Shown here: positions 1 through 63,276 of the stretch, one piece after another | Layout of the letters: the number at the start of each line of letters is the position of its first letter | Numbering within the stretch: the first letter of the stretch is position 1 | Assembly: GCF_900215655.1 (NCBI RefSeq) | Contig: NZ_OBEN01000009.1 | Coordinates: 1-63,276, forward strand | Direction: 5' to 3' | DNA length: 63,276 nucleotides | Source of the DNA: Hydrogenobacter hydrogenophilus | Lineage (GTDB): Bacteria; Aquificota; Aquificia; Aquificales; Aquificaceae | The notes under the pieces: generated by a model | What the model was told of the DNA's origin: nothing | The model's input: the letters and a program-made list of their open reading frames with translations, nothing else | The model's database searches: none | Program-made: the position numbers and the translations under genes

Positions 1-231
1 AAAGTAAAATGGGTTTCTCTGACTAACCTTATACTCAAGAGACAGACTGTTCCAGAAATAGTGCAAAAAGACTGGAAAATCCTTTACAAGTATGCGCAGG
101 AGCTCCTTTCCTCAGAGCACCTAAGGCAAGAGATGAAGGAGAGCTTTTTAGAACTTCGTAAGCTCTTAGGGCAGGAAGGTGTTTTAGAAAAACTACGCGA
201 GCTTTTCTTAAGCATTTTCCAAGAAAGCTAA
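1..231 (+). CDS. lpxB: Lipid-A-disaccharide synthase, C-terminal fragment
   Basis: The window opens inside a plus-strand frame that runs 76 codons to a TAA. The visible start VSLTNLILKRQTVPEIVQ resembles the conserved C-terminal stretch of LpxB (SLPNII..R.VVPELLQ), the GT19 glycosyltransferase that joins UDP-diacylglucosamine and lipid X to make the lipid A disaccharide at the inner membrane. Only the last helical part is present, so catalytic residues cannot be checked. It converges on rluD and overlaps it by 24 nt. The call rests on one short motif plus the leucine/glutamate-rich helical tail. Confidence 0.7.
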   Translation, partial: KVKWVSLTNLILKRQTVPEIVQKDWKILYKYAQELLSSEHLRQEMKESFLELRKLLGQEGVLEKLRELFLSIFQES

Positions 232-1173
232 GACATCACTAAAAGGTTTTGGGTCTTCTATCTGAAAATCCATCCACTCTCCAGTATGAGGATGATAAAA
301 ACCTAAACGATAGCTCACAAGCATGTGGCAATCACCAAGAAGTTTTCTTAAGTTTTCTCCGACAGATGAAGGCTTAAAGCCGTAAGTTATATCACCAAGG
401 ATGGGATATCCCAAAGAAGAAAGATGAACTCTTATCTGGTGGGTCCTTCCTGTGTATATGCGCAGCTCTAAAAGGCTAACGCGGTACTTCTCAAACCTTT
501 TGAGCACTCTGTATTCTGTCTTGGCAGGTTTTCCCTCTTGGCTTACCCAAAACTTTTTCCTATCCGTAGGGTGTCTTCCAATGGGTCTTTCTATAACTCC
601 TTCATCCTCTTTGGGAAGCCCGCTAATAAGTGCCCTGTATAGTTTGAGAACTCTTCTTTCTTTGAACTCTTCCGCTAAGCGCAAATGTGCCTTGTCAGTC
701 TTTGCAACCACCATAAGCCCTGCTGTGTTTTTGTCCAATCTGTGGACTATCCCTGGCCTTTCCCATCCTCCAATGCCAGAAAGATGTTTTATCCTAAAAA
801 GAAGAGCATTTACCAGAGTACCAGAAGAGTATCCGGGAGATGGATGCACCACAAGACCACAGGGTTTTATAAGCACTAATATGTGCTCATCCTCATAAAC
901 CGTATCAAAGGGTATATCCTCGGGTAGTACTTCTACAGGCTGTGGCTCTGGTACAAAGAAAGTGATCCTCTGCCCCGGTTTTAGCTTTTTAGATGGCTTT
1001 TTGATCTGAATATTATCAACCAGCACAAAACCCTCTTCTATGAGCTTCTGTATATAACTTCGCGAAAACTCTCCGTAAGCTTCTGTTAAGAAAGTATCTA
1101 ACCTCTTGTTTTCAAAAGGTTCTTCAACCGCAAATTCAAGAACTTCCGCTATCTTCTTTCCCAACTCTGACAT
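208..1173 (-). CDS. rluD: Ribosomal large-subunit pseudouridine synthase, RluD family
   Basis: 321 aa. Residues about 16-75 form an S4 RNA-binding domain (KRLDTFL start, LVDN..KKPS.KLKPGQ), followed by the RluA/RluD catalytic domain with HRLDKNTAG at 144-152; D147 is the expected nucleophile. Members isomerise uridines in 23S rRNA; the exact sites cannot be told from sequence, and RluC/RluD cannot be separated with certainty. Cytosolic. The ATG at 1173 lies inside a small upstream ORF (1136-1309), suggesting translational coupling. Its 3' end overlaps lpxB tail to tail. Confidence 0.9.
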   Translation of the reverse strand: MSELGKKIAEVLEFAVEEPFENKRLDTFLTEAYGEFSRSYIQKLIEEGFVLVDNIQIKKPSKKLKPGQRITFFVPEPQPVEVLPEDIPFDTVYEDEHILVLIKPCGLVVHPSPGYSSGTLVNALLFRIKHLSGIGGWERPGIVHRLDKNTAGLMVVAKTDKAHLRLAEEFKERRVLKLYRALISGLPKEDEGVIERPIGRHPTDRKKFWVSQEGKPAKTEYRVLKRFEKYRVSLLELRIYTGRTHQIRVHLSSLGYPILGDITYGFKPSSVGENLRKLLGDCHMLVSYRLGFYHPHTGEWMDFQIEDPKPFSDVLAFLENA

Positions 1174-1309
1174 ATATAACTATATCTTCTGGCTCTTCTT
1201 CAAGATTTAGGCTCTTTATCAGCCCAAAAACCACATTGTAGGCGACCCTTTTTGGAAAGTCTTTTAGCCTTATGTCTTTTCCATTGACCTTTATAACCAC
1301 CTGTTTCAT
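1136..1309 (-). CDS. Small conserved-looking ORF upstream of rluD (57 aa)
   Basis: This ATG-started frame encodes 57 residues beginning MKQVVIKVNGKDIRLKDF and rich in V, I, K and E with no low-complexity runs, as expected of a real small beta/alpha protein. It fills the otherwise empty 150 nt between sbcC and rluD on the same strand and overlaps the rluD start by 38 nt. No strong Shine-Dalgarno is visible upstream. I do not recognise a domain; a small protein read together with rluD is inference. Confidence 0.55.
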   Translation of the reverse strand: MKQVVIKVNGKDIRLKDFPKRVAYNVVFGLIKSLNLEEEPEDIVIYVRVGKEDSGSS

Positions 1310-1326
1310 AGTAGAATAATTTTAAC

Positions 1327-4209
1327 TCAAGTGATCTCAACTTTTACAAAGGATTGATCACCCTTTTTCTCTATAAGTATTCTCTGGTCAAACTTTTCCG
1401 CCAAATCCTCAAGATGGCTAATAATACCTACCATTCTTCCTGCGTTTAGCTTTATAAATTCAAAAAACTCTCCCAAGGATTCTCTTGTTTCTCTGTCAAG
1501 AGAGCCAAAGCCTTCATCTATGAATATACTTTCCAAGGGTGCATTGTGTGAGACTATATCACTGACTGCAAAGGCAAGGGACAGGCTGGCAAGAAAAGTC
1601 TCTCCTCCACTTAGCGTCAGGACACTCCTCTCATAACCAGAAGACCTATCAATAATGTAAAGATTATCCCTTTCATCATCAACAAGCTTAAACTCGTACA
1701 GTCCAGAGCTAAACTTAAGAATGTAGTAGCTTGCTCTGTCAAGTATGCTGTGTAGCATGTATCTGCTTATAAAGTCCGGAAAGTGATCGCTTCTCATGTC
1801 TCTCTCTAAGACTTCGTACTTTTGAAGTTCCTGCGTTAGTTGAGTAAGCTCCTGCTCCACTTCCTTTTTTCTGCGTAAATTTTCTTTAGCTTGCTGTAGA
1901 TCTTTGGAAAGACTTCCTACCTCTTGATATATCTGATTTATAGTATTTTCTAAGGATCTTAGCTCTTCCTCTATACTCCGCCTGTTTATATCCTGTGGAT
2001 ACTGAGCGAGAGCTTTCTCTAAACTTTGCAGTTCTTCTTGGAGGCTTTTAACAGACATATTATACTGAGAAATTTCTTCCTCAAGCTTTTGTAGTTCTTC
2101 CTTTGGAACGCACAGAGATTTTAGGCTTTCTATGTTTCCAAACTTTTTTATGGCTGGAAGGAGAACCTGGTATATCTCTCCAAGCTTTTTTCTTGTGTCT
2201 TCTCTATCACTTTCGTTCTGTCTTAATTTCTCCTCTATAATTGAAAGCTTTGCCTTTAAAGATTCCCTGTAATCCCTTATTTTTTTATATTTTTCTTGCA
2301 CTTGGTTTATGATCTCTTGTCTTTCTATAAGCTCCCGCTCAATGGCTAAAAGCTCTTTGTAGGGATCTTCTATCTTTCTGCTTAGCCTTTCTAAAAGTTC
2401 CTGTTTTCCTTTATTTAGCTCAGCAAGGTCTTTGTTGAGGTGTTCCAAGCTTGTGCGGATAGCGGTTAGCTCCTCTGACTTTTTTAACACTCTGGGCATT
2501 AGGTCTTCACGCTGTTTTCTTATTTGTTTTTCCTCTTCCTTTAGCTTTAAGAAGGTTTCGTACTTTTCTTTAAGCTGTGAGTAAGTTTTATAAAAGTCCT
2601 CGTAGTCTACAAGCTCGTTTCTCTTTTGCTCAAGGTCTTTTTTCCTGTTTTCCTGACTTGCTATATCACTAATAACTTTCTGTTCCTGCTGTCTGATCTT
2701 CTCAAGCTCCTGTTTTATGTGGGTAAACTCTTCGGTACCTTTTTCAGATAGTGCGGGCAAAGTTTGGATCCTATTGCCACAAACGGGACATAACTGCCCG
2801 GGTGAAAGTCTTAGCGCTATTTGGTGAATACTTGCCTCAAAAAGTTTGGACTCCAGCTTCTCTCTTTCAAACTGAAGTTTTTTGAGCAGTTCTTCGAGGT
2901 TTTTCATCTGGATTTCTATCTTTTGTATTTCCAAATTTATCTTAGAGAGCTCATCGTATCTTGTTTTACGTTCTTTGGCTTCTGCGTATTTAGCTTCAAT
3001 ACCTTCTAAGTCTTTAAGTTGTTTTTCTATCTGAGAAAGCCTATCTTCTTTACTTTTTAGGTTTTCTTGGAGGTGCTTTAGTTCTTCTTCAAGATTTTCT
3101 TTTAATTTCTGCTTCTCTTCCAAATCTAGAGTGGTCTGTTTTATCTTTTCTTCTATTTTTAACAGTTGATTAATAAGGTCTCTTTCTATTTTCAAATGTC
3201 CTATTTCTGATGATAGTTCTCCAAGCTTTTCATACTCTTTTTCTACACTTTTGAGTTCTTCCTCTACATTTTGAAGTTCGTGTTTATACATTATATGGCC
3301 ACTTTCTAAGCGTTTTTTTTCTTCTATAAGCTCATCCGATTTTTTTTCTAACTGCTCGTATTCCTTCAAAAAATGCTCGTATCCTGATATCTCCTTAGCT
3401 ATGCTTAGTTTTTCCTGTTTTTTTTGCATCTGCTCTTGCTCTTTCAAAAGCTCTGAAAGTTTTGACTTTTTATTTGATAACTCTTCTTCTATCCTCTCCT
3501 TTTCCATTGCTCTGCTAAGCTGGGATCTGAGTTTTTCTTTTTCTCTTTCAAGTACTTCTATCTGCCTTTTTTTATTTTCTAACTGATGCTCCATGTTAAC
3601 CACTGTTTCTTCTGTAATGTTTACTAAGTTTGAGTATTCTGCCTCAAGAACGCGTTTCTTTCCTTTTAGGTCATTTAAAGTTTCTTTTATGATCTGGTTC
3701 ATTTTTTCAAAGATCTTGTCGTATCCCAAAAGTTTGTTTAGAATTTCTCTGCGTTCGGTGGGTCTTTGTGGCTTTAGAAACCTATCAAACTGTCCTTGAG
3801 GTAGCACTATAACCTTCGTGAAGGTTTCATAATCCATACCCAGTATCTTGGATATATAGTCTTCTACCTCTTTGACTTTTAGGTTTAAGGGTTTTGAGCC
3901 TTCGTAAAACCTTACTACCTGAGGCTTTGAAATTTCGTATAATCTGTCTACGGTGTATCTTTTGTCTTTTACCGAAAACTCAAAGCGGACTCGCATGCGC
4001 CTTTGTCCCTTTGAAAGAAGGTATTCCTGCGGGTTTGTTCCTTTGTATCTGGGTACTTTTCCGTATAAAGCATAGCATATGGCGTCTATAAGACTTGTCT
4101 TACCCGCACCTGTTCTTCCCTGAATTATAAAGAAGTTAAGGTCTGAAAAATCAACCATCTGTCTTCTGTAAACGGTGAAGTTCTCAAGTTCAAGCAGTAT
4201 GGGTCTCAT
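1327..4209 (-). CDS. sbcC: Exonuclease subunit SbcC (Rad50 family ATPase)
   Basis: 960 aa. Walker A GRTGAGKTS at 31-39; long heptad-rich coiled coils on both sides of a zinc hook CPVCG near residue 475; ABC signature LSGGE near 865 and Walker B FIDEGFGSLD near 896. This is the complete SMC-like layout of SbcC/Rad50, which with the SbcD nuclease opens hairpins and processes double-strand breaks. Its start overlaps the 3' end of sbcD by 20 nt, so the two are co-translated. Size is usual for the family. Confidence 0.96.
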   Translation of the reverse strand: MRPILLELENFTVYRRQMVDFSDLNFFIIQGRTGAGKTSLIDAICYALYGKVPRYKGTNPQEYLLSKGQRRMRVRFEFSVKDKRYTVDRLYEISKPQVVRFYEGSKPLNLKVKEVEDYISKILGMDYETFTKVIVLPQGQFDRFLKPQRPTERREILNKLLGYDKIFEKMNQIIKETLNDLKGKKRVLEAEYSNLVNITEETVVNMEHQLENKKRQIEVLEREKEKLRSQLSRAMEKERIEEELSNKKSKLSELLKEQEQMQKKQEKLSIAKEISGYEHFLKEYEQLEKKSDELIEEKKRLESGHIMYKHELQNVEEELKSVEKEYEKLGELSSEIGHLKIERDLINQLLKIEEKIKQTTLDLEEKQKLKENLEEELKHLQENLKSKEDRLSQIEKQLKDLEGIEAKYAEAKERKTRYDELSKINLEIQKIEIQMKNLEELLKKLQFEREKLESKLFEASIHQIALRLSPGQLCPVCGNRIQTLPALSEKGTEEFTHIKQELEKIRQQEQKVISDIASQENRKKDLEQKRNELVDYEDFYKTYSQLKEKYETFLKLKEEEKQIRKQREDLMPRVLKKSEELTAIRTSLEHLNKDLAELNKGKQELLERLSRKIEDPYKELLAIERELIERQEIINQVQEKYKKIRDYRESLKAKLSIIEEKLRQNESDREDTRKKLGEIYQVLLPAIKKFGNIESLKSLCVPKEELQKLEEEISQYNMSVKSLQEELQSLEKALAQYPQDINRRSIEEELRSLENTINQIYQEVGSLSKDLQQAKENLRRKKEVEQELTQLTQELQKYEVLERDMRSDHFPDFISRYMLHSILDRASYYILKFSSGLYEFKLVDDERDNLYIIDRSSGYERSVLTLSGGETFLASLSLAFAVSDIVSHNAPLESIFIDEGFGSLDRETRESLGEFFEFIKLNAGRMVGIISHLEDLAEKFDQRILIEKKGDQSFVKVEIT

Positions 4210-5326
4210 ATTCCGCCCTTTGAAGCAGTTTAATAAACTCTTCCATCAGCTCTTTAGATGGTTTTTGTCTAAGAAACTTCTCGTAATAATCCATGTAAGC
4301 GGATATCAGGTCTACTTTTTGTGGTTCGTATGTTCTCTCACCGTTATCTTGGTTTAATGGTTGTATCTCAAACCTTACAAGGTTATCGCCAAGTATCTCC
4401 TCTATCTGTTTTTTCTTTACATTTATACTCATATCTCTCATATCTGCAGTTAAAATCACTTTGAAAATACCTCTCATGCCTCTGAGTCTTTCAAGCACCT
4501 CAGAAAAGTTTTCTCTGGGACCTACTTTTATCTCATGAAGTTCTCTTTTAATGTCTAACTTTATAGGTTTTACTTGAAGCTCATCTTCAAGAATTACCAA
4601 GTTAGCAAACTTCTCCATGCCTTTTTCAGAAAAGTCTATCTGATAAAGACTTCCCGAATAGTAAGCTCTGTTTATTCTTTGGTGCCTATGTACATGTCCA
4701 AGAGCTATATAATCAAAACATTCGGGTATGTGCTCCAATTTTAGTGCGTAAAACTCTCCTACTGTAGACTGTCTTTCCGTTCCTGAGATTTTGGCGCTTT
4801 CCACCATTAGATGTGCCAAAAGCACCTTGTAGCGTGCAGACTCAACATGTTTGGCTAATACTTTCAAATAGTTAGCTACTTTTTCCGTATAGCTTCTGTG
4901 TGGGTTTTCGTGTAGGTGAGTTAAGAGTCTTTCGCTGGGATAAGGAAGGCACGCTACAGTTAAGTCTCCAAATTTTAATATACAATCCTTTGGGTCTTTA
5001 CATGGTCTGTCTATCACATGTAGATGAGCTATCCTTCTAAGGTGTTTGTAGGACCTTATAAGGTCGTAGCTGTCATGATTACCCGCTATGAGTACCGTGT
5101 GTACACCTTCAGTGTGTAGTTTAGTTAAGAAGTCAAGCATCATATCTTGTGATTCGTGATCTGGGTTTGCTTTGTCGTAAATGTCCCCCGCTATGAGAAG
5201 TACATCTACTTTTTCTTCTTTACATATATTTATCACCTGACTAAGGGCATATTCAAGGTCCTCATTTCTGTTTATCCTTCCTAAGGACTTACCTGCATGA
5301 AGGTCTGATATGTGCAATAGTCTCAT
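4190..5326 (-). CDS. sbcD: Exonuclease subunit SbcD (Mre11 family)
   Basis: 378 aa from the ATG at 5326 (MRLLHISDLHAGKSLG). Metallophosphoesterase motifs are in order: D8 and H10, then AGDIYDKANPDH, GNHDSYD, and GHVHRHQ. It is the nuclease partner of SbcC. A GTG at 5338 would extend the frame by four codons, but that GTG lies in the Shine-Dalgarno GGAGGG that stands five bases before the 5326 ATG, so the ATG is preferred. A TATAAT on the minus strand at 5348-5353 can serve as its -10, back to back with the hypB promoter. Confidence 0.95.
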   Translation of the reverse strand: MRLLHISDLHAGKSLGRINRNEDLEYALSQVINICKEEKVDVLLIAGDIYDKANPDHESQDMMLDFLTKLHTEGVHTVLIAGNHDSYDLIRSYKHLRRIAHLHVIDRPCKDPKDCILKFGDLTVACLPYPSERLLTHLHENPHRSYTEKVANYLKVLAKHVESARYKVLLAHLMVESAKISGTERQSTVGEFYALKLEHIPECFDYIALGHVHRHQRINRAYYSGSLYQIDFSEKGMEKFANLVILEDELQVKPIKLDIKRELHEIKVGPRENFSEVLERLRGMRGIFKVILTADMRDMSINVKKKQIEEILGDNLVRFEIQPLNQDNGERTYEPQKVDLISAYMDYYEKFLRQKPSKELMEEFIKLLQRAEYETHTA

Positions 5327-5347
5327 GTTTCCCTCCACTTACAGAGC

Positions 5348-5417
5348 ATTATACTACTCTTGCCTCCTTGAAAGAAATAATCCTATGGCGTATATTTTAA
5401 AGAATGAATACCTATTC
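5348..5417 (+). promoter_or_regulatory. hypB operon promoter with +1-proximal inverted repeat
   Basis: On the plus strand TTGAAA (5368-5373), a 17-nt spacer and TATATT (5391-5396) form a near-consensus sigma-70 promoter; the start is expected near 5403. Just downstream is the inverted repeat GAATA-CC-TATTC (5406-5417), ending against the hypB Shine-Dalgarno. The membrane-bound hydrogenase promoter has its own palindrome at the same place, and both contain GAAYGAATA, so a shared operator is plausible. The minus-strand TATAAT at 5348-5353 is the likely divergent sbcD -10. Confidence 0.6.
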
Positions 5418-5428
5418 GGAGGATTATC

Positions 5429-6154
5429 ATGTGTAGAGAGTGTGGTTGTTCAGTCAATCATCAGCACGAACACAAACACGAAGAGACAAAGACCTTGGAA
5501 GTATTCACCAAGATCCTTGAAGCCAATGACAGGCAGGCACAGGAAAACAGAGAACATTTTGAAGAATATGGAGTTTATTGCATAAACCTGATGAGTTCTC
5601 CCGGTGCTGGGAAGACGAGCCTCTTGGAGAAAACTATAGAACTTTTAGGAAACGAGCTAAGGATAGGGGTCATAGAAGGAGATCTGGAAACCAACAGGGA
5701 TGCAGAGAGGATAAAAGCGAAGGGTGCACCAGCTTATCAGATCACTACAGGGAGCGCTTGCCATCTTGATGCCTCAATGGTTCACGATGGAATACATCAT
5801 CTTCCTTTAGAAGGCCTTGATGTGGTCTTTGTGGAGAATGTGGGGAACCTTGTCTGTCCAGCCTCTTACGATGTGGGAGCACACCTCAATGTGGTGCTCC
5901 TTTCCGTCACGGAAGGGGATGATAAGCCAGAGAAGTATCCGGTGATGTTTAGGTCTGCAGACCTTATGTTGATAACCAAGATAGACCTTCTTCCTTATGT
6001 GGATTTCTCCGTTGAGAGGGCACTCAGTAGCGCGAGGAAGATAAAGCCAAATATGGACTTTATGATGTTGTCCACAAAAACGGGAGAAGGGCTTGAGGAC
6101 TGGATAGATTACTTAAAGTTTAAAGTAAAGTTCTACAGGAAGGCACTGAAATGA
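5429..6154 (+). CDS. hypB: Hydrogenase nickel-incorporation GTPase HypB
   Basis: 241 aa, preceded by a GGAGG Shine-Dalgarno. The N-terminus MCRECGC is the HypB high-affinity metal site, followed by a short His run (HQHEHKH, residues 11-17). Walker A SSPGAGKTS at 56-64, the metal-binding SACHLDASMVH around 110, and TKIDL as the base-recognition motif. HypB inserts nickel into [NiFe] hydrogenase large subunits with HypA. It leads an operon with the cytosolic hydrogenase genes, and its TGA overlaps the next ATG (ATGA). Confidence 0.97.
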   Translation: MCRECGCSVNHQHEHKHEETKTLEVFTKILEANDRQAQENREHFEEYGVYCINLMSSPGAGKTSLLEKTIELLGNELRIGVIEGDLETNRDAERIKAKGAPAYQITTGSACHLDASMVHDGIHHLPLEGLDVVFVENVGNLVCPASYDVGAHLNVVLLSVTEGDDKPEKYPVMFRSADLMLITKIDLLPYVDFSVERALSSARKIKPNMDFMMLSTKTGEGLEDWIDYLKFKVKFYRKALK

Positions 6155-7008
6155 ATGTACTTTGGCTCCAGAGACTTTCGTGTTGCGGAAATACTCATTC
6201 TCTTTTGAACTGTGACACTTTTAACTCCCTTCTCAAAGAAGTAAACTTTCTTTTTCACCCATCTCTTTCCATAGAAAACGAGGAAGAGATTATAAACAAA
6301 GTGCTTGAGGGTAGTTTAAAGCTTGACCTTTTTATCCTTGAGGGTGCGGTAAGGATTAATGACGAGAAGGTGAAGGAGCTTTGTTATACCGCAAACTATG
6401 TGATGGCAGTAGGCAGTTGTGCGGTTTACGGCAACATACCAGCCTTGAAAGATAACTATGTGTGTGGACTTCAGTATAGATTTAAAGAGAAGGGAGGGTT
6501 GTTGGGAGAAGATTTTGTTTCTAAAGGAGGGCTTCCGGTTATCAATCTATCTGGCTGTCCAGCGCATCCCGAATGGATAGTAGGTGTTATCAGATCGCTT
6601 GCAAGAGGCATAAAACCTGCGTTGGACAGCTGGGGCAGACCCAAAGAGTTTTACTCAAGCCTTACCCACTGGGGATGTACAAGAAACGAGTACTTTGAAT
6701 GGAAGATAGAACCCGAAAGCTTAGGCTCAAAAAAGGGATGTCTATTTTATAACTACGGATGCAGAGGTCCCATGACTTACTCTTCTTGCAACACTATCCT
6801 CTGGAACGGAGTGAATTCAAAAACAAGAGCAGGCACACCCTGTTTTGGTTGTACTGAGTTTGACTTTCCAAGGGTGGGGCTTTTTGAAACAAAGCAGTTT
6901 GCTGGCTTGCCTGCGGAACTACCCATAGGTGTCTCAAAGAGAGGCTACATAATGCTTTCTGGCATTGCAAAGATGTTTGCACCTGAGAGGTTGAAAGTTG
7001 AAGATTGA
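6151..7008 (+). CDS. Cytosolic [NiFe] hydrogenase small subunit, group 2-like, unusual proximal-cluster motif
   Basis: 285 aa, no signal peptide and no C-terminal anchor, so cytosolic like group 2 (HupS/HupU-type) enzymes. It carries iron-sulfur electron relays. Cluster residues seen: GSCAVYG, SGCPAHP, then HWGCTRNE, YNYGCRGP, SSCN and GTPCFGC. The first motif is odd: where relatives have GCGGCTMSLL this has SCCGNTHSLL, so Cys12 is added and Asn14 replaces the second proximal-cluster cysteine. In Aquifex a soluble hydrogenase III is thought to feed carbon fixation; a similar role here is inference. A sensory (HupUV-type) function is possible. Confidence 0.9.
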   Translation: MNVLWLQRLSCCGNTHSLLNCDTFNSLLKEVNFLFHPSLSIENEEEIINKVLEGSLKLDLFILEGAVRINDEKVKELCYTANYVMAVGSCAVYGNIPALKDNYVCGLQYRFKEKGGLLGEDFVSKGGLPVINLSGCPAHPEWIVGVIRSLARGIKPALDSWGRPKEFYSSLTHWGCTRNEYFEWKIEPESLGSKKGCLFYNYGCRGPMTYSSCNTILWNGVNSKTRAGTPCFGCTEFDFPRVGLFETKQFAGLPAELPIGVSKRGYIMLSGIAKMFAPERLKVED

Positions 7009-8314
7009 GAAAAGGCTTCTTTCAAGAGTAGAAGGTACAGCAGAACTTGAACTTATATGGGGAAACGGCTATGTACAGGATGTCAAGATAAAAATACCCA
7101 GTTCAAGAGGCATAGAGAAGGTACTTGAAGGAAGACCCTTTATGGACGCTCTTGTAATAACGCCAAGAGTGTGTGGTATATGTGGACATGCCCATCTTAT
7201 GGCTTGTGTAAGAGCCTTAGAGGATGCTGTAGGGAATGTAAAGCTTACCCAAAAGGCTAAACTGGTGAGGGACATAACGCTTACCGTGGAAATGATACAG
7301 AACCACATAAAGTGGTTTTACCTGTTCGTAATGCCAGACTTTATAAGGCTTGGAGAAAAAATTGAGGATTTTGAACCCTTCAAAGGTAAAAAGTGGAAGA
7401 AAGCTATAAATGTATCATCAAATGTGGTAAAAGTAATAGCAATATTTGGTGGTCAGTGGCCCCACTCTTCTTACGCTGTTCCTGGAGGCATAACTTCAAA
7501 CTTTACTACCTCAGATATTTCAAGAGCATTATCCGTAGTAGAAAGTGTTGTCGAATTTTTTCTTGAGGATATGGTGGGTATGGATGAGGAAAGTTTTCTT
7601 TCTGCAAGGAGCGCCGGTTTATGGGAAGAACTAAAGGGAGATATAAGACTATTTGTAAACTTGTGCATCAAACACAAACTTGAAAAGGTAGGATCTTCCT
7701 ATGGAAGACTGCTTACTGGAGGTGAGGTATTTCCTTGCATAAGTCCGGGTCATTTTACTGGAGAAAAAAAACTGTGTTCCCTTAATCTTTCAAAAATAAA
7801 AGAAGTTGTTAGTCCCTCCTATTCCAGTGTAAAAGTGGTAAGATACAATGGGCTTCCCTACGAAACTGGACCTCTATCGCGCCAATTTCTTTCTGGTAAT
7901 CCCTTCATCAAAAGACTTTACAAGGCATACAAAGATAGCTACATGACAAGAGTATTGGCTCGTCTTCTTGAGGTTTGGGAACTACTGGATGCCATCAGAG
8001 AAAAGCTCCGCGGGCTATATGCTTTAATAAAGGAAGCTTCTTACCATCCTTCTTATCAAAAGGCAGACAAGGTATTTGGAGAAGGAATAGGCGTGGTTGA
8101 GGCTGCAAGAGGTACGCTTATACACCGTGTACATATAAGCAAAGGCATTATAACTGAGTACCACATCATAACTCCTTCTGTGTGGAACTTGGGTCCTAGA
8201 TGTGAAAAGTACTTAGGCGTAGCAGAAAAAGCAATTATCGGTTTAGAAGATCCCTTACATGCAGAGATGGTCTTAAGAAGTTTTGATGTCTGTTCTGTAT
8301 GCACAACGCACTAA
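6998..8314 (+). CDS. Cytosolic [NiFe] hydrogenase large subunit without C-terminal extension
   Basis: 438 aa from a TTG at 6998, overlapping the small-subunit gene by 11 nt, with GAGAGG upstream. It binds the NiFe(CN)2CO site: RVCGICGHAH at 57-66 (C59, C62) and DVCSVCTTH at 430-438 (C432, C435). The protein ends exactly at that last His. Most [NiFe] large subunits continue and are trimmed by a HyaD/HypD-type protease after this His; sensor hydrogenases (HupV/HoxC) lack the tail, as here. The motif has Val431 where Pro is usual. Proteolytic maturation is therefore not needed. Confidence 0.92.
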   Translation: MKIEKRLLSRVEGTAELELIWGNGYVQDVKIKIPSSRGIEKVLEGRPFMDALVITPRVCGICGHAHLMACVRALEDAVGNVKLTQKAKLVRDITLTVEMIQNHIKWFYLFVMPDFIRLGEKIEDFEPFKGKKWKKAINVSSNVVKVIAIFGGQWPHSSYAVPGGITSNFTTSDISRALSVVESVVEFFLEDMVGMDEESFLSARSAGLWEELKGDIRLFVNLCIKHKLEKVGSSYGRLLTGGEVFPCISPGHFTGEKKLCSLNLSKIKEVVSPSYSSVKVVRYNGLPYETGPLSRQFLSGNPFIKRLYKAYKDSYMTRVLARLLEVWELLDAIREKLRGLYALIKEASYHPSYQKADKVFGEGIGVVEAARGTLIHRVHISKGIITEYHIITPSVWNLGPRCEKYLGVAEKAIIGLEDPLHAEMVLRSFDVCSVCTTH

Positions 8315-8327
8315 AAGGAGGTGGCTA

Positions 8328-9329
8328 ATGAGAAGAATTCTTCTATCGCAAGGTGGTGGTGGAGAGGAAACATGGAAACTCATAAAGGATGTATTTTTAA
8401 AACACTTTTCCAACGAACATTTAGAAAAGCTTGAAGATGCCACATTGCTTGAGATAGATTCTAAGATAGCTTTTACCACAGATTCTTTCACAGTAAACCC
8501 TCTCTTTTTTAAAGGAGGAAACATCGGAAAGCTTGCGGTTGCCGGTACAGTAAACGACCTGGCAGTGATGGGAGCAAAGCCTCTTTATATGTCAGTAGGA
8601 TTTATCATAGAAGAAGGTTTTCCTTACGAGGACCTTGAAAGCATTGTGGTAAGTATGAAGGAAGAAGCAAAAACCTCAGGTGTACTGATAGTTGCTGGTG
8701 ATACAAAAGTAGTACCCAAAGGAACTGCAGATGGGATCTTTATAAACACTTCTGGCATAGGCAAAGTGCTTTACGAAGGTTTGTCCTGTAGGAACATAAA
8801 GGAAGGAGACCTCATTATAGTGTCTGGAGGTATAGGTGAACATGGTGCGTGCATACTTGCCCAAAGGGAGGGTATATATATGGACATAGAGCTTGAGAGT
8901 GATTGTAGAAGCCTCTGGAATCTTGTAGAGAGGATAATCTCTTCTAATGCGGAAATACATGCTATGAGAGATCCTACAAGAGGTGGTCTTTCCGCGGTTC
9001 TTCACGAATGGGCAAGAAGTTCCCAAGTTTCCTTCTTAGTACAAGAAGAAAATATACCAATAAAGGAACCCGTTTTGGGACTTTGTGATCTTTTGGGTCT
9101 TGAACCTTATCACCTTGCCTCTGAGGGAAGGCTTGTTGTAGCAGTCCCTGAAAAAGAAGCAAAGAAGGTACTTGAAATAATAAAGGAACACCCTGATGGA
9201 AGAGATGCACAGATAATAGGCAGAGCTATTCCTGCAGAAGGACAACCCAAGGTTATTCTTAAAACTTCTTACGGTACACACAGAGTGCTTGATCCCCCTG
9301 CAGGTGAGCTTTTACCGAGGATATGCTAA
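8328..9329 (+). CDS. hypE: Hydrogenase maturation protein HypE
   Basis: 333 aa from the ATG at 8328, which follows the strong Shine-Dalgarno AAGGAGGTGG; an upstream in-frame ATG at 8283 lies inside the large-subunit gene and is rejected. It is a PurM/AIR-synthase-fold ATPase that converts the HypF-carbamoylated C-terminal cysteine to a thiocyanate, source of the CN ligands. The end PRIC carries that cysteine. DxxTV (DSFTVNPLFFKGG), GGLSAVLHEWA and REGIYMD-type segments fit the family. Confidence 0.96.
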   Translation: MRRILLSQGGGGEETWKLIKDVFLKHFSNEHLEKLEDATLLEIDSKIAFTTDSFTVNPLFFKGGNIGKLAVAGTVNDLAVMGAKPLYMSVGFIIEEGFPYEDLESIVVSMKEEAKTSGVLIVAGDTKVVPKGTADGIFINTSGIGKVLYEGLSCRNIKEGDLIIVSGGIGEHGACILAQREGIYMDIELESDCRSLWNLVERIISSNAEIHAMRDPTRGGLSAVLHEWARSSQVSFLVQEENIPIKEPVLGLCDLLGLEPYHLASEGRLVVAVPEKEAKKVLEIIKEHPDGRDAQIIGRAIPAEGQPKVILKTSYGTHRVLDPPAGELLPRIC

Positions 9330-9330
9330 C

Positions 9331-9687
9331 ATGCACGAGTTTTCCGTAGTACAGAGCCTGATGGAACTTATAGAGAAGTATGCGGAGGAAAATAGAGCAA
9401 AAAAGGTCCTTAAGGTTGTTGTAAGCATAGGCGCACTTTCAGGTATAGAGCCACACCTTCTTGAGCTTGCCTTCAACACTTTCAAAGAAGGTACCATAGC
9501 CGAAAGTGCCCTCTTAGTTATTGAAAAGGAGAAACTAAAGGTTAAGTGTCAGGAGTGTGGTGCAGAAGATGAAAAAGATGAGCTCAACGCACTATGCCCT
9601 TTCTGTGGATCGCTGAATACAGAGATCATCTCTGGACAGGAGATGCTTCTTAAAAGCCTTGAGTTAGAGTGTGAAGATGAGACTTAA
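9331..9687 (+). CDS. hypA: Hydrogenase nickel metallochaperone HypA
   Basis: 118 aa from the ATG at 9331 (MHEFSVVQSLMELIE), one base after the hypE stop. M1-H2-E3 is the invariant nickel-binding start, and a structural zinc site is formed by CQECG and CPFCGS. It delivers nickel with HypB. An apparent longer frame from 9289 lies inside hypE and would bury the H2 site, so it is rejected. The 3' end overlaps hypF. Confidence 0.96.
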   Translation: MHEFSVVQSLMELIEKYAEENRAKKVLKVVVSIGALSGIEPHLLELAFNTFKEGTIAESALLVIEKEKLKVKCQECGAEDEKDELNALCPFCGSLNTEIISGQEMLLKSLELECEDET

Positions 9688-11905
9688 AATAAACCTAAAA
9701 GGTGCGGTTCAAGGTGTGGGTTTTAGACCCTTCGTGTTTCGCCTTGCGTCTGAGTTAGGATTGAAGGGATGGATAATAAATGACTCTTCCGGTGTGGAGA
9801 TAGAAGTTGAAGGAGATGAGACTATTTTACAAACCTTTTTGATACGGTTGAACGCAGAGAAGCCCCCCTTAGCTCACATATACTCACAGGAAGTGGAGTA
9901 CTTAGAAGATGTAGGGTACTCAAGCTTTGAGATAAGAGAAAGCAAAGGAGAAGGTAGGAAGGAAGTTTTAGTACTGCCAGATATAGCCACATGCGACGAG
10001 TGCCTGAAAGAGCTTTTTGATCCGCAAGACAAGAGATACATGTATCCCTTTATAAACTGTACCAACTGCGGACCAAGGTTCACCATAATAGAAAAACTTC
10101 CCTACGATAGACCCAACACAAGTATGAAGGTTTTTCCCATGTGTGAAGACTGTCTTAGGGAATACGAAGACCCTGTCAACAGAAGATTCCACGCACAACC
10201 CAACGCTTGTCATGTTTGCGGTCCTTGGGTAAGCCTCTACGCAAGTGATGGAAAATTACTGGCAGAAAGAGGTGATGCTATAAACCTCCTTATAAAAGCT
10301 CTGAGAGATGGTCTCATCGTTGCTGTGAAAGGTATAGGAGGCTTTCATCTCATGTGCGATGCCACAAGAGAAGAACCAGTAAAACTTCTCAGAGATAGGA
10401 AAAGAAGGTTAGAAAAACCTTTTGCTGTCATGTTTAAGGATATGGAGCAAGTAAGTGAGTATGCGGAACCAACAGAACTTGAAAAGGCACTACTCCTATC
10501 CCCAGAAAGACCAATAGTTCTAATAAAAAAACGAAAGGAACTTGCACCTTCCGTAGCACCAGGGCTTAAAAGAGTTGGAGCATTTTTACCTTATTCACCT
10601 CTTCATCACATAATTCTAAAAGCTCTTGATTTTCCTGTGGTTGCAACCTCTGGTAATCTTTCTGACGAACCTATAGTCAAAGATAATGAAGAGGCTCTAA
10701 GAAAACTATCCTTATTTGCGGATATGATCCTCGTGCATAACAGAGATATAAAAAGAAGGTGCGATGATTCGGTTTTTAAGGTGGTAGGTGGGATACCACA
10801 GCCCATTAGGAGATCAAGGGGGTACGCTCCGCTTCCCGTAAAGCTATCTTTCAAACTTCCCAAAAAGATCCTCGCCGTAGGTGGTATGCTAAAGAACACT
10901 TTTGCTATAGGTTTTGATGATACGGTAATTCTAAGTCAACATGTGGGTGATGTGGAAAATTTAGAAACGCAGAAAAGTTTTGAAGGTATGGTATTTGACC
11001 TCATGACTCTTTACGAATTCAAACCGGAGGTCGTAGTGTGCGACCTCCATCCCAGATACGAAACCACAAGGTGGGCAGAATACTTTTCTCAAAAAGAAAA
11101 CATACCTCTCATCAAAGTCCAGCACCATTATGCTCACATACTCTCGTGTATGGCAGAAAGAGGTATAAACGGTAAGGTGTTAGGAATAGCTTGGGATGGC
11201 ACTGGGTACGGTGATGACGGAACACTTTGGGGTGGGGAGTTTATGATATGTGATTATCAGGGTTATGAAAGGGTTTTTTACATGAAACCTTTCAGACTCA
11301 TAGGTGGAGAGAAAGCGGTCAAAGAGCCAAGAAGGATGGCTCTATCTTTACTATTTGAGCTTTACGGAAAAGATGTCTTTGATATGTCCCTACCAGCAGT
11401 TAGTTCCTTCACGAACAGTGGGCTTGTAAACCTCTACACAGCATGGTCTAAAGGCATAAACTCCCCTTACTCAAGCTCAGTAGGGAGGCTATTTGATGCT
11501 GTTGCTTCCCTTTTGAACATAAAGCAAACTATATCTTACGAAGGACAAGCAGCGATGATGCTCGAAGACCTTTACGATCCATCTATTAAGGACCATTATC
11601 CTTACTTCATTGAAGAAAAACACATAAACTGGAAGCCTACCATATTGGCTATTATTGAAGACAGAGAAAAAGAAAAAATACCTTCTAGGTTTATAAACAC
11701 ATTGGCTAAAATATGTCTTGATGTGTCTATCAGGATGGATGTTGAACAGGTTTGTTTATCTGGTGGAGTGATGCAAAACGATCCCTTGGTAAGCAAGATA
11801 AAAGAACTTCTAAGTAATAGAGGTTTCAAAGTTTATACACACCAAAGAGTCCCAGCTAACGATGGAGGGCTGTGTTTAGGACAGGCTGTTTATGGCTCCC
11901 TTTGA
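9677..11905 (+). CDS. hypF: Carbamoyltransferase HypF
   Basis: 742 aa from the ATG at 9677; a GTG two codons upstream (9671) is an alternative. Domains in order: acylphosphatase-like (GAVQGVGFRPFV, residues about 8-20), paired zinc fingers (CDECL..CTNCG and CEDCL..CHVCG, about 105-190), YrdC-like domain (about 200-375) and Kae1-like carbamoyltransferase (HHYAHILSC, WDGTGYGDDGTLWGGE). It makes the CN ligands with HypE. No hypC or hypD lies in this window although both are required partners. Converges on the hupH-like gene with 16 nt overlap. Confidence 0.96.
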   Translation: MRLKINLKGAVQGVGFRPFVFRLASELGLKGWIINDSSGVEIEVEGDETILQTFLIRLNAEKPPLAHIYSQEVEYLEDVGYSSFEIRESKGEGRKEVLVLPDIATCDECLKELFDPQDKRYMYPFINCTNCGPRFTIIEKLPYDRPNTSMKVFPMCEDCLREYEDPVNRRFHAQPNACHVCGPWVSLYASDGKLLAERGDAINLLIKALRDGLIVAVKGIGGFHLMCDATREEPVKLLRDRKRRLEKPFAVMFKDMEQVSEYAEPTELEKALLLSPERPIVLIKKRKELAPSVAPGLKRVGAFLPYSPLHHIILKALDFPVVATSGNLSDEPIVKDNEEALRKLSLFADMILVHNRDIKRRCDDSVFKVVGGIPQPIRRSRGYAPLPVKLSFKLPKKILAVGGMLKNTFAIGFDDTVILSQHVGDVENLETQKSFEGMVFDLMTLYEFKPEVVVCDLHPRYETTRWAEYFSQKENIPLIKVQHHYAHILSCMAERGINGKVLGIAWDGTGYGDDGTLWGGEFMICDYQGYERVFYMKPFRLIGGEKAVKEPRRMALSLLFELYGKDVFDMSLPAVSSFTNSGLVNLYTAWSKGINSPYSSSVGRLFDAVASLLNIKQTISYEGQAAMMLEDLYDPSIKDHYPYFIEEKHINWKPTILAIIEDREKEKIPSRFINTLAKICLDVSIRMDVEQVCLSGGVMQNDPLVSKIKELLSNRGFKVYTHQRVPANDGGLCLGQAVYGSL

Positions 11906-12267
11906 AACAAGACCTTCAATCTCTCTTCAAGAAGTTTTATAGACTCTTCTATATCTTCCTCTTGTGAAGATGCTAAACGCGGAAATATTGTTATTTCAAT
12001 GGTTTCCAAGATGGGTTTATTGTCCCTGTCAAAGAACACCCCTATCCAAACGCCGTTTATCCCCGTCTCTCTCCATTCTGCAGGCTGAGTTTTGGAATCA
12101 AGCCTTATCCTTACCTGTCCTTCTCCAAGTGTATCTAATATTGCAATTCTGTCTTCCTCAGTTAAGGGTAGTTTGTTTATGTATATAATGTGCTCTTCGC
12201 CTTTTTCGTAAAGGTCTTTGAGAGCTTGAAGTATTTCGTTGAGTATGGCTGGAGCGTTCATAAGCAT
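11890..12267 (-). CDS. HupH/HyaF-like hydrogenase maturation protein (short)
   Basis: 125 aa from the ATG at 12267, chosen because GGAGG sits seven bases upstream; a second ATG at 12261 forms an ATGA overlap and is also possible. The segment RLDSKTQPAEWRETGINGVW matches the HupH C-terminal domain (W.ET...GVW), associated with small-subunit maturation of uptake hydrogenases. It is much shorter than proteobacterial HupH (about 280 aa), so it is essentially the C-terminal domain alone. Last gene of the membrane-bound hydrogenase operon. Confidence 0.75.
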   Translation of the reverse strand: MLMNAPAILNEILQALKDLYEKGEEHIIYINKLPLTEEDRIAILDTLGEGQVRIRLDSKTQPAEWRETGINGVWIGVFFDRDNKPILETIEITIFPRLASSQEEDIEESIKLLEERLKVLFQREP

Positions 12268-12569
12268 AGTAAAGCCTCCACATATTCGTTCCAAGCCTTT
12301 ATACCCTCAAGCTTCACCACTTCTTTGCCTTCTTTAAAAATTACTACCGCAGGAACGGGATAATCTTTAAGAAGGTCTGGGTAATTGTCTACATTTACGC
12401 TATAGAACTTAAACTTACTGCCAAAACTCTTTTCCATCTCAGGAACTACAATATCCGTGTCAAAAATCTCTCTTATCTTTTCCTTTTTCAATTCACTGCG
12501 TACATAAAGAACGAAAGTTTCTTTGCCATCAACCAAAGCTCTAAGCTCTTGCCGGCTTAACTCTTTCAT
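12258..12569 (-). CDS. Thioredoxin-like hydrogenase accessory protein (HyaE/HupG type)
   Basis: 103 aa. Predicted thioredoxin fold: FVLYVR strand, a helix, FYSVNVDNYPDLLKDYPVPAVV with the cis-Pro segment, then VVKLEGIKAW. The CxxC of true thioredoxins is missing, as in HyaE/HupG chaperones, which bind the Tat signal of the hydrogenase small subunit. Position between the hupD-type protease and the hupH-like gene supports this role. Overlaps hupD by 29 nt and the hupH-like gene by 10 nt. Confidence 0.72.
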   Translation of the reverse strand: MKELSRQELRALVDGKETFVLYVRSELKKEKIREIFDTDIVVPEMEKSFGSKFKFYSVNVDNYPDLLKDYPVPAVVIFKEGKEVVKLEGIKAWNEYVEALLCL

Positions 12570-13032
12570 AAGTTATACCCCATTCTCTTAACTGTTCTAA
12601 AACTTTATCTATCAGATCCTGCATCCTTCTTTTAATTGAGTATGAAAGCTCTACAGAAAGGTCTAAACTCTCTGGCTCTATACCTATCATAACCACCTCT
12701 TTAGGTTTTTTACCCAAAAGGTCTGCAAGTGCCAGAACCTCCTGAAAACCAAGCTCGTGTGCGGATACCTTTTTTCTGAAGTACGCCTTTACCTCCTCAT
12801 CTTTTAGCTTATAAAGGGTGCCTGGAGGTCCTCCCCCAAGCACCGCATCAACTACTAACAGCCTCTCAAAGCCTTCCATAAAGTAAAGCAGGTCTATACC
12901 GAGCGTTCCACCATCCATGAGTTCCACACCATCAGAGAAGGAGTAGTTCTTCCTAAGCTCTTCTACCACCCTTACTCCAACGCCTTCGTCGGACAGAAGT
13001 ATGTTCCCTATACCCAGCACGAGCACCTTCAT
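12541..13032 (-). CDS. hupD: Hydrogenase maturation endopeptidase (HyaD/HupD)
   Basis: 163 aa. The start VLVLGIGNILLSDEGVGVR has the nickel-sensing Glu; DGGTLGIDLL and VVDAVLGGGPPGT carry the conserved Asp; SAHELG the His. HyaD-type proteases cut the C-terminal tail off the large subunit after Ni insertion. Its client here should be the 633-aa large subunit just upstream (21-residue tail), since the cytosolic one has no tail. Overlaps hupC by 4 nt. Confidence 0.95.
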   Translation of the reverse strand: MKVLVLGIGNILLSDEGVGVRVVEELRKNYSFSDGVELMDGGTLGIDLLYFMEGFERLLVVDAVLGGGPPGTLYKLKDEEVKAYFRKKVSAHELGFQEVLALADLLGKKPKEVVMIGIEPESLDLSVELSYSIKRRMQDLIDKVLEQLREWGITYERVKPARA

Positions 13033-13733
13033 TCTTCTACATCCTTTATATCAACGGGTTCCCTTTCAAACACCTTATAACCGCTGAACATGGAAGAAAG
13101 CTCACCGTTCTTCTTTATGGCTTCCTCTCTTATGACAAAGTAAACATGAAGCACTGCAAAGATGATTATGAGCCACGCTATCCAGTGATGCCACATGTGC
13201 ACCATAAACTCACCACCTAAGAAACCTAAAAGCCATCCAAACAGAGAAGACCAAAAGCTACCGGGCTTGGACATTCCGTACATGGCAAAACCTGTTGCTA
13301 TCATGAAGAATATCATAAAGTAAACGATGGGATAGACCGTTCTTGCACATGCGTTTCTTATGTACTCGTGTCCTTCTGTATCCCTCATGATAAAGGCATA
13401 CTTTAGTGTGATCTCCTTCAGGCTCGTCCAGTAATCTTTCTTCCAAACAGCAGGAAAGACCAACCTGTCCCTCTTATTAAACACAGCGATTATTATCCTA
13501 AAAAGAAAGGAAGCCAGAAGAATATACCCAGCTATGAAGTGGACTTTCCTGATGAAGTCCATGGTAAGTCCTTCTCTGTAAGCGTATGTAGCTTCTACGC
13601 CTGTAGGACCCAAGAAGAAGGGATTTCCTATGTAAAGTCCAGTAAAGAAGAGAACCATTATGGTTAAAAAGTTTACCCAGTGCCACAACCTCAACCCTGG
13701 GCTAAATATGTAAATCTTCTTTGCTTCTATCAT
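13029..13733 (-). CDS. hupC: Membrane-bound hydrogenase cytochrome b subunit (HyaC/HupC)
   Basis: 234 aa integral membrane di-heme cytochrome b that takes electrons from the hydrogenase small subunit to quinone. Four or five hydrophobic segments: residues about 17-36, 64-85, 131-152, 176-200. Likely heme ligands include H18 (LRLWHWVNF), H65 (KVHFIAGY) and the HMWHHW / LHVYF histidines near the C-terminus. It follows the large-subunit gene directly in the expected order S-L-C. Confidence 0.93.
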   Translation of the reverse strand: MIEAKKIYIFSPGLRLWHWVNFLTIMVLFFTGLYIGNPFFLGPTGVEATYAYREGLTMDFIRKVHFIAGYILLASFLFRIIIAVFNKRDRLVFPAVWKKDYWTSLKEITLKYAFIMRDTEGHEYIRNACARTVYPIVYFMIFFMIATGFAMYGMSKPGSFWSSLFGWLLGFLGGEFMVHMWHHWIAWLIIIFAVLHVYFVIREEAIKKNGELSSMFSGYKVFEREPVDIKDVEE

Positions 13734-13746
13734 AGCCTATACCTCC

Positions 13747-15648
13747 TTAATAGCACACATTGGCGCCCTGCACTTTGACGCTTACTATCTCTTTCCCTTC
13801 TGTATCGTAAATATGTGTAGAACATGCAAGACATGGATCAAAGGAGTGAATACCTCTGAGAACCTCAAGGGGTTTGTCTACAACTTTAACGGGTGTGTCC
13901 TTCATGCACTCTTCAAAGGCACCCTGTCCTCCCATGGGATCCCTCGCCCCACCGTTCCATGTGGTGGGAACAACGCACTGATAGTTTGCTATCTTGCCAT
14001 CTTTTATTACTACCCAGTGTCCTAAGGCTCCCCGTGGTGCATCAGTTATACCAACGCCTTTTGCCTCCTTTGGCCATGTAGAAGGGTCCCACTTTTCCAT
14101 GTTTGCAACCGCTGTATCTCCTGCCTTTATGTTATCGTAGAGCTTTTTCAGGAAGTAGAGGTTAGCAGTAGCACCTAACTGAGCCTCAAGTCCTCTTGCT
14201 GCTGTTCTTCCTACAGTGGTAGGTAACCATACATGAGGGGGTAAATCAAGCACTTTTGAGACTGTGTCTATCTGTTTTATCACCATCTCATCTATCCAGC
14301 TGGGTTTTATATGTCCTTGCTTTACTGCAGTATAAACTACTATGTACCTTGCCAGCGGACCCACCTCGCAGGGCTTTCCTCTCCATCTTGGGGATTTTAT
14401 CCACGAGTACTTACCCTTTTCGTCAAGATACTTCCACTGAGTCTTAGTTCCTTCCTTGGGTCCCGTGTAGTTGGGTTCTGTTATGCCGTCCCAAGGATGG
14501 AGTCCTTTAGTTTCGTCAGGATACTTGTACCAAGAGTGGGCTACATACTCCTGTATCACATTGGGATCTGCAAAGTCCTTTCCTACCATGGGATAGTATT
14601 TAGCCTTATCAACACCTTCTGCAAAGTCTTCCACAACGCCGTTGCAATGGTAAAGTATCTTGTTATGATAGTCTCCCGTCTTTATACCTCTGTAAGGCTC
14701 GTCAGGAAACTCACCGTACCCGATCACCCTTTTCTTTGCAAGTCCACCGCCGTAAACCTGTCCCTTCTGTACATATATGTGTCCTATAGCCAGAAGGTCT
14801 ATAAGATAAAAGAGATTTACCGCTTCTACTTGTGTGTATATGGCATCTTCAACCACTGCGAGCCTTTCTGTGTTTATAGGTGCGTTCATGTCGTTCATAG
14901 ATATGGAACAGGTCATTCCGCCTACCAGATAGTGAGGATGTGGATTTTTACCACCGAAAACCACCTGAGGTATAAAGAGCTCCCTCTGAACATCAAGCAT
15001 GTTAAGATAGTGAGCTACTGCCATGAGATGTACCTCAGGAGGTAAGAGTTTGTAGTCCGGATGGTCCCACCAGTGCGCAGCGAAAATTCCAAGCTGTCCA
15101 CTTTCCACTATCTTCTTTATCTTTTCCTGAAAAGCTCTGTAATATCCCGGTGTAGCCTTGGGAAACTTTTTTGGATAGGCTCTGTGACCCAAGAAATCAG
15201 GCATGACTTCTGCAATAGCTCCGTATTTTTCTAAGAGCTGGTTCTGTAAAACCGCAGTCTGAACTGGATCCGCTTTAAGAGCCTCTACAGGAGAAACCCA
15301 GTCAAGAGCATGAAGGTGGTAAAAGTGTACCAAGTGATCGTGTACCTGCAAACTGCCGTACATGATGTTCCTTATATAGTTAGCATTTTTGGGAATTTGA
15401 ATCTCAAGGGCATCTTCTATGCAACGCACAGAGGCGAGCGCATGTATAGATGTACACACACCGCATATCCTCTGAGCAAAAGCCCACGCGTCCCGTGGGT
15501 CTCTTCCGCGCAGGATAAGCTCAATACCTCTCCACATGGTACCCGAGGATACAGCATCCTGCACTTTACCCGTTTTTTCGTCTACAATGACCTCGATCCT
15601 GAGATGCCCTTCAATTCTTGTTACAGGGTCAACTACCACCCTTGCCAT
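13747..15648 (-). CDS. hupL: Membrane-bound [NiFe] uptake hydrogenase large subunit, group 1
   Basis: 633 aa. RICGVCTSIHA near 61-70 (C62, C65, H69) and DPCLACSTH at 604-612 (C606, C609) hold the NiFe site. Twenty-one residues follow His612 (IYDTEG...ANVCY), to be removed by HupD. It contains insertions typical of longer group 1 enzymes. Exported by hitch-hiking on the Tat signal of the small subunit and works at the periplasmic face, splitting H2. SD GAGG precedes the ATG. Confidence 0.97.
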   Translation of the reverse strand: MARVVVDPVTRIEGHLRIEVIVDEKTGKVQDAVSSGTMWRGIELILRGRDPRDAWAFAQRICGVCTSIHALASVRCIEDALEIQIPKNANYIRNIMYGSLQVHDHLVHFYHLHALDWVSPVEALKADPVQTAVLQNQLLEKYGAIAEVMPDFLGHRAYPKKFPKATPGYYRAFQEKIKKIVESGQLGIFAAHWWDHPDYKLLPPEVHLMAVAHYLNMLDVQRELFIPQVVFGGKNPHPHYLVGGMTCSISMNDMNAPINTERLAVVEDAIYTQVEAVNLFYLIDLLAIGHIYVQKGQVYGGGLAKKRVIGYGEFPDEPYRGIKTGDYHNKILYHCNGVVEDFAEGVDKAKYYPMVGKDFADPNVIQEYVAHSWYKYPDETKGLHPWDGITEPNYTGPKEGTKTQWKYLDEKGKYSWIKSPRWRGKPCEVGPLARYIVVYTAVKQGHIKPSWIDEMVIKQIDTVSKVLDLPPHVWLPTTVGRTAARGLEAQLGATANLYFLKKLYDNIKAGDTAVANMEKWDPSTWPKEAKGVGITDAPRGALGHWVVIKDGKIANYQCVVPTTWNGGARDPMGGQGAFEECMKDTPVKVVDKPLEVLRGIHSFDPCLACSTHIYDTEGKEIVSVKVQGANVCY

Positions 15649-15650
15649 GT

Positions 15651-16706
15651 TTATTTACCTCCTCTGTTTTTTATCTTAGAAAGCACACCGTGAGCAACCG
15701 CACCTGCTGCAGCGGCAGCCACAGCCACCGCACCTACCTTGTCAGGGCTTGCTTCTACATTAGGTAAAGGTATTGTAGTAAGTCTTTGGTAGAAGGGTCC
15801 TTTGTCCCAAAAGTCTTCCTCTGCACAACCTATACAACCGTGGCCAGCCTGTATTGGATAAGAAAGACCGTTGTACCAACGGATGTTTCCACAGGAGTTA
15901 TAAGTAGTTGGTCCTCTGCATCCTACTTTATAAAGGCACCACCCTTTCTTAGCGCCATCATCGTCAAATCTCTCTACAAACTGACCTGCGTTGAAGAATG
16001 CTCTTCTGTAGCAAGTGTCGTGTATGCGATTGCCATAGAACTGCTTGGGTCTTCCCTGAGAATCTAAAGGAGGTATAGCATCAAAAAGAACAAGATACAT
16101 AATAACGCCCGTCATTACCTCTGCAATGGGAGGACAGCCAGGAACTTTTATGATGGGTTTGTCCGTTATAACCTTGTGTATGGGGACAGCGGTGGTAGGG
16201 TTTGGCTTTGCAGCTTGTACGCATCCCCAACTGGCACAAGAACCCCAAGCGATAACAGCCTTTGCTCCCTTTGCAGACTCCTTGAGGTTCTCAAGGAAAG
16301 CTCTCCCTCCTACTACGCAGTACATACCATCCTCACCCAGCGGAGGGTTTCCTTCAACAGCAAGGATGTAATTCCCCCAGTACTTTTTTATGATCTCCTC
16401 CCTGTGCCTTTCAAGAGCTTCTCCTGCAGCAGCAGAAAGTGTATCATCGTACTCAAGGGATATCATGGAAAGCACCACATCAGAAGCCAGAGGTGTTGCA
16501 GACCTTATAAAAGATTCAGAACAACAGGTACATTCAAGTCCGTGTATCCACAAAACAGGCACTCTCGGTTTTGTTTCTAAAGCCCTAACAACCTGCGGTA
16601 TCATGGAAGGAGAAAGCCCCATCATGCCCGTTATGGTGGTTGCAAATTTCAAAAAGTCCCTTCTGCTCACACCGTGCCTTTTAAAAGCTTCCCAAAAGGT
16701 TTCCAT
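15651..16706 (-). CDS. hupS: Membrane-bound [NiFe] hydrogenase small subunit, oxygen-tolerant type
   Basis: 351 aa. Tat signal SRRDFLK at 14-20 with hydrophobic stretch to about 43, and an Ala/Val-rich C-terminal anchor (about 322-340) before a basic tail. The proximal cluster motif is ECTCCSES (C59, C61, C62) and GSCASWGC supplies two more cysteines: the six-Cys set known for the [4Fe-3S] cluster of oxygen-tolerant group 1 hydrogenases such as E. coli Hyd-1. Starts the operon hupS-L-C-D-trx-hupH; SD AAGGAGGT. Confidence 0.97.
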
Positions 16707-16717
16707 ACCTTACCTCC

Positions 16718-16769
16718 TTATTGAATATTCGTTCAATAACATGATAAAAAATACATTGATTCTTGTCAA
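16718..16769 (-). promoter_or_regulatory. hupS promoter with operator-like palindrome at +1
   Basis: Read on the minus strand: TTGACA (16769-16764), exactly 17 nt, TATCAT (16746-16741). The predicted start near 16734 falls inside the perfect inverted repeat TTATTGAA-N6-TTCAATAA (16718-16739, 8-bp arms), whose downstream arm touches the Shine-Dalgarno. Placement over +1 suits a repressor; it could also act as an mRNA hairpin next to the ribosome site. No regulator gene is adjacent. Confidence 0.7.
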
Positions 16770-16803
16770 GAAAGTTTTTTTTATAGTTTTTATAAGAAAC
16801 GCT

Positions 16804-16832
16804 TATACAAACTTTTCAGTGGGAATTATAAT
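16804..16832 (+). promoter_or_regulatory. gltD-like gene promoter
   Basis: TATACA (16804-16809), 17-nt spacer and perfect TATAAT (16827-16832) on the plus strand, divergent from the hupS promoter. The ATG at 16847 is 14 nt from the -10, giving a leader of about 8 nt with no Shine-Dalgarno. Confidence 0.55.
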
Positions 16833-16846
16833 ATAGTTATATTGAA

Positions 16847-18274
16847 ATGGGTAAAAGCATAAGGTATTTGGACAGAAACACCGAACCCATGCTACCTCCT
16901 CAGGAGAGGAACAAAACTTTCAGAGAGTATGCACTGGGATTTTCCGTAAGTATGGCTCTTGATGAAGCCAAAAGATGTCTCTTTTGCAGAGATGCGGAAA
17001 AAAGGTGTATAAGAGGCTGTCCTGTGAATGTGGATATTCCTGGTTTTATTAAGAAAATAACAGAAGGAGACCTTGTGGGTGCATACAAGAAGATTATAGA
17101 GACAGACCTATTTCCTTCCATATGCGGGAGAGTATGTCCTCAAGAGAGACAGTGTGAAGGTTCTTGCATACTCTATTACGATACAGTAAAAGACAGGAAA
17201 AATAAAGGTCTTCCTGTGAGCATAGGAGCTCTTGAGAAGTTTGTAGGGGACTTCATTCGCGTATCGGGTATTGAGATAGAGGAAGAAAAGAGAGAACCCA
17301 CAGGAAAAAAAGTAGCTGTAGTAGGAGCAGGTCCTGCTGGTCTTTCCTGTGCTTACGACCTTCTACGGTGGGGACACGAGGTACACATATACGAAGCTCT
17401 ACCCAAGGCAGGGGGAGTTATGGCTTATGGCATACCACCAGCAAGGTTGGACAGAGATCTGCTTGATTGGGAAATAGAGAGGCTCAAAAAGCTTGGTGCC
17501 AAGTTCTTCTTCGGTTATGTAGTGGGAAGGACTGTTAGCCTGAAAGATCTGTTAGACAGATACGATGCTGTCTTTTTAAGCGTGGGTGCTGGCAGAGGAT
17601 CTCTGGGAATAAAAGGGGATCACTTGATAGGTGTGTATTCTGCCATAGAGGTGTTAATGCGCATAAATCTGATGCACGCTAAAGACTTTCCTTTGGCTTC
17701 CACACCGATAAATTTGGGAAAAAGGACCGTCATAATAGGTGGTGGCTTTACTGCGGTTGACTGTGCCATCAGCGCTTTGAGGTTAGGTGTAGAGACCCAT
17801 GTGGTCTATAGAAGAACAAGAGAAACCTCTTCAGCAAGGGACGAAGAGTGGGATCACATAAAAGAAGAAGGTGCCATGATTCACTGGCTTACACAACCCA
17901 TAGAGATACTAGGAGATGAAAAGAATAGGGTTATAGGTGTTAAGTGTATAAAGATGCAGTTAGGAGAACCTGACGAAAGTGGAAGACCCAGACCAGTAGC
18001 CATACCCAACTCGGAACACATTATAGAGTGCGATTCTGTTATATTTGCTATAGGACAGAAACCAAACCCTATAGCTTACGAAGATATTCAAGGTATTGAG
18101 CTTACAAAGTGGGGTACAATAAAAGTAGATGAACATTTTAGAACAAACATTGAAGGACTTTTTGCAGGAGGGGATGTAGTAAATGGTGGGGATACAGTAG
18201 TAAGAGCCATATCTCACGGTAGAAAAGCTGCAAAGGCTATAGATGAATACCTTATGAAGGAGGTAAGAAGATGA
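16847..18274 (+). CDS. gltD: NADPH glutamate synthase small-subunit-like oxidoreductase (GltD family)
   Basis: 475 aa. N-terminal Fe-S region with C44, C47, C54, C58 (CLFCRD...CIRGCP) and CGRVCPQERQCEGSC; FAD-binding GAGPAGLSCAYDL; NADP-binding GGGFTAVDCAISALR; C-terminal FAGGDVVNGG. GltD-type proteins pass electrons from NADPH to glutamate synthase or, as relatives (NfnB, SudA), to ferredoxin or polysulfide. No gltB or nfnA is adjacent, so the partner is unknown. Divergent from the hydrogenase operon. Confidence 0.88.
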   Translation: MGKSIRYLDRNTEPMLPPQERNKTFREYALGFSVSMALDEAKRCLFCRDAEKRCIRGCPVNVDIPGFIKKITEGDLVGAYKKIIETDLFPSICGRVCPQERQCEGSCILYYDTVKDRKNKGLPVSIGALEKFVGDFIRVSGIEIEEEKREPTGKKVAVVGAGPAGLSCAYDLLRWGHEVHIYEALPKAGGVMAYGIPPARLDRDLLDWEIERLKKLGAKFFFGYVVGRTVSLKDLLDRYDAVFLSVGAGRGSLGIKGDHLIGVYSAIEVLMRINLMHAKDFPLASTPINLGKRTVIIGGGFTAVDCAISALRLGVETHVVYRRTRETSSARDEEWDHIKEEGAMIHWLTQPIEILGDEKNRVIGVKCIKMQLGEPDESGRPRPVAIPNSEHIIECDSVIFAIGQKPNPIAYEDIQGIELTKWGTIKVDEHFRTNIEGLFAGGDVVNGGDTVVRAISHGRKAAKAIDEYLMKEVRR

Positions 18275-18699
18275 AAAAGGTAGCCATAGGTATAGGCTTA
18301 GTCTTACTTGCCTTTTTCGTGATCAAGTCCTGCGGTAAATCTCCAGAGGAGCAGGCAGAGAATACAGTCAAAGACTTTATCTCTGCTATAAAGGATAAGG
18401 AAGGTGAGGATGCGGTAAAGCTCCTTTACCCACCCTTTAGAGATGCTCTTGCACAAAATGTAAAACTGCCAGTAGAAATTACAGAACTTAAACCTTCCGA
18501 ACTTTTAGCTTGCATACTTTCAAGCATGGGAAATAACATTGAAAAAGTAAAGTATCTTGATGCTAAAAACATAGATGACAAACATGTAGAGGTGCTTGTC
18601 AAGGTAATAGACAAAAATGGTATAGAAAAGCTTTTTAGCTTTATACTTATAAAAGACGAGAAAAAGTGGAAGATAGCCAGTATATCACCTGTCAAATGA
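18271..18699 (+). CDS. Predicted lipoprotein with NTF2-like domain
   Basis: 142 aa. Basic start MKK, hydrophobic stretch and lipobox VIKSC give a lipid-modified Cys21 after signal peptidase II. The rest (DFISAIKDKEGEDAVKLLYP ... [13 protein letters not shown]) has the helix-then-sheet pattern of SnoaL/NTF2-like DUF4878 lipoproteins. Function not known. Overlaps the preceding gene by 4 nt and the next by 4 nt, so part of the gltD-ftsL transcription unit. Confidence 0.75.
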   Translation: MKKVAIGIGLVLLAFFVIKSCGKSPEEQAENTVKDFISAIKDKEGEDAVKLLYPPFRDALAQNVKLPVEITELKPSELLACILSSMGNNIEKVKYLDAKNIDDKHVEVLVKVIDKNGIEKLFSFILIKDEKKWKIASISPVK

Positions 18700-19646
18700 A
18701 GATACTCATATGGCAGACGGCTTACTTAGGTGATGTTATACTGACTACCCCTATTATAAGAACCTTAAAAAACAACTTCCCAGACGCGGAGCTGGGCTTT
18801 GTAGGAAGGTCCTTTGTGGGTGAGCTTTTGAAGGGATATCCCATACGATTTATTCCATTTAACAAAGGCTTCTTTGAGTCTTTCTCAATAATAGACAAGA
18901 TAAAGGATCACCATATGGTTTTGTCTCCTCACATATCTGCCAGATCTGCGCTCCTTCTGTTTTTGTCAGGCATTCCTGTCCGTATAGGTTTTGATAGATC
19001 TGAACTTTCTTGGCTTTACACCCACACAGTAGCCCACACTTGGGGAAAACACGAAGTGGAGAGGAATTTAGACCTTCTGAGACCCTTAGGGATTAGACAA
19101 GACAGCATGATAAAAGAAACAAAACTTTTTGTTGATGAGGAGGAGACAAAGATAGTACGAGAAAAGTTTCGTCTGCCGGAAGAGTATGTGGTGCTTGCCC
19201 CCTTTTCTAATTTTCCTCTCAAGGAGTGGTACGCAGAAGGGTGGATAGAATTAGCTCAAGCTTTGGATTTACCAAAGGTGCTTGTAGGTACAGAGAAGGA
19301 TTTACGAAAAGCTATGCATATAGAAAAAAAAGCTAAACTCATAAACTTGACAGGAAAAACCTCTCTCAGAGAGCTCCTTGCAGTGGTTTCGGGGGCAAAG
19401 CTCGTGATCTCATCAGACTCCTCACCTGTACACATTGCTAACGCCCTTGGTATTCCTGCCATTTGTGTATACACATCTACCTCACCCTCTTACGGCTTTT
19501 ATCCTACAATAGGCTCTTATCTCACTCCGCAAATTCCTTGCTCTCCGTGTTCTCCAAATCCTAAAAAATGTAAAACGGGAAGTTATGAGTGCCTCAAAGC
19601 AGTAAGTCCAGAAGATGTAATAAAAAAAGCTAACTTTTTCCTATAA
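18696..19646 (+). CDS. Glycosyltransferase family 9 (ADP-heptose:LPS heptosyltransferase)
   Basis: 316 aa from the ATG at 18696, which overlaps the previous stop as ATGA; an in-frame ATG at 18666 lies inside the lipoprotein gene. WaaC/WaaF/RfaF family: N-terminal [19 protein letters not shown], then [13 protein letters not shown] and [18 protein letters not shown] in the nucleotide-sugar domain. It adds heptose to inner-core lipopolysaccharide at the cytosolic face. Which heptosyl step is unclear. Confidence 0.9.
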
Positions 19647-20509
19647 TGCACGTTCCTGTGTTATTAAAAGAAACTCTGGAAATACTTGTAAAAAACAGGG
19701 GAGGGGTGTATGTGGATTGTACTGTGGGGCTTGGAGGACATACAAAAGGAATACTCCAAAAAGACCCTACAGCGTATGTGATAGGTATAGACAGAGATCC
19801 CTATGCATTAAAGTTAGCCAAAGAAAACCTCAAGGATTTTGAAGGAAGGTATTCCTTATATCAAGCTAACTTTAAGGACTTGGATCAAGTTTTAAAAGAA
19901 GAAGGTATAAAAGAAGTGGACGGTTTTTTGTTTGATCTTGGTGTGTCCATGCTACAGCTCAAAAGCGATAGAGGTTTTTCTTTCCAAAGAGATGAACCTT
20001 TGGACATGAGAATGAATCCAGAAGACAAGAAAACCGCCTATCAAGTAGTGAATACTTACAGCGAGAAAGAACTTGCGAGGATTTTCAGGGAATACGGAGA
20101 AGAGCGTTACGCAGAAAAAATAGCCAAAGCCATAGTTGTGCAAAGAGCTAAAAAACCCATAGAAACCACCGCTGAGCTTGTACAGATCATACTATCCGTC
20201 ATACCCTACAGATACGGTAAGATACACCCCGCTACCAAGGTGTTTCAGGCTCTGAGAATAGAAGTAAACCAAGAACTTGCTTCTCTTGAGATTGCCCTTG
20301 AGAAAACCATCCCTTTTTTAAAGAAAGGGGGAAGGCTGGTGGTTATCTCCTTTCATTCTCTTGAAGATAGGATAGTGAAGAACTTTTTTAAAAAACACGC
20401 GGATACACTCAAAGTGTTAACAAAAAAGCCTATAAGACCCACTATAGATGAGGTAAAACGCAACCCAGCAAGCAGGAGTGCCAAACTTAGAGCGGGAGAG
20501 AAAATATGA
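19646..20509 (+). CDS. rsmH: 16S rRNA (cytosine-1402-N4)-methyltransferase RsmH
   Basis: 287 aa. [13 protein letters not shown] start, SAM-binding [14 protein letters not shown] (residues about 24-37), [26 protein letters not shown] and [15 protein letters not shown]: all family blocks in order. Methylates C1402 in the P site of 16S rRNA. Its start shares one base with the stop of the heptosyltransferase (TAATG), and it is followed by an ftsL-like gene as in division/cell-wall clusters, though no mra/mur genes follow. Confidence 0.96.
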
Positions 20510-20754
20510 AATACCTGATGGCAAGTTTGATACTTTTATTCCTTAACTTGCTCTACTCAGCTTATGCGCTAAAAACATCTAAAGAGTATGCCAAAAAACT
20601 CTCCGAACTTAGATCCCAGTCTGAGAGATACCTTAAACTCAAAGCGGAGATAGACAGTAAGATCAACTATTCAACCGCTAAAAACTACGCCAAAAGCGAT
20701 GCTTTTACACCTGTGGACTGGAGCAAAATAAGTATCCTGAAGGAAATCAAGTAA
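20506..20754 (+). CDS. Small bitopic membrane protein, FtsL-like
   Basis: 82 aa. One N-terminal membrane segment (about 4-22) followed by a charged coiled coil ([21 protein letters not shown]) and a short polar tail. Size, topology and position right after rsmH are those of FtsL, the division protein that works with FtsB/FtsQ. Sequence alone does not prove it, since FtsL is poorly conserved. Overlaps rsmH by 4 nt. Confidence 0.6.
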
Positions 20755-20784
20755 GCTCTTTAAAAATACTCAAAGCTACGTTAA

Positions 20785-21021
20785 TCAAAAGCATGTTAAT
20801 ATAATCGCTCTTATATTAACATAGTTTAATTTTACGTTCTTGGGAGAAGACTGCTTCTTCCAAAACTCCCACCAGCTTTTATTAAGTTTAGTTTTGAGCT
20901 CTGCTATTAGTTCCGCCTTAGTTTGCAACTGCCCTTGAAGCTCTCCCAACTTGTACATGACTATGGTATTCGGAAAAGACACTACTATAGCACCAACACT
21001 GATCTGTTCCTCTTCCTTCAA
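20785..21021 (-). pseudogene. Coiled-coil ORF in frame after an amber codon (3' part of RHH gene?)
   Basis: 78 codons open from a TTG directly after the TAG that ends the upstream RHH ORF, in the same frame. The product starts KEEEQISVGA and has a short helical region (LGELQGQLQTKAELIAELK) then WWEFWKKQ. No Shine-Dalgarno precedes the TTG. The simplest reading is one about 121-aa gene interrupted by a single stop (pseudogene, read-through or sequencing error); a separate gene using reinitiation is possible. The last 15 or so codons lie over the hairpin at 20793-20822. Confidence 0.45.
20793..20822. terminator. Perfect 12-bp AT-rich inverted repeat between convergent genes
   Basis: ATGTTAATATAA, six-base loop TCGCTC, then its exact complement. 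It lies 38 nt after the ftsL-like stop and within the last codons of the opposing ORF. Both transcripts would form the hairpin, followed by loosely U-rich sequence on each side, so a bidirectional terminator is the simplest reading. The stem has only two G-C pairs, unusual for a thermophile; a protein-binding palindrome is the alternative. Confidence 0.45.
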
Positions 21022-21150
21022 CTAGATGTAGAAATTGTGAATGACCCATGATATAACTTCTGTCTCCGATACACCAAGAATTTGAGATATTTCACTTAGC
21101 TCCCTTATCGTTTCGTAAGATAACCTAAAGTTCTTGCTCTTCTTCCTCAT
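21022..21150 (-). CDS. Tiny ribbon-helix-helix (CopG/Arc-type) DNA-binding protein
   Basis: 42 aa: KNFRLSYETIRELSEISQIL then GVSETEVISWVIHNFYI. This is the RHH pattern: basic beta strand, helix 1, G-x-S/T turn, helix 2. Such dimers regulate their own promoters and often bind tandem repeats. Three TGTATAG repeats stand 11-39 bp upstream of the start. The frame continues after its TAG into the next ORF, so the natural protein may be longer. It is divergent from the hemerythrin gene, a possible target. Confidence 0.6.
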   Translation of the reverse strand: MRKKSKNFRLSYETIRELSEISQILGVSETEVISWVIHNFYI

Positions 21151-21161
21151 GTTTAATTTAG

Positions 21162-21189
21162 TGTATAGTTTTGTATAGATTTTGTATAG
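21162..21189. repeat. Three TGTATAG direct repeats in helical phase
   Basis: TGTATAG occurs at 21162-21168, 21172-21178 and 21183-21189, start-to-start distances 10 and 11 bp, i.e. one helical turn each. The array sits in the divergent region between the RHH gene (start 21150) and hemerythrin (start 21276). Arrays of direct repeats one turn apart are the classic target of RHH repressors, so autoregulation is inferred. Confidence 0.6.
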
Positions 21190-21225
21190 TGAAAAATTTA
21201 TGAAGAAAGAGAGAAAGTTCTACTC

Positions 21226-21259
21226 TTGACTTTTACTATTGTAAGTATATATATACTTA
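21226..21259 (+). promoter_or_regulatory. Hemerythrin promoter with 18-bp palindrome over the -10
   Basis: TTGACT (21226-21231) is followed at 16-18 nt by TATATA-type -10 choices that lie within the perfect palindrome TAAGTATATATATACTTA (21242-21259). A strong Shine-Dalgarno AAGGAGGT follows at 21263-21270. A regulator bound here would block RNA polymerase; the nitrosative/oxygen theme of the downstream genes suggests, but does not show, an NsrR- or Fnr-like protein. Confidence 0.5.
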
Positions 21260-21275
21260 TTTAAGGAGGTGATAG

Positions 21276-21701
21276 ATGAGTATCAGAGACTATCTCACAC
21301 AAGAGCACAGAGAATGTGATGAGCTTTATGCAGAGGTTGAAAGCCTTCTGCAGGAAGATAATTGGGAGAGAGCTTTGGAGGCATTCAAAGCCTTTAAAGA
21401 TGCTACCCTTCTGCACTTCAAAAAGGAGGAGGACATTCTCTTTCCTGCCTTTGAAGAAACCACCGGCATGGTTATGGGACCAACTCAAGTGATGAGAATG
21501 GAACACGCACAGGCAAAAGAGCTTATAGAGAGAATGGAAAAAGCTATTAAGGAAAGGGACAAGAAGTCTTTCCTGTCCTTAGGTGAAACCTTTATGGTGC
21601 TCATTCAACAGCATAACATGAAGGAAGAGCAGATCCTTTATCCCATGTGCGACCAGCACCTTCCTGCAAGCAATATAATAGAAAACATGGAAAGATTATG
21701 A
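21276..21701 (+). CDS. Hemerythrin-domain protein
   Basis: 141 aa, cytosolic four-helix bundle. Di-iron ligands in order: H11 (QEHRE), H48/E52-type LLHFKKEEDILFP, EHAQAKE, and QQHNMKEEQILYPMCD. Such proteins bind O2 or NO or help repair Fe-S clusters (DnrN/ScdA/YtfE relatives). It shares a 4-nt overlap with a heme-copper-like membrane protein, so the two are made together; oxygen or NO handling is the inferred role. Confidence 0.9.
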   Translation: MSIRDYLTQEHRECDELYAEVESLLQEDNWERALEAFKAFKDATLLHFKKEEDILFPAFEETTGMVMGPTQVMRMEHAQAKELIERMEKAIKERDKKSFLSLGETFMVLIQQHNMKEEQILYPMCDQHLPASNIIENMERL

Positions 21702-22876
21702 CGGGACTTTCTTTACAACAGGCACCGCCTTTTATAATAGTCTTTGGTTTTTTCTTAACTGCCTGCTCTTTTGGTGTAATCCTCTCTATTGCAGAGTTTT
21801 ACATGGCTTTGAGACATGCTCTTTATCTACCTGCTTTAGTGCACCTATACACCTTAGGATTTGCTCTCTTTACTATGTTTGGAGCGCTCTTTCAGATGCT
21901 ACCCGTAGTTGCAGGAGCGGTTATAAAAAATCCAAAACCTAAGGCTCTCATCTCTTATCTTTTACTCATCTCTGGAATACCTACATTTGTTTATTCCTTT
22001 ATTTTTGGCAGGTTCATGCTTCTTGGTGCTCTCTTGACCTACGCAGGGATACTTTATACATCTCTACTCATGCTGTACCATCTTTTTAAGATCAAGAGCT
22101 TCACACCCACACCCAAGGGCATGAAGTTCTCCTTGGTGTTTCTCTTACTTGGTGCTACAGCAGGTCTATACCGCGTGCTTTCTTACTATGGCTATTTACC
22201 TACATGGGAAAAGGTGCTTGACCTTCACTATACCTTGCTTCTTTTTGGGTGGATAGGACTGCTCATATCTGCTGTTTCTTTTCAGGTAGTGGAGATGTTC
22301 TTTGTAGCTAAGGGTTATCCCAAACATTTTTCAGAAAATTTCCCTCTGCTTGTTTCGTTGTCCATCTTTCTATCTATCATGGGTAATTTCTTCAGTCTAC
22401 TTCTGCTTTTTCTCTTCTTTGCATACTCTTTTCTGACACTAAAAGGGCTGATAGCAAGAAAAAGAAAAATTAAAGACTACACTCTGTACTTCTGGTATCT
22501 TGGGCAGATTAGCCTTGTGATCTCTCTTGTACTTTTTGGTTTTAAAGAGGGCTTTTTTATTCCTTTTCTCTTTTTCTATGCAGTTTTCTTTACCAGCATT
22601 ATTATGGGTATGATGTACAGGATAATACCCTTTCTCGTGTGGTTCCACTCAAGCAATGAAGGAAGAAAAGATGTACCATTAATGTCAGAAGTGATACCTC
22701 CAGAAAGAATAAAGATTAGCTTCTACCTACACTCAGCTTGGGTTTTAATGACTGTGCTTATCTACCTACTGGGTGAAGGGTATCTTCTTGCGTCCGTTAT
22801 CCATCTTATATCTTCCCTTTTTCTTCTTTACAACATATATAAAGGTGGCATTCTTTACTTTAAAACTCAACCCTGA
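21698..22876 (+). CDS. Polytopic membrane protein, NnrS/heme-copper-oxidase-like
   Basis: 392 aa from the ATGA overlap at 21698; the frame open from 21647 lies inside the hemerythrin gene. About 11-12 membrane segments with His in several (MALRHALYLPALVHLYTLGF, LDLHYTLLLFGW, VWFHSS). The pattern of paired histidines in helices recalls NnrS and cytochrome oxidase subunit I folds without a full ligand set I can prove. Coupling to a hemerythrin suggests work on NO or O2. Ends 17 nt inside convergent kup. Confidence 0.65.
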   Translation: MTGLSLQQAPPFIIVFGFFLTACSFGVILSIAEFYMALRHALYLPALVHLYTLGFALFTMFGALFQMLPVVAGAVIKNPKPKALISYLLLISGIPTFVYSFIFGRFMLLGALLTYAGILYTSLLMLYHLFKIKSFTPTPKGMKFSLVFLLLGATAGLYRVLSYYGYLPTWEKVLDLHYTLLLFGWIGLLISAVSFQVVEMFFVAKGYPKHFSENFPLLVSLSIFLSIMGNFFSLLLLFLFFAYSFLTLKGLIARKRKIKDYTLYFWYLGQISLVISLVLFGFKEGFFIPFLFFYAVFFTSIIMGMMYRIIPFLVWFHSSNEGRKDVPLMSEVIPPERIKISFYLHSAWVLMTVLIYLLGEGYLLASVIHLISSLFLLYNIYKGGILYFKTQP

Positions 22877-24662
22877 CCGCTACACCATGAAGTTTTCCGT
22901 GAGGGAATCTATAAAACTCTACAAAGCTTGGTGTGGTACGCTTTAGGAAACTGAAAAGTTTCCAAAGGAACTTATCAGTATATATGTACTCAACTCCGTA
23001 GAATATGGCTCTTTCGTAAATGCCTACCGCTCTTAGCTCTTTATCAATGTCTAACACTTCCATGTATCCGTATCTTATCTCCACAAGCCTAAGTCCTGTT
23101 GTGATTTCCATTAAGAGAGTACTCACACCAAAAGGTTCGTCCTTCTTTACCAAAGAAAGAAAGACATTGTCTTCGTATAGTATTCCGTGCTCAAAAAAGG
23201 TTTGGGTAACATAAGGGGGAATACTTTTTAGGTCTCTCACTAAGAATATGGCTGTGCCTTTTATCCTTGGGCTTTTTGCATAAAGTTCTTCAAACTTAAG
23301 GACAAACTCTTTGAAGGTTATAAACCTCATCTTTCTGTAAAGCTTGGATTGTCCCGAAGTATAAAGAACCATTACAGATATGGGAACCGATGCAAAAATA
23401 ACAGACCAATAGGCGCCGTGAGGTATTTTGTAGAAGTTAGAGAGGAAGAACGCTATATCTACAAAGAGCAAGAAAACAGAACCTATGAAGTAAAAAACTT
23501 CCCTTTTCATGAGGTGTATAAAGGTTAGGAAAAAGCCCGTTATTGTCATCACAGCACTAACTGCAAATCCATAAGCGGATGCCATGTTATCAGAGGTTTT
23601 AAAGTTAAAGTACATAAATATTACACCCATCATCAGAGCCCAGTTAACTGCAGGTATGTATATTTGAGTGCTTAACTCAGTTGATGTATGTTTTATGTTT
23701 AGTAGTGGTGCTATCCTCACATTTATAGCCTGAAAAACTATTGAGAAGGCACCGCTTATGAGAGATTGAGATGCTATAATACCAGCAATAATTACCAAGA
23801 TTAAGAAGGGAATGTAAAAAGTGTCTCCAAGAACTGCATGGGCAGACTCAAAAAACACAGCCTGCTCTTTGGAGGTCCCTCCCTTTAAAAGGAAAGATGC
23901 CTGACCCAGATAGTTAAGTACTAACATAGGAAAGACATAAATCCATGCCTGCCTTATGGCAACCCTTCCCAAATGTCCCATATCCGCATACATTGCCTCA
24001 CCACCCGTTGCTGCAAGTATAACCTCGGAAAGTGCTACAAAGCCCTTTAAGGGATTGTTCATCAGGAACTCAACAGCATGATGAGGACTTAAAGTGTAAA
24101 GCACCTGTGGATAGGAAATAATATGATAAAAACCTATCAATCCTATGCTGGTAAACCAAAGGAACATTATAGGTCCAAAGTATTCACCTAACTTTCCAGT
24201 ACCTTTGGATTGTAAAAGAAAAAGTCCAACGGTGATAATAAGTGCTATGAGTATTACCTCAAACTGTGGTGTGTGCTCAAAGCCCGGAATAAGCCTTATA
24301 CCTTCTGCAGAGCTAAGGATAGTTATGGCTGGGGTTATAACACCATCTCCCAGCAAGAACCCAAGACCTATAAATACAAGTATCCTATAGAGCTTTCTGA
24401 GTTTTTTGCTTTTTGTCAATGACTTTGCTATTTCTCCAAGCACTACGGTGCCACCCTCGCCCTTTATGCTAAGATTCATGGCAAACCACGCATACTGAAC
24501 AGTGACAAGGATAATGAGTGTCCAAATTATGAGAGAAACTATCCCCAATATCTCTTTCTGTGTAGGTTTTGTCAGCAATACTATAACGCTAAAAGTGTAT
24601 AAAGGACTCGTTCCTAAATCTCCAAAGACAGCTCCCATAGCTCTGAGTGCCCCTTTGAGCAT
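22860..24662 (-). CDS. kup: KUP-family potassium uptake protein
   Basis: 600 aa from the ATG at 24662 (MLKGALRAMGAVFGDLGTSP), which shares a base with the aspS stop (TGATG); the longer frame to 24737 is aspS shadow. GDLGTSPLYT is the KUP/HAK/KT signature; 12 membrane segments fill the first about 440 residues, followed by a cytosolic tail. Proton-coupled K+ uptake in the inner membrane. Confidence 0.95.
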   Translation of the reverse strand: MLKGALRAMGAVFGDLGTSPLYTFSVIVLLTKPTQKEILGIVSLIIWTLIILVTVQYAWFAMNLSIKGEGGTVVLGEIAKSLTKSKKLRKLYRILVFIGLGFLLGDGVITPAITILSSAEGIRLIPGFEHTPQFEVILIALIITVGLFLLQSKGTGKLGEYFGPIMFLWFTSIGLIGFYHIISYPQVLYTLSPHHAVEFLMNNPLKGFVALSEVILAATGGEAMYADMGHLGRVAIRQAWIYVFPMLVLNYLGQASFLLKGGTSKEQAVFFESAHAVLGDTFYIPFLILVIIAGIIASQSLISGAFSIVFQAINVRIAPLLNIKHTSTELSTQIYIPAVNWALMMGVIFMYFNFKTSDNMASAYGFAVSAVMTITGFFLTFIHLMKREVFYFIGSVFLLFVDIAFFLSNFYKIPHGAYWSVIFASVPISVMVLYTSGQSKLYRKMRFITFKEFVLKFEELYAKSPRIKGTAIFLVRDLKSIPPYVTQTFFEHGILYEDNVFLSLVKKDEPFGVSTLLMEITTGLRLVEIRYGYMEVLDIDKELRAVGIYERAIFYGVEYIYTDKFLWKLFSFLKRTTPSFVEFYRFPHGKLHGVAVRVEF

Positions 24663-26455
24663 CACTCCATCTCCTTTATATGCACCTCTTTGAGCTGTTT
24701 TGGACTCACATAGTCTGGTGCACCCGTAAGGAGGCACACGCCTTTTTGTGTTTTTGGAAAGGCAATAACATCTCTTATGGAGTCTAAACTTCTCATTATG
24801 GCTATTAACCTATCCAATCCAAAGGCGAGTCCTCCGTGAGGTGGTGCTCCATACCTCAAAGCCTTAAGAAGAAAGCCAAACTTTTCCTCTGCTTCTATCT
24901 GTGATATACCTAAGAGTTTAAAAACAAGGTCTTGAACTTCCCTTTTGTGTATACGAATAGAACCGCCTCCTACCTCATACCCGTTTATTACCATGTCGTA
25001 AGCCCTTGCTTTTACTTTGCTTATGAGCTTCTTTTTCTCTTCTATATTGGAAGTTTCTAAGGCTTGTTTCAAAAGAGGTATGTCTTCTTCTTTGGGTGAG
25101 GTAAAGGGATGATGCAGAGCTACAAACCTACCTTCTTCCTCATCCCACTCCATAAGGGGGAAGTCTACGATCCAAAGCACATCAAACTTACCTTCATCTA
25201 TAAGCTTGTACTTTTTGGCTATGTGAAGTCTCAGGTTTCCAAGGATTTTATAAACTGTCTCTCTTTGGTCTGCGGAAAAGAATATGGTGTCTCCTGCCTG
25301 CGCATTGGTTCTTTTGAGGAGTTCCTCTATCTCTTGCTTACTGAAGAACTTGACGATGGGAGAGTTTAGCTTGCCCTCTTCTACTCTTATCCAAGCTAAA
25401 CCTTTTGCTCCAAGGGACTGTACAAACTGTGTAAGTTCGTCTATCTCCTTTCTTGAAAGATTTGATTCTTTGAAGTTTATGGCTTTTACTACACCACCTG
25501 CCTTTATGGTATCTGCAAACACTTTAAACTCTGTGTTTTTAAAGATGTCAGTAAGGTCTATAAGTTCTAAGCCAAAGCGCCTGTCTGGTTTGTCAGTGCC
25601 GTAGCGTTCCATAGCAGATGTATAAGACAGCCTTTCAAAGGGTCTTTTTAGCTCAATGCCCAAAAGCTCACTAAAGAGTGTGTATATGAGCTCTTCGCTA
25701 AAGCTCATAACATCCTCTTCTTCCACAAAGGACATCTCAAAGTCAATTTGGGTGAATTCTGGCTGGCGGTCTGCTCTTAGGTCTTCGTCTCTTAGACACC
25801 TTACTATCTGGAAGTATCTATCAAAACCTGCTACCATAAGTATCTGTTTGAATAGCTGAGGAGATTGGGGAAGGGCGTAAAACTTTCCTGGGTGAAGTCT
25901 GGAAGGCACTAAAAAGTCCCTTGCACCTTCTGGTGTGGATTTGGTCAAAAAGGGAGTTTCTATCTCCACAAAACCGTGTTTGAGAAAAACATTTCTGACG
26001 ACCTGATAAGCTCTGTGTCTAAAAAGGAGGTTCTCTTTCATGCTTTCGCGCCTGAGGTCAAGGTATCTGTAGCGAAGCTTTAGCTCTTCGGATATGTGCG
26101 TCTCTTCGTCAACAGGAAAGGGTAGGGGGTCTGAGATGTTTAGAATTTGTATCTCTTGCGCTAACACTTCGTAGTTTCCCGTCTTTAGCTTGGGGTTTTC
26201 CGTTCCAGGTGGTCTGTTTCTTACCGTACCTTTTACTGCTATCACATACTCTGACTTTAGACTGTCTGCAACCTTGTAAGCTTGTGGGTAGGTTTTTTCT
26301 TCTGCCACTACCTGGACAATGCCCTCTCTGTCTCTTAGGTCTATAAATACTACACCACCGTGGTTTCTAACCCTGTGTACCCACCCGCACAGAACTAACT
26401 CTTTTCCAAGGTCTTCCTCAGATACCTGTCCGCAGTACTTGGTCCTTTTAAACAT
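24662..26455 (-). CDS. aspS: Aspartyl-tRNA synthetase
   Basis: 597 aa class IIb synthetase: N-terminal OB-fold (WVHRVRNHGGVVFIDLRDR), motif 2 FRDEDLRADRQPEFTQ-type segment (CLRDEDLRADRQ), bacterial GAD insertion, and motif 3 GLAFGLDRLIAIM. Discriminating versus non-discriminating specificity cannot be settled here, and no gatCAB genes are in the window. The start lies nine bases from a TATAAT, with no Shine-Dalgarno, so the mRNA is probably leaderless. Confidence 0.97.
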   Translation of the reverse strand: MFKRTKYCGQVSEEDLGKELVLCGWVHRVRNHGGVVFIDLRDREGIVQVVAEEKTYPQAYKVADSLKSEYVIAVKGTVRNRPPGTENPKLKTGNYEVLAQEIQILNISDPLPFPVDEETHISEELKLRYRYLDLRRESMKENLLFRHRAYQVVRNVFLKHGFVEIETPFLTKSTPEGARDFLVPSRLHPGKFYALPQSPQLFKQILMVAGFDRYFQIVRCLRDEDLRADRQPEFTQIDFEMSFVEEEDVMSFSEELIYTLFSELLGIELKRPFERLSYTSAMERYGTDKPDRRFGLELIDLTDIFKNTEFKVFADTIKAGGVVKAINFKESNLSRKEIDELTQFVQSLGAKGLAWIRVEEGKLNSPIVKFFSKQEIEELLKRTNAQAGDTIFFSADQRETVYKILGNLRLHIAKKYKLIDEGKFDVLWIVDFPLMEWDEEEGRFVALHHPFTSPKEEDIPLLKQALETSNIEEKKKLISKVKARAYDMVINGYEVGGGSIRIHKREVQDLVFKLLGISQIEAEEKFGFLLKALRYGAPPHGGLAFGLDRLIAIMRSLDSIRDVIAFPKTQKGVCLLTGAPDYVSPKQLKEVHIKEME

Positions 26456-26464
26456 GGGAAATTT

Positions 26465-26472
26465 ATTATAAT
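26465..26472. promoter_or_regulatory. Palindromic -10 (ATTATAAT) serving aspS and the divergent CopD-like gene
   Basis: In the 25-bp gap between two divergent genes, ATTATAAT gives TATAAT on both strands (plus 26467-26472, minus 26470-26465). Distances to the start codons are 8 and 9 nt, leaving leaders of about 1-3 nt. No Shine-Dalgarno is present either way. -35 matches are weak. Confidence 0.5.
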
Positions 26473-26480
26473 AGTACTTT

Positions 26481-26933
26481 ATGGTTCTGAGAGATGTTAT
26501 GCTATTTCTTCACATAGTTCTTGCTTCTCTGTGGATAGGTGGTATGCTTTTCCTCGTATTGGTGCTCGCCCCTTTTGTCAGAAAGCTGCCCGCTAAGGAT
26601 CAGATTTTTCAGGAAGTGGGTAGACGTTTTAGTTTTTATGGTACCCTTATTGCTCTTTTGGGACTCTTTATTACTGGTCTTTTCAATGTGCATTACATAC
26701 TGGGATTTTCCAACATCTTTAACTTTTCAAACCCTTATACGCTTACACTGTGGCACAAAATAGGCCTTTTTATCCTCATAGTTATAATCTCTCTCCTTCA
26801 CGACCTTTACTTTGGAAAAAGAGCTTTAGAAAGCACCTTTCACAGATGGATGGCACGCTTCTTAGGTTTTATAAATCTTCTTCTTAGCCTTGCTGTTGTG
26901 TACTTCGCGGTGCTTCTCAGGTTTGGTGGGTGA
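26481..26933 (+). CDS. CopD/DUF4149-like four-helix membrane protein
   Basis: 150 aa with four membrane segments (about 7-28, 50-70, 92-112, 125-146). Start FLHIVLASLWIGGMLFLVLVL matches the CopD-like family (LHxLAxxxWxGGxxF), which includes putative copper-resistance and heme-related membrane proteins. Function unproven. Ends 17 nt inside convergent aroA. Confidence 0.7.
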   Translation: MVLRDVMLFLHIVLASLWIGGMLFLVLVLAPFVRKLPAKDQIFQEVGRRFSFYGTLIALLGLFITGLFNVHYILGFSNIFNFSNPYTLTLWHKIGLFILIVIISLLHDLYFGKRALESTFHRWMARFLGFINLLLSLAVVYFAVLLRFGG

Positions 26934-28215
26934 GCCTTTCAAGATCCTTAAAAAAGTCAGGGTAAGATACGGATACACACTCAGGATTATCTATGATAGT
27001 CTCCCCGTCAGCCACAAGACCCGCTATTGAAAAAGTCATAGCTATGCGGTGATCTTTGTAGGTTCTTATGTAAGCGCCCCTTAGTTTTTCAACGCCCTCT
27101 ATGTAAAAGCCATCCTCGTACTCCTCTATCTTTGCACCCATACTTCTTAGGTTTTCTACAACCGCCTTGATTCTGTCGCTTTCCTTTACCCTAAGCTCTT
27201 GAGCACCCCTAACGGAAGATGTGCCCTCTGCTAAGGACATTATCAGAGCCAAAAGAGGAAGCTCATCTATAACAGATGGGATATCTTCCTCACCCACATT
27301 TATCCCTCTTAACCTTCCCTTCCCTTTAACCCATATGTCCGCTATGGGTTCTCCAGAAATCTCTCTTAAGTTTAGATACTCTATATGAGCTCCCATCTGT
27401 TTAAGCTTTCTAAAAAAGCCATCTCTGGTTGGATTTACTAAGACATCTTTGAGGATGAGCTCGGAACCTTCTATAAGAACTGCAAGTGCAACAAAGAAAG
27501 CAGAGGAAGACGGATCTGCTGGACAGTATACCTCGCAACCATAAAGCTTTTGTCCACCTTTTATTTTTACTATATGTCCGTCTACACCTTCCAACTGGGT
27601 TATCTCCGCCCCAAAAAGCCTGAGCATCCTTTCCGTGTGGTCTCTTGAAAGGTAAGGTTCTGTTATCTCGGTAATACCATCTGCTTTTAATGATGCCAAA
27701 AGTAGTGCAGATTTTACCTGAGCGGATGCTCTCTTGTTGAAAAAAGAGATTCCCTTTAGTTTACCACCTCTTATAGCTACGGGGAGTTTGTTTCCTTTTT
27801 CCCTACCATCAAGCCATGCTCCCATCTGCCTGAGGGGTTCTACCACCCTAAGCATGGGTCTGTTTCTTAGACTTTCATCTCCTGTAATGACACTGAAAAA
27901 ATCCTGAGTTGAAAGCACACCCATAAGAAGTCTTGCAGTAGTTCCCGAATTTTTAGCATCAAGGATGTTTGATGGTTCATTGAATAAGTAATCTCTTCCT
28001 TCTATTATCACTTCGTTGCCCTTCATGTGTGCTTTTACTCCTAACTGGAGCACGGCATTAAAAGTCGCTTTTGTATCCTCAGACACAAGCCAGTTTCTTA
28101 TGACACTTTTGCCCTCTGCGATGGAGGATATAAGAATAGCTCTATGGGATATGGACTTGTCAGAAGGCACTCTGATTTCACCTTTTACCATCTTTATCTT
28201 TTTTAGAGTGAGCAT
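26917..28215 (-). CDS. aroA: 3-phosphoshikimate 1-carboxyvinyltransferase (EPSP synthase)
   Basis: 432 aa. PSDKSISHRAILISS near the N-terminus (K20-type lysine and Ser for shikimate-3-phosphate), NSGTTARLLMG loop, and DHRIAMTFSIAGL near the C-terminus. Sixth step of the shikimate pathway, cytosolic. A minus-strand TATAAT at 28232-28227 lies 11 nt before the ATG, giving a very short leader. Confidence 0.97.
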   Translation of the reverse strand: MLTLKKIKMVKGEIRVPSDKSISHRAILISSIAEGKSVIRNWLVSEDTKATFNAVLQLGVKAHMKGNEVIIEGRDYLFNEPSNILDAKNSGTTARLLMGVLSTQDFFSVITGDESLRNRPMLRVVEPLRQMGAWLDGREKGNKLPVAIRGGKLKGISFFNKRASAQVKSALLLASLKADGITEITEPYLSRDHTERMLRLFGAEITQLEGVDGHIVKIKGGQKLYGCEVYCPADPSSSAFFVALAVLIEGSELILKDVLVNPTRDGFFRKLKQMGAHIEYLNLREISGEPIADIWVKGKGRLRGINVGEEDIPSVIDELPLLALIMSLAEGTSSVRGAQELRVKESDRIKAVVENLRSMGAKIEEYEDGFYIEGVEKLRGAYIRTYKDHRIAMTFSIAGLVADGETIIDNPECVSVSYPDFFKDLERLTHQT

Positions 28216-28280
28216 CTTACTAAAGTATTATAACAACAGTTTATAAAAAATTTATGCTCCCAACCTAAACTTGAAAAATA

Positions 28281-28712
28281 ATGGACATAGTAGAGGTGAA
28301 TACGCCAGACCTTTTGGAAAAGCTAAAATCCTTAGAACTGAAAGTCTGGAAAGGACTCAGCGATATTGAAGTAAAAGAACTGCTACAGCACAAAAAAGCT
28401 TACATGTTTAGGTCTTCAACACAGGAAGTAGGATATTTAGTCTACAGCTATAGAAGAGGTAGAGCCTACATTGAAGACCTTGTAATTAGCGATTCCGCTC
28501 ACTTTATACCCATAATGAGAAGCATAGAGAAGATCTTCAAACCCGCATCCATAGTTGCCCTTATAGAACCTCATTTTATGTGGTTTTTCTCACCAAAAAG
28601 AGAAAGGATACTTAAAAATTCAGGTTATAAATTAAGTAAAGTTAGGAGATTTAAACTTTTTGGCGAGGACTTCCTTTATGTGAGGTTAGTATATGAAAGT
28701 TCTTCTGGTTGA
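28281..28712 (+). CDS. Unknown protein, possible GNAT-like fold
   Basis: 143 aa. The middle (GYLVYSYRRGRAYIEDLVI) and the end (GYKLSKVRRFKLFGEDFLYV) read like the strand pattern of acetyltransferase-like proteins, but no acetyl-CoA loop Q/RxxGxG/A is visible, so no catalytic call is made. It overlaps the response regulator by 20 nt and starts the two-component operon, which suggests a linked function. Same-strand spacing implies one transcript through 31542. Confidence 0.5.
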   Translation: MDIVEVNTPDLLEKLKSLELKVWKGLSDIEVKELLQHKKAYMFRSSTQEVGYLVYSYRRGRAYIEDLVISDSAHFIPIMRSIEKIFKPASIVALIEPHFMWFFSPKRERILKNSGYKLSKVRRFKLFGEDFLYVRLVYESSSG

Positions 28713-29373
28713 GGACGAAATAGATTTAGCGCTTCCCATAAGCAAGCTTTTCTCTTCTGCAGGTTGGGATTGTGCGGTAGCCAAAAGTGTGAGCTCTGCT
28801 CTTGAATTGCTTGAAAGGGAAGTTTTTGATGTGTGCGTGCTTGATCTTTTCCTTGGTAGAGAAGATGGGACTAAGCTTATACCCATACTTAGCGATAAGA
28901 ACATTCCCATAGTAGTTTTAACAGTAGTGGATGATGTTTCTGAAAAGGTAAGATGTTTGAAGATGGGAGCTGATGATTATATGGTAAAACCTTTTAATCC
29001 AGAAGAGCTTTTAACAAGGATAGAGACTGTTCTAAGAAGAGTGAAAAACATTACAAAAAACCGAACAATAGTGTACGAAGATATGGAGATAGATCCCTTT
29101 TCCATGACTGTGCGCATAAAGGGGGAGACCCTTTTACTTCCTAAGAAACAGGTAATGATCCTTATAAAGCTTCTGGAAAATGTAGGAAAGGTGACTTCTT
29201 ATAACACTTTATTTTCTTATGCGTGGACTTCTTACGAAGATGCAAGCATAGACGCTCTTAGAACGCATGTTCATAATTTAAGAAAATTATTAAGAAATTA
29301 TGGATTTGACATAATAAGCTATCCAGGTATAGGATATACCCTAAGGTATGAAAAGTCCAAAGAACCTGTATAA
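28693..29373 (+). CDS. OmpR/PhoB-family response regulator
   Basis: 226 aa. Receiver domain with VEDE acidic pair (residues 6-9), phosphoacceptor Asp in CVLDLFLGR near 51-53, and K in YMVKPF near 100. C-terminal winged helix (about 130-220) with the ALRTHVHNLRKLL recognition-helix region. Cognate kinase is the overlapping downstream gene. Confidence 0.93.
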   Translation: MKVLLVEDEIDLALPISKLFSSAGWDCAVAKSVSSALELLEREVFDVCVLDLFLGREDGTKLIPILSDKNIPIVVLTVVDDVSEKVRCLKMGADDYMVKPFNPEELLTRIETVLRRVKNITKNRTIVYEDMEIDPFSMTVRIKGETLLLPKKQVMILIKLLENVGKVTSYNTLFSYAWTSYEDASIDALRTHVHNLRKLLRNYGFDIISYPGIGYTLRYEKSKEPV

Positions 29374-30496
29374 AGCTTTCTTTTTTAACTTTTTCAAATT
29401 CCTCTTACCCATAGGTACTTTTTTTACCTTTAGTTTTTGGAGTTTTAAATCATACATAAATGACTTAGAAAGCGACTACCTTCTGAAAACAGGTGAGAAA
29501 CTCGTAGATTTTTTAAACCATGATGAGGACATTTTTGACAACCAGTACCTGGGTTATGACTATATAATCCTGATAACAGACAGTAAAGGGAAAATACTCA
29601 GCTCTAACAGAAGGTTGGATAGTTTAAGAGACGCAAACTACCTGATAAGTCTAAAACCTATGCCCGGTCAGGCTCAAGACATTGGGAACTATTTAGCTTA
29701 TGTAGATAAATTTCTGTGCGGTACTTCTCTTTGTAAGGTGGTTGTTGCGCTATCTAAGGCAAAAATAGAAAAAAGAGTGAATCTCCTTCTTCTATCTTCT
29801 GTGTTTTCCTCTGTTATAACTGCTTTACTTATAGCTTTTCTGTCTGTGCTTGACATAAGAAAGCATCTGCATGATTATGAGCTTTACTCAAAGGAGCTAA
29901 GGAAAGTTGCCCTTTACTTATCTCACGAGGTAAAAACTCCTCTAAGTATAATACTCATGAACTTATCCCATATAAAGGCAGATGAGGATGTAAGACAAGC
30001 TATAGAAAGAGCCATAAGGCGCATCATAAAACTTATGAAGAATCTAAAGGTACTTTCAGAACTTGAGCTAAAACCTACAAGAATCACACTGATAAACATA
30101 AAGGGTCTTATATCTGAGTTGGTGGAGTTTTACCAAGCTAACCTGTATGCCAAAAACCTCACCATAAGTGTTGACCATGTTCCCAATGTGCAGGTGCTTT
30201 CTGATTACGAGCTTATCTACACTTTGTTTCTTAACCTTCTGGACAATGCGGTAAAATACGCTAAGGAAGGTACACAGATAAAAATAAGTGGAGAGGTTAG
30301 AAACAGCAAACTAAGGGTACTTATGAGCAACATAACTGATGAGAAAAATCGTCTTGATATGGAAGATGAATCTTACGGACTGGGTCTTACTATAGTGGAT
30401 GAAGTAGCCAAAAGATTAGGTATACAGGTGAGCTTTAAAAGGGATGCCTCTCTTTTTACGGTAGTGCTGGATCTGCAAGTAGGTAAAGAGGAGTGA
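29348..30496 (+). CDS. Sensor histidine kinase
   Basis: 382 aa. Membrane segments at about 10-32 and 148-170 flank a roughly 115-residue periplasmic sensor region. HisKA box LSHEVKTPLSIILM (phosphoacceptor His near 197), N box NLLDNAVKYA, G box GLGLTIVDEVA. It pairs with the OmpR-type regulator it overlaps by 26 nt. The signal sensed is not evident. Confidence 0.93.
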   Translation: MKSPKNLYKAFFFNFFKFLLPIGTFFTFSFWSFKSYINDLESDYLLKTGEKLVDFLNHDEDIFDNQYLGYDYIILITDSKGKILSSNRRLDSLRDANYLISLKPMPGQAQDIGNYLAYVDKFLCGTSLCKVVVALSKAKIEKRVNLLLLSSVFSSVITALLIAFLSVLDIRKHLHDYELYSKELRKVALYLSHEVKTPLSIILMNLSHIKADEDVRQAIERAIRRIIKLMKNLKVLSELELKPTRITLINIKGLISELVEFYQANLYAKNLTISVDHVPNVQVLSDYELIYTLFLNLLDNAVKYAKEGTQIKISGEVRNSKLRVLMSNITDEKNRLDMEDESYGLGLTIVDEVAKRLGIQVSFKRDASLFTVVLDLQVGKEE

Positions 30497-31542
30497 TGCC
30501 TTTCCTCTTGTATGTACTCTTTGAATTTGTAGATACCATATTTTCTTCTTTTTTGATCTACATCTACTTTCCCTCAAAAAGCTACGGAATTTTAAGTGCA
30601 AGCACCTACGGCTATGCTATAACTGTAGCAAACGCTTTAGGTTTTTTACTTTTGTGGGCAGGTATGTACGGCATCAGAGCCTTAAATTACAGTTTTTATA
30701 TCATTACGCTTCTTGTTCTCTGCCTACTAATAGGTTTTCTACCTTACAACTCCTTTGTGTTAATTCTTCTTTTTCTTTTTGTGGTCTTTCACACAGCTTT
30801 TTTCTTCTGGTATGAAGTATTGGCAACCAAGTTTGAAAAGTTTGAAATTGCAGTGGGATTATCCTATGCAAGTGGTTTTTTAGCTTTAGGCTTGCTCATG
30901 CTCTTTGAAAGTTTAAATCTGCCTTTGTTGTCTTTGCTTTACTCCTTTGCCTTGCTCTCCATGTTGTTTTTAAGGGGTGTTCCCTTTGGTGTCAAAAGGC
31001 TGAGTTTTTCTCAGATAAAGAGACCTAAGTTCTTGGCGGAAGTGTTTACAGTTTGGATTATGGGTGAGTATGCGGAAGTTTTATCTTCCATGGCTTACTA
31101 TGTGCTCAGAGATAGCTCTGCACTTAATGAAGCTTATATACACAAGCTTTTTGGAATAGCATTGCTTACAGCGTTTTTCTGTGCAATACTTTCACCTTTC
31201 CTGATGGAAAAGCTCGGAATAAAGAACTTTGGGACGCTTACCATCTTTATCATGATGTGTATACCCGCTCTTCTGGGATTTCCGTCGCTTTTTCCTCTTC
31301 TTGCAGTGATGGTAGGTGTCAGCATAGCATTTTACTGGGTATTTTTCCGTACTTACCTTTACTATAGGTATCCAAAGGAAGAGTACATACACAGGTTTAT
31401 GTTTTTTTATTTCGCATCGCACCTGGGGGGGATTTTCCTATACTCCACTTTATTTGAAATTTTTCATAGCCATCAGCTTAGTCTTTTGGCTTTTTCTGCG
31501 TTGTTGATTCCTACACTTGCTTTAAATCTTTTCTTTCTGTGA
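30496..31542 (+). CDS. MFS-like multi-pass membrane protein
   Basis: 348 aa, 10-11 strongly hydrophobic segments, few charges. The ATG at 30496 overlaps the kinase TGA by one base; a GTG one codon earlier is equally in frame. Layout resembles a major-facilitator transporter lacking a segment, but I see no clear MFS signature. As the last gene of a two-component operon it may be the regulated transporter. Ends 21 nt inside convergent ttuA. Confidence 0.6.
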   Translation: MPFLLYVLFEFVDTIFSSFLIYIYFPSKSYGILSASTYGYAITVANALGFLLLWAGMYGIRALNYSFYIITLLVLCLLIGFLPYNSFVLILLFLFVVFHTAFFFWYEVLATKFEKFEIAVGLSYASGFLALGLLMLFESLNLPLLSLLYSFALLSMLFLRGVPFGVKRLSFSQIKRPKFLAEVFTVWIMGEYAEVLSSMAYYVLRDSSALNEAYIHKLFGIALLTAFFCAILSPFLMEKLGIKNFGTLTIFIMMCIPALLGFPSLFPLLAVMVGVSIAFYWVFFRTYLYYRYPKEEYIHRFMFFYFASHLGGIFLYSTLFEIFHSHQLSLLAFSALLIPTLALNLFFL

Positions 31543-32430
31543 GCTTAGCTTTAGCTTAAGCCTGCAAACATTGCAAAGGGAATTGCTAGAGGGTTCTCCG
31601 CAAACCTCACACTTTTGCAAGTTTCCCTTTGAGCTTTCCTTCAGAAGGGGATACAGCTTCCTTAAAAACTCACTGTAAAATCTCAGCTTTGTTCCAGGGC
31701 TTTTATCCTCAAGTTGCGAGAGGTAAAGCTTGTGCTCTATAGATGTAGCACCTTCGGAGAAGGGACACTCCTCTTCTATATAATCTATACCCGACAAAAC
31801 TGCATACAAAGCGCTCTCTTTCTCGCTTATCTTACACAGAGGCTTTACCTTTCTGACAAACCCATCATCCTCTGGCAAAACCGGATACTGCCTTTTCAGA
31901 TACTCCACATTCCAGTTTAAGGTGTTTACAAACAGAACTGCAGACTCATCATCTAAGTTGTGTCCAGTAGCCAGTACTGTGTATCCTTTTTCTCTTGCAA
32001 ATTTGTTCATATAGTATCTCTTTACGCTACCGCACAGAGAACATGCAGGCCTACTATCGTAAGATTTGAGCTCAGGGACGCTTGCTATCTCCTTAGAAAG
32101 GTCTAAGGTGTGTAGGGTAAGCTGGTGCTTTTCCGCAAAGTCCTTAGCTTTTTGTAAAGACTTTTGAGAGTAATCACCTATACCTAAGTTTATGTAAAAA
32201 CCGTCTGCTTGATAGCCAAGTTTGATGAGTGCATGCCACAGGGAGAGGCTATCTTTACCCCCGGACACTGCGACAAGAATTTTCTCTTCCTTTGTGAACA
32301 TGTTAAACTCTTTTATGGTTCTCTCTACTCTGTTTTCAAACCACTCTAAGTAGTGCTCTCCGCAAAGAGAGAGTCTATGAGAGTGCAGGTAAATTTGCGC
32401 CTTCTTACCACACTTTATACACCTTCTCAA
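31522..32430 (-). CDS. ttuA: tRNA 2-thiolation enzyme, TtuA/Ncs6 family
   Basis: 302 aa from a TTG at 32430 that overlaps the sulfur-carrier gene stop (TTGA) and follows GGAGG. N-terminal zinc site C4, C7, C23, H26; PP-loop SGGKDS at 56-61; CSLCG and EECPFSE supply the three cysteines that hold the catalytic [4Fe-4S] cluster in TtuA; C-terminal zinc pair CEVCG/CNVC. Makes 2-thiouridine derivatives in tRNA, notably s2T54 in thermophiles, where it stabilises tRNA. The target position is inference. Confidence 0.9.
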   Translation of the reverse strand: MRRCIKCGKKAQIYLHSHRLSLCGEHYLEWFENRVERTIKEFNMFTKEEKILVAVSGGKDSLSLWHALIKLGYQADGFYINLGIGDYSQKSLQKAKDFAEKHQLTLHTLDLSKEIASVPELKSYDSRPACSLCGSVKRYYMNKFAREKGYTVLATGHNLDDESAVLFVNTLNWNVEYLKRQYPVLPEDDGFVRKVKPLCKISEKESALYAVLSGIDYIEEECPFSEGATSIEHKLYLSQLEDKSPGTKLRFYSEFLRKLYPLLKESSKGNLQKCEVCGEPSSNSLCNVCRLKLKLSSQKEKI

Positions 32431-32636
32431 AGTACACCTCCGGATATGGCATTTATGACCCTTACACGATCACCAGGGTTTATAGTTTCTTCTTCACTTA
32501 CCACCTGATCGTTCTTAACAACAAAGGCATAATCTCTTGAGAGGTTCAGGGCTTTAAGAATGTCTTTTGCTCTGACCTTCTCTCCTTCAAAGTGTAATAT
32601 CTTTTCTTGACCTCTGTAGATGACCTTTATCTCCAT
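32427..32636 (-). CDS. ttuB: Ubiquitin-like sulfur carrier (TtuB/ThiS/MoaD family)
   Basis: 69 aa beta-grasp protein ending ISGGVL: G66-G67 is the site of thiocarboxylate formation, yet V68-L69 follow. Active carriers end in GG, so the last two residues would have to be removed. The GGA GGT codons are themselves the Shine-Dalgarno of ttuA. Neighbouring ttuA makes a TtuB role more likely than thiamine or molybdopterin synthesis. No E1-like activator or JAMM protease lies in the window. Confidence 0.85.
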   Translation of the reverse strand: MEIKVIYRGQEKILHFEGEKVRAKDILKALNLSRDYAFVVKNDQVVSEEETINPGDRVRVINAISGGVL

Positions 32637-32638
32637 AA

Positions 32639-33655
32639 TTATATAAATTGTTTCAGAAATCTAAGGTCGTTCTCGTAAAAGAGCTTTATGTTGTCTATGC
32701 CAAAGTAGAGCATGGAAAGCCTTTCCACACCCATTCCAAAGGCAAAACCTTGATAAAGCTCCGTATCTACACCACAGTTTTCTAAAACCTTGGGATGCAC
32801 CATACCACAACCCATAACCTCCAGCCATCCAGAACCCTTACACACCCTACATCCCAAACCTTCACATATTACACAACCTATATCAACTTCTGCAGAAGGC
32901 TCTGTAAAAGGAAAGTAAGATGCTCTGAACCTTACAGGTACATTTTTCTCAAAAAAGGTTCTTAGAAAAGCTTCTATGGTATACTTCATGTGCTTGAAAT
33001 TTGCATACTCATTCACTACAAGACCCTCTACCTGATGAAACATGGGTGAATGAGTAGGGTCATCATCTCTTCTATAAACTTTGCCAGGTGCTATGACCTG
33101 TATGGGTGGTTTCTGAAGAAGCATGACCCTTATCTGTGCCGGAGAAGTGTGAGTCCTCAGAAGATACCCCTCTTTGTTTATATAGAAAGTATCCTGCATG
33201 TCTCTTGCCGGGTGTTCTTTGGGTATGTTCAAAAGATCAAAGTTATAACTTTCAAGTTCCATCTCTGGACCTTCAAATACTGAAAAACCCATACTGACAA
33301 ATATGTCTCTTATCCTCGTAAGCGTCTGTGTGATGGGGTGCAGAGCTCCTACCAGACTTTCTAAGGGTACGGACATGTCTACCCATTGAGCGCTGAGCTT
33401 TTCTTCTATCTCAAGATTTCTAAGGTATTCTTCCTTTTCTTTTATAAGTTTCTCCACAAATTCCTTCAGGACGTTCAGTTCTGAGCCATACTCCTTTCTT
33501 TTCTCCTGAGGCAGATCCTTTATGCTTTTAAGAGAAAGGCTGATAATTCCCTCTTTTCCAAGATACTTTGCCTTTACTTCGGATAGTTTTTGCAAACTGT
33601 CCGCTTTCTTTATGTCTTTTTCTGCTTGTCTTTTTACCTCTGATGGGTCTATCAT
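32639..33655 (-). CDS. pheS: Phenylalanyl-tRNA synthetase alpha subunit
   Basis: 338 aa, usual bacterial PheS length. N-terminal coiled coil (about 1-85), then the class II core: [43 protein letters not shown] with an inserted [17 protein letters not shown] zinc-like segment, and [10 protein letters not shown] motif 3. PheT is not in the window. Overlaps rplT by 4 nt, the common rplT-pheS order. Confidence 0.96.
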
Positions 33656-33999
33656 AAGGCTGATTTAGCTCTGTTTACTATGTGCGCAAAGCCCTCTGGG
33701 TCCCTCACTGCCATTTCAGCGAGAACCTTCCTGTTTAGGTCTATACCTGCCTTCTTTAGACCCGCCATAAACTTGCTGTAGGACATACCGTGAAGCCTAA
33801 CCGCTGCGTTTATCCTTGCTATCCACAGCCTTCTGAACTCTCTTTTTCTCTGTCTTCTGTCTCTGTACTGGTACTGCAAAGCTCTGAATACATACTCTTT
33901 TGCTCTTCTGTAAACATTCTTCCTTTGCCCTCTAAAACCCTTCGCGAGCTTTAGTATCTTCTTTTTAAACTTCCTTGAAGACGGACCTTTTACTCTCAT
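33652..33999 (-). CDS. rplT: Ribosomal protein L20
   Basis: 115 aa, highly basic. Long N-terminal helix ([20 protein letters not shown]) and [20 protein letters not shown] are the L20 core that binds 23S rRNA and is needed for early 50S assembly. The usual partner rpmI (L35) and infC are absent upstream: an FccB gene lies there. The Shine-Dalgarno is in a hairpin (34006-34020), suggesting translational control. Confidence 0.97.
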
Positions 34000-34005
34000 C
34001 TTTTA

Positions 34006-34020
34006 CCTCCTAAGAGGAGG
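34006..34020 (-). promoter_or_regulatory. Hairpin sequestering the rplT Shine-Dalgarno
   Basis: On the minus strand CCTCCT-CTT-AGGAGG forms a 6-bp, 3-nt-loop hairpin whose 3' arm is the rplT ribosome site, seven bases before the ATG. A TATAAT just upstream (reverse complement of ATTATA at 34024-34029) would start the mRNA at about the hairpin itself. L20 autocontrols its operon in other bacteria; this could be a minimal version. Confidence 0.45.
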
Positions 34021-34048
34021 AATATTATATTACACTTTTTAAGATATC

Positions 34049-35305
34049 TTATCCGAACATATCCCTCCACAAACCTTTTGCCCATTCTATATACCTCTTA
34101 GCGGTAGATTCCCTCCTTTGATTGTCTTCTCTGTGTATGGGTATAAACCTTCCTTTGTCTTTCTCGTACTTGAAGCTCGTCTCCGTCATTATGGCTTCTT
34201 TATCACTTACCATAGCGTAGCAAACCATCTGTAAAAGCTCTTCCTTTACTTCTCTTCCCTTTAATCTTGCGCTTATGATTTTGGCAACTACCTTTCCTTC
34301 AGAGTGAGCTGCATAACCACTTTTTGGCAGGTAGCTGACGCAAGCATCACCTATGACGAAGACATTTTCCATATGCGTTTCGAAGGTTAACGGGTTTACG
34401 CTTACCCATTTTTCTTTCTTTTTGATGAGTCCTGCAGAAGCCAAAATGCTGTTAGCCTTCATAGGCGGTATTATGTTTGCAATGTCAAACTTGAAGTCTC
34501 CGTGAGATGTTTTAACTATCCTTTTCCTTACATCTACATCCTTTACCTCCGCAGATGTCACATAGGTGGCAACATCTTTATAAAGGTCATAGTAAGCAGA
34601 CATAAAGCCTTCTGAGTTTATAAGTGGTCTTTCGTTGGCATCTATGAAGTAGAGGTGTGCTTTTAGTTTGTTTCTCTTTATCATGTTTGCTATGAGAGCT
34701 GCTCTTTCATAAGGTGCTGGTGGACACCTGTAGGGTGGTGGAGGGACTGTTATTACTATATCTCCACCTTCAAACTCACTTAGAAGCTTTTTGAGGTATA
34801 TGTGTTCGGAGCCAGGTTTAAAAGCAGGAGGGTAATAAACGAGACTTTCTGAGTAAAAGGGCTTATCTTCCACATCGTAATCTATGCCAGGAGATAGGAT
34901 TAAAAAGTCATAGTTCACATATCCCTGAGAGGTTTTGACTGCTTTTTTATCAAGCTCTATGGCTATCACTTTGTCCGTGATCACCTTTACACCATGCTTA
35001 ACTTCCAAGGTATTGTAAGCAAAGCACAAAGAAGTGAGCTCCATCAAACCTGCCAGAAAGTGATTAGAAAGAGGACACGACATAAAAAAGGGTCTTTCCT
35101 CTATCAGAACTACACTTAGGTCTGGGTTCTCTTTTTTAAGATATTTTGCAGCAGTAACACCGCCGTACCCACCACCCACTATTACCACCTTTGCGCTTCC
35201 TCTCTTTGGCTGGTTTTTAGAGAAGGCTATTGTGGGAAAGAGACTTAACCCTGCAACTGTCTTTATAATGTCCCTTCTACTAACACCTGATGGTTTCTTT
35301 GACAT
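34049..35305 (-). CDS. FccB-like FAD sulfide dehydrogenase, Tat-exported (copy 1)
   Basis: 418 aa from the ATG at 35305 (SD GGAGGTGG). Tat signal SRRDIIK; FAD-binding VVIVGGGYGGVTAAKYL; YRCPPAPYERA and the later VCYAMVS cysteine correspond to the redox-active Cys pair of flavocytochrome c sulfide dehydrogenase; FVIGDACVSYLPKSGYAA is the second FAD motif. Periplasmic. Unlike FccAB no cytochrome c gene is adjacent. Overlaps the Rieske gene by 26 nt. Confidence 0.88.
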   Translation of the reverse strand: MSKKPSGVSRRDIIKTVAGLSLFPTIAFSKNQPKRGSAKVVIVGGGYGGVTAAKYLKKENPDLSVVLIEERPFFMSCPLSNHFLAGLMELTSLCFAYNTLEVKHGVKVITDKVIAIELDKKAVKTSQGYVNYDFLILSPGIDYDVEDKPFYSESLVYYPPAFKPGSEHIYLKKLLSEFEGGDIVITVPPPPYRCPPAPYERAALIANMIKRNKLKAHLYFIDANERPLINSEGFMSAYYDLYKDVATYVTSAEVKDVDVRKRIVKTSHGDFKFDIANIIPPMKANSILASAGLIKKKEKWVSVNPLTFETHMENVFVIGDACVSYLPKSGYAAHSEGKVVAKIISARLKGREVKEELLQMVCYAMVSDKEAIMTETSFKYEKDKGRFIPIHREDNQRRESTAKRYIEWAKGLWRDMFG

Positions 35306-35996
35306 ACTTTTCCACCTCCAAAACAATGCATTTATCCACGAGTTCCTTTGCCTTAGCGGAAGAGCCGTACTGTTTCCTCAGATCCGTTTTGTAGTTCTCA
35401 AAAAAGGCATCAAACTGGTCTTTTCCAAGAATACCTACTGCGAAAAGCTTACCACCATCTTCTTCCAATACCACCGACGCCAAAGGCAGTTCTGCTGGAC
35501 CCTCTAAAACCTTTCCTCCCGCCTTTGGATCAAAGACAGAGAGGTGCGCACAGCACTGTATTACACCTGCTTTTTTTGTAGTTCCTGAGGGTTTATCAGG
35601 AGGGTAATAATTTATAAATGCGTACTCTTTTGTAGGATAGCTCCATTGATGAGAACATATGGCAGAGTAAGCCACTATACTCTTTTTGCTTCCCACACCA
35701 CCTTTCCAAAGGTAAGTTTTTCCATCACTCAGCTTTACTTCTACACCTTTTACCTCTTCCCCAAGATTTAAAAGAAAGCAAGGTGTAGAGGTAAAAGGAT
35801 AAAAGAATAAATACTCCTTATGAGGGAGTATGTCTTTTTCAGTGATGGGTGAGCCGTCCTCTTTGATAAGAAGGGCTTTGTTGTAGAGTTTTAAGAATCC
35901 TTCCTGATTAGCTAATACATTAGAAAAAAAAGAAGCGTCCAAAAAGGACGCCACAGCCACAGTTCCACAGGTTTTTATGAAGTCCCTCCTGTTCAT
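35280..35996 (-). CDS. Tat-exported Rieske [2Fe-2S] protein
   Basis: 238 aa from the ATG at 35996 (AGGAG seven bases upstream). Tat signal NRRDFIK then a hydrophobic stretch. Cluster ligands C-S-H and C-C-A-H (ICSHQW ... QCCAHLSVFDP) are 31 residues apart, with the LEGPAELPL loop after them: a full Rieske domain. No bc1 genes are near; instead FccB-like flavoproteins flank it on both sides in one operon, so it may carry their electrons. The C-terminal about 50 residues form a helical extension. Confidence 0.85.
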   Translation of the reverse strand: MNRRDFIKTCGTVAVASFLDASFFSNVLANQEGFLKLYNKALLIKEDGSPITEKDILPHKEYLFFYPFTSTPCFLLNLGEEVKGVEVKLSDGKTYLWKGGVGSKKSIVAYSAICSHQWSYPTKEYAFINYYPPDKPSGTTKKAGVIQCCAHLSVFDPKAGGKVLEGPAELPLASVVLEEDGGKLFAVGILGKDQFDAFFENYKTDLRKQYGSSAKAKELVDKCIVLEVEKYVKETIRC

Positions 35997-36025
35997 ACCT
36001 ATACTCCTATCAATATCCGTGCCAA

Positions 36026-37342
36026 TTATGAGAACATGTCTTTGTACATGCTCTTTGCCCATTCATAAGTAGCTTTGGCAAGGTCTGTAGAGCGTTCGTT
36101 TATTACCTTTGGCTTTGGTACTATCTTCTTCTCTTTGTCATTGTAGTCATAAGTGACGTTTATGACAATGGCTTCCTGAGGGTCTCCATTAACCATAGAG
36201 TAGCAGGTGTTGTCAGGAAGTGTAGGTTTTACATCTTTCCCTGCTATGCGCCCCGCTATGATCTTTGCTACTATTTTACCCTGTGAGTTGCCCATGTGCC
36301 CACTCTTGGGGTAAGGAGTGCCACCTATGACATCACCCACCAAAAACACATGTGGGTCTGATTTAGCTTGGAAGGTAAGAGGATCCTGATCTGCCCAGCC
36401 TGTAGGTTTGCCGTCTTTGTCCTTTGCTATAAGGTCTGCCATCCATACGAGCTCTCCCGCTTGATGGGGAGGTACCAGGTTGGCATCCGTAAACTTAAAG
36501 TCTCCAGCCGTGGTTTTTATAACCTTCTTTACTGGATCCACTTCCTTTATTTGAGCTTTGGGAACATACTCCACTATACCCAGATAAAGCTGTTCGTAGG
36601 CAGCTCTAAAGCCAGGACCCTTAGGAGCTATATCATCCTTAGGGTCAAGTATGATGACCCTTCCTTTTACATTGTTCTTCTTAAAGACATACGCTATCAT
36701 TGCGGCACGTTCATAGGGTGCTGGTGGACATCTGAAAGCTCCTGGGGGTACGGTTATAACAAAGTCGCCTTCTTCAAACTCCCAAACTTTCCTTTTGAGA
36801 GCTAGGTGTTCTGAACCCGGTATAAAAGCTGCCGGATAATTGATCTTTGTGTAAGCTACCATATCTTTATCCCCTTTAAACCACGCGTCGTAATTGTAGC
36901 GAATACCAGGAGCAAGAACCAGGTAGTCATACTCTATATAACCGTGATTGGTATAAACCCTCTTTTTGTCTCTTTCTATGCCTACAACCACTGCGTTTAT
37001 AAATCTGTATCCGTACTTGGAAGCAGGCTGATTGTAGTCATGAGATAGAAAGTCAAGATTTACGAGATTGGCAAGCCATTCATTAGATATGGGACAGGAA
37101 AAGAAGTTTGGTCTTTTTTCAATAAGGATAACTTCTATGTTAGGATTTTCTTTTTTGAGATACTTGGCAACGGTAAGCCCTGCCCATCCACCACCGCATA
37201 TGACTACCCTATTACCTTTAGGTGATGGAAGCATAGCGGAAAACTTCTTTTTTTCTGCGGCTGTAAAGCCCACAGAAGGAAGCCCCACTGTCAAAGCCCC
37301 AACTCCTGCCAACTTAAAAAGATCGCGCCTGCTTAAGCTCAT
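36026..37342 (-). CDS. FccB-like FAD sulfide dehydrogenase, Tat-exported (copy 2)
   Basis: 438 aa from the ATG at 37342 (SD GGAGG). Tat signal SRRDLFK; VVICGGGWAGLTVAKYL; FRCPPAPYERA and TCYSMVNGDP as the two cysteine sites; FLVGDVIGGTPYPKSGH near the end. Clearly paralogous to the 34049 gene along its whole length, but closer to textbook FccB at the TCYS site. First gene of the operon, transcribed from the promoter at 37373-37400. Confidence 0.9.
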   Translation of the reverse strand: MSLSRRDLFKLAGVGALTVGLPSVGFTAAEKKKFSAMLPSPKGNRVVICGGGWAGLTVAKYLKKENPNIEVILIEKRPNFFSCPISNEWLANLVNLDFLSHDYNQPASKYGYRFINAVVVGIERDKKRVYTNHGYIEYDYLVLAPGIRYNYDAWFKGDKDMVAYTKINYPAAFIPGSEHLALKRKVWEFEEGDFVITVPPGAFRCPPAPYERAAMIAYVFKKNNVKGRVIILDPKDDIAPKGPGFRAAYEQLYLGIVEYVPKAQIKEVDPVKKVIKTTAGDFKFTDANLVPPHQAGELVWMADLIAKDKDGKPTGWADQDPLTFQAKSDPHVFLVGDVIGGTPYPKSGHMGNSQGKIVAKIIAGRIAGKDVKPTLPDNTCYSMVNGDPQEAIVINVTYDYNDKEKKIVPKPKVINERSTDLAKATYEWAKSMYKDMFS

Positions 37343-37372
37343 GTTCTTTACCTCCCATAAAGTTTTCATGAA

Positions 37373-37400
37373 ATTATATCTCTTAAGGTTAAGAAGTCAA
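37373..37400 (-). promoter_or_regulatory. FccB-Rieske operon promoter with palindrome in the spacer
   Basis: Minus strand: TTGACT (37400-37395), 16-nt spacer, TATAAT (37378-37373). The spacer contains TCTTAA-CC-TTAAGA (37394-37381), a perfect 14-nt inverted repeat lying exactly between the -35 and -10. A bound protein would exclude polymerase, so a repressor operator is likely; a MerR-like activator is also possible given the position. Confidence 0.6.
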
Positions 37401-37521
37401 TTAATGGAGCATTATAAAGGTATTAAAAAGGTTTATATAATACTTTTATAATATTTGAAAACTTTTATTTAAGATGGTGTTCCGTAAAAATCCTGAGTGT
37501 ACCCAGACTGGCATAAGTTTC

Positions 37522-37550
37522 TTGAAAAATAATCACAACAAGTGTATAAT
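37522..37550 (+). promoter_or_regulatory. acpP promoter
   Basis: TTGAAA (37522-37527), 17-nt spacer, TATAAT (37545-37550). Expected start near 37557, giving a leader of about 120 nt before acpP, far longer than other leaders in this window. Between here and the divergent FccB promoter (37401-37521) I see only AT-rich sequence. Confidence 0.65.
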
Positions 37551-37570
37551 CTTATACCGTAAAAAATACT

Positions 37571-37661
37571 GGAGCACACCTAAAACCGCCTGCTGGGGTT
37601 GGGTGTGCTTTAAAAGGCGGGATACAAATACCCCAGCACCAGACCTAATACTACGGTCTGG
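37571..37661 (+). ncRNA. Structured 5' leader of acpP with three crossing helices
   Basis: Three perfect complementary pairs interlock: A AGCACACC 37573-37580 with 37602-37609; B CCGCCT 37586-37591 with 37615-37620; C GCTGGGGT 37592-37599 with 37630-37637. Order on the strand is A B C A' B' C', so each crosses the others. A plus C makes an H-type pseudoknot with a 2-nt junction, and B would join its two loops. A last hairpin CCAGACC/GGTCTGG (37639-37661) follows without a U-tract, 16 nt before the acpP ATG. No known family recognised; a riboswitch or protein-binding leader controlling fatty-acid synthesis is inference. Confidence 0.6.
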
Positions 37662-37677
37662 TTATTGGGATTAAGCA

Positions 37678-37914
37678 ATGGATTTAGAGCAGAAGGTAAA
37701 AGAGATCATAGCAGATCAGTTAGGAGTTGAGGTAGAAAAGCTAAGCCCTGAAGCTAAATTTGTTGAGGATCTGGGAGCAGACTCCCTTGATGTGGTAGAG
37801 CTTATAATGGCTTTTGAAGAGGAATTCGGCATTGAAATACCTGACGAAGATGCTGAGAAGATAAGAACAGTAGGTGATGTTATCGATTATCTCAAGGAGA
37901 AAGTGAAGGGCTGA
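37678..37914 (+). CDS. acpP: Acyl carrier protein
   Basis: 78 aa, acidic. [10 protein letters not shown] holds the 4'-phosphopantetheine site Ser36. Carries acyl chains in type II fatty-acid synthesis; holo-ACP synthase is encoded at 54529-54888 in this window. No clear Shine-Dalgarno, only GGGA seven bases upstream, after the structured leader. The stop overlaps fabF by one base. Confidence 0.98.
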
Positions 37915-39152
37915 TGCGTAGGGTAGTGATCACCGGTTTAGGTGTAGTTTCACCCATAGGTACTGGTGTAGAGAAGTTTTGGAAGAATCTCACGCAAGGT
38001 GTGAGCGGTGTAGACATCATAAAACGCTTTGATCCTGTAGAGGTGGGTTTACCAGTTCACATAGCCGCAGAGGTAAAGGACTTCAATCCTGAGAACTATT
38101 TTGATAAAAAGGAGCTACAAAGAGTTTCAGATTTTATAAAGTATGCAGTAGCAGCTTCAGATGAAGCCATCAAAGACAGCGGTTTACTTGAAGGTAAGTT
38201 TGACCCTTACAAAGTAGGTGTCATAATAGGAACGGGTATAGGAGGTCTTAAAGAAATTGAAGAACAGCAGAAGGTTCTTATGGAGAAAGGTCCTAGGCGA
38301 GTATCTCCTTTCTTTATACCTTACGGTATATCTAACATGGCTTCCGGAATAATTGCAATAAGATACGGCTTTAAAGGACCCAACTACTGTGTGGTATCCG
38401 CTTGTGCAACGGGTAATCATTCCATAGGAGATGCCATGAGGCTCATACAAAAAGGCGATATAGACATAGCTATAGCTGGTGGTTGTGAAAGTGCAATAAC
38501 ACCTTTAGGCATAGCAGGGTTTGCGTCTATGAAGGCGCTCTCTACGAGAAACGATGAGCCTCAAAAGGCGTCAAGACCTTTTGATATGGAAAGAGATGGC
38601 TTTGTTATGGGAGAAGGTGCAGGTGTGCTTGTCTTGGAAGAGTATGAGCATGCAAAAGCAAGAGGAGCAAGGATATATGCAGAACTTGTAGGTTATTCTG
38701 CAACAGATGATGCCTATCACATAACCGCTCCATGTGCGGACGGAGAGGGTGCTTACATGTGTATGAAGCTTGCCTTAGAGGATGCAAAGGTAAGGCCGGA
38801 AGAAGTGGATTACATAAATGCTCATGGCACTTCTACACCTCTGAACGATAAAGCAGAAACTTTGGCTATTAAGAATCTCTTTGGTGAACACGCCTATAGG
38901 CTAAAAATTAGCTCCAACAAATCTATGATAGGACACCTTCTTGGTGCTGCAGGCGCGGTGGAAGCGGTGGCTACGGTAAAGACCATACAGACAGGTATCA
39001 TACCTCCCACCATAAACCTTGAGCATCCTGATCCTGAGTGTGATCTTGATTACACACCCAACAGGGCGGTTCACAAAGAAGTCCACATTGCTCTTTCTAA
39101 CTCCTTTGGCTTTGGTGGAACCAATGCATGCCTTGTCTTCAGAAGACTATAA
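37914..39152 (+). CDS. fabF: 3-oxoacyl-ACP synthase II
   Basis: 412 aa condensing enzyme. Active-site Cys in [14 protein letters not shown], His in [11 protein letters not shown] and in [12 protein letters not shown]; end [15 protein letters not shown]. Elongates acyl-ACP in fatty-acid synthesis. Operon acpP-fabF-rnc, with a 29-nt overlap into rnc. Confidence 0.97.
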
Positions 39153-39822
39153 ACCTTTAGAAGATAAACTCGGATACACTTTCAAAGACAAAAACCTTTT
39201 AGAACAAGCTCTTACCCACAAGTCCTACGCTACAGAGAAGGGAGTTAAAAGTTATGAAACTCTTGAGTTTTTAGGAGATGCTCTGATAAATCTCTTTGTA
39301 GTTGACATCTTAATATCCGAGTTTACGCAAGCAAAGGAGGGAGAGTTAGCTCCTATGAAAGCTTTCTTCGTAAGCGAGGATTTTCTAAGCAGTCTTGCCC
39401 AAGACCTTCAACTTGAAAGATACCTTCTGGTAAGTGGTAAGAAGGGTAAGTTTAAGATAAATACCTCCATATTAGGAGATGTCTTTGAAGCTCTTTGGGG
39501 AGCCATTTACATGGATACGGGTAAAGACCTGAACTTTACTAAGCACCTGTTTGAAAACCTTTACAAAGATAAAGTGGTCAGCATGGCAAGATCGCAGGAC
39601 TACAAGAGAGACTATAAGACTATCCTTCAGGAGATAACGCAGAAAAAGTGGAAAGAAAGACCTGTTTATAGAATAGTTTCCGTTAGTGGACCTCAACACA
39701 GCAGGACCTTTGAAGTAGAATGTTCTGTAAAAAACTTTCGGGCAGTCGCAGTAGGTAGTAGCAAGAAAGAAGCGGAACAGTTATCTGCCAAAAGACTACT
39801 TGAGATGCTTCAGGAACTTTGA
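39124..39822 (+). CDS. rnc: Ribonuclease III
   Basis: 232 aa from the ATG at 39124, inside the fabF end. RNase III domain with signature [15 protein letters not shown] (catalytic acidic residues) and a C-terminal double-stranded RNA-binding domain ([14 protein letters not shown] ... [13 protein letters not shown]). Processes rRNA and structured mRNAs; the leader at 37571-37661 of its own operon could be a substrate. Ends 13 nt inside the next convergent gene. Confidence 0.96.
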
Positions 39823-40310
39823 AAGGTAAGCTCCCAAAGTTTTTTGTTGAAAGAGATAGAGTGCTCTACTACCTCCCTATAAACCCTGAAAGGTGTAAGG
39901 ATAGTTTTTAGTTTTTCACTTTCACCTTCAAAAAGTAGAAGCTCATCAATTACTGACAGAATAAGCTCAAGTTTTGTGTTTATGGAATTAAGAGCGTCAA
40001 GCCTTTCTATCTCCCTTTCTATCTCTTCTGGAAGCGATGCCAAAAAAGTAATATCAAAGTTAAATATCTCGTAAAGGTCGTAAATATGGTCAAGCACCTC
40101 AGATATTTTAAGAAGAAGATTTTCTTCTATCATTAAAAGGGCTTTCTCGTAAACCTGTTTTTCCTTATCATCAAGGCAAGCATCTGCGAGTATCTTGCTC
40201 TCTTCTACATCACCCTTTATTTCGGATAAAAGCCCTTCAAGAAGCCGAAGGTTCAGCCTTATAAGCCTGTCCTGCACCAGAACCGCTGTGAGCACCTCTG
40301 ACTTTTTCAT
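39810..40310 (-). CDS. Helical protein of unknown function
   Basis: 166 aa from the ATG at 40310, chosen for GGAGGAG five bases upstream. Nearly all-helical, rich in L, E, K and I, no Cys cluster, no membrane segment. It overlaps the TOPRIM gene by 74 nt, an unusually long overlap. No family recognised; a partner of the TOPRIM protein is the contextual guess. Confidence 0.6.
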   Translation of the reverse strand: MKKSEVLTAVLVQDRLIRLNLRLLEGLLSEIKGDVEESKILADACLDDKEKQVYEKALLMIEENLLLKISEVLDHIYDLYEIFNFDITFLASLPEEIEREIERLDALNSINTKLELILSVIDELLLFEGESEKLKTILTPFRVYREVVEHSISFNKKLWELTFQSS

Positions 40311-40635
40311 AAAGCTCCTCCACAAAAAGAATGTCCAGCTCTCTCATCCTGTCTCTAAAGTCTTCTATTAAAATATAACCCTGAGATGAAAGTATGTCTT
40401 TTACCTTTCTGTTTATTCTTTCACCGTGCTTGTCAAGGTCAAAAAGCAGGATCACTTCAGAAAAATCTTCCAATAATTCCGGCAAGTCTGTTAATCTTTT
40501 ACCACCTAAGGTAAAGATGTTTTTTATGCCAAACCTCTCAAGAGCTTGTTTATCCCTTTTACCTTCAACAAGAACAGCCATCCTTTGTGATGCTTCTCTT
40601 AGTTCTTTTAAAAAAGTGTTTATTTCCCCTCTCAT
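40237..40635 (-). CDS. Small TOPRIM-domain protein
   Basis: 132 aa. VLVEGKRDKQALERFGI supplies the TOPRIM glutamate and VILLFDLDKHGERI the DxD; this is a free-standing TOPRIM like RNase M5-type or archaeal small primase-like proteins. Likely a nucleic-acid phosphotransferase or RNA-processing enzyme. The end, from GAHSGSGAG on, overlaps another gene in a different frame and may not be conserved. Overlaps the glycosylase by 4 nt. Confidence 0.75.
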   Translation of the reverse strand: MRGEINTFLKELREASQRMAVLVEGKRDKQALERFGIKNIFTLGGKRLTDLPELLEDFSEVILLFDLDKHGERINRKVKDILSSQGYILIEDFRDRMRELDILFVEELYEKVRGAHSGSGAGQAYKAEPSAS

Positions 40636-41306
40636 TTGAGCACCTTTTTGGTTTTTATGTAAAAAATATAAAGATCAAGCTCCGCTTGAGTAAGATTTAG
40701 CTTAGAACATATCTCTGCGAGCCTCTCTTCTGCAGTCAGGTATATCCTTCTGGTGAGTGTCTTTTGTTCAGGTATTAGTTTTTTCTCTTTTAAGTACCTT
40801 AAGACATGTCTGTCAACGATGGCAACATCGTCAAAACCTATATTTCTAAGAAAGTGAGAGGCTTCTTTTAGTCCAAATCCCTGAACCTTATACTTGGAAC
40901 AAGCATCGCTCAGGAGGTCTCTTATCTCCTTTCCGCTCTTTGCACTCTGCACAAGCCCAAGAACATCTTCAAAAACTTCCCTTGCCTTTACTATCCTTTC
41001 TGCTCTCTGTCTTGCAAACCTATGTCCGTGCTTAGATATGATTTGTGTTAGCTCCTCAAGGTCCATACTCTTAAAGCCATCTATGCCTATCTCCTTCTGG
41101 AGAAGTATGCCCATGCTTGCGGAAGAGTTTGCGGTAAGAATACAAAAGCAGAGTTCTGAAAATATGTCCGCATCAAGCTCTACCTTTAGAAAAGGTCTAA
41201 AGTCGTAATGCGTTATCCCTTCACTTCTTAGTCTTTTGAACTCACTTATTCTCTGCTTTACATAAGGTTCTACAGATTCTATAGCCCTTTGCAAGTCCTC
41301 AAACAT
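40632..41306 (-). CDS. ogg: 8-oxoguanine DNA glycosylase/AP lyase, archaeal OGG2 type
   Basis: 224 aa from the ATG at 41306 (a GTG is adjacent at 41309). Helix-hairpin-helix glycosylase: FGLKEASHFLRNIGFDDVAIVDRHVL contains the HhH with catalytic Lys and Asp (VDRHV) of the Ogg2 family found in archaea and hyperthermophiles. Removes oxidised guanine from DNA. No 4Fe-4S cluster motif, unlike Nth. Confidence 0.88.
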   Translation of the reverse strand: MFEDLQRAIESVEPYVKQRISEFKRLRSEGITHYDFRPFLKVELDADIFSELCFCILTANSSASMGILLQKEIGIDGFKSMDLEELTQIISKHGHRFARQRAERIVKAREVFEDVLGLVQSAKSGKEIRDLLSDACSKYKVQGFGLKEASHFLRNIGFDDVAIVDRHVLRYLKEKKLIPEQKTLTRRIYLTAEERLAEICSKLNLTQAELDLYIFYIKTKKVLK

Positions 41307-41313
41307 CACATTA

Positions 41314-41871
41314 TTAATCTAAAACATCCTTTAGGAGTTTGTAGGTTTTTCCTACGGGTAATCCCATCACAGTATAAAAATCTCCTACGATCTTTTCAAC
41401 AAAAGTTGCACCAAAACCTTGCACCGCATAAGCCCCTGCCTTATCCCAAGGTTCAGAGGTTTGTATATACTCCTTTAGCTCCTTGTCTTCTATATGCCTA
41501 AACTTAACGCGTGCTATATCATGAAAGACTATCCTTTTGCCTGTGGATATTATACACACCGCTGTTATCACACTGTGCCATCTTCCAGAAAGAGCGCGAA
41601 GCATTTGTAAGGCTTGTTCTGCATCTTTTGGTTTTCCCAACACCTTACCATCCGCTACTACCAATGTGTCCGCTCCGATTACAGTAGCGTACTTATAGTC
41701 CTTCCATACTGTGAAGCTCTTTTTGAAAGCTAAGCGCCTTGCTATCAAGATGGGAGAGCACTCACTTACACTTTCATCAACCCCCGAAGGAATAACCAAG
41801 AACTTAAAACCCAGCATACGCAGTATATCCACTCTTCTTTTGGAACTTGACGCAAGTATGAGAAGCTTCAC
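41314..41871 (-). CDS. maf: Maf-family nucleotide pyrophosphatase
   Basis: 185 aa from a GTG at 41871. LILASSSKRRVDILRMLGF is the Maf substrate loop; VIGADTLVVADG and KPKDAEQALQML follow. Hydrolyses dTTP/UTP or modified nucleotides. The start is 7 nt after a minus-strand TATAAT (41884-41879): probably leaderless, in a 37-bp gap shared with atpF'. Confidence 0.95.
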   Translation of the reverse strand: MKLLILASSSKRRVDILRMLGFKFLVIPSGVDESVSECSPILIARRLAFKKSFTVWKDYKYATVIGADTLVVADGKVLGKPKDAEQALQMLRALSGRWHSVITAVCIISTGKRIVFHDIARVKFRHIEDKELKEYIQTSEPWDKAGAYAVQGFGATFVEKIVGDFYTVMGLPVGKTYKLLKDVLD

Positions 41872-41878
41872 GAATATA

Positions 41879-41901
41879 ATTATAACTTTTTATGCTATAA
41901 T
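41879..41901. promoter_or_regulatory. Divergent -10 boxes of maf and the ATP synthase b' gene
   Basis: Minus TATAAT (41884-41879) lies 7 nt from the maf GTG, and plus TATAAT (41896-41901) 7 nt from the atpF' ATG. Both would start transcription about at the start codon; neither gene has a Shine-Dalgarno. -35 elements are weak on both strands. Confidence 0.5.
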
Positions 41902-41908
41902 ACTGAGT

Positions 41909-42349
41909 ATGGACATACAGCAAGCTCTTTATCCCAACTTTACCCTTTTTGTGCAGGCAGGGTTGTTCTTAGTGTTTGTATTTTTAGTAAATTACCTCTT
42001 TGTAAGACCTTACACACGGGTCATAGAGGAAAGGGATAGCATAACAGAAAGAAGCTTGCAGGAAGCTAAGAAACTCAAAGATCAAGCAACTCAACTACTA
42101 TCAGAGGCTTCTAAGATATTGGAAGAAGGAAGAAGAGAATCAAACGCCATAATAGAGCAAGCAAGGAAAGAAGCGGAAAGATTAAAAGCAGAGATCTTGC
42201 AAAGAGTAGAGGCAGAAACTCAGCAAGAGATATCTAAGGCAGTGGAAGAAATAAGAAAGGCTTTGGAAGAAGAAAAGGCGAAGCTTGAAGGAAAGGTAGA
42301 AGAGATAGCCAAGCTTATAAGGGATAAGCTGTTGGAGGAAGCAGCATGA
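41909..42349 (+). CDS. atpF': ATP synthase F0 subunit b'
   Basis: 146 aa from the ATG at 41909; an open frame further upstream lies over maf. N-terminal membrane helix (about 10-33) and a long charged helix (EAKKLKDQATQLLSEASKIL onward), the stator stalk pattern. With subunit b it holds the F1 head. Two different b genes in a row mark a b/b' heterodimer. The F0 a, c and F1 genes are not in this window apart from delta. Confidence 0.9.
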   Translation: MDIQQALYPNFTLFVQAGLFLVFVFLVNYLFVRPYTRVIEERDSITERSLQEAKKLKDQATQLLSEASKILEEGRRESNAIIEQARKEAERLKAEILQRVEAETQQEISKAVEEIRKALEEEKAKLEGKVEEIAKLIRDKLLEEAA

Positions 42350-42840
42350 CAGAAGGCGGACATCACGCTATAGAGCTTTTATGGAAAGGTTTCAATATAC
42401 TTCTTTTCCTTGGAATAGTCTATTGGTTCGGTCGCAAGCCCGCATCCGAAGCCTTTAATAACTTCTTCAAAAGCCTTACCGAAAGGCTCAACGCTTCAGA
42501 AGAAGAGCTAAGACTTTCAAAAGAAGAGCTAGCAAAAGCAAAAGAGAGCTATGAGGATGCTCAAAGACGCTACAAAGAGCAGATAAAACTCGCCCAAGAA
42601 ACTGCTGAGTATATAAAAGAAGAGGAAACAAAAAAGGCTCAGCAGATGGCAAACAGGATAAGGGAAAAAGCAAAGTCCGCTATAGAGATAGAAACCAAAA
42701 AAGCAAAAGAAGAGCTCATACGCTTTGGTATGGAAAAGGCAAAGCAGATGGCAGAAGACATGCTTAGAAAAGCTTTTGAGGATCCTAAGGTTCAAAGAAA
42801 TTACATAGAGAAGGCTCTCAAGTCTATGGAGGAAACATGA
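42346..42840 (+). CDS. atpF: ATP synthase F0 subunit b
   Basis: 164 aa. One membrane helix (about 10-27, FNILLFLGIVYWFGRKP), then a long heptad helix rich in E, K and A. Second stator arm beside b'. Overlaps both neighbours by 4 nt. Confidence 0.93.
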   Translation: MTEGGHHAIELLWKGFNILLFLGIVYWFGRKPASEAFNNFFKSLTERLNASEEELRLSKEELAKAKESYEDAQRRYKEQIKLAQETAEYIKEEETKKAQQMANRIREKAKSAIEIETKKAKEELIRFGMEKAKQMAEDMLRKAFEDPKVQRNYIEKALKSMEET

Positions 42841-43373
42841 TTAACAAAACAGAGCTTTCAAGAAAAATATCCAGAACGCTCATAAGCTCTCTGCCCAAAG
42901 ATAGGCAGAGTATGGTCTCTGTCTCAGACTTTCTTGGCTTTCTTTCCGAGCTCTACAGAAAAGAGAGAACCTTCAAGGACTTTATGCTAAACCCCCTTAT
43001 ACCTGTATCCGCTAAACTATCTTACCTGAATGCCCTGCGCGAGAAGTTTGGACTTCCCAAGGAGTTAGAACAAGCCCTCTCTTACATAGTACAGCTATCA
43101 GCCTTTCCCTTTATATCCCAAATAAAGCACTTCTTTGATCACGAAGTGGAAAAAACTCTTAGATTTTCAAAGGCTTTCCTAATTTTAGCCCAAAAAACCG
43201 ACGAATCCCAACTTAAAAGGATAAGAGATGTGGTGAGCAAAATGCTCAGCAGAGATTTGGAGTTTGAGGTGATAGAAGATAAGAGTCTTATCGGTGGTTT
43301 TGTGGTAAAAACTTACGGCTTTGTTCTGGACGCATCCATAAAGAAGAATCTGCAAGAGATTCTTAGGAGTTAA
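42837..43373 (+). CDS. atpH: ATP synthase F1 subunit delta
   Basis: 178 aa. N-terminal six-helix bundle and C-terminal DKSLIGGFVVKTYGFVLDAS, the conserved OSCP/delta end. Joins the b/b' stalk to the F1 head. Order b', b, delta; atpA does not follow, so the operon is split in this genome. Confidence 0.95.
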   Translation: MINKTELSRKISRTLISSLPKDRQSMVSVSDFLGFLSELYRKERTFKDFMLNPLIPVSAKLSYLNALREKFGLPKELEQALSYIVQLSAFPFISQIKHFFDHEVEKTLRFSKAFLILAQKTDESQLKRIRDVVSKMLSRDLEFEVIEDKSLIGGFVVKTYGFVLDASIKKNLQEILRS

Positions 43374-43375
43374 CC

Positions 43376-43675
43376 GTGGAATATCCAAAGGAAACCTTTA
43401 AGAAATTAGCTCAAGAGCTTAAAAATATGGCTATTCCTCCAGAGATAGAGCTTGTCATTTGCTTTCCTGATGTTGAACAGCAGGATTGCGAAGAAGAGGT
43501 GAGCTATCCTACTGTTGTGGTGCGCTATGTGGGAAGCTTTGAGGACGAAGGTCCTGAGAAGAAGCTCATCTTTAACGAAGCTTACTGGAAGTCAAGCGTA
43601 GAACAGTTAAAGGGTGCTGTGTTGCATCAGATAAAGTCTCTGATGGAAGAACTCCAATCCTTTGAAGGAGAATAA
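43376..43675 (+). CDS. Conserved-looking acidic protein of unknown function
   Basis: 99 aa from a GTG two bases after atpH. Begins MEYPKETFKKLAQELKNM, contains YPTVVVRYVGSFEDE and ends in a helix. No motif recognised. Tight spacing puts it in the atp-dapL transcript. Confidence 0.65.
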   Translation: MEYPKETFKKLAQELKNMAIPPEIELVICFPDVEQQDCEEEVSYPTVVVRYVGSFEDEGPEKKLIFNEAYWKSSVEQLKGAVLHQIKSLMEELQSFEGE

Positions 43676-43688
43676 AGGAGGAAGAAGC

Positions 43689-44855
43689 ATGGTGGAATAC
43701 TCAGAAAGGATAAAGAGCTTACCACCCTACCTTTTTGCACAGATAGACAAAAAGAAAAGGGAAAAGCTCTCTCAGGGTGTGGACATAATAGACCTTGGGG
43801 TAGGTGATCCTGATATACCAACACCTGAACCTATAGTGAGAGCCATGCAAAAAGCAGTAGAAAAACCCGAGCATCATAGATATCCCTCTTACGAAGGCAT
43901 GCTATCTTTTAGGTCTGCGGTTGCGGATTTTTACAAAAGGAGGTTCGGCGTTTTTCTTGATCCTCACAAAGAGGTAATAGCGCTCATAGGCTCAAAGGAA
44001 GGCATAGCCCACTTTCCTTTAGCTTTTATAAATCCCGGTGATGTGGTGCTCTGCCCTGACCCAGCTTACCCCGTTTATAAGATAGGTACTATATTTGCAG
44101 GAGGCGTGCCTTATACCCTGCCTCTAAAAGAAGAGAATCACTTTTTACCTGATTTTAAAAGCATTCCAGAAGAAGTTCTAAGAAAAGCAAAAATCATTTG
44201 GGTAAATTATCCTAACAACCCCACCTCTGCGGTTGCAACGGAGAACTTTTACAGGGAACTAATACAATGGGCAAAGGAGCACAACATAATAGTGGCATCT
44301 GACCTTGCCTATTCGGAGATATACTTTGGAGAAGAAAAACCCCTTTCCATACTCCAAATAGAAGGAGCTAAGGATATAGCTATAGAGTTTCACTCTTTGT
44401 CAAAAACGTACAACATGACTGGTTGGCGTATAGGTATGGCGGTAGGAAATGAACATCTTATTGCTGGGCTTGGTAAAGTAAAAACCAATGTGGATTCTGG
44501 ACAGTTCCAAGCTATCCAAGAGGCAGCTATAACAGCACTAAACCTTCCAGATAGCGAGGTCCAAAAGATAAGAGATATCTACAAACAAAGAAGAGAGGTT
44601 ATGGTAAAGGCTCTTGAAGACATAGGTCTTGAGGTCTATAAATCCTCTGCCACCTTTTACCTTTGGGTGAAAGTTCCCAAAGGCTTTACTTCTGCGGAGT
44701 TTGTTTCTTTACTTCTTGACCAGTGTGGTATAGTTTGCACACCAGGAAACGGCTTTGGAGATTACGGAGAGGGCTACTTTCGTATATCACTCACTGTACC
44801 CACCGAAAGACTCCTTCAGGCGGTGGAAAGGATCAGTAAATTAAAAATATTATGA
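43689..44855 (+). CDS. dapL: LL-diaminopimelate aminotransferase
   Basis: 388 aa from the ATG at 43689 (SD AAAGGAGG). Class I PLP fold: GVGDPDIPTPEPI, NYPNNPTSAVA, ASDLAYSEIYF, SLSKTYNMTGWRIGM with the Schiff-base Lys. The start SERIKSLPPYLFAQIDKKK is typical of DapL, which makes LL-diaminopimelate from tetrahydrodipicolinate in one step of lysine and cell-wall synthesis. General aspartate aminotransferase is the alternative. Confidence 0.88.
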   Translation: MVEYSERIKSLPPYLFAQIDKKKREKLSQGVDIIDLGVGDPDIPTPEPIVRAMQKAVEKPEHHRYPSYEGMLSFRSAVADFYKRRFGVFLDPHKEVIALIGSKEGIAHFPLAFINPGDVVLCPDPAYPVYKIGTIFAGGVPYTLPLKEENHFLPDFKSIPEEVLRKAKIIWVNYPNNPTSAVATENFYRELIQWAKEHNIIVASDLAYSEIYFGEEKPLSILQIEGAKDIAIEFHSLSKTYNMTGWRIGMAVGNEHLIAGLGKVKTNVDSGQFQAIQEAAITALNLPDSEVQKIRDIYKQRREVMVKALEDIGLEVYKSSATFYLWVKVPKGFTSAEFVSLLLDQCGIVCTPGNGFGDYGEGYFRISLTVPTERLLQAVERISKLKIL

Positions 44856-46122
44856 AGGAGATAGAGCTATCACAGCTTTGTACTTTTGTACCTACTGTAG
44901 AGCACGAGACGACCCTTGAGGAGGTTCTAAAACTCTTTAAAGAGCGTGAGCCCCATGAACTCTTCGTTGTGGTAAAAGATGGAAAACCCATAGGTTTTGT
45001 TAAAAGAAAAGATGTAAGTTCTGCCATATATAGGGCTGACCTCTTAGTAGGCGACCTTCTAAAGCCTTTTATTAGGCTAAGGAACATAAAAACCACTGTG
45101 GATAACATTCAAGGTCTTTTTGACTTTTTTAATTTGCAAAAAGACCCCATAGTGGTGGTAAACAGGAACGGTTTATATGTGGGTGTGCTTTTTTATCATG
45201 TACTTTTGCACTATGTGTGCATGTATAAAGATACAGAAACTTCCATTTTTCAGAAGCTTAGGAAACTTTTTGGACAACCCTATTATCTTTATGTTTTTTT
45301 CTTAAAGGGGAAGAAGGATTTTAGAGAGCGGTTTGGAGCGGTAAAAGAAGAAGGGCTCTACAAGATACTTTACGAGGATATAAAGGATACCATCCCGGGC
45401 GACATAACCCTTTTGAGAGATGAAGGGGAGGTGTATGCACTCTCCAAAGAGAAACTCTCTAAGGATAAGGTAAAAGAGATCATAGAAGGCTTTCACAAGG
45501 AGTTTTCCCTCCTTTACGCAGATGCAAAACCCGTTTATGTGCAGGGCTACATGCTACCCCTTGAACCTATAAAGAGTTATGAGGAGTTTTTTAAGTTGGC
45601 TTCTGACACAAGAGACAGATTAAAGGGTGTGGAAGCATCCTTCTTTATACTGCACGGACTACAGCCTTCTGTTGTCATGTGTGAGTATGCATCAAAGGAA
45701 CTCATTGCTAAGATAAAGGAACAGATAACTCAAGATTTCAAAACCATTCTTGATAGGATACTTAAAGAAGACAGAGAACTTTGGGAGTATGTGCTTTACG
45801 ACTTTTTCAAGGATTACCCTTACTTTGAGCTTTTTTACATAATGAACGAGAAGGGTATACAGATATCCAACAATGTGATAAACCCAAAAACAAAGTATCA
45901 CATAAAGGCAGGTAAAAAAGGAGCGGATAGGTCAGAAAAGCCTTACTTCAAGCAGGCCATGAAGGACGGCATGTACATATCAGACATATACATCTCTCAA
46001 GCTACAGATGACTTTTGTATAACGCTCTCCTCAAAATTTCAGTATAAAGATAAGACTTATGTGCTTGCTGGAGACATAAACTATAGGGAGATACACAAGC
46101 TTGTAAAAAGCTACGCCAAACA

Positions 46123-46126
<4 letters not shown>
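44852..46126 (+). CDS. Soluble CBS-pair plus PDC/Cache sensor protein
   Basis: 424 aa, no membrane segment. Residues about 5-125 look like two CBS motifs (LFVVVKDGKPIGFVKRKDV; PIVVVNRNGLYVGVLF). A mixed middle part (about 140-300) is unassigned. Residues about 330-424 are a PDC/Cache-like domain: LFYIMNEKGIQISNNVI, RSEKPYFKQAM, YISDIYISQATDDF, LAGDINYREIHKL. PDC domains are normally periplasmic; here it must face the cytosol. No output domain is clear. Overlaps the HDLP gene by 4 nt. Confidence 0.7.
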
Positions 46127-49577
<3,451 letters not shown>

Positions 49578-49581
<4 letters not shown>

Positions 49582-50879
49582 GAGCGTCCCATGCAGTAGT
49601 ACTCAAAGCCCTCCTCTCTCATCTTTGATGGTTCATATATGTTCCTACCATCTACTATTATGGGAAGCCTGAGAAGTTCTTTTACTTTTTGAAGGTCAGC
49701 CTTTTTAAACTCTTCCCATTCGGTAAGTATGAGAAGTGCCTCACAGTCCACAAGTGCCTGGTACATATCTTGTGCGTAGGAGAGGTCCTTGCCTTCGGGG
49801 AAGAGTCTTTTGAAGTTATTCATAGCTTTGGGATCATATAAACTTAGCTTGGCTCCGTGCTTGAGAAGAGCGGACACCACCTTTATAGAGGGTGCGTACC
49901 TTATGTCATCTGTGTTGGGTTTGAAAGAAAGCCCCCAAACTGCTAACCTTTTGTCCTTTAAGCTCCAGAGTGCAGTCTTCACCTTTTGAATAAACCTATC
50001 TATCCTCTCTGCGTTTATCTTCTCTACCTCTTTGAGCAATGAAAAGTCAACCCCGTGATCTTCTGCTATCTTTATGAAGGCTTTTACATCTTTGGGGAAA
50101 CAACTTCCACCCCAGCCTATGCCTGCATCCAAGAAAGCCCTCCCTATCCTCTTATCGTATCCTATACCATCTGCTACCAACTTTACGTCCGCTCCCGTTT
50201 TTTCACACAGGTCTGCTATCATGTTTATGAAAGATATCTTCATGGCTAAGAAGGAATTAGATGCGTGTTTTATAAGTTCTGCTGTGGCTGGGTCTGTGAA
50301 TATAATGGGTGCCTTTATGGGTTTGTAGATTTCCTGCATAATGCTCTTTGCTCTATCACTTTCAACACCTATAACTATTCTGTCCGGCTCTAAAAAGTCC
50401 TTTACCGCATTCCCCTCTCTTAAAAACTCAGGATTGGAAACCACATCAAACTCTATAGGACTTTTCATATATCTTTGCACGGTCTTTTTGATGAGCTTGT
50501 GGGTATTTACTGGCACTGTGGACTTTTCTATTAGCAGTTTGTAGTCCTTCATATGCTGTGCAGTGAGTCTTGCTACCTCCTCCACCTGTGATAGGTCTGC
50601 AGAGCCGTCTTCTTGCTCGGGTGTACCAACACATACAAAAATCACTTGGGAAAAATCAATTCCTTCAACGATATCCGTAGTAAAACTTATCCTATCCTGT
50701 TTGAGGCTCTCTTGGAGGAGTTCTTCTAGTCCTGGCTCGTAAATGGGGAGATGTCCCTCTTTTAGCATCTGTACTTTCTGTGGAATTTTCTCCACCACTT
50801 TCACTTTGTATCCCAGATGGGAAAGACATATGCCCGTTGTCAATCCTACGTAACCACCGCCTACAACGGTTATATTCAT
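49578..50879 (-). CDS. ugd: UDP-glucose 6-dehydrogenase
   Basis: 433 aa. NAD-binding VVGGGYVGLTTGICLSHLG at the start, GTPEQEDGSADLS, KSTVPVNT, and GGSCFPKDVKAFI with the catalytic Cys. Oxidises UDP-glucose to UDP-glucuronate for surface polysaccharide. UDP-N-acetylmannosamine dehydrogenase is related but has other signatures. Overlaps rnr by 4 nt. Confidence 0.95.
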
Positions 50880-52975
50880 CCCTCTTCCTCCACAAGCTCA
50901 AGCTCTATCTTACCTCTGTCTTCTTCAACTTTGACTACCCTAACCTTTACCATATCACCCAACCTGTATACTTTCCCAGTCCTTACACCCACAAGCCTGT
51001 GAGCTGGTTCGTCGTAAACATATTCATCTTCCGTTAGGGTGTTTATGCTCACAAGCCCCTCTACCAGATACTCTTGCAGTTCTACAAAAAAGCCAAAAGG
51101 TACAACCCCAGTTATTATACCCGTATGTACTTCACCTATATGTGCCTTCATGAGTCTAGCTTTTAACAGGTCTATGGCTTCTCTTTCTACATCGTCCGCG
51201 AGCCTTTCCTGTTTGGATAAATGCTGTCCAGCCATCTCAAGGTATGCTACCGTTTCTTCGTAAGGCACATCCTCACCTTTTATGGCTTTTTTCAAAAGCC
51301 TATGAACTATTATGTCTGTGTATCTCCTTATAGGTGATGTAAAGTGAGCGTAATGTTCAGAGGCAAGTCCAAAATGCCCCACATTGTGAGGTGAATAATA
51401 AGCTCTCTTCATGCTTCTGAGTGTCAAGAACCTAACCAAGTTTTCTTCTGGTCTTCCCTCAAAATCCTCTATGATCTTTTGAAAAAACTTAGGCTCAAGA
51501 GAGACTTTCTTTACTTTATACCCAAGACCACCAAGTATTTCTATTAGATTGTTTACCTTATCTGGGTCTGGTTTTTCGTGTACTCGGTAAAGACAAGGAT
51601 ATCCCATATTCTGCAAGTGCATGGCTACAGTCTCGTTGGCAGATATCATAAATTGCTCTATGATCTTATGGGCTATGTGCCTCTCGTAGGGGATCACCGC
51701 TACGGGTTCTCCAAACTCATTCACGACTACTTCCGATTCTGGAAGGTCAAAGTCAATGCTCCCTTTCTCCCAACGCTTTCTGGAAAGTATGCGATAAAGG
51801 TCTTCCATAAGCCTAAGGGGTTCTACAAGGTAAGGGTATTTATCTTCAAGCACCGGATCACCTACTATGAGCTTTAGAGCTTCTTCGTATGTCAGGCGCG
51901 CTTTGCTCTTTATGACGCTCTCGTATATGTCGTAGCTTACCAAGTTCCCCTTTTTATCAAACACCATCTCACAGGTGAAAGCAAGCCTGTCCTCATAGGG
52001 TTTTAGACTACACAGGTCTGCAGATAGCTTTTCTGGAAGCATGTGCAGGGCTCTGTCAGGGAGGTAAAAGGTAAAACCCCTTCTGAAAGCTTCCTTATCT
52101 GTGTGAGAGCCTTCTTTGACAAAATGAGATACATCAGCTATGTGCACCCACAGTCTGTAGTGTCCTTCCGGTGTCATTTCTATAGCTACTGCGTCGTCAA
52201 AGTCCTTAGCTCTTTCGGGGTCTATGGTAAAGCAAACCTGATCCCTTAGGTCTTTTCTCTTTTTCAACTCCCTCTTTATACTAATGCGTATCTTTTGGGC
52301 TTCTTTTATAACTTCTTCTGGATACCCAAGAGGGAGATCGTACTTTCTAATAAGAAGGTCTATGATAAGCAGTCTTTCCTGAGGATGTCCCAGCACTTCC
52401 TTGATCACTCCCTTAGCGGGGACTCTTTCCCTTGGGTACTCCTTTATCTCAACTACTACCAAGGTGTCCTTCTTTAGGTCCTTGCAACTTTCTTGGCTCA
52501 GCAGTATCTTTTGGTGGGGTGCGTCATAGATGGGTATCCCGTAGCAAATTTTACCTTTTACTATCTTACATACCAGCTCTCTTTTACCTCTCTTTATAAT
52601 CTTGAGTATGCGCACTTCCTTTTTACCTCTAAACTCCACCACTTTAGCCTTTACCAAGTCACCACCAAAGACCTTTGTCATTTCAAAGGGTGGTATGTAT
52701 ATGTCCTTTCTGCCTTCTCCTATATGGAGGAAGCCAAATCCTGCAGGGTAAGGAATCACAGTCCCTACAACTGTGTCTTCCTCCGTAAGCTTATACCTTC
52801 CTTTTTCTACAAATAGCCTCCCCTCTCTTTTTAGGGACTTGAGCAGTTTTTTGAGCTTTTTTCTACCTTCTTTGTCAAGCCCCAAATGTTTGGCTATCTG
52901 TTCAAAGTGCATGGCTTTATTAGAGCTTTTGAGCAGATTAAGAACTTCTTCTTCTGTTATGTGCCCATATGCCAT
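50876..52975 (-). CDS. rnr: Ribonuclease R
   Basis: 699 aa. N-terminal winged helix (EEEVLNLLKSSNKAMHFEQI), two cold-shock OB domains, catalytic RNB domain with CFTIDPERAKDFDDAVAIE, and a C-terminal S1 domain ending in acidic residues. 3'-5' exoribonuclease. The ATG is 8 nt from a TATAAT (52989-52984) without a Shine-Dalgarno: probably leaderless. Confidence 0.96.
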   Translation of the reverse strand: MAYGHITEEEVLNLLKSSNKAMHFEQIAKHLGLDKEGRKKLKKLLKSLKREGRLFVEKGRYKLTEEDTVVGTVIPYPAGFGFLHIGEGRKDIYIPPFEMTKVFGGDLVKAKVVEFRGKKEVRILKIIKRGKRELVCKIVKGKICYGIPIYDAPHQKILLSQESCKDLKKDTLVVVEIKEYPRERVPAKGVIKEVLGHPQERLLIIDLLIRKYDLPLGYPEEVIKEAQKIRISIKRELKKRKDLRDQVCFTIDPERAKDFDDAVAIEMTPEGHYRLWVHIADVSHFVKEGSHTDKEAFRRGFTFYLPDRALHMLPEKLSADLCSLKPYEDRLAFTCEMVFDKKGNLVSYDIYESVIKSKARLTYEEALKLIVGDPVLEDKYPYLVEPLRLMEDLYRILSRKRWEKGSIDFDLPESEVVVNEFGEPVAVIPYERHIAHKIIEQFMISANETVAMHLQNMGYPCLYRVHEKPDPDKVNNLIEILGGLGYKVKKVSLEPKFFQKIIEDFEGRPEENLVRFLTLRSMKRAYYSPHNVGHFGLASEHYAHFTSPIRRYTDIIVHRLLKKAIKGEDVPYEETVAYLEMAGQHLSKQERLADDVEREAIDLLKARLMKAHIGEVHTGIITGVVPFGFFVELQEYLVEGLVSINTLTEDEYVYDEPAHRLVGVRTGKVYRLGDMVKVRVVKVEEDRGKIELELVEEEG

Positions 52976-52998
52976 ATGAAAAGATTATAAACTATGCT

Positions 52999-54510
52999 CT
53001 AAAGGTAAAAAACTCTATTCTTTCCTTCACTTTTGGCTTTGTAAAGAGCGCTATCAGCCTTTCTTAAGATGGTGTCTATGGTATCACCTTCACGGTATGT
53101 GGTTATTCCTATAGATACAGTTATCTTAATTTTTCCGTCAAAAACCGTTTCTTCCACAATCCTCCTGAGCTTTTCCGCAACTACTAATGGTTCTGAATGC
53201 GCAATTAGTAAAAACTCTTCCCCTCCCCATCTTCCCATTATGTCCGTTTTTCTTATGTTATTTTTGAAAAGCCTTGCTAATTGTTTAAGAACCCTATCTC
53301 CAGCTTGGTGTCCGTAAGTATCGTTTATCTGCTTGAAGTTATCCACATCAATGAACAGAAGACTCAAAGGCATTTTGTATCTGCGTGCCTTGGCAACTTC
53401 CTTCTTAAGAAATTCCTCAAGAGCGTATCTGTTATACACACCTGTAAGTCTGTCGTAAAGGGCTAACTTTTTAAGTTTGTTCTCTGTGAGCTTTCTATCC
53501 GTTATATCCATGACCACACCCACTCCCGCAGGAGCAGACTTATAGTGTACAGTTTCTGAGCTTATCTGTACCCATACAACCTTCCCATCCTTTCTTTTTA
53601 TCCTTACCTCGTACCTTTTAACTCCTTTTTTACCCATATCCCTCTTGATCATAACCTTCTTGACCTTATCTCTGTCCTTTGGATGGATAAGAGAAAGAAG
53701 ATCCTCAAGGGATAAAAGCTCTTCAACGGAGTAGCCTGTTATCTCGGAAAGTGCCTCATTTGCGTATATTAACCTTTTTCCCTGCCTTAGAAAAATACCT
53801 ACGGGAGAAGCAGAAGCGAGTGAACGGAAGAGTTCTTCTTTCTCGTGTTTTTCTGTGATATCAACCACATACTTGTAATAGCCTATTACTTTCCCTTTAT
53901 CATCTTTTAGGCAAACGGTATGATCAAGCACCCACTTTACTTTACCATCCTTAGTTATGATCCTGTAATCTTCGTGAGTTTGCTCTGATAGAGGACCCTC
54001 TGTGCATTCTTTCAGCTCCTTCACTACTTTATCAAGGTCCTCTTTGTGTATAAGGTCTGTGTACTTTAACTTTCTTTCTACAAACTCTTCCACAGAGTAG
54101 CCCGTTAGATCTTTCACATTGGGAGAGACAAGTTTAACAGACCATCCAACAGCGTCCTCTAAAAAGAAAAACACCATGGGACCGCTTGTAAGGAAAATTT
54201 CTGGACTTAGCTTAACATACTCAAAAGCTTTGAGCACTTGGGATAGATCTATGTGTATCTCTATGTAAGTATTGTTTTCTTTATTATAGCTTGCAATTAC
54301 ATAAATATAATTCTCTCTGCCTTCTTTTGTAGTGTGCACATACACTGTCTGATAGTTCTCCAGCCCCTGCTGTTTCATAATCTTTGCTACATACGGATAA
54401 AACTCCATGCCATAGAGTTCCTTAGCTTTTTTGTTTGCGTACACTACCCTGTATTTTTCGTCTATTACCAAAAGAACTATAGGAAGGTTTTCAAAGCTTG
54501 AATAATCCAT
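52999..54510 (-). CDS. PAS-GGDEF diguanylate cyclase
   Basis: 503 aa, no membrane segment. Three PAS-like regions (about 1-95, 100-220, 225-340; PAC motifs YYKYVVDITEKHE and GVGVVMDITDRKL) and a GGDEF domain whose active site reads GRWGGEEFLLI, intact for making cyclic di-GMP. An RxxD inhibitory site (RKTD, MGRW upstream) may be present. With pilB nearby, control of pili or surface attachment is a fair inference. Confidence 0.92.
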   Translation of the reverse strand: MDYSSFENLPIVLLVIDEKYRVVYANKKAKELYGMEFYPYVAKIMKQQGLENYQTVYVHTTKEGRENYIYVIASYNKENNTYIEIHIDLSQVLKAFEYVKLSPEIFLTSGPMVFFFLEDAVGWSVKLVSPNVKDLTGYSVEEFVERKLKYTDLIHKEDLDKVVKELKECTEGPLSEQTHEDYRIITKDGKVKWVLDHTVCLKDDKGKVIGYYKYVVDITEKHEKEELFRSLASASPVGIFLRQGKRLIYANEALSEITGYSVEELLSLEDLLSLIHPKDRDKVKKVMIKRDMGKKGVKRYEVRIKRKDGKVVWVQISSETVHYKSAPAGVGVVMDITDRKLTENKLKKLALYDRLTGVYNRYALEEFLKKEVAKARRYKMPLSLLFIDVDNFKQINDTYGHQAGDRVLKQLARLFKNNIRKTDIMGRWGGEEFLLIAHSEPLVVAEKLRRIVEETVFDGKIKITVSIGITTYREGDTIDTILRKADSALYKAKSEGKNRVFYL

Positions 54511-54528
54511 GAAAAGACTTTTATTTTA

Positions 54529-54888
54529 TCACAGTATAAAGGCTACTGCTACAGAATAGTCCCTTTCGTGAGATATGGATACATACAGGCTTATACCTTC
54601 AAGCAGATGCTTTATGTCATCCCTAAGGATGTTCACCTTTGCAGGTTTTCCTCTGTCTCCGAGCACTTCTATTTGTGAGAATCTTAGCACTATACCGAAT
54701 CTCTGGTAAAAAGCTTTCAAAACAGCTTCTTTGCAAGCCCATCTTGCAGAAAGGCATGCGCAGAAAGACTTTTGCTGTGTGCAATACCCAAGCTCTCTTT
54801 GTGTGTATATGCGATTTAAAAATTTATCACCAAAGCGTTCTATAGCCTTCTTGATCCTTTCGTTTTTCACTATGTCTATACCAACCAC
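54529..54888 (-). CDS. acpS: Holo-[acyl-carrier-protein] synthase
   Basis: 119 aa from a GTG at 54888. VGIDIV start and SARWACKEAVLKAF (Asp and Glu metal ligands). Transfers 4'-phosphopantetheine to ACP Ser36. The start is 8 nt from TATAAT (54902-54897), so likely leaderless; that -10 is also the U-rich tail of the terminator of the globin gene upstream. Confidence 0.95.
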   Translation of the reverse strand: MVGIDIVKNERIKKAIERFGDKFLNRIYTQRELGYCTQQKSFCACLSARWACKEAVLKAFYQRFGIVLRFSQIEVLGDRGKPAKVNILRDDIKHLLEGISLYVSISHERDYSVAVAFIL

Positions 54889-54896
54889 AGAGGGAT

Positions 54897-54919
54897 ATTA
54901 TAAAGGGGGAAAGCCCCCC
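54897..54919 (-). terminator. Intrinsic terminator of the globin genes merged with the acpS -10
   Basis: Minus strand: GGGGGG-CTTT-CCCCC (54919-54905) makes a GC stem of 5 bp, followed by TTTATAAT. It lies 7 nt after the globin stop. The TATAAT of the tail (54902-54897) is placed to be the acpS -10, and the hairpin occupies exactly its 17-nt spacer. The -35 position (TTTCTT) matches poorly. Confidence 0.65.
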
Positions 54920-54926
54920 AAGAAAC

Positions 54927-55370
54927 TTACTTTTTCTCTACTATAACGCCTTTTAACGGTGCTACCGCCTGTAAAAATTCCTGCTGTTCCTTTGGAGGCA
55001 CTTTAAACTTGTTGAGGGTTTCTTTTGTGAGTTCTACAAATCTGTTCCAGTCTGAATCTGAGATACCAAGCCCTTCGTGAGCGGTTTTCATGTCCCTTCC
55101 CGTATATATACAGGGTCCTCCTGTGGCACTACATACAAAGTTAGTAAGATGAGCTATCAGTTTGTTCTTACTGTCGTTGCTGAGACCTTTAAAGTATACG
55201 CCTAATTGCCTGTCCGTCACAAGACGCACTGCAAGGTCCTTAACAACTGCTGAGATGGCATCGTATCCACCAAGTCTCTGATAAAGGGTCTTTTCTTTGT
55301 GCATCATCTCCGCAGAGCCAACTCCAAAAAGCCCAAAGACTAACATAAGGCTAAGTGCAGTTTTTCTCAT
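54927..55370 (-). CDS. Secreted group 1 truncated hemoglobin
   Basis: 147 aa. Signal peptide with cleavage after GVGSA (residue 20). TLYQRLGGYDAISAVV, GGPCIYTGRDMKTAH with proximal His98: group 1 (N) trHb family. The B9-B10 position, Phe-Tyr in textbook members, reads Leu46-Ala47, so distal-pocket chemistry must differ. Export of a globin suggests O2 or NO work in the periplasm. Second of a tandem with the lipoprotein globin, 14 nt apart. Confidence 0.88.
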   Translation of the reverse strand: MRKTALSLMLVFGLFGVGSAEMMHKEKTLYQRLGGYDAISAVVKDLAVRLVTDRQLGVYFKGLSNDSKNKLIAHLTNFVCSATGGPCIYTGRDMKTAHEGLGISDSDWNRFVELTKETLNKFKVPPKEQQEFLQAVAPLKGVIVEKK

Positions 55371-55384
55371 GACACTACCTCCTC

Positions 55385-55909
55385 TTATTTATTCCTATCA
55401 TCAACTACATCATTCCTTTGGCTCTCCAATATGTTAAGAACCGCTTGCTGTAAGTCAGCAGGAACACCGTTTTGTTGCATAGATTTTTGAACGCACGCCT
55501 TAAAACTATCTACATCATCGTTGGCTATACCTTTACCATCAGGTCCTACCATACCTTGATGCGCTGCTCTCATAGGTCTACATGTAAAGGTTCTCTGCTG
55601 TCCATCAACGGGACTTGTGTAAGTTATAGTAGTTGGAAAAGTACATGGACCACCAGCGGCAGCGCACAACTGTTTTGTTAGGCATACCTGTATACGTTCA
55701 AGAGAGTCCGCGGATAATCCTCTGAAGAATATACCTATGTTTGGGTCTGTTGCGAGACAGGGTACCGCATCACTTACTACTTTCCTAATACCCTGCTCAC
55801 CACCGAGCCTCTCAAAGGGTGTTTGAGCAGTACTGCTTCCCCCACAAGAAGAAAGCATAAAACCTGTAGAAGCTAATAGAGCAAATGTACCTAATGCATA
55901 CCTTCTCAT
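55385..55909 (-). CDS. Lipoprotein truncated hemoglobin
   Basis: 174 aa. Lipobox MLSSC gives a lipidated Cys22, then PFERLGGEQGIRKVVSDAV. The globin has an insertion of about 20 residues (TTITYTSPVDGQQ) between GGPC and the MRAAHQGM proximal-His segment, and extra cysteines (several pairs), suggesting disulfides in the periplasm. B10 is Val. Strong SD (AAAGGAGG). A GTGA-N5-TCAC element lies 63-75 nt upstream (55972-55984). Confidence 0.85.
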   Translation of the reverse strand: MRRYALGTFALLASTGFMLSSCGGSSTAQTPFERLGGEQGIRKVVSDAVPCLATDPNIGIFFRGLSADSLERIQVCLTKQLCAAAGGPCTFPTTITYTSPVDGQQRTFTCRPMRAAHQGMVGPDGKGIANDDVDSFKACVQKSMQQNGVPADLQQAVLNILESQRNDVVDDRNK

Positions 55910-55997
55910 GATACTACCTCCTTTATAATGGTTTTCTTGTTTAATGCTACTTCCTTTGTATGATCCTTTCAGTGATTAAGTCACACAAAGGGTATGC

Positions 55998-57698
55998 TTA
56001 CTTGGCAAGGACCCTTGCTACTTCCTGTAAGGATGTGATGCCCTTTCTTACTTTTAAAATACCAGCTTCATAAAGGGTTCTCATGCCTTTGCTTTTAGCT
56101 AAGTCTCTTATGTCTTCAGAAGTGCCACCTTTTATGATGAGCTTTCTCATCTCCTCATCTACTTCAAGTATTTCATGGACAGCGGTTCTTCCTTTATAAC
56201 CTGTGCGGTTGCAAACCTCACATCCCCCTTCTTTGTGCGTGTATATGGTTATATCTTCGCTGGGATCTTTTAGCACTCCCATCCTGAGAAGAGCTTCTTT
56301 GGGTGTGTTGTCTATTACTTTACATGCAGGACAAAGCTTTCTAACAAGTCTCTGTGCCACTATGAGAATAACTGATGAGCCTACAAGAAAAGGTTCTATT
56401 CCCATATCCACAAGTCTTGTAATAGAAGATGGTGCGTCGTTAGTGTGCAGGGTGGAAAACACTAAGTGCCCTGTTAGTGCAGCTTTTATGCCTATTTCTG
56501 CAGTTTCTGTGTCTCTTATCTCACCTATGAGGATAATGTCAGGGTCCTGTCTGAGAAAGGCTCTCAATACGCTTGCAAAGGTAAGTCCTATATTCTCGTT
56601 AACCTGAACCTGATTGAGCCCCGGGATGGCAACTTCCACTGGATCTTCTGCGGTCATTATGTTCACATCAGGTGTGTTTCTTTCCATAAGCGATGCGTAC
56701 AGTGTGGTTGTTTTCCCTGAACCAGTAGGTCCAGTTACCAACACCATTCCCCACGGTGTCCATATAGCCTTTCTAAATTTCTCAAGGTCATCAGGCTCAA
56801 ACCCTAAGTCTTCAAGCTTTACGCTAAGGTACTTTTCTGCTTCCTGGATTCTCATGACTGTTTTCTCCCCATAAACGGTGGGTACTGTAGAGACCCTAAG
56901 GTCTATTCTTTTGCCACCTATCTTTATCCTTATCCTTCCATCTTGAGGCTTTCTTCTCTCTGCTATGTCCATGTTGGACATGATCTTGTATCTTGCTGTC
57001 AGCGAATCTTTGACCTTTGCGGGAAACTCGTGAAACACACGCAGTATTCCATCAATTCTGTAGCGTACAACTACTTTTTTTTCGTAAGGTTCTATATGTA
57101 TGTCAGATGCGCCAAGTCTAACCGCTTCGTATATTAGATAATTGGCAAGCTTCACTATGGGTGCCTCTCCAGCTTCTGCAGCTAAAGCTTCTGGAGAGAG
57201 ATCTATGGGGAGATTTTCCAGCTCTATCTCTTCTTCGGGTTCAAGCTCCTCAATTAGCTTAGTCACTGTAGGATAGAGCTTGTTTAGAAGGTCTTCTACT
57301 GTTTTTCTGGTAGCGGCATAGGCGGTTATGGAACTTATCTTACTTCTAAACCTTAGCTCGTTTATGGCGGACTGATTGAAAGGATTAACTGTAATGATAG
57401 TTAAGTTCCCGTTTTCGTACTTTACCGGAGCTATTAAGTATTTCCTAAGCAGACTTTCCGGAAGTTCTTTCAGCACCTCTTCTGGCAGTTTTACATCTTC
57501 TATATTGCCCTTCCAGAATCTATTGGATAAATGTTTGGAATATAAATCTGCCAGCTTTGTATCATCAAGTAAGCCTAACCTCAGCAAGGTGCTTATTATG
57601 TCCTCATCCTTCTGTTTTTCTACATAAGCCTGTTTTGCTTGCTCTTTGGTGATGTAGCCAAGTTTTACTAAATACTCTAATAGCTTAGCTTCATCCAT
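55998..57698 (-). CDS. pilB: Type IV pilus assembly / type II secretion ATPase (PilB/GspE)
   Basis: 566 aa. N-terminal MshEN domains (about 1-150), Walker A GPTGSGKTTTLYAS, Walker B LIGEIRDTETAEIG, His boxes LVFSTLHTNDA, and a zinc site CPAC/CEVC near the end. Powers pilus extension or secretion. No other pil genes nearby, so PilB and GspE cannot be told apart. Overlaps panB by 8 nt. Confidence 0.94.
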   Translation of the reverse strand: MDEAKLLEYLVKLGYITKEQAKQAYVEKQKDEDIISTLLRLGLLDDTKLADLYSKHLSNRFWKGNIEDVKLPEEVLKELPESLLRKYLIAPVKYENGNLTIITVNPFNQSAINELRFRSKISSITAYAATRKTVEDLLNKLYPTVTKLIEELEPEEEIELENLPIDLSPEALAAEAGEAPIVKLANYLIYEAVRLGASDIHIEPYEKKVVVRYRIDGILRVFHEFPAKVKDSLTARYKIMSNMDIAERRKPQDGRIRIKIGGKRIDLRVSTVPTVYGEKTVMRIQEAEKYLSVKLEDLGFEPDDLEKFRKAIWTPWGMVLVTGPTGSGKTTTLYASLMERNTPDVNIMTAEDPVEVAIPGLNQVQVNENIGLTFASVLRAFLRQDPDIILIGEIRDTETAEIGIKAALTGHLVFSTLHTNDAPSSITRLVDMGIEPFLVGSSVILIVAQRLVRKLCPACKVIDNTPKEALLRMGVLKDPSEDITIYTHKEGGCEVCNRTGYKGRTAVHEILEVDEEMRKLIIKGGTSEDIRDLAKSKGMRTLYEAGILKVRKGITSLQEVARVLAK

Positions 57699-58494
57699 AG
57701 CTCTCTTCCTCAGAAGGGAATATGCCCTTCTCTACCTCTTCTTTATACTTTTGCAATGCCTGTCTGAACACTTCAGCACCTTGGGCATACCTCTTTACAA
57801 ACTTGGGTTTTATATCTTCCACCAAACCTACAAGGTCGTGAAAAACCAGCACCTGACCATCACAGTGCGGACCAGCACCTATGCCTATGGTGATGCTTTT
57901 AGAATCTCTGGTTAGCTCCTGTGCTAAATGGGATGGTACACTTTCTAAAACTATCATGAAGGCTCCTGCTTCTTCCAACGCTTTGAAATCTCTTTTTAGT
58001 TTTTGAGCTTCATCTTCCTTTTTTCCCACAACCCTGTAGCCTCCAAGAGCGTGAACACTTTGGGGTGTAAATCCCAAATGCCCAACCACAGGAATGCCTA
58101 TACTTACAAGCCTATGTATAAGCTCTGCTATATCTTCTCCACCTTCTAACTTTACTGCGTTAGCTCCTGTCTCTTTCATAACTCTTCCGCAGTTTCTTAT
58201 TGCGTCTTCTTTGCTTACTTGATAGCTCATAAAAGGCATGTCCACTATAAGAAAGGCTCTCTTTATGCCCCTCTTTACTGCCTTTGTGTGGTATATCATC
58301 TCATCAAGGGACACATAAAGAGTAGATTCAAGTCCCTGAAAAACCATACCGAGAGAATCACCTACCAGTACGCAGTCTATACCTACTTGGTCGCACAACT
58401 TTGCAGAGATGTAGTCGTAGGTAGAAACCATGGTGATCTTCTTTCCTTCCTGCTTTTTCTTAAACAGCGTCCTTATGGTAATCTGTTCATGCAT
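57691..58494 (-). CDS. panB: 3-methyl-2-oxobutanoate hydroxymethyltransferase
   Basis: 267 aa. KKITMVSTYDYISAKL, VLVGDSLGMV (metal Asp), GANAVKLEGG, VVGHLGFTPQSVHALGGY, GIGAGPHCDGQVLV. First committed step of pantothenate (coenzyme A) synthesis. Family length normal. Confidence 0.96.
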   Translation of the reverse strand: MHEQITIRTLFKKKQEGKKITMVSTYDYISAKLCDQVGIDCVLVGDSLGMVFQGLESTLYVSLDEMIYHTKAVKRGIKRAFLIVDMPFMSYQVSKEDAIRNCGRVMKETGANAVKLEGGEDIAELIHRLVSIGIPVVGHLGFTPQSVHALGGYRVVGKKEDEAQKLKRDFKALEEAGAFMIVLESVPSHLAQELTRDSKSITIGIGAGPHCDGQVLVFHDLVGLVEDIKPKFVKRYAQGAEVFRQALQKYKEEVEKGIFPSEEESYG

Positions 58495-58810
58495 TCTTTT
58501 GTTCTTGCACCGCTGATAGCTCTTCTTCTACTTCCTTGACGGTTTTTATCAATCTTCTGACGGACTCTTTGAGCACATCAAGGTCAGATAGTTCTCTCAT
58601 CTGTCCCACAAGAGGTGTGAGTGTGCTCAAAAGCTCTTCCTTTTTTGGTCCCTGCCCTACTCTTATTTGGTAAGCGCTGGCTGTTATAGGATGGAATATG
58701 GCATTTACTATCCTTCTGGCTGTTAATTTGTCCTGTGCTTCAAGGAGTTTTTCCAGCTCGGGCAAAACCTTCTTTATGAGGTTTATCCCAATCTCAAACT
58801 CTTTGGACAT
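58487..58810 (-). CDS. Small helical protein of unknown function
   Basis: 107 aa, predicted all-helical with a C-terminal coiled coil (LIKTVKEVEEELSAVQEQ). No motif recognised. Overlaps panB by 8 nt and sits 22 nt from serS, with an SD-like GGAGG upstream, so it is likely real and co-expressed. Confidence 0.65.
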   Translation of the reverse strand: MSKEFEIGINLIKKVLPELEKLLEAQDKLTARRIVNAIFHPITASAYQIRVGQGPKKEELLSTLTPLVGQMRELSDLDVLKESVRRLIKTVKEVEEELSAVQEQKNA

Positions 58811-58832
58811 AACACGCCTCCTTAAATAGATT

Positions 58833-60314
<1,482 letters not shown>

Positions 60315-60318
<4 letters not shown>

Positions 60319-60731
60319 TTTATGTCCTCCTCTTTCGGTCTTAATAATATTAAAGCACAAAAACTCAAAAGGTATCCCAAAGAAATTACCACAAGGCTTG
60401 CGATTATTAGATATATAACAAAGGCTATTGCAAAAGGTGTGCTTGATACCACAAAGCTCCAAAAGTATCCTTTGGTGGCACTGTAGCTCCACCAGATATC
60501 CTGCGCAGTTCTCACAGGAAAGATCCTTTTCCTTACAAAAAAAGCTAAAGGAAAACTAAACAGGGCACTCAGCATTACTATAAGGCTTGCCTGCAGGATA
60601 ACTTTTGACGATAAAGGGAGATTAAAGAAGGGATAGGTAGCAAGGGAACCAACAAATAATAGACTGATAAAGGATAAAAAGGCATAGTAAAACTGTTTGG
60701 CTCTTTTTCTGTAGAGGTCTCTTTTATCCAC
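60315..60731 (-). CDS. Four-helix membrane protein of unknown function
   Basis: 138 aa with hydrophobic segments at about 14-34, 42-62, 88-108 and 112-130 and a basic N-terminus (DKRDLYRKRAKQF). No family recognised. It lies 3 nt after nuoCD and overlaps the DUF465 gene by 4 nt. Confidence 0.65.
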
Positions 60732-60734
60732 TTT

Positions 60735-62492
60735 TTACCTGTCTGTTTCTCCTACTACTGGGTCTATGCTTCCCAGAAGAGCTATAGCATCCGCTATAGT
60801 TCCACCTTCTATGAGCTTGGGAAATATAGAAAGATTGTAAAGAGCTCCTGACCTTATCCTTAGCCTGTAGGGTCTTGACCCTCCTTTAGAGTATATGTAA
60901 AAGCCAAGTTCACCTCTTGGGTTTTCACCGCTTGAGTAGAGCTCTCCGGGAGGTGCACTCTCACCGTGTACCACTATACGAAAGGACTTTACCATGTCTT
61001 CCAAAGCCATGAACACATCCTCTTTTGGAGGCATGACCGCAGGATGGTCTTTGTTTATGTAAGGTGCGGACTTGGGTAGTTTTTCTAACTTGGCTACGCA
61101 CTGTTCTATTATTCTCAAGCTTTGGACCATCTCTTCCATACGTACCAAATACCTGTCATAAACATCCCCCACTTCTCCTACAGGCACATCAAACTCCACT
61201 TCGTCATAAGCTGCGTAAGGTTCTGCTTTTCTAATGTCATAAGGCACTCCCGAACCTCTGGCTACAGGTCCTGTAAGCCCATAGTTGAATACATCTTCTT
61301 TACTTATCACACCCACATCCTTTGTCCTTCTTAGCCATATGCGGTTTCTTGTTAGCAGTTGGTGATACTCTTTTAGCCTGCTGGGGAAGTCTTTAATAAA
61401 TGCCTTTATCACATCAAGAGTGCCTTCTGCAAGGTCGTAATGTACTCCACCTATTCTAAGAAAAGCAGTGGTAAGTCTGAAACCTGCGTTTCCCTCTATG
61501 ATGTCCATTATCTTCTCTCTTTCTCTAAAGGCATAAAGGAACACGGTGAGAGCTCCAAGGTCCAAAGCGCCAGTGCCAAGCCAAAGAAGGTGGGAGTTTA
61601 TTCTCTGAAGCTCTGCAAACATGGTCCTTATATACCTTGCCTTCTCGGGAACTTCTACATTCAAGAGCTTTTCCACTGCGGTCACATATGAAAGTTCGTT
61701 GCATATGGCTGATATGTAGTCCATCCTATCTGTATAAGGCAGAAACTGAAAGTAGTATAGGTTCTCTGCTATCTTTTCCATCCCTCTGTGTAGCTGTCCC
61801 AGTATTACATCCGACTGAACCACCTTTTCACCGTCAAGGTCAAAGAGAAACCATATGGTGCCGTGAGTACCCGGATGCAAAGGTCCCCAGTTTAGTACCA
61901 ACTGAGCCTTCTTTTTTAGTCTAGCTTTTTCTGTTCTCTCAAGGTCTTCAAGAGTAGCAACTTTTGTATGCATTATTTCGTAGTCGTGGCTTGGTGGTTC
62001 TGTTCTACCTTCCAACACTTCCGTAAGGGAAGGGAGCTCCACCTCTGGAATACCCTCAAGTGGGAAGTCCTTCCTGAGGGGAAAGTAAGGATATCCTTCC
62101 CACATGAACATACGTCTGAGGTTTTCGTGCCCTTCAAAAACAACACCAAACATATCGTATGCTTCTCTCTCCGCCCACTTAGCACAAGGCCAGAGCTTTT
62201 CAAGAGAGGGAAGCGTACCACCTTCTGCCCAAGTTTTTACTATAACCCTCTCGTTCTCTTCTGGATTGTAGAGTATATAAACGCCCTGAAATCTGTGAGG
62301 GTGTTCAGGGAAGTCTACGCAGGTAAAGTCTATGAAATGTTTGTATCCTTCCTTTTGTCTGAGATAACTTAGAAACTCAAGCAGTTTAGCTTTGGGAACC
62401 TCTATGCGCACACTTTTGCTGTCCGCTTGAACATCCGCATCTTTGAAAATAGACCTGACTCTTTCTCTCACTACTAAGTTCATCCAAGGCAT
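60735..62492 (-). CDS. nuoCD: NADH-quinone oxidoreductase fused subunit C/D
   Basis: 585 aa. N-terminal NuoC part (about 1-160; WAEREAYDMFGVVFEGH, PYFPLRKDFPLEG) and C-terminal NuoD part (about 195-585; LNWGPLHPGTHG, DRMDYIS quinone-site Tyr/His region, PPGELYSSGENPRGELGFY). Peripheral arm of complex I, near the quinone site. The fusion occurs in several lineages. Starts 2 nt after nuoB. Confidence 0.96.
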   Translation of the reverse strand: MPWMNLVVRERVRSIFKDADVQADSKSVRIEVPKAKLLEFLSYLRQKEGYKHFIDFTCVDFPEHPHRFQGVYILYNPEENERVIVKTWAEGGTLPSLEKLWPCAKWAEREAYDMFGVVFEGHENLRRMFMWEGYPYFPLRKDFPLEGIPEVELPSLTEVLEGRTEPPSHDYEIMHTKVATLEDLERTEKARLKKKAQLVLNWGPLHPGTHGTIWFLFDLDGEKVVQSDVILGQLHRGMEKIAENLYYFQFLPYTDRMDYISAICNELSYVTAVEKLLNVEVPEKARYIRTMFAELQRINSHLLWLGTGALDLGALTVFLYAFREREKIMDIIEGNAGFRLTTAFLRIGGVHYDLAEGTLDVIKAFIKDFPSRLKEYHQLLTRNRIWLRRTKDVGVISKEDVFNYGLTGPVARGSGVPYDIRKAEPYAAYDEVEFDVPVGEVGDVYDRYLVRMEEMVQSLRIIEQCVAKLEKLPKSAPYINKDHPAVMPPKEDVFMALEDMVKSFRIVVHGESAPPGELYSSGENPRGELGFYIYSKGGSRPYRLRIRSGALYNLSIFPKLIEGGTIADAIALLGSIDPVVGETDR

Positions 62493-62494
62493 TG

Positions 62495-63034
62495 TCAGAC
62501 CTCAACCTCCTGCGGAATCAACAAACCTTGTCTCTGCACATCCTCTTTGAACTGTGCAAAAGCCTTGTCATATTTTCTTACTCCTTTCTCTTTTATCTTT
62601 TTCTGAAGCTGGAGTATGCCGTATATGAGTCCCTGCGGATGAGGTGGGCATCCGGGTATGTAAACATCAACGGGTATTATCCTGTCCATACCCTGAAGGG
62701 TAGCGTATGTGGGGAAGGGTCCCCCCGCAGAAGCACATCCACCCATAGTTATGCACCACTTAGGGTCTGGCATCTGTTCCCATATGAGCTTTAGCATAGG
62801 TGCCACTTTATTGACTACTGTACCTGCAACGATAAGCACATCAGCCTGTCTTGGAGAAGCCCTGAAGATGACGCCAAGCCTGTCTAAGTCAAACCTTGAG
62901 GCTGCTGTATGCATCATTTCTATAGCACAACAGGCAAGACCTATGGTCACAGGCCAAAGGGCGTTCCTGCGACCCCAATTTAAAAGCTCTTCCACAGTAG
63001 TTATCACAAAACCGTTGGAGTTTATCGCAGCCAT
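62495..63034 (-). CDS. nuoB: NADH-quinone oxidoreductase subunit B
   Basis: 179 aa. Cluster N2 ligands: [12 protein letters not shown] (two adjacent Cys), [10 protein letters not shown] and [10 protein letters not shown]. Passes electrons to quinone. nuoA, usually just upstream, is not found in the remaining 242 nt, so nuoB leads the unit here. SD AAAGGAGG. Confidence 0.96.
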
Positions 63035-63060
63035 AATAAACCTCCTTTAGTAGAACTTTA

Positions 63061-63105
63061 ATTATAAGCCAAAATTACACAACTTCATGACAACTATCAC
63101 ATGAA
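63061..63105 (-). promoter_or_regulatory. Possible nuoB promoter with inverted repeat at the -35
   Basis: Minus-strand TATAAT at 63066-63061 is 27 nt before the nuoB ATG. Where the -35 should be (63084-63089) one finds CATGAA, one arm of TTCATG-N10-CATGAA (63084-63105). A poor -35 overlapped by a palindrome suits an activator site. A second TATAAT lies at 63122-63117. Confidence 0.4.
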
Positions 63106-63181
63106 AAGGACACCGTATTATAAATAATTTAGGACACTTCCAAGAGCATGCAGGTTTTTCTCTTCTTTAACTATACTGACT

Positions 63182-63239
63182 GAGGCTGTTTGAAAAATCC
63201 CAGAGCATTGACAAAACTTGATTTCTAAAAACAGCCCTC
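63182..63239. repeat. Imperfect inverted repeat GAGGCTGTTT / AAACAGCCCTC
   Basis: The two ends, read inward, are GGCTGTTTGAAAAATC and GGCTGTTTTTAGAAATC, similar to insertion-sequence terminal repeats, only about 53 nt apart. It may be a relic or miniature element; nothing else is visible from 63106 to 63276. Confidence 0.3.
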
Positions 63240-63276
63240 AAAAGCTCAAAAAATAAGTAAATCCCCCAAAGCACCA

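Follow-up and report, generated by a model that had tools for sequence, protein, structure and literature searches.

A pair of [NiFe]-hydrogenase genes lies in the hyp operon of Hydrogenobacter hydrogenophilus (Aquificaceae, genome 1.6 Mb) and, placed by the small-subunit tree and the literature rather than by the HydDB classifier, it encodes a cytosolic enzyme of group 2d that corresponds in Hydrogenobacter to A. aeolicus hydrogenase III. Judged on sequence, this is a known family with a new sequence; the two features picked out by the first-pass annotation, an asparagine (Asn14) at the second proximal-cluster ligand position and a large subunit lacking the C-terminal tail, are ordinary features of group 2d. 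They look more like those of a high-potential H2-oxidising enzyme than those of an H2 sensor.

The gene pair, its operon and its family

Coordinates within the window (the whole 63,276-nucleotide stretch of DNA that was analysed) are given in Table 1. The large subunit starts at a TTG at 6998, overlapping the small-subunit stop. hypB lies upstream of the pair and hypE, hypA and hypF downstream on the same strand, and the operon contains only the small- and large-subunit (S-L) genes and hyp genes, both here and in near relatives. The order hypB-S-L-hypE-hypA-hypF, which upholds the earlier description of a pair embedded in a hyp operon and made with the maturation machinery, recurs in relatives L034, L036, L038 and L039. 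Since other Aquificota carry the S-L pair without hyp neighbours, and the Campylobacterota carry it upstream of a group 1 operon, the hyp embedding is local to part of the Aquificaceae and is not a trait of group 2d.

Table 1. Positions in the window of the hydrogenase pair, its sequence features and the hyp genes
Feature	Position	Strand	Evidence
hypB	5429..6154	+	TIGR00073 297.7 bits, above cut-off; stop overlaps small-subunit ATG
group 2d [NiFe]-hydrogenase small subunit	6151..7008	+	open frame, 285 aa, without Tat signal
proximal-cluster motif C11-C12-G13-N14, N14 in place of second ligand Cys	6181..6192	+	sequence
C90, proximal-cluster ligand	6418..6420	+	invariant in small-subunit alignment
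C136, proximal-cluster ligand	6556..6558	+	invariant in small-subunit alignment
H173, distal-cluster His ligand	6667..6669	+	small-subunit alignment tallies
group 2d large subunit	6998..8314	+	open frame, 438 aa, PF00374, without C-terminal extension
L2 motif DVCSVCTTH, C-terminus of primary product	8285..8311	+	sequence
hypE	8328..9329	+	TIGR02124 461 bits
hypA	9331..9687	+	TIGR00100 above cut-off
hypF	9671..11905	+	TIGR00143 840 bits

Other hydrogenase genes were also seen in this genome. hypD is on a separate contig from the hypB-EAF operon (G000:C8:23351-24424). Facing the hyp operon on the minus strand of the window (11890-16706) is a group 1 hydrogenase that is Tat-exported and has additional cysteines at the proximal site (CTCC, GSCASWGC), together with cytochrome b, a HyaD protease and HyaE- and HupH-like genes; the HyaD protease is part of this group 1 operon and not of the S-L operon. 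A Huc-type (group 2a) operon (G000:C13:3011-10636, L123) encodes a tailed large subunit, a HycI-family protease, and TPR, NifU-Rieske and NHL-repeat proteins; two DUF1641 genes lie upstream of it in divergent orientation.

The small subunit was aligned with relatives (57 sequences in all, the HucS row taken from the HMMER alignment), the group labels of the comparison sequences being assigned from gene context and the tree, not by the HydDB classifier. The comparison set covers groups 1, 2a, 2b and 2d and one group 2c member (Ideonella L118). Many of the sequences came from a scan of the collection with two patterns around the medial cluster; counts at the proximal site are therefore free of search bias, and conservation of the medial cysteines is partly by construction. 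In the resulting tree the 35 group 2d rows, from Aquificota and Campylobacterota, form a single clade (SH-aLRT 98), and group 2a (SH-aLRT 99) and group 2b (SH-aLRT 100) both stand apart from it. The window small subunit is 0.14 from L005, and its closest named relative is a Hydrogenobacter MAG (small subunits 89% identical). It has no Tat signal and ends near residue 285, as is the rule in group 2d; the earlier view of a cytosolic enzyme is upheld. No notable difference separates the pair from the named members of the group (A. aeolicus hydrogenase III, H. thermophilus Hup2 and Campylobacterota HuaSL/HupSL); all share the clade, the cytosolic location, Asn14, the distal His, the absent tail and Val or Leu in L2. 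The hyp-operon embedding is common to Hydrogenobacter relatives, and Cys12 is the common variant among the nearest relatives only.

Asn14 and the iron-sulfur chain

The small subunit reads MNVLWLQRLSCCGNTHSLLN, with C11, C12, G13 and N14, and in the alignment N14 stands where the CxxC motif of groups 1 and 2b has its second Cys. Asn is found at position 14 in 35/35 sequences of group 2d and in 13 of the 14 from group 2a, among them M. smegmatis HucS with its CxGN motif, the other being Asp; the residue is Asp in the single group 2c sequence, and Cys in all 5 of group 2b and in the group 1 enzyme of this genome. The proximal change, described at first as unexpected, is thus what groups 2a and 2d normally show, and in the cryo-EM structure of Huc the corresponding cluster is [3Fe-4S]. 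Asn at this site had been described earlier for group 2a, the 2016 wording being that it possibly ligates a [4Fe-4S] cluster (PMC5364354), which would count against a proximal [3Fe-4S] cluster in group 2d if it held there; for Huc, density, EPR and the identity of the fourth residue later led to a [3Fe-4S] assignment for all three clusters (PMC10017518). For group 2d, then, Asn14 itself is established and the suggestion of a non-standard proximal cluster stands to that extent, its type being predicted from the ligands to be [3Fe-4S], as in Huc.

A base error at a former Cys14 is ruled out by the stretch CCGNTH, which is encoded in 21/112 genomes of the order by many different sets of synonymous codons, and by the invariance of Asn14 in group 2d. 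There is no other CxxC in the small-subunit N-terminus. Nor can Cys12 be a shifted ligand taking the place of Cys14, as had been supposed: position 12 is Cys in 14, Asn in 15, Ser in 3 and Gly in 3 of the 35 group 2d sequences, so that within C-C-G-N it is Asn14 that is fixed and not Cys12. MBH-type extra cysteines, which would indicate a [4Fe-3S] cluster, were also rejected, as group 2d has Asn or Gly at position 95, the site of the extra Cys in the aligned group 1 enzyme of the same genome.

Huc is the closest solved structure for both subunits: HucS is the best PDB match of the small subunit (E=1.5e-68) and HucL the nearest structure to the large subunit (TM 0.90 by query length). At the medial cluster group 2d has Lys (35/35), as does Huc, and at the distal cluster it has His (35/35), where group 2a has Gln (14/14). 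Because group 2d has the proximal Asn and medial Lys of Huc yet retains the distal His that Huc has lost, the chain is inferred to run from a [3Fe-4S] proximal cluster through a [3Fe-4S] medial cluster to a His-ligated [4Fe-4S] distal cluster. HucS holds menaquinone with two tyrosines, Tyr229 and Tyr301 (PMC10017518), whose equivalents in group 2d are Tyr200 (34/35) and Tyr266 (35/35). Their support for a quinone as acceptor would be modest, since Tyr200 is found in this genome's group 1 enzyme as well. At the Asn14, medial Lys, distal His, Tyr266 and Tyr200 sites group 2b has Cys, Cys, His, Phe and Glu. The AlphaFold model of the small subunit is confident in its N-terminal half and poor beyond residue 170, with low confidence over residues 170-259, and no geometry of the cluster pocket or the quinone site was drawn from it.

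The C-terminus of the large subunit

The large subunit ends ...RSFDVCSVCTTH and is followed directly by TAA (8312-8314); it does stop at the His of DVCSVCTTH, with Val replacing Pro, as first read. The missing tail is fixed: all 31 of the 31 group 2d large subunits end at L2, the Pro being replaced by Val in 24, Leu in 6 and Ile in 1, and in a phylum-wide search nearly all full-length matches lay in short frames that extend to the query's final residue. A tail is present in the group 2a and 2c enzymes examined, and wherever this was checked a protease gene lies near them; this genome's Huc-type enzyme carries a tail and comes with a protease of its own. Group 2b has no tail and keeps the L2 Pro. 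In a literature search, the absence of the tail in group 2d was not treated in any paper found.

The tailed enzymes examined retain the terminal L2 His. In group 2d the terminal residue is K, R, Q or Y in L013, L017, L021, L030, L033, L046, L060 and L117, of which the Hydrogenobaculum sequences L030, L033 and L046 end in Y (CASCVSY). One group 2d large-subunit match (G021:C28:1602-2903) has an internal TGA, from a gene that may be broken or from an assembly error.

On these sequences the absence of a tail is not by itself the mark of a sensor, because group 2b joins the tailed group 2c enzyme, rather than group 2d, in the small-subunit tree, a quick one that carries a long-branch warning.

Function of the group 2d enzyme

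By analogy with Huc, the group 2d pair is probably an H2-oxidising enzyme whose acceptor, itself putative, would have a potential well above that of ferredoxin. H2 would be split at an ordinary Ni-Fe site, complete with its four Ni/Fe cysteines, active-site Arg and L1 His. The proximal cluster, which would have C11, C90 and C136 as its sole ligands, and the medial cluster, with three Cys and a Lys at the fourth position, would both be [3Fe-4S], and electrons would cross this raised-potential chain and the His-ligated distal [4Fe-4S] cluster to the acceptor, most likely a quinone, or else some other cytosolic partner that would dock at the distal end. Since the large subunit would be synthesised at its mature length, HypA/HypB would insert nickel and HypC-F would deliver Fe(CN)2CO with no need of a protease step, and translation within the hyp operon would tie the supply of enzyme to the maturation machinery. 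A bulky gas gate, Ile61/Phe110, predicts insensitivity to O2; these residues correspond, by numbering read from the HucL alignment, to HucL Ile64 and Leu112, which were tested in the Huc gas-channel simulations (PMC10017518). The gate is I/F in 22/31 and I/Y in 7/31 group 2d sequences, and I/F also in group 2b.

The likeness to Huc (M. smegmatis HucSLM, group 2a), which catalyses with an onset of about -80 to -160 mV (PMC10017518), lies in the Asn at the second proximal position, the medial Lys and the two quinone-site tyrosines. Huc, however, has Gln for the distal His and has the HucM scaffold, where the window pair has H173 and no HucM-like gene adjoins the group 2d genes. The group 2a enzymes examined differ further in that they are tailed, carry Ser or Ala in L2 and have a gas gate with Leu or Ile. 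The distal His in place of Huc's Gln and the lack of an adjoining HucM-like gene count against the Huc-like reading; a main uptake role is not favoured by the difficult detection of the protein in extracts of A. aeolicus (PMC10052474) or by the decrease of the A. butzleri genes with H2 (PMC12286921).

It is unlikely that the pair is an H2 sensor of the HupUV/HoxBC kind, controlling hydrogenase genes, towards which the first-pass annotation had leaned. The regulatory hydrogenases (RH) HoxBC/HupUV of group 2b resemble the pair in lacking the tail, in their distal His and in the bulky Ile/Phe gas gate, a feature of the RH; low abundance in A. aeolicus (PMC10052474) and the regulatory role that HydDB holds possible would also suit a sensor. 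Four group 2b features were tested on the window pair, taking the RH clusters and the L1 Gln from published work (PMC5665086); only the absence of the tail is shared, and the cluster cysteines, the L1 Gln and a linked kinase are missing. Group 2b, with three [4Fe-4S] clusters in the RH, keeps four proximal and four medial Cys, and group 2d neither; L1 is CGICGHAH here but CGICSVSQ, with Gln for the L1 His, in 4/4 group 2b sequences. Group 2b further differs in its L2 Pro and in Glu and Phe at the sites of Tyr200 and Tyr266, and the C-terminus of the window small subunit is shorter than that of HoxB. While HoxBC/HupUV have an adjacent histidine kinase, none like HoxJ was found in adjoining genes in near relatives, and in this genome a HoxJ query matched nothing beyond kinase domains. 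The diguanylate-cyclase-linked group 2c enzyme (Ideonella L118) shares a replaced proximal Cys (Asp), the medial Lys, the distal His and the I/F gate, but differs in its tail, adjacent protease, L2 Pro and linked diguanylate cyclase/phosphodiesterase gene.

Improbable, too, is a role in feeding the reductive TCA cycle with low-potential electrons, in the form of NAD(P)H or reduced ferredoxin. Published proposals have often given this role to A. aeolicus hydrogenase III and the related Campylobacterota enzymes (PMC10052474, PMC4149538, PMC12780486); group 2d is cytosolic and occurs in organisms using that cycle, and HydDB allows a role in carbon fixation. Yet two of the three clusters are predicted to be [3Fe-4S], and no flavin or ferredoxin partner subunit was recognised in the group 2d operon of the window or its near relatives. 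Further, besides the poor detection in A. aeolicus extracts, S. denitrificans (Sulfurimonas denitrificans) has no soluble H2-uptake activity despite transcription of the genes (PMC12780486). The variable terminal residue of some relatives, the TGA in the G021 match and the lack of group 2d genes in many Aquificaceae genomes might point to a degenerate or low-activity enzyme that is being lost, with Asn14 as the sign of it. This is very hard to credit when the Ni-Fe ligands, the active-site Arg and all the cluster ligands are retained across two phyla and Huc works efficiently with that very Asn (PMC10017518).

For group 2d HydDB lists two possible functions, reductant for carbon fixation or regulation, and the ligand pattern amounts to a testable prediction against both: proximal and medial clusters of raised potential would make ferredoxin a poor fit as acceptor, and a sensing role is disfavoured because every group 2b signature save the missing tail is lacking. 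It is tentatively proposed that group 2d has a chain of its own ([3Fe-4S], [3Fe-4S], His-ligated [4Fe-4S]) in a protease-independent S-L pair that passes electrons from H2 into a quinone or another high-potential acceptor in the cell. If this is true, the long-standing proposal that group 2d supplies low-potential electrons to the reductive TCA cycle would be wrong.

Follow-up and report, generated by a model that had tools for sequence, protein, structure and literature searches.

What is the structured RNA that precedes acpP in Hydrogenobacter hydrogenophilus, where did it come from, and how might it act? The window analyzed here is a 63,276-nt stretch of this genome, to which all coordinates refer; G codes designate genomes (G000 being the window's own and the others those compared with it) and L codes designate loci.

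The acpP leader and its crossing helices

The original prediction placed three crossing complementary pairs in the acpP leader, and direct checking put their positions right to within a base or two. The mutually crossing helices, ordered A B C A' B' C', span 37573–37638 upstream of acpP (Table 1). Helix C comprises 9 bp, or 8 bp when T37591 goes to helix B, for which a sixth pair (T37591-A37615) is possible and competes with helix C for that base. A fourth hairpin of 7 bp (hairpin D, 37639–37661) lies where it had been predicted, ending 16 nt before the acpP ATG at 37678; its letters differ among species, and the hairpin itself is retained in most. The good promoter expected just upstream is also present, and TTGAAA/TATAAT is found directly upstream in the relatives G026 and G028 as well.

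Table 1. Features of the acpP leader and its surroundings, in window coordinates.
Feature	Position	Strand	Description
Promoter	37522–37550	+	−35 TTGAAA at 37522–37527, 17-nt spacer, −10 TATAAT at 37545–37550; 11 of 12 matches
Helix A, 5' strand AGCACACC	37573–37580	+	Pairs with GGTGTGCT, 8 bp; covariation
Linker A-B	37581–37585	+	Conserved in the alignment; UAAAA at acpP, AAAUA usual
Helix B, 5' strand CCGCC	37586–37590	+	Pairs with GGCGG; C-G to G-C in 10 of 103 sequences
Helix C, 5' strand TGCTGGGGT	37591–37599	+	Pairs with ACCCCAGCA; compensatory changes
Helix A, 3' strand GGTGTGCT	37602–37609	+	Pairs with 37573–37580; covariation
Helix B, 3' strand GGCGG	37616–37620	+	Pairs with CCGCC at 37586–37590
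Loop GAUACAAAU(A) between B' and C'	37621–37629	+	Near-invariant in the alignment
Helix C, 3' strand ACCCCAGCA	37630–37638	+	Pairs with TGCTGGGGT at 37591–37599
Hairpin D, 7 bp	37639–37661	+	CCAGACC at 37639–37645 with GGTCTGG at 37655–37661
TTATTGGG	37662–37669	+	By sequence comparison, probably where linked copies have the transposon right end (T)TAACCAGG; now a weak Shine-Dalgarno sequence
acpP	37678–37914	+	Acyl carrier protein, 78 aa (TIGR00517, 3.2e-33)

Chance origin had been judged very unlikely, and none of 20,000 dinucleotide shuffles of 37557–37677 contained, in 70 nt or less, an ABCA'B'C' arrangement that reached 8/6/8 bp; a 6/6/6 set arose in 14 of 20,000, and nested folding alone gave z = −4.5. 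The test proposed at the time, conservation and covariation of the helices in relatives, was passed, with compensatory changes in all three helices among 103 homologues. Helix A averaged 9.5 bp, as against 4.1 bp when A and A' were taken from different sequences, and 71 different inner A strands occurred among the 103 sequences. Each position of helices B and C was paired in 91–100% of sequences, and B1 (CG/GC), C2, C3, C5, and C7 carry compensatory changes; the first position of B is C-G in 93 and G-C in 10 of the 103, and the third position of C is U-A in 67, C-G in 29, and G-C in 6. Changes on both sides of a pair were seen in 91 cells vs. 25 in shuffles (26 sequences, one register), and the linkers AAAUA and rAUAnAAAUA were nearly invariant in sequence. 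Since the three helices are conserved jointly, the alignment argues for their simultaneous formation in the predicted fold. That this is a genuine RNA family, new and of a rare topology with covariation in every helix, we regard as virtually certain.

Neither stand-alone nor transposon-linked copies (both described below) matched any family of Rfam 15, and a known RNA family was therefore discarded as an explanation. None of the riboswitch families of Rfam was matched at gathering score, in agreement with the original view that the leader belongs to no known riboswitch class. The main text of Lechner 2014, on Aquificales ncRNAs, does not mention acpP.

Copies at gene starts in Aquificota and beyond

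A search with 37540–37690 recovered three further copies in the window's own genome, four in all, and matches in 32 of the 64 genomes of the family. Pattern scanning of 84,980 species yielded at least 80 stretches in Aquificota, Thermodesulfobacteriota, a Desulfobacterales MAG, Thermosediminibacteraceae and relatives, and Caldicoprobacter; three matches (L038, L060, and L097) were set aside as false positives. Outside Aquificota, the carriers are some Thermodesulfobacteriota and Clostridia. A covariance model into which only helix A was entered as pairs matched 90 of 136 Aquificota genomes. G050 had the largest set, 35 copies that stood clearly apart from lower-scoring matches (E 1.2e-7, next 0.5), and G018 and G063 contained 18 and 16 copies, respectively.

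A same-strand start codon, in most cases that of a housekeeping gene, followed C' within 120 nt in 187 of 188 distinct copies (median 39 nt). The downstream genes confirmed by profile encode the acyl carrier protein itself, ribosomal proteins S20, L32, S11, and L21, two Hfq paralogues, IF-3, EF-Ts, NDK, an Hsp20-like protein, Cmr4, SHMT, MetE, IlvC, HtpX, Rho, RpoA, PPase, an HPF-family protein, MreB, FtsH, and a ribonucleotide-reductase-like protein (ATP cone); S18, S21, L25, L17, ThiG, TrxA, and others were named from N-terminal sequence only. Several genes are headed by the RNA in two genomes of different genera, G050 sharing rpsT and ppa with G018, hfq and ilvC with G063, rho with G057, and rpoA with G097. 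Many copies, including many in G050, lie within operons, where they have no promoter of their own.

This breadth bears on function. The leader had been proposed as a possible new regulatory RNA, perhaps sensing acyl-ACP, malonyl-CoA, or a ribosomal/RNase III signal. A new, conserved, structured leader with crossing helices it is, but a pathway-specific sensor of that kind was rejected, as the same RNA heads dozens of genes with no relation to one another, among them rpsT, hfq, htpX, nrdA, ppa, and ilvC, and shares homology with the end of IS607 TnpB transposons that forms the reRNA.

Some groups of copies stand out. In Thermosediminibacteraceae and relatives (L057, L081, L086, L091, and L098) the leader heads one and the same gene (MGIVGCYLMPHP...), which is an independent case of orthologous conservation outside Aquificota. 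About 11 copies in G050 (e.g., L170, L171, L174, L176–L178, and L180–L184) share a near-identical A-C' core with differing hairpins D and flanks, as if the core had spread or been converted as a unit in a genome lacking this TnpB. The Desulfobacterales MAG (L036–L100, contigs JAMOPX01) contains some 20 or more near-identical copies that carry a tnpB 3' part of varying length, nearly all of them directly before a gene start.

Relation to an IS607 TnpB element

A second set of copies, in Hydrogenothermaceae, G028, and the Desulfobacterales MAG, overlaps tnpB at the 3' end of its ORF and lies on the same strand, and the TnpB ORFs with the RNA score above cut-off for TIGR01765 and TIGR01766. The unit repeated in G028 begins close to the tnpB start and ends at (T)TAACCAGG, and full-length copies are preceded by GGAGG and then TTAA(A/C)AACAGTTGA or a close variant. 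One locus, L266, is a complete element, comprising an IS607-family transposase TnpA, a serine recombinase (NF033518, 9.9e-69), TnpB (TIGR01766, 1.1e-18), and the RNA, bounded on the left by AAGGAGG and on the right by CTAACCAGG followed by the ATG of the next gene; TnpA is not adjacent to most other copies. An IS607 TnpA/TnpB pair adjacent to L217 was set aside as evidence, its TnpB being of another type and the RNA there standing alone. An IS200/IS605 origin (Y1 transposase) was rejected because PF01797 is absent from most carriers and an IS607 recombinase was found instead.

The insertion site could be read from a PfpI-family gene, at which the empty site is AAGGAGGTTAAAGC-ATG in G000 and AAGGAGGTTGAAGC-ATG in G025, with similar sequences in G026 and G027, and the filled site in G028 holds the element between AGAGGAGG and TTTGCT-ATG. 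Insertion there was at GG without target duplication, as is known of IS607 (PMC6188088), and placed the element exactly between the gene's Shine-Dalgarno (SD) sequence GGAGG and its start codon. By inference, the target of the element is the SD sequence itself, which would account for the orientation, position, and spacing of all copies; the predicted guide would then be the start of the downstream gene, and every gene start a potential target. In linked copies the terminal TAACC, which abuts the predicted guide, has a potential pairing partner upstream in GGTTAG..TC, and these copies lie at the tnpB 3' end, the place expected of a TnpB guide RNA (reRNA). We conclude that the acpP-type RNA is very probably homologous to the reRNA of IS607 TnpB, and apparently provides the scaffold for a group of IS607 TnpB proteins, as yet undescribed, whose elements insert at SD sequences. 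Within the open-access literature, we found no report of IS607 TnpB in Aquificales.

HEARO, the omegaRNA of IscB, is likewise a conserved RNA tied to a transposon ORF, although the nuclease there is of a family other than TnpB, and no Rfam family matches the RNA described here. A close comparison is with the RAGATH-18 reRNA of IS607 TnpB (ISFba1), which is likewise structured, pseudoknotted, and located downstream of an IS607 tnpB, and whose TnpBs require an AGGAG or GAGGG TAM, the former comparable with the GGAGG at the left ends of the elements here (PMC11061315). The two RNAs differ in that the acpP-type RNA has no match to the Rfam covariance model of RAGATH-18 and overlaps the tnpB 3' end, whereas the RAGATH-18 reRNA lies outside the coding sequence and has another helix order (PMC11061315). 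There, 36% of RAGATH-18 RNAs are given as not adjoining an IS607 TnpB, and 5'-leader copies at housekeeping genes, as seen here, do not figure in the passages considered (PMC11061315). The omegaRNA of ISDra2 TnpB has a pseudoknot strand immediately before the guide, which is at the 3' end, the same position as that proposed for TAACC/GGTTA of linked copies; as described in that paper, however, ISDra2 TnpB belongs to another family, with a TTGAT TAM and another scaffold architecture (PMC10097598).

Stand-alone leaders and their possible action

The acpP copy has no tnpB directly upstream, where promoter and intergenic DNA are found instead, and the window's own genome contains only a 51-aa fragment of this TnpB, away from acpP, along with other TnpB homologues. 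The GGTTAG..TC segment, which 34 copies carry, is missing from all 35 copies in G050 and all 17 distinct copies in G018; of the four copies in the window's own genome, the one before cmr4 has it, and those at acpP, hsp20, and nrdA do not. The acpP copy thus lacks the guide-proximal pseudoknot (GGTTA with TAACC), its 5' partner being absent, and a TAACC-like trace of the right end persists in 46 of 156 copies without the 5' partner. With the partner of the terminal pseudoknot gone, these sequences point to a loss of guide function in the stand-alone copies. A decay intermediate is preserved in the window's own genome at L003 (G000:C10:39265–39511), where an internally deleted tnpB, its N-terminus joined to its C-terminus, together with the RNA immediately precedes the cmr4 gene belonging to a type III-B CRISPR module.

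Such copies might be no more than decayed transposon scars or non-autonomous relics, devoid of host function, which repeated homing to identical gene starts would maintain or produce anew. Transposon-linked copies and copies with tnpB fragments are indeed common in G097, G101, G028, and the Desulfobacterales MAG, many G050 copies have a near-identical core, and the 46 traces of the right end fit this reading as well. Conservation of the stand-alone leaders speaks against it. Among five species of the genus, the A-C' segment at acpP is 94% invariant, as compared with 73% for the first 60 nt of acpP, 27% for the stretch from promoter to helix A, and 5% further upstream. Among 11 species with an orthologous htpX leader, 7 of 9 helix A pairs have changed on both sides, some via G-U intermediates, with B and C invariant; this TnpB family is missing from 8 of the 11 genomes, and any TnpB from at least five. 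G018, with 18 copies, and G057 likewise lack any TnpB; of the genomes concerned, G035, G036, G050, and G057 are single-contig assemblies, and elsewhere TnpB absence may reflect draft incompleteness. Because the acpP and htpX leaders are conserved and compensated, and because G018 maintains its copies without TnpB, relic status alone does not account for leader conservation, and we consider it an unlikely description of the whole. The stand-alone leaders show purifying and compensatory selection, also in genomes without TnpB, and have probably been selected for a role in cis.

Descent could also have run the other way, an old cis-regulatory RNA of the host having been taken up by an IS607 TnpB element to serve as scaffold of its guide RNA. 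Stand-alone copies outnumber linked ones and occur in lineages without this TnpB, as this order of events would have it; yet they sit where SD-targeting insertion would leave them, 46 of the 156 without the 5' partner still bear the right-end trace, and the deleted tnpB before cmr4 looks like a step in the opposite direction. We regard capture of a host leader as improbable. Overall, the origin of the family in an IS607 TnpB element is well supported; the direction of descent and the function are inferred.

The explanation that we favor, with reasonable though not strong confidence, is that a transposon reRNA scaffold was exapted as an mRNA leader that acts in cis. IS607 TnpB elements that target SD sequences would insert between the SD sequence and the start codon, tnpB and the left end would then be lost, and a stand-alone leader that presumably no longer serves as a guide would remain and act on its own mRNA. 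Held slightly less firmly is the genome-wide form of this account, in which seeding at SD sequences and tnpB loss were followed by selection of the knot before up to 35 housekeeping genes per genome, so that the guide-RNA scaffold became a general mRNA leader. The existence of stand-alone copies in 5' UTRs, among them those of hfq, rho, htpX, acpP, and genes for ribosomal proteins and RNA polymerase, suggests that a CRISPR ancestor can have its RNA half domesticated while the protein is left behind; if this is true, transposons would be added to the sources of bacterial leader RNAs.

As to the particular action, we tentatively suggest a 5'-UTR module that is preformed and needs no ligand. Such a compact knot, located at the transcript 5' end or close to it, or at a cistron boundary in operons, would shield the mRNA and prevent misfolding of the ribosome-binding site, which lies between hairpin D and the ATG. 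A promoter ending within 45 nt of helix A precedes 28 of 145 stand-alone copies vs. 5 in the control window, often so near that the transcript would begin at helix A, which with modest confidence favors a preformed structural leader. No RNase J homologue scored above cut-off in 10 genomes; the leader as an RNase J roadblock was accordingly rejected, and the knot is unlikely to shield against a 5'-to-3' exonuclease of this kind. Compared with control ORFs, genes with the leader do not have weaker SD sequences; the knot is therefore no obvious replacement for the SD sequence, and the leader as substitute for a weak one was likewise discarded.

Alternatively, the leaders could be landing sites for a trans-acting protein, either TnpB or a host RNA-binding protein, that represses or processes the mRNA as a post-transcriptional counterpart of TldR. 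The homologous RNA overlaps tnpB in the transposon, the window's own genome has other TnpB homologues, and TnpB-family proteins have been exapted as regulators in the case of TldR, likewise a host use of a TnpB system (PMC13418256). In TldR systems, however, protein and guide are both retained to repress DNA targets, whereas the leaders described here retain only the RNA scaffold, in cis, and no TnpB. Regulation in trans by this TnpB was rejected given the carriers that lack any TnpB, and the guide-proximal pseudoknot is lost; a host protein may bind the knot, but no candidate was found, and protein landing as a whole seems doubtful to us. Least likely is a riboswitch, with the conserved core as receptor for a general metabolite or ion that would control the expression of many genes: an invariant core with a freely varying helix A recalls aptamers, and a freed C' strand at acpP could pair with the GGG before the ATG, but the downstream genes share no common pathway, there is no conserved expression platform or terminator, no Rfam class matched, and transposon copies share the core conservation, which TnpB binding would explain there.

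At acpP, the 3' half of C' (CCCAG) can pair, around hairpin D, with UUGGG located 8 nt before the ATG (37632–37669), and the GGG before the ATG is retained in all five acpP leaders; this pairing is a possible SD-masking alternative fold specific to acpP. Divergent to acpP, on the minus strand at 34049–37369, two paralogous FAD-dependent oxidoreductase-like ORFs surround a third ORF with a twin-arginine-like start, and judged by eye the former look like sulfide-dehydrogenase-type proteins.
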